A stretch of DNA of 9,616 nt, taken from assembly GCA_031270875.1 (NCBI GenBank), contig JAISXC010000286.1, positions 1 to 9,616 on the forward strand. Reading direction: 5' to 3'. This DNA comes from Desulfovibrio sp. GTDB taxonomy: Bacteria; Desulfobacterota; Desulfovibrionia; Desulfovibrionales; Desulfovibrionaceae. The notes beneath the pieces are model-generated. The model was not told where the DNA came from. It saw only the letters and a list, made by a program, of their open reading frames with translations, and searched no databases. This document shows, piece by piece, positions 1 to 9,616 of this stretch. Position 1 is the stretch's first letter. Each line of letters begins with the position of its first letter. Made by a program: the position numbers and the translations under genes.

Positions 1-1167
1 GGTGGCGGGATCGCCGATGCGCACCTCAATGCCGGGCATGGCGCAGCCCACGGTTTCGCAACGCAGCTTGATGGAATCGTTGATGTCCGACTGGGTCATC
101 ACCGGCGAACCTTCCGTAAGACCGTAACAAATGGTGATCTCCTCCAGGTGCATGTCTTCCACCACGCGACGCATGAGCGGTTCCGGGCACACGGAACCGG
201 CCATTATGCCCGTGCGCAGGCTTGAGATATCAAAACGCCTGAAGAGCCTGTGTTCCAGTTCGGCCAGAAACATGGTGGGCACGCCGTAAATGGCGGTGCA
301 TCGCTCGCTGTCCACAGCGGCCAGGGCATGCAGGGGATTGAACGTTTCCAGAATGATCATTGCCGTGCCGTGGTTGACCGCGGCCATAACGCCGAGCACA
401 CAGCCGTAGCAGTGAAAAAGCGGCACCGTGAGGCAGAGGCGGTCTTTTTCCGTAAAACCCTGGTGTCGCCCTATCCAGTAGCCGTTCAACCCCACGCCCA
501 CATGGGTGAGCATGACCCCGCGCGGAAATCCCGTTGTCCCCGATGTGTACTGCATGTTGATCACATCCCACGGATCAAGGGAATCCTGGCGGGCCTTGTA
601 CTCCTCATCGCTTGTCATGACGGACATGGCCAGAATTTCCGGCACGGAATACATGCCGCGGTGCTTCTCCGCCCCCAGAAAACAGACGCGCTTCAGATGC
701 GGCAGTGACTCGCTGCGGATGTCTCCGCGCGGACGCGTGCGCAGTTCGGGCACAAGCTTGTAGATGGTGCCCAGAAAATCGTGGTCGCGCAGGCCGTCTA
801 TGAGAAAAATATTTTCGCAGTCGGACTGGGAAAGCAGATACCGCAGCTCATGCTCGCGATAATTGGTGTTCACGGTCAGCAGAATGGCCCCGATTTTGGC
901 CGTGGCAAATTGCAGGGCTACCCAGTAGGGAACATTGGTGGCCCACACCGCCACTTTTTCGCCTTTCCTCACGCCCAGGGCCATAAGCCCCCTGGCGAAG
1001 CGGTCCACAATGTCGGCAAATTCCCGCCAGGTCTTGCGGTAATCGCGGTCGGCATACACAAGCGCCTCATTGTCCGGAAAACGGGCCACCGTGTGGTCAA
1101 GGATCTGCCCCAGAGTCCATTCGCGCAACTCAAACTGCGCCTGCCGTTTGCGTACTTTTTCATCCAT
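1..1167 (-). CDS. Acyl-CoA synthetase, AMP-binding family (partial, C-terminus off the left edge)
   Basis: An ANL-superfamily ligase that would activate a carboxylic acid, probably a medium- or long-chain fatty acid, to its acyl-AMP and then its CoA thioester in the cytoplasm. The frame is open from the ATG at 1165-1167 to the window edge: 389 residues of an expected ~540-560, so the C-terminal lid domain with its catalytic lysine is missing. The P-loop-like adenylate motif YTSGTTGFPRG is at residues 207-217. The ATP/adenine motif YGLTE is at 348-352, and PLFHCYG lies between them. The N-terminus (TLGQILDHTVARFPDNEAL) is typical of this family. The start follows the upstream regulator's stop by 15 nt with only a weak GGAAAA ribosome site, so the two are probably co-transcribed. 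A second ATG at 1161-1163 opens a different frame and is a shadow. Family is certain; substrate chain length is not. Confidence 0.93.
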   Translation of the reverse strand, partial: MDEKVRKRQAQFELREWTLGQILDHTVARFPDNEALVYADRDYRKTWREFADIVDRFARGLMALGVRKGEKVAVWATNVPYWVALQFATAKIGAILLTVNTNYREHELRYLLSQSDCENIFLIDGLRDHDFLGTIYKLVPELRTRPRGDIRSESLPHLKRVCFLGAEKHRGMYSVPEILAMSVMTSDEEYKARQDSLDPWDVINMQYTSGTTGFPRGVMLTHVGVGLNGYWIGRHQGFTEKDRLCLTVPLFHCYGCVLGVMAAVNHGTAMIILETFNPLHALAAVDSERCTAIYGVPTMFLAELEHRLFRRFDISSLRTGIMAGSVCPEPLMRRVVEDMHLEEITICYGLTEGSPVMTQSDINDSIKLRCETVGCAMPGIEVRIGDPAT

Positions 1168-1182
1168 GTGGTTTTCCGTATG

Positions 1183-1755
1183 TCACGCGCTGTACATCAC
1201 AGCGAGAATTTCCGCCGGTTCGCCGCCGGCCGCGCCGACATGATGCGGCACGATGGAATTGTAGTAAATCGTCTGTCCGGGCTTGAGAACATGTTTCTCG
1301 CGCCCGTAGACAACCAGCAACTCGCCTTTGAGCACCAGCATGAATTCCTCTCCCTGATGGGAAATGAGCTTGTGCTCTTCCCCGCCATCGGGCAACATGG
1401 TAATGAAAAAAGGTTCCATATTGCGGTCCGCTTTGCCCCTGGCCAAGGACCTGTGCACGTATTCCGGCCGCGCGTCATGGCCTGTCTGCAGGGCGCTGGC
1501 CACCTCCGCCCCGGCGCCGATGCGCGAAATGATGGGGTCGCGCACATCCTGGTCATCCAGAAAGGTTCCCAGGCGCACCCCTAGGGCGCGGGAAATTTTT
1601 TGCAGCGGTCCCAGGCCGGGATAGATTTCGCCGCTTTCCAGCTTCTCGATGAATTCCGGCTTGAGGCCGGTATTTTCGGCCAGATCGGACAAACCGACCT
1701 CGCGTCTCTCGCGAAAGGCGCGGATGCGCGAGCCGATGGCGGTATCGTTGGGCAT
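1183..1755 (-). CDS. XRE-family transcriptional regulator with C-terminal cupin domain
   Basis: A 190-residue DNA-binding regulator. Residues ~8-66 form an XRE/Cro-type helix-turn-helix (IGSRIRAFRERREVGLSDLA...EFIEKLESGEIYPGLGPLQKIS). Residues ~115-188 form a small cupin barrel. Cupin motif 1 is represented by H128, H133, E137 and G144; motif 2 is the stretch LKPGQTIYYNSIVPHHV around H171/H172. In this family the cupin usually senses a small ligand, and the gene often sits beside the acyl-CoA or AMP-binding ligase it controls. That matches its position 15 nt upstream of the ligase. The ATG at 1753-1755 has a GGAG ribosome site at 1762-1765, spaced 6 nt. It is transcribed divergently from the purine gene. 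Its target and ligand cannot be read from the sequence; autoregulation and control of the ligase are inferences from context. Confidence 0.93.
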   Translation of the reverse strand: MPNDTAIGSRIRAFRERREVGLSDLAENTGLKPEFIEKLESGEIYPGLGPLQKISRALGVRLGTFLDDQDVRDPIISRIGAGAEVASALQTGHDARPEYVHRSLARGKADRNMEPFFITMLPDGGEEHKLISHQGEEFMLVLKGELLVVYGREKHVLKPGQTIYYNSIVPHHVGAAGGEPAEILAVMYSA

Positions 1756-1912
1756 GACGTACTCCAGTGCGTTTTCACGGTTGGCTGTGCAAGAAAAGCC
1801 TGTACCAGAAAACCCGGGACTTCCGCAAGACCAATACCGCGTGCCGGCCGGATTTGCCGGCTGGAAGTGTCCGGTTTTTTATGATACTGGAAGAAAAAAC
1901 CCCGGAGGGCGC
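1756..1912. promoter_or_regulatory. Divergent intergenic region, putative purine-gene promoter and repeat
   Basis: This 157-bp gap must hold the promoters of both the regulator and the AICAR transformylase gene. On the plus strand a TATGAT -10-like box (1880-1885) lies 20 nt after TTGCCG (1854-1859). The spacing is longer than ideal, so this promoter is tentative. The hexamer GCCGGC, itself a palindrome, occurs twice, at 1843-1848 and 1856-1861, and could be an operator for the XRE regulator. No convincing minus-strand promoter was found. Confidence 0.35.
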
Positions 1913-3190
1913 ATGTCGGATTTGAAGACCATGTACCGCACAGTGCAGAAAGAGGATTTTCCTGAAAATCTGATCATTGAGCTGGGCGGGGAAAAGCTTG
2001 TTTATGAGAAACGGATCTGGAGCCTCAACGGGGAGAAAAAAGGCCTGCGCTACGGGGAAAACCCCGATCAGCCCGCCGCGCTGTACGCCCTCAGAAAGAG
2101 CCCTTCCGTCTGCGGAGGTTTCGCCCTGCGCGGGCCGGAGGGCGGCATTGTCTCGGCCCTCGCCGAGGGGCAGATGATTCAGGCGGGAAAACACCCCGGC
2201 AAGACAAATCTGACGGATGTGGACAACGGGGCCAACATCCTTCAATATCTCACGGAGCGCCCGTCGGCCGTCATTCTGAAACACAACAATCCCTGCGGAG
2301 CCGCCTGGAGCGACGGGGGCATTGCCCAAGCCCTTGCCCGCGCCGCGCGCTGTGACCGCATTGCCGCTTTCGGCGGCGCCGTGGTCGCCAACAGGGCCTT
2401 CAGCCGCGAAGCTGCCCGACTGGCGGCAAAATCCTATTTCGAAGTGGTGGCCGCGCCGGCTTTTGAAGAAGGGGCGGCGGACATATTGAAAAGCCGCAGG
2501 GATCTGCGCATCATGGAATTGCCCGGCCTCGGCCGCCTTGAGGAATGGCGGCGCTCGGCGTTTCTGGATATAAAAACCCTGGCGGACGGCGGGCTGGTGC
2601 TGCAAAAGTCCTTTGTCAACCGCATCGGCGAGGATGCGGACTTTCTGCCGGCCGAGGCGACCACGTCGGAAGGGTTCTCCGTTACGGCGCGGCGCCCCTC
2701 CAAATCGGAATTTGATGACCTGCGTTTCGCCTGGGCCGTGGAAGCGGGCGTGACGTCCAATTCCGTCATTTTCGCCCGCGATGGGGCTACCCTCGCCATC
2801 GGAACGGGAGAGCAGGACCGCGTGGGCTGCGTGGAACTGGCCGTGTACAAGGCCTATACCAAGTATGCCGACGCCCTGGCCTTTGACGAATACGCCCTCT
2901 CCCTTTACGAACTCAGGAAAAAAGCCGCGAAAGAAGGAGAATTTCAGGAAAAACTGGCGGATATCGAAGCCCGCGCCAGAGCGGCCCGCGCGAACCTTGC
3001 CGACTCCGTGCTGGTGTCCGACGGTTTTTTCCCTTTCCGCGACGGCGTGGACGCCGCCATACGCGAAGGCGTGGCGGCCATCGCCCAGCCGGGGGGATCC
3101 ATCAGGGACGCGGAAGTGATAACGGCCTGCAATGAAGCCTGCCCCCAGGTGGCCATGGTGTTTACCGGACAGCGGTCATTCAGGCATTAG
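1913..3190 (+). CDS. purH: Phosphoribosylaminoimidazolecarboxamide (AICAR) formyltransferase, stand-alone
   Basis: Transfers the formyl group of 10-formyl-THF to AICAR to give FAICAR, the penultimate step of de novo IMP synthesis (cytoplasmic). At 425 residues it contains only the transformylase half of bifunctional PurH. The N-terminal MGS-like IMP cyclohydrolase domain (~200 residues) is absent. Family signatures in order: LRYGENPDQPAALY (45-58), the catalytic Lys-His pair in LKHNNPCGAA (K123, H124), an AAFGGAVVANR block, SNSVIFARDG, IGTGEQDRVGC, SDGFFPFRDGVDAA, and the C-terminal FTGQRSFRH. The ATG at 1913 is chosen because GGAGGG at 1904-1909 precedes it, though the 3-nt spacing is short. 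The frame stays open upstream to 1649, but that part overlaps the regulator and has no family similarity. A separate IMP cyclohydrolase must exist elsewhere if the pathway is complete. A 60-nt gap follows before cbiA, with no clear terminator. Confidence 0.93.
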   Translation: MSDLKTMYRTVQKEDFPENLIIELGGEKLVYEKRIWSLNGEKKGLRYGENPDQPAALYALRKSPSVCGGFALRGPEGGIVSALAEGQMIQAGKHPGKTNLTDVDNGANILQYLTERPSAVILKHNNPCGAAWSDGGIAQALARAARCDRIAAFGGAVVANRAFSREAARLAAKSYFEVVAAPAFEEGAADILKSRRDLRIMELPGLGRLEEWRRSAFLDIKTLADGGLVLQKSFVNRIGEDADFLPAEATTSEGFSVTARRPSKSEFDDLRFAWAVEAGVTSNSVIFARDGATLAIGTGEQDRVGCVELAVYKAYTKYADALAFDEYALSLYELRKKAAKEGEFQEKLADIEARARAARANLADSVLVSDGFFPFRDGVDAAIREGVAAIAQPGGSIRDAEVITACNEACPQVAMVFTGQRSFRH

Positions 3191-3250
3191 GGCAGTTTCA
3201 AACAAAAGACATAATCTCAAAGTGAAAACGCTCTGAAGGAGTTCAGGCCT

Positions 3251-4672
3251 GTGAGGCTGCCGCGTCTCTGCGTTTCCGCAATCTCGGGCGGCGGGGGCAA
3301 AACCCTGCTCTCCCTGGGGCTGGCGCGTGTCCTGAGGCGCATGGGCCTTGTGGTCAAGCCGTTCAAAAAGGGGCCGGACTATATTGACGCGGCCTGGCTT
3401 TCCCTGGCAGCCGGAGAACCGGCCACCAACCTGGATCCCTGGTTCTTGCCGCCGGATCGCCTGCGCGCCCTTTTTGCGCACGCCATGCAACCGCAAGGGC
3501 AGATCGGGCTTATAGAAGGCAACAGAGGCATTTTTGACGGCCTGGACGCCGCGGGATCCTGCTCCACGGCGGAGCTCGCCCGCTGGCTGTCCTGCCCCGT
3601 GCTCATCAGCCTCGACTGCACCAAGATGACCCGCACGGCGGCGGCGCTGGTGCAGGGCCTCTGCCGTTTTGAGCCGGGCGTTGCCCTGCGCGGGCTGGTA
3701 CTCAACCAGATAGGCTCACCGAGACACGAAACGGCCTTGCGCCGGGCTCTGGAAGCGTATACGGATGTGCCGGTACTGGGCGCGTTGCCCCGCCTGGCGG
3801 CAAACCCGCTCCCGGAACGGCACATGGGGCTGGCGAGCTTCGGCGAGGTTCTTTCGGAAAGGGCGGAGGCGACTCTTGACGGCCTGGCCGATTTCGTGGG
3901 CGGGCATGTGAATGTGGAGGCCGTGCTCGCCGCGGCGCAAGCCGCCCCTGATTTGCCGGCAGAAAGACCTTTCTGGGGAACCGAGGCCGCCCCCCCCTGT
4001 CGGGGGAACGGGACAAAAACAGCCGCGGCAAAGGCTCCGCTCATCGGGTATGTGCGTGACGCGGCCCTGTGGTTTTACTACCGGGAAAACCTGGAGAGTC
4101 TTTCCAGAGCCGGGGCGAAACTGCTGCGTCTTTCCCTTTTCGACGACCGCCCCTGGCCGGAAGTCGACGGTTTGTACCTGGGCGGCGGTTTTCCTGAAGA
4201 CGTGGCGGCGCGGCTGTGCGCTTCGCCTCACCTGTCCCGGCTGCGGGACATGGCGCGCCGGGGCATGCCCATCTATGCCGAATGCGGCGGTTTCATGCTT
4301 CTGGCGCGGGGAATAGAGCGGGACGGGCGGTTGTGGGAAATGAGCGGCGTCTTTCCCGTCATTGCAAGCTGCCGCGCAAAGCCGCAGGGACTTGGCTACG
4401 TGAGCGCCAGAGTGGCGCGAAGCAATCCCTGGTTTGCCGAGGGCGCGCTGCTCCGCGGCCATGAATTTCACTATTCCCGCTGCGAATGGGGCGATAACCC
4501 TCCTGAGGCCGCGCTGCGCCTTGAACGGGGCACGGGCATGGGCACGATCGCCGGCGAGGCGTGCGACGGCCTCGTCTTCAACAATGTTCTTGCGCTCTAT
4601 ACGCATATTTTTGCGCCCGCCGTGCCCTCCTGGGCGCATAATTTCACGCGCATGGCGCTGGGAAAGGAGTAA
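3251..4672 (+). CDS. cbiA: Cobyrinate a,c-diamide synthase
   Basis: ATP- and glutamine-dependent amidation of the a and c carboxylates of cobyrinate (or its hydrogeno form) in adenosylcobalamin synthesis. The protein has 473 residues, normal for CbiA/CobB. The N-terminal dethiobiotin-synthetase-like half has the P-loop SGGGGKT (12-18), VKPFKKGPDYIDAAW, and the IEGNRGIFDG...STAELARWLSCPVLISLDC block. The C-terminal class I glutamine amidotransferase half has LYLGGGFPEDVA, the nucleophile C345 in AECGGFML, HEFHYSR, and the triad-type His452 in LYTHIF. The start codon is GTG (3251), supported by AAGGAG at 3236-3241 (9-nt spacing); an ATG start would delete the P-loop. The P-loop GGGGKT is more glycine-rich than the usual SSGVGKT. 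The CobB name applies if the substrate is hydrogenobyrinate. Confidence 0.93.
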   Translation: MRLPRLCVSAISGGGGKTLLSLGLARVLRRMGLVVKPFKKGPDYIDAAWLSLAAGEPATNLDPWFLPPDRLRALFAHAMQPQGQIGLIEGNRGIFDGLDAAGSCSTAELARWLSCPVLISLDCTKMTRTAAALVQGLCRFEPGVALRGLVLNQIGSPRHETALRRALEAYTDVPVLGALPRLAANPLPERHMGLASFGEVLSERAEATLDGLADFVGGHVNVEAVLAAAQAAPDLPAERPFWGTEAAPPCRGNGTKTAAAKAPLIGYVRDAALWFYYRENLESLSRAGAKLLRLSLFDDRPWPEVDGLYLGGGFPEDVAARLCASPHLSRLRDMARRGMPIYAECGGFMLLARGIERDGRLWEMSGVFPVIASCRAKPQGLGYVSARVARSNPWFAEGALLRGHEFHYSRCEWGDNPPEAALRLERGTGMGTIAGEACDGLVFNNVLALYTHIFAPAVPSWAHNFTRMALGKE

Positions 4673-4675
4673 CCA

Positions 4676-5941
4676 TTGCCCAAGGTCAGCGTGATCATTC
4701 CTGTCTGGAATCTCTGGGACATGACGGCGGCCTGCCTGCGCACCCTGGCCGAATGCGGCGCCGGCGCCGCGGATTGCGCGGACGGCGGCCTGGAAGTCCT
4801 GGTGGTGGACAACGGCTCCGGTGACGCCACGCCGGAGCATCTGCCCGCCCTGGGGCGCGACCTTTTCGGCGAAAATTTCAAGGCGCTGCGCCTGCCGCAG
4901 AACATGGGGTTCGCCATAGCCTGCAATGCCGGCGCGCGCGCGGCCTCGGGCGATCTGCTTTTTTTCCTGAACAACGATGCCAGGGTCACGCGCGGCTGGC
5001 TTCCTCCTCTTGCCGACACGCTGGAAAATCCCAAAATAGGCGCGACGGGGCCTCTTCTGCTTTACCCGGACGGCAGGATACAGCATTGCGGTATTGCTGT
5101 TTCGCCTTTCCGCCGTTTGTGGCATCTCTACGAGCATTTCCCCGGCGCTCATGCGCTGCCCCGCAAGCAGCGGCCATTGCAGGCCATTACCGGCGCAGCC
5201 CTCATGTTGCGGCGGGAGTATTTTTTTGAAGCCGGGGGCTTTTTTGAAGAATATCTCAACGGCTTTGAAGACATGGATATCTGCTGCGCGCTGCGCCGCA
5301 AAGGGTACGCCCTCGCCCTGACGCCGCGGAGCATCGTTGTGCATTACACAAGCCGGACGCCGGGCCGTTTTGACGCCGACAAACATAACGCCGCCCTGCT
5401 CACCCGCCGCTGGGGGGCGGACATCCGGCCGGATCTGCATGAGCTGGCGGCGCGTGACGGCTACCTTCTGCGCGTCGGGCCGTCGCTGACCCTTTGGCTG
5501 GCTTTGAGCGAGAAATCGGAAAAATCCCTCAATGCCGAACTTGCGGAGCGTATGGAGGCCGGGCAGGACCCGGCGGCGGCCTTTTTGGAGCGGCGTCTTG
5601 CGGAAGAACCCCTGTGGCTTGGCGGGCATTTGCGGTTCATGGATCTGCTGGAATCCCGCAACCAGCGTCGTAAAGCCATTTCCGCCGGTCTGTCGGCCCT
5701 GGGGTTTTTCCCCTTGCCCCAGGTGCAGACGCGTCTTCTGCGCCTTGCCAGACGGGAAGGCATGGGGGAAGAAGTGGCCCCGCTCCTGCATCGTCTGGCC
5801 GAGGAAGCGGATTCAAAAGCCGAAAAGTTTCGCCCTGTGGTGCAGGCCGCCCGGCGCGAGGCTCGCGGCCGGGGCGACACCCTGCTGACGCGGATCATGG
5901 ACGACTGGCTTGCGCGGTATTGCAACAAGGCGGGCGCATAA
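4676..5941 (+). CDS. Glycosyltransferase family 2
   Basis: A GT-A fold glycosyltransferase of 421 residues, likely rhamnosyltransferase-like, that would add a sugar to a surface polysaccharide or glycan at the inner face of the membrane. Residues 1-~250 are the catalytic domain: VSVIIPVWN at the N-terminus, VVDNGSGD with D45, the metal/nucleotide-binding NNDAR with D101, QAITGAALMLRREYF, and the acceptor-side motif FEDMD (E198, D199, D201). Residues ~270-421 are helix-rich, charged and without a recognised domain. No transmembrane segment is evident. The start is TTG at 4676, favoured by AAGGAG at 4664-4669 and by homology beginning at once (PKVSVIIPVWN). It begins 3 nt after the cbiA stop and the ribosome site lies inside the cbiA end, so translation is probably coupled. 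A cobalamin gene coupled to a glycosyltransferase makes no obvious pathway. Donor and acceptor are unknown. Confidence 0.9.
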   Translation: MPKVSVIIPVWNLWDMTAACLRTLAECGAGAADCADGGLEVLVVDNGSGDATPEHLPALGRDLFGENFKALRLPQNMGFAIACNAGARAASGDLLFFLNNDARVTRGWLPPLADTLENPKIGATGPLLLYPDGRIQHCGIAVSPFRRLWHLYEHFPGAHALPRKQRPLQAITGAALMLRREYFFEAGGFFEEYLNGFEDMDICCALRRKGYALALTPRSIVVHYTSRTPGRFDADKHNAALLTRRWGADIRPDLHELAARDGYLLRVGPSLTLWLALSEKSEKSLNAELAERMEAGQDPAAAFLERRLAEEPLWLGGHLRFMDLLESRNQRRKAISAGLSALGFFPLPQVQTRLLRLARREGMGEEVAPLLHRLAEEADSKAEKFRPVVQAARREARGRGDTLLTRIMDDWLARYCNKAGA

Positions 5942-5966
5942 AAAAAGCCCGCAGTCGCCTGCGGGC
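5940..5966 (-). terminator. Rho-independent terminator for the minus-strand MOSC-nitroreductase gene
   Basis: A perfect 8-bp GC-rich stem (GCCCGCAG at 5947-5954 with CTGCGGGC at 5959-5966) closes a TCGC tetraloop. It is followed on the minus strand by seven T residues (5946-5940). The T-tract overlaps the stop codon of the convergent glycosyltransferase gene. No T-tract follows on the plus side, so it is a terminator for the minus strand, perhaps only a pause site for the plus strand. Confidence 0.9.
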
Positions 5967-5991
5967 CGCGCGCCGGGCGAATTCGGCAGCA

Positions 5992-7065
5992 TCAGTATCT
6001 GGCCGCGACCAGTTCGGAAAGATCGCGTTTGGGCACATGGTGGACGCCCTCGGCATCCCTCCAGTAGGCGAGGGAACCGTCAGCCGGCACGGGAGCGACC
6101 CTGCGTATTTCCCTGGCCACGCCCAGGCCCAGCACCAGCGCGACCTTCATGCCCGAAGGGATTTTGAGAAGTTCCGGCACAGCCGCATGGTCAAAGGTCT
6201 GGATCATGCAGCAGCCCCAGCCCCGGCTGGTGGCGGCAAGCTGTATGGTCTGCGCGGCGATGCCCACGTCATAGCATACCAGATGGTTGCCGCTCTCGGG
6301 CATGAGGATGGCGATGAACGCGGTGGGGCGCTCGCCGGGATGCGGGCCGCCCCAGTCCTTAAGGGCGCCGGCCCAGCGGGTCAGGGAAAAAAGTCTCTGG
6401 CACGTTTCCCCCCGGCTCACCAGGGTGAAGCGCAAGGTCTGCGCGTTTCTGGCCGAAGGGGCCAGCCTGGCGCACTCCACAAGCCATTCCAGATCCGCCG
6501 TGCCCAAAGGCCTGTCCTCTTCAAAACGGCGGCAGGTGCGGGCCGCTTCCGCCAATGCTTGAAAGTCCATAAGCTTCTCCCGTGTTAGAAGTTGACGTTC
6601 CCCATTCTGATGGACTCGCCCGCAGTTATCAATGGAGGCCACGACATCCAGGCTGTCGCCCGCGCATACGCGCCCCCCGCGCAGCACTTTGGCGAATACC
6701 CCCTGGGTGGGCATGATGCACTCGCCCATGGTGTGAAATATCTGGCAGCGGGTATGACATTCCTTGCCGATCTGCGTCAGCTCCAGCAGGGCGTTTCCAC
6801 TGGCAAAGCGCGTGCCCGGCGGCAGGGATGAAAAGTCAATCCCGCGCACCACCAGATTCTCGCCAAAACAGCCAAAGGGAGCTGTTGCCCCGCGGCTGCG
6901 GAAAGCCTCAATACGCTCCAGGGCGATCAAACTTACCTGACGGTGCCAGTTCCCGGCATGGGCGTCGTTTTCAAAACCGTGCCCTTCTCTCAACAGAGCG
7001 GAATTCACGGGCTTTTTGGCCGTTCCCTTGCGCTCGCTCAGACAGATGGCCACTATTTCTCCCAT
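5992..7065 (-). CDS. MOSC domain-nitroreductase fusion protein
   Basis: One 357-residue open frame joins two enzymes. Residues 1-~142 are a complete small MOSC domain, the molybdenum-cofactor sulfurase C-terminal type. It has AHAGNWHRQVSL, FGENLVVRGID, GTRFASGNALLELTQIGKECH with the conserved C103, and GVFAKVLRGGRVCAGDSL. Residues 166-357 are a complete FMN nitroreductase-like domain, with MDFQALAEAARTCRRF, LAPSARNAQTLRF, GIAAQTIQLAATSRGWGC and a C-terminal YWRDAEGVHHVPKR. The first start (7063-7065) has GGAG at 7071-7074, spaced 5 nt. The second domain has its own credible start: Met166 at 6568-6570 with GGGAG at 6577-6581, spaced 6 nt. A short nitroreductase may therefore also be made, or these were two genes until recently. 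MOSC domains bind sulfur carriers or Moco; nitroreductases use NAD(P)H and FMN. The joint substrate is unknown. The Fur gene ends 107 nt upstream. Confidence 0.88.
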   Translation of the reverse strand: MGEIVAICLSERKGTAKKPVNSALLREGHGFENDAHAGNWHRQVSLIALERIEAFRSRGATAPFGCFGENLVVRGIDFSSLPPGTRFASGNALLELTQIGKECHTRCQIFHTMGECIMPTQGVFAKVLRGGRVCAGDSLDVVASIDNCGRVHQNGERQLLTREKLMDFQALAEAARTCRRFEEDRPLGTADLEWLVECARLAPSARNAQTLRFTLVSRGETCQRLFSLTRWAGALKDWGGPHPGERPTAFIAILMPESGNHLVCYDVGIAAQTIQLAATSRGWGCCMIQTFDHAAVPELLKIPSGMKVALVLGLGVAREIRRVAPVPADGSLAYWRDAEGVHHVPKRDLSELVAARY

Positions 7066-7172
7066 GACGACTCCAATGCCTGTTTACGGCAATCACAAAA
7101 GGCCGTCCGCCCGGAATAATTCCCGCAACAACAATACAGCCGATTACGGCAACTGTTTGAATATCCACATCA
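7066..7172. other. Intergenic region with direct repeats and an inverted repeat
   Basis: Between the Fur gene and the MOSC-nitroreductase gene the 9-mer TTACGGCAA occurs twice, at 7084-7092 and 7144-7152, exactly 60 bp apart. Between the copies lies the near-perfect palindrome GGAATAATTCC (7113-7123). On the minus strand GCCG-TAAT-CGGC can form a small hairpin. No strong promoter or terminator was recognised. The arrangement could be an operator for the downstream gene; this is a low-confidence inference. Confidence 0.3.
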
Positions 7173-7622
7173 TTACTGTTGCGCCTGACGGCAGTCGGCG
7201 CACAAACCGTACAAATTGTGCACATGCCCGCTCAGGGCAAAACCGTGCTGTTCCGCCAGTTCCCGTTGCAGTTTTTCAATTCGCGGATCATAGATTTCCT
7301 GTATTTTCCCGCAGGCAAGACAGACGAGATGATCATGATGGCTCTCCGGCCGGGCCACTTCATACCGGGCGATGCCGTCGCTGAAGTGGCTTTCCGCCGC
7401 AAGCCCCGCGTCGCAAAGCAGTTTCAGCGTACGGTACACGGTTGTCAGGCCGATACCGGGATCGTGCACGGCAACATGCTGGTAGAACTCCTCCAGCGAA
7501 TGGTGGCCGGGGAGCTCAAAAAAAGCCGCCGCGATGGCGCGCCGCTGCGTCGTGGTGTTCAGGCCCCTGCGGGACATGAATGCCAGAAAATCGTTCAAAT
7601 CCACGCTTTTTTCGTCATTCAT
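7173..7622 (-). CDS. Fur-family metal-responsive transcriptional regulator
   Basis: A 149-residue repressor of the Fur/Zur/PerR superfamily. The N-terminal winged helix (residues ~10-85) includes TTTQRRAIAAAFF and the recognition-helix block GIGLTTVYRTLKLLCDAGL. The dimerisation and metal-binding half has HHDHLVC (H95, H96, D97, H98), the first CxxC at C101/C104 and a second CxxC at C141/C144, the usual structural zinc ligands. The pattern fits iron-sensing Fur best, but PerR or Zur cannot be excluded. The ATG at 7620-7622 has GGGAAG at 7628-7633, spaced 5 nt. It overlaps the end of thiC by 8 nt (sequence ATGAATGA), implying co-transcription and coupled translation with thiC. A metal regulator behind a thiamine gene is uncommon; ThiC is an iron-sulfur enzyme, which could give the pairing a physiological reason. 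Confidence 0.93.
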   Translation of the reverse strand: MNDEKSVDLNDFLAFMSRRGLNTTTQRRAIAAAFFELPGHHSLEEFYQHVAVHDPGIGLTTVYRTLKLLCDAGLAAESHFSDGIARYEVARPESHHDHLVCLACGKIQEIYDPRIEKLQRELAEQHGFALSGHVHNLYGLCADCRQAQQ

Positions 7623-8910
7623 GCCGTCTTCCCGTTCCCTGGAGCATCTTCACCGCGCAGAACTTGCCGCACATGGCGCAGACCTCTTCCTTTTCGTGTT
7701 CTTTCCGGCGCCCGCGCACCATGGCCGGATCAAGAGCGGCTTTTGCCATGCCCTGCCAGTCAAGGGCCATGCGGGCCGCGTTCATCGCCGCCTCTCTCGC
7801 GAGGGCGCCTTTCCTGCCCAGGGAAACTTCACCCACGTGCGCGGCGACGCGGCTTGCCATCACCCCGGCGCGCACGTCGTTTTCGTCCGGCAGGGTCAGA
7901 TGCTCCGCCGGCGTCAGATAGCACAGAAAATCCACGCCAGCCTCCACCCCGACGGCCCCGCCTATGGCTCCGGCGATGTGGTCGTAGCCAGGGGCGCTGT
8001 CGCAGCACAAAGGGCCAAGCACGTACAGGGGGGCGTTGCCCGTGAGCCGCTTGATGCCCTGTATCTGCCCGCGCACCAGATGCAGCGGGACATGCCCCGG
8101 CCCTTCAATCATGCACTGCACGCCGCGCTCGCGCGCATGAGCGGCAAGGTTTCCCAAATTGATCACCTCTTCCCACTGGGCCGCGTCCCCCGCATCCGCG
8201 CCCGCGCCCGGGCGCAGGCCATCGCCCAGGGACAGGGTGACGTTGTGCGGCAGGCAGATGTCAACGAGGCGATCAAAATATTCCAGCAAGGGATTTTCAC
8301 GGTCGTTTTCAAGCATCCAGCGCGCCAGCATGGAACCGCCGCGCGAGACAATGCCCATGACGCGCCTTGCGTCCACGGCCATCCGCGCGCCGCGCCGCGA
8401 AAGCCCGCAGTGCACCGTCATGAAATCCACGCCCTGTCCGGCCTGCTTTTCAATTTCCGCGAAAAGGTCGTCCGGCCGCATTCGGGCAATTTCCTGCCCG
8501 GCGTCAAGAATTTTCCGGCCGACGGCATACATGGGCACGGTGCCCAGGGGCTTTGGGCAGGCGGCAAGCAGGCGGGCGCGAATGGCGTCCAGCTCGCCCG
8601 CCATGGAAAGATCCATCACCGCATCCGCTCCCGCAGCGAGGGCGGCCGCCAGTTTGCGCTCTTCCGCCGCGGGGTTGTTGCACAAAGGGGATGTGCCGAT
8701 ATTGGCGTTGACCTTCACGCGCGCCGGCTGTCCCACCAGTCCGGGGACAAGATTCCTGTGGCCGGGGTTGCCCAGAAGAACCATGCCGCCCGCCGCGAGC
8801 CCCTCTCTGATGACCTCCGGAGCAAGCGCTTCTTCTTCGGCGAGGCCGCGCAGATGCTTGTCCAGCAGACGGCGCAGGGCGGCGTTTCGCGAAAGGATTG
8901 ATGTTGGCAT
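7615..8910 (-). CDS. thiC: Phosphomethylpyrimidine synthase ThiC (short form)
   Basis: A radical-SAM enzyme that rearranges aminoimidazole ribotide into HMP phosphate, the pyrimidine moiety of thiamine. At 431 residues it is the short form; E. coli-type ThiC is longer by an N-terminal extension. Family blocks: VKVNANIGTSP, LSMAGELDAIR, GTVPMYAV, DFMTVHCGL, VSRGGSMLARWML, LSLGDGLRPGA, MIEGPGHVPLHLV, APLYVLGPLCCDSAPGYDHI and YLTPAEHLTLP. The C-terminal 4Fe-4S ligands are C411, C414 and C418 (CAMCGKFC), i.e. CX2CX3C rather than the CX2CX4C of E. coli-type enzymes. The ATG at 8908-8910 has AGAAGG at 8915-8920, spaced 4 nt. No TPP riboswitch lies upstream and the predicted leader is only ~30 nt. 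The ThiC paralogue BzaF, which makes the 5-hydroxybenzimidazole lower ligand of B12 from the same substrate, is an alternative to consider, but ThiC is more likely. Confidence 0.93.
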   Translation of the reverse strand: MPTSILSRNAALRRLLDKHLRGLAEEEALAPEVIREGLAAGGMVLLGNPGHRNLVPGLVGQPARVKVNANIGTSPLCNNPAAEERKLAAALAAGADAVMDLSMAGELDAIRARLLAACPKPLGTVPMYAVGRKILDAGQEIARMRPDDLFAEIEKQAGQGVDFMTVHCGLSRRGARMAVDARRVMGIVSRGGSMLARWMLENDRENPLLEYFDRLVDICLPHNVTLSLGDGLRPGAGADAGDAAQWEEVINLGNLAAHARERGVQCMIEGPGHVPLHLVRGQIQGIKRLTGNAPLYVLGPLCCDSAPGYDHIAGAIGGAVGVEAGVDFLCYLTPAEHLTLPDENDVRAGVMASRVAAHVGEVSLGRKGALAREAAMNAARMALDWQGMAKAALDPAMVRGRRKEHEKEEVCAMCGKFCAVKMLQGTGRRHE

Positions 8911-8947
8911 AAGGCCTTCTGTGACTTGTGTGTAATGCCTCCGCCAA

Positions 8948-8977
8948 AGTATATGCCCTGACGAAACCTCCTGTAAA
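8948..8977 (-). promoter_or_regulatory. Predicted sigma70 promoter of the thiC-fur operon
   Basis: On the minus strand the -35 box TTTACA (8977-8972) and the -10 box TATACT (8953-8948) are separated by 18 nt. The start site would be near 8941, giving a leader of about 30 nt. That is too short for a riboswitch. Confidence 0.6.
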
Positions 8978-9033
8978 GCAAAAAGGCGCAGGGCTGACGC
9001 ATCTAATCATTCATAGGTTTTCTGGAAGAGAGA

Positions 9034-9084
9034 TCGGCACAATCAATTACATCCGGCAGAGCCGGATGTAACTGATTGTGCCGA
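9034..9084. repeat. 24-bp inverted repeat (hairpin) with 3-nt loop
   Basis: The arms at 9034-9057 and 9061-9084 pair over 24 bp around the loop AGA. The single non-Watson-Crick pair is an A-C mismatch in plus-strand RNA but a G-U wobble in minus-strand RNA, so the fold is favoured on the minus strand. There it is followed by the pyrimidine-rich TCTCTCTTCC, a poor but possible terminator tail. It starts 25 nt after the CRISPR-like repeat and may form the 3' end of the guide-like RNA. Confidence 0.85.
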
Positions 9085-9109
9085 ATAGAAAAATTAAAAC
9101 ACACTCATT

Positions 9110-9140
9110 ATTTCAATCCACGCCCCTACGAAGGAACGAC
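9110..9140 (-). CRISPR. Solitary degenerate type I-C CRISPR repeat
   Basis: On the minus strand this 31-nt element begins GTCGTTCC and ends TGGATTGAAAT. Type I-C repeats are typically 32 nt, begin GTCGC, and end in GTGGATTGAAA(C/T). The last 11 nt equal the I-C 5' handle left by Cas5c (Cas5d) cleavage. The stem CGTTCC/GGGGCG still pairs through two G-U wobbles around a six-base loop. No second repeat occurs in the window, so this is not an array. Confidence 0.8.
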
Positions 9141-9159
9141 ATTTGATCTTAAAAAACTC

Positions 9160-9189
9160 TTGACTGAAGGGCCTTTGGGGAGATATTAG
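9160..9189 (+). promoter_or_regulatory. Predicted sigma70 promoter of a small plus-strand RNA
   Basis: TTGACT (9160-9165) and TATTAG (9184-9189) are separated by 18 nt. Five of six and four of six positions match consensus. The start site would lie near 9196. The promoter points away from the CRISPR-like repeat and towards the hairpin and T-tract at 9206-9256. Confidence 0.55.
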
Positions 9190-9195
9190 CATGGC

Positions 9196-9256
9196 GCCGA
9201 GTGGGCAGGCTGGAAGCGACCTAAATGATGAGACGGAAACTTCCAGTCTGTTTTTT
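9196..9256 (+). ncRNA. Candidate ~60-nt small RNA ending in an intrinsic terminator
   Basis: Between the promoter at 9160-9189 and the T-tract no gene of normal size fits. The predicted RNA consists mostly of its own terminator hairpin. The 23-nt loop contains ATG ATG AGA CGG AAA (9225-9239), preceded at 8 nt by GGAAG, so a micro-ORF beginning Met-Met-Arg-Arg-Lys is possible. The ribosome site would be occluded by the stem. The left arm can alternatively pair with 9261-9276. No known riboswitch or sRNA family was recognised. The exact 5' end is an estimate. Confidence 0.45.
9206..9256 (+). terminator. Rho-independent terminator, plus strand
   Basis: CAGGCTGGAAG (9206-9216) pairs with CTTCCAGTCTG (9240-9250) over 11 bp with one G-U wobble, followed directly by six T (9251-9256) and then ATTT. 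The loop is 23 nt and may be shortened by the alternative inner stem GGA/TCC. There is no T-tract on the minus side. Confidence 0.65.
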
Positions 9257-9314
9257 ATTTAGCCTGCGCCGCCCACCGGAAAAAATTTCCCCGGCGCTGC
9301 CTTGGTAACTTCAT
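9255..9314 (-). CDS. 19-codon mini-ORF, candidate CreT-like toxin RNA
   Basis: The frame runs from ATG (9314-9312) to TAA (9257-9255) and would encode MKLPRQRRGNFFRWAAQAK, a basic peptide with no recognised family. Its ribosome site is consensus: GGAGG at 9325-9321 with 6-nt spacing, stronger than at most genes in the window. Codons 3-5 are TTA CCA AGG, unusual next to the GC-rich codon use of the neighbours. A hairpin starts inside codon 6: GCGCCG (9297-9292) pairs with CGGCGC (9271-9266), and within it GGAAA (9290-9286) with TTTCC (9282-9278). Strong SD, AUG, early rare codons and a stable stem-loop are the described design of CreT, a toxin that acts as RNA by trapping a scarce tRNA. The target of the guide-like RNA lies ~40 nt upstream. 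It could instead be a leader peptide or a gene remnant. Toxicity is inferred. Confidence 0.5.
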   Translation of the reverse strand: MKLPRQRRGNFFRWAAQAK

Positions 9315-9333
9315 GCTATACCTCCGTTGTAAA

Positions 9334-9348
9334 ATGTGCTAGGCACAT
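9334..9348. repeat. Short inverted repeat upstream of the mini-ORF
   Basis: ATGTGC (9334-9339) and GCACAT (9343-9348) are separated by TAG. It lies between the guide-matching site and the mini-ORF's Shine-Dalgarno, so it could be a 5' hairpin of the mini-ORF transcript or a repressor operator. Confidence 0.5.
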
Positions 9349-9351
9349 CGC

Positions 9352-9377
9352 TTAAGACACATTCATTAAAGTGTCAA
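9352..9377 (-). promoter_or_regulatory. Mini-ORF promoter with pseudo-spacer target site
   Basis: A perfect -35 box TTGACA (9377-9372, minus strand) is followed by CTTT and then the 16-nt guide-matching site (9367-9352). The -10 box at optimal spacing would be TAAGCG or TTAAGC, a weak match, so promoter activity is likely but not certain. The three bases 5' of the site are TTT (9370-9368), one base from the preferred type I-C PAM TTC. Cascade bound here would cover the spacer and -10 region and block RNA polymerase. Confidence 0.6.
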
Positions 9378-9410
9378 TGCCTCACCTCCACTTTTTCTGG
9401 GCAGGCGCAT

Positions 9411-9616
9411 CTAAATTTTCAGAGCCTGTAACAGAAAATCTTCGCTGAGAGCGATCTTGAAGCGTTTGCCCTTCAGGCTTGATTCTCCCGGTATGCTCCG
9501 GAGCAGGTTCAAACAAATACTTCGGAGTGTTCCGAGATTCTTGGACGCATTACGCGCCCGCGCCCGGCTTTGATCTTCATTGAAGACCACATCCGGACAC
9601 CAATGGAGAGAGTTTT
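9411..9616 (-). CDS. ISAs1-family transposase, C-terminal part (continues past the right edge)
   Basis: The last 67 codons of a transposase are visible, ending at TAG (9413-9411). The block NSLHWCPDVVFNEDQSR, then RNASKNLGTLR, SICLNLLRS and SLKGKRFKIALSEDFLLQAL, is the typical end of ISAs1 / H-repeat-associated DDE transposases. In this family the catalytic glutamate precedes the N-x-L-H-W motif. Its codon is cut by the edge: the two visible bases AA (9616-9615) fit GAA. The rest of the gene and the left end of the element lie outside. The terminal inverted repeat cannot be placed without the other end, so whether 9378-9410 is still element DNA is open. The visible part shows no stop or frameshift. 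Confidence 0.85.
   Translation of the reverse strand, partial: NSLHWCPDVVFNEDQSRARARNASKNLGTLRSICLNLLRSIPGESSLKGKRFKIALSEDFLLQALKI

Follow-up and report, generated by a model that had tools for sequence, protein, structure and literature searches.

What is a single type I-C CRISPR repeat doing between the end of a transposase gene and thiC? The question arises from the last few hundred bases of a 9,616-nucleotide stretch of Desulfovibrio sp. DNA (hereafter the window), in which a scan of the eight main ORFs recognised no cas gene. A first-pass annotation had proposed that the repeat belongs to a CRISPR-regulated toxin-antitoxin pair. The explanation we consider reasonably probable is that the minus strand from 9396 to 9034 carries a CreTA-like module working through a type I-C Cascade. 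In the mechanism that we infer, which predicts transcription, processing, repression, toxicity and mobility of the module, a transcript of the repeat and guide (9140-9034) would be processed by Cas5c, which cuts at the repeat, and would then join Cascade in the manner of a crRNA. Its guide would pair over 16 bases with a mini-gene promoter, with positions 6 and 12 flipped out and not read, and Cascade would block transcription of the mini-gene without a full-length match. The mini-gene itself would act as an RNA toxin of the CreT type and jam translation; it would be switched on if Cascade were lost or inhibited, and the cell would thereby depend on keeping Cascade.

Read along the minus strand, the cassette consists of the transposase end, TTGACA, the target, a ribosome site, the mini-ORF, a hairpin, the repeat, the guide, a long hairpin and an outer inverted repeat, followed by a promoter-like sequence and thiC (Table 1). 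The lone repeat, GTCGTTCCTTCGTAGGGGCGTGGATTGAAAT, was read directly and checked by script, and the guide that follows it differs from its target at positions 6 and 12 only, identity ending past position 16; the letters and coordinates given by the first-pass annotation are right. The guide-target pair is real. The second-best place for the guide in the window, with both strands searched, has mismatches at 5 of 16 positions, and the claim that the match exceeds chance is borne out by dinucleotide-preserving shuffles of 9140-9616, none of which (0/3000, both strands) equalled it as a 16-mer with at most two mismatches or with every position other than 6 and 12 matched. With a seed-only score (10 seed positions plus a TTC bonus, 750 bp searched), 18 of 5000 shuffled guides were as good as that of the window. 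Did the 16-base match originate by direct duplication? We rejected this origin because the flanks share nothing and because the same length and gaps recur in independent pairs.

Table 1. Features of the cassette in the window, in minus-strand order
Feature	Coordinates	Strand	Evidence or remark
ISAs1-family transposase, C-terminal 67 aa, open at window end; stop TAG 9413-9411	9411..9616	-	tblastn to plasmids
Inner right inverted repeat TTTAGATGCGCCTGCCCAG	9397..9415	-	two changes relative to the usual TTTAGATGCGTCTGCCCTG; ordinary copies end here at the transposase stop
Candidate -35 box TTGACA of mini-gene	9372..9377	-	perfect; -10 box weak
Guide target AATGAATGTGTCTTAA	9352..9367	-	preceded by TTT
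Mini-ORF MKLPRQRRGNFFRWAAQAK, 19 aa, candidate creT	9255..9314	-	GGAGG at 9325-9321; rare codons TTA-CCA are codons 3-4
Hairpin 3' of mini-ORF	9206..9250	-	kept in three cassettes; two-sided changes in 4 pairs
Lone degenerate type I-C repeat, candidate creA; 11-nt handle TGGATTGAAAT at 9120-9110	9110..9140	-	
Pairing part of guide (pseudo-spacer) AATGAGTGTGTTTTAA	9094..9109	-	match to target
Long hairpin closing the crRNA-like unit, probable 3' end or terminator	9034..9084	-	fold
Outer inverted repeat GATTAGATGCGTCAGCCCTG, boundary of inserted unit	8989..9008	-	comparison with L147, L148 and L149

The module region has 45% GC against 61% for the window. Most relatives have TTC in the PAM position, where the window has TTT (9370-9368), a triplet shared by four others among the 21 printed guide-target pairs, three of these four with weak controls. 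A -35 box reading into a mini-ORF with a ribosome site had been claimed for this place, and the claim holds for the perfect TTGACA and for the GGAGG, but the best candidate for a -10 box 15-19 nt away matches at 3 of 6 positions; no promoter at TTGACA 9377-9372 is in the promoter-scan list. That the target lies within a promoter is thus weakly indicated in the window and clear in the homologous cassette of genome G021.

The handle has 11 nucleotides, which we take to be the length in type I-C. Against the 31-nt array repeat of the nearest relative examined (G001), the 31-nt repeat of the window has six differences, its hairpin and handle being retained. The hairpin that closes the unit has 24-nt arms that are 96% complementary, and the fold of 9140-9030 has a z of -10. 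No sigma-70-like promoter for a guide RNA was found ahead of the repeat (best 7/12), and a search of Rfam up to an E of 1 gave only a chance snoRNA match distant from the module.

Further support for the pair can be found in two homologous cassettes. Searches of 288 genomes of G001's family by blastn, by pattern (at most two mismatches) and with an RNA model recovered further copies in G001:C221 and G021:C70 only, although such searches lose weak matches and more diverged copies are possible. The RNA model, built from the three cassettes, gives these 72-91 bits and the best other match in the 288 genomes 33.6 bits; no repeat handle lies near its ten next-best places (L294-L303). Among the other pattern matches that we examined, those in G074 and G104 were lone repeats preceding cas8c, and the rest fell in array spacers. 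The G001 copy (L104) matches bases 96-411 of the 421-base query at 88% identity and retains the transposase end, mini-ORF, hairpin, repeat, guide and terminal hairpin, without promoter, target or ribosome site. Allowing one mismatch to the tested 16-base pattern, we found no other target site in the draft G001 genome, nor did a shorter pattern with TTY reveal one there.

The G021 cassette (L092) is diverged yet colinear with that of the window. It has two TTC-AATGAATGT target sites, at 1879 and 1911, the first of them within a TTGACA-18-AATAAT promoter (11/12 matches). Its mini-ORF, MLRSSLRMKTAAMLRR, follows AAGGAGG and is itself followed by a hairpin; it contains one TTA and no tandem rare pair. 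The lone repeat differs from that of the window in the stem and is identical in the handle, and the guide, AATGACTGTATGTTAA, differs from the window guide at positions 6, 10 and 12. Do guide and target covary in relatives, as the first-pass annotation had suggested examining? At position 10 they do for site 2, since both it and the guide have A where the window guide and target have G, but site 1 keeps G, and L104 has no target to compare. The match of the G021 guide to site 2 is good over the first ten positions only (mismatches at 6, 11, 12, 14 and 16-18), and its control is the weakest among the 14 strong pairs of the survey described below (10/1000).

What kind of gene would the guide control? 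The mini-ORF starts ATG-AAG-TTA-CCA. Among the 2859 codons of the eight window genes TTA is absent and CCA appears 3 times, and both are within the three rarest codons of G001 (6914 codons, 17 long ORFs). Composition-matched shuffles contain TTA in 16% of cases, two of the three rarest codons in 11% and an adjacent pair of these anywhere in 1.5%; an adjacent pair falls within codons 2-7 in 0.5%, by a test devised after the ORF was seen. Between the two close copies, window and L104, the peptide has five replacements and the ORF no silent changes, because of which selection on the peptide is not visible. Since the peptide carries no sign of purifying selection, we disfavour a peptide toxin and favour an RNA or codon effect. 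The hairpin 3' of the ORF covaries, with 4 two-sided pair changes in three sequences, which 28 of 500 column shuffles equal, whereas slid versions of the alignment give 0-1 two-sided pairs. A mini-ORF together with this covarying hairpin between target and repeat was seen in the three cassettes only.

Judged by sequence, the mini-ORF, strong ribosome site, tandem rare codons and downstream hairpin have the layout of CreT, and the mini-gene is probably a toxin. The proposal of a CRISPR-regulated toxin-antitoxin pair therefore divides into two halves: the guide-target half is well sustained by the homologues, position 10, the every-sixth-base periodicity described below and the type I-C system of G001, whereas the toxin and addiction half would follow from the CreT layout. 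As a separate observation, the post-ORF hairpin and its A-run read as a terminator on the opposite strand: a promoter-like site on the plus strand (9160-9187) is directed at the conserved hairpin, and a T-run follows the hairpin on that strand. We did not adopt this site and the hairpin as promoter and terminator, its -10 box being untraceable by eye in the other two copies; an antisense small RNA from the promoter-like site and hairpin (9160-9262) is possible.

Is pairing of this kind a wider property of lone type I-C repeats? Cas8c was above cut-off in 79 of the 288 genomes, and 80 upstream regions were fetched (L178-L257), some of them short owing to contig ends; cas8c matches in G035, G102 (two pieces), G070 and G078, and second pieces in G008 and G125:C236, were omitted. 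Upstream of Desulfovibrionaceae cas8c we counted 45 lone I-C handles, loose matches (at most 2 mismatches in 13 bases) included. The score comprised positions 1-5 and 7-11 plus a TTC bonus, and a target was called strong if at most 10 of 1000 shuffled guides equalled it; 14 of the 45 handles, including the G021 cassette, have a strong nearby target and 31 have none. At the unscored positions 6, 12 and 18, guide and target match in 2, 3 and 2 of the 14 pairs, and at the unscored positions 13, 14, 15, 16 and 17 in 12, 10, 11, 11 and 8, the control match rate being 0.26-0.27 per position. Unread positions are neutral, not avoided, because neutrality predicts 3.5 matches in 14 at position 6. TTC precedes the target in 12 of the 14 pairs, a count that is no independent evidence because the score favoured TTC. 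The lone I-C repeats of Desulfovibrionaceae do show Cascade-like pairing, which extends over some 16 bases and skips every sixth, and the guide-target pair of the window has the shape of the survey pairs.

Ten of the strong pairs were read in sequence. In seven the target lies upstream of cas8c at no more than about 130 bp from the repeat, and these are apparent CreR-like cas regulators. The remaining three are the G021 cassette and two pairs, L224 and L257, in which a small ORF lies between target and repeat. The ORF in L224 (G216:C24, 5008 on), situated before cas5, encodes a 55-aa Cys/His-containing protein that has five other relatives besides an identical one and no Pfam family; it is a candidate for a protein-toxin (CrePA-like) variant. 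The ORF in L257 (G026:C7, 2374 on), 59 aa with a TTG start and no Pfam family, lies between the lone repeat and a matched target that adjoins TTGACA and has GTC in the PAM position.

The seven close-target pairs bring forward the most serious of the alternatives, a CreR-like regulator now without its cas genes. CreRs are cas-regulating RNAs described, in the available text of two papers, for types I-B, I-E and V-A only (PMC13131331) and for types I and V-A in general (PMC12737573), so that the apparent type I-C regulators of the survey would go beyond the subtypes listed in the first of these; and there they resemble the window module in being lone crRNA-like units with a partial promoter match. 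On such an account the window pair would once have auto-repressed a cas operon, the mini-ORF would be a leader peptide, and the IS would have carried off or cut the leader. The G021 cassette itself is directly upstream of cas5c, and the missing separate promoter for the guide RNA would also suit this account. Yet CreRs regulate cas operons, whereas in the window no cas gene follows: the mini-ORF is behind the target, and then comes thiC with its own promoter-like sequence. The restriction of the mini-ORF and covarying hairpin to the three cassettes also speaks against a regulator of this kind, and the tandem rare codons suit a toxin; altogether we consider a former CreR unlikely.

If the window holds a CreTA-like module, which Cascade would it answer to? 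The first-pass annotation had advised looking for type I-C cas genes; none is among the eight window ORFs, but G001, which bears the second module copy, has a type I-C system with Cas8c, cas3, cas4, cas1, cas2 and relatives of Cas5 and Cas7, its Cas3 lying just below the cut-off of the helicase model and above that of the HD model. At least four array repeats are present at a contig end in G001. In a comparison that covered whole Cas8c at about 36 loci, the G001 Cas8c is closest to those of G021:C70 (61% identity) and G010 (L086; 60%), no further match listed exceeding 42%. G172, the Cas8c of which was outside this comparison, has a Cas5 as close as that of G021 (69%), and no lone handle within 3 mismatches was found near G172 cas5; this Cascade group is therefore not always accompanied by a lone repeat. 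The G010 locus does have a lone repeat, with a guide and upstream site that resemble the window pair and have shared changes at positions 2 and 5, but we use this pair as a hint only because its control is weak (17/200). The G001 cas3-cas5 gap (L093 5700-5960) may contain a degenerate lone repeat and, for it, a promoter target that begins with AATAG; this repeat is a candidate CreR in the genome with the second module copy.

In G021:C70 the cassette is directly upstream of cas5c-cas8c-cas7 (L092 2006-5670). Two ORFs past cas7 were scanned, one without family and one for prephenate dehydratase, and no cas3, cas4, cas1 or cas2 was recognised beside these cas genes. Nor were further repeats or an array seen in the 9,000 of 10,656 bases of the contig that were read; Cas3 domains are present elsewhere in G021. 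The G021:C70 locus may encode a Cascade that is regulatory only.

How could such a module have come to lie upstream of thiC? Although Pfam gave no match for the 67-aa transposase fragment, 8 of the best 10 plasmid records (of 215) obtained with tblastn are annotated "ISAs1 family transposase". Full-length relatives have 365 aa and reside in 1152-bp IS copies, four copies of this ISAs1-type IS in relatives having that length; the two ordinary copies in G063 have 10-bp target duplications (read by eye). We compared 12 printed IS places besides the G001 copy, three of which are only 65-70% identical and some of which are cut by contig ends: in 10 of the 12 the right end, TAGATGCGTC[T/A]GCCCTG, is at the transposase stop with other DNA after it, and no repeat handle is seen in the printed stretch of any of the 12.

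In the window the module is placed between the transposase, with its inner IS end (9415-9397), and an intact outer end (9008-8989), a setting that the first-pass annotation did not mention. The outer end is in sequence that of a related IS type, with GTCAG in place of GTCTG. L147 and L148 share sequence as far as ...TTAGATGCGTCAGCCCTG and then diverge, as at IS-host junctions, and L149 carries the outer inverted repeat with one change. Just inside the outer end, the window and L104 have a common stretch up to GATTAGATG, after which L104 continues with other DNA, the two copies being at different loci. The simplest reading is that the transposase end, module and outer end moved together, with the left end outside the window, and the module most likely arrived ahead of the thiC promoter as an IS passenger.

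The thiC gene (8910-7615, minus strand; Pfam ThiC) has a promoter-like sequence between it and the outer repeat. Its product is closest to those of Desulfovibrio MAGs, presumably termite-gut genomes to judge by their sample codes, and is 91% identical to that of L053 (Iy174_bin55), which is in the same genome as L104. Upstream of thiC, L053 is homologous to the window over 8946-8988 and no further, other DNA without the module being found beyond; it is not a strict empty site because L053 comes from another species. Farther along the window (1649-3190) is an AICARFT/IMPCHase-family protein with a partial Pfam model match (positions 70-311 of 311). There were 0 exact pattern matches in viral contigs, and blastn of 8985-9616 against phages and plasmids gave no match.

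We conclude that the module is probably a transposon passenger and possibly a decaying one. The fuller proposition, that an ISAs1-type element carries a CreTA of which the antitoxin works only via the type I-C Cascade of the host, is tentative. If it is true, the element could establish itself without harm only where the host has the right Cascade and would punish the loss of that Cascade, and in G021 the module would guard a stripped-down cas5c-cas8c-cas7 locus. Has the module instead decayed entirely, so that what once worked and moved with the IS is now silent in the window genome? The weak -10 box, the mutated inner IS end and a second copy without promoter, target and ribosome site would agree with this, whereas guide, target, -35 box, ribosome site, ORF and hairpins are intact in the window and the guide matches at all 14 positions that count; we regard a silent relic as improbable.

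Other roles for a solitary repeat have much less in their favour. RNA anti-CRISPRs (Racrs) are, in the available text of PMC10651486, solitary repeat units of viral genomes, one of which was tested for type I-C, and the window also has a solitary I-C repeat tied to a mobile element, adjoining its transposase, with no cas genes. Titration of Cas proteins by a repeat mimic needs no promoter match, though, yet here a matched target with the every-sixth-base pattern exists and a homologue is beside cas genes, which makes a Racr very improbable. The CRISPR-associated transposons of types V-K and I-F encode a delocalized crRNA near the transposon end (PMC8730458, as far as its available text goes), and the window repeat does adjoin the outer IS end; a crRNA directing transposition is nevertheless scarcely credible here, given an ISAs1-type transposase, a guide whose sole match in the window is inside its own cassette and a G021 cassette with no ISAs1 gene alongside in the stretch read. 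A fortuitous resemblance of a decayed array repeat to AT-rich intergenic DNA might draw on the low GC of the region and on the 18 of 5000 seed-score shuffles, but it is negligibly probable in view of the 0 of 3000 region shuffles at the 16-mer level and the homologous arrangement in G021.

Why should a module of this size matter? Their very small size and poor conservation make CreTA modules difficult to detect, and the window may provide a type I-C bacterial example with homologues, one cassette away from cas genes and beside an IS, another in cis with a minimal Cascade locus. This points to simple transposons as possible vehicles of CRISPR addiction modules, and to a Cascade that a cell can retain purely for regulation. 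Additionally, the every-sixth-base pattern in 14 lone-repeat guides is a simple computational rule for finding more. Our literature search, which missed the original 2021 CreTA paper and the CreR paper, found no type I-C or transposon-borne CreTA in the text available to it, and an earlier description is possible.

Compared with the CreTA systems of Haloarcula hispanica and Halobacterium hubeiense, as they appear in the available text of PMC8501985 and PMC9458426, the window module is alike in its crRNA-like guide that partly matches a mini-gene promoter, in its mini-ORF with tandem minor codons (two in haloarchaeal CreT RNAs; PMC8501985) and in the stem-loop downstream; with H. hispanica it shares, in addition, a strong ribosome site and the lack of a 3' handle on CreA. 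It differs in being type I-C, bacterial and beside an IS, without cas genes in the window, in its rare codons (TTA-CCA, not AGA-AGA or AUA-AUA) and in the putative status of its toxin. The type I-F CreTA of Acinetobacter, to the extent covered by the available text of PMC10097628, is likewise bacterial, with a Shine-Dalgarno sequence before its mini-ORF and with the 6th, 11th and 18th guide bases unpaired, but there two repeats flank the guide, against one in the window, and the subtype and toxin sequence are others. Relative to the literature compared, as far as its available text extends, what appears to be new is a type I-C CreTA-like module, its setting in an IS and its link to a minimal Cascade locus.
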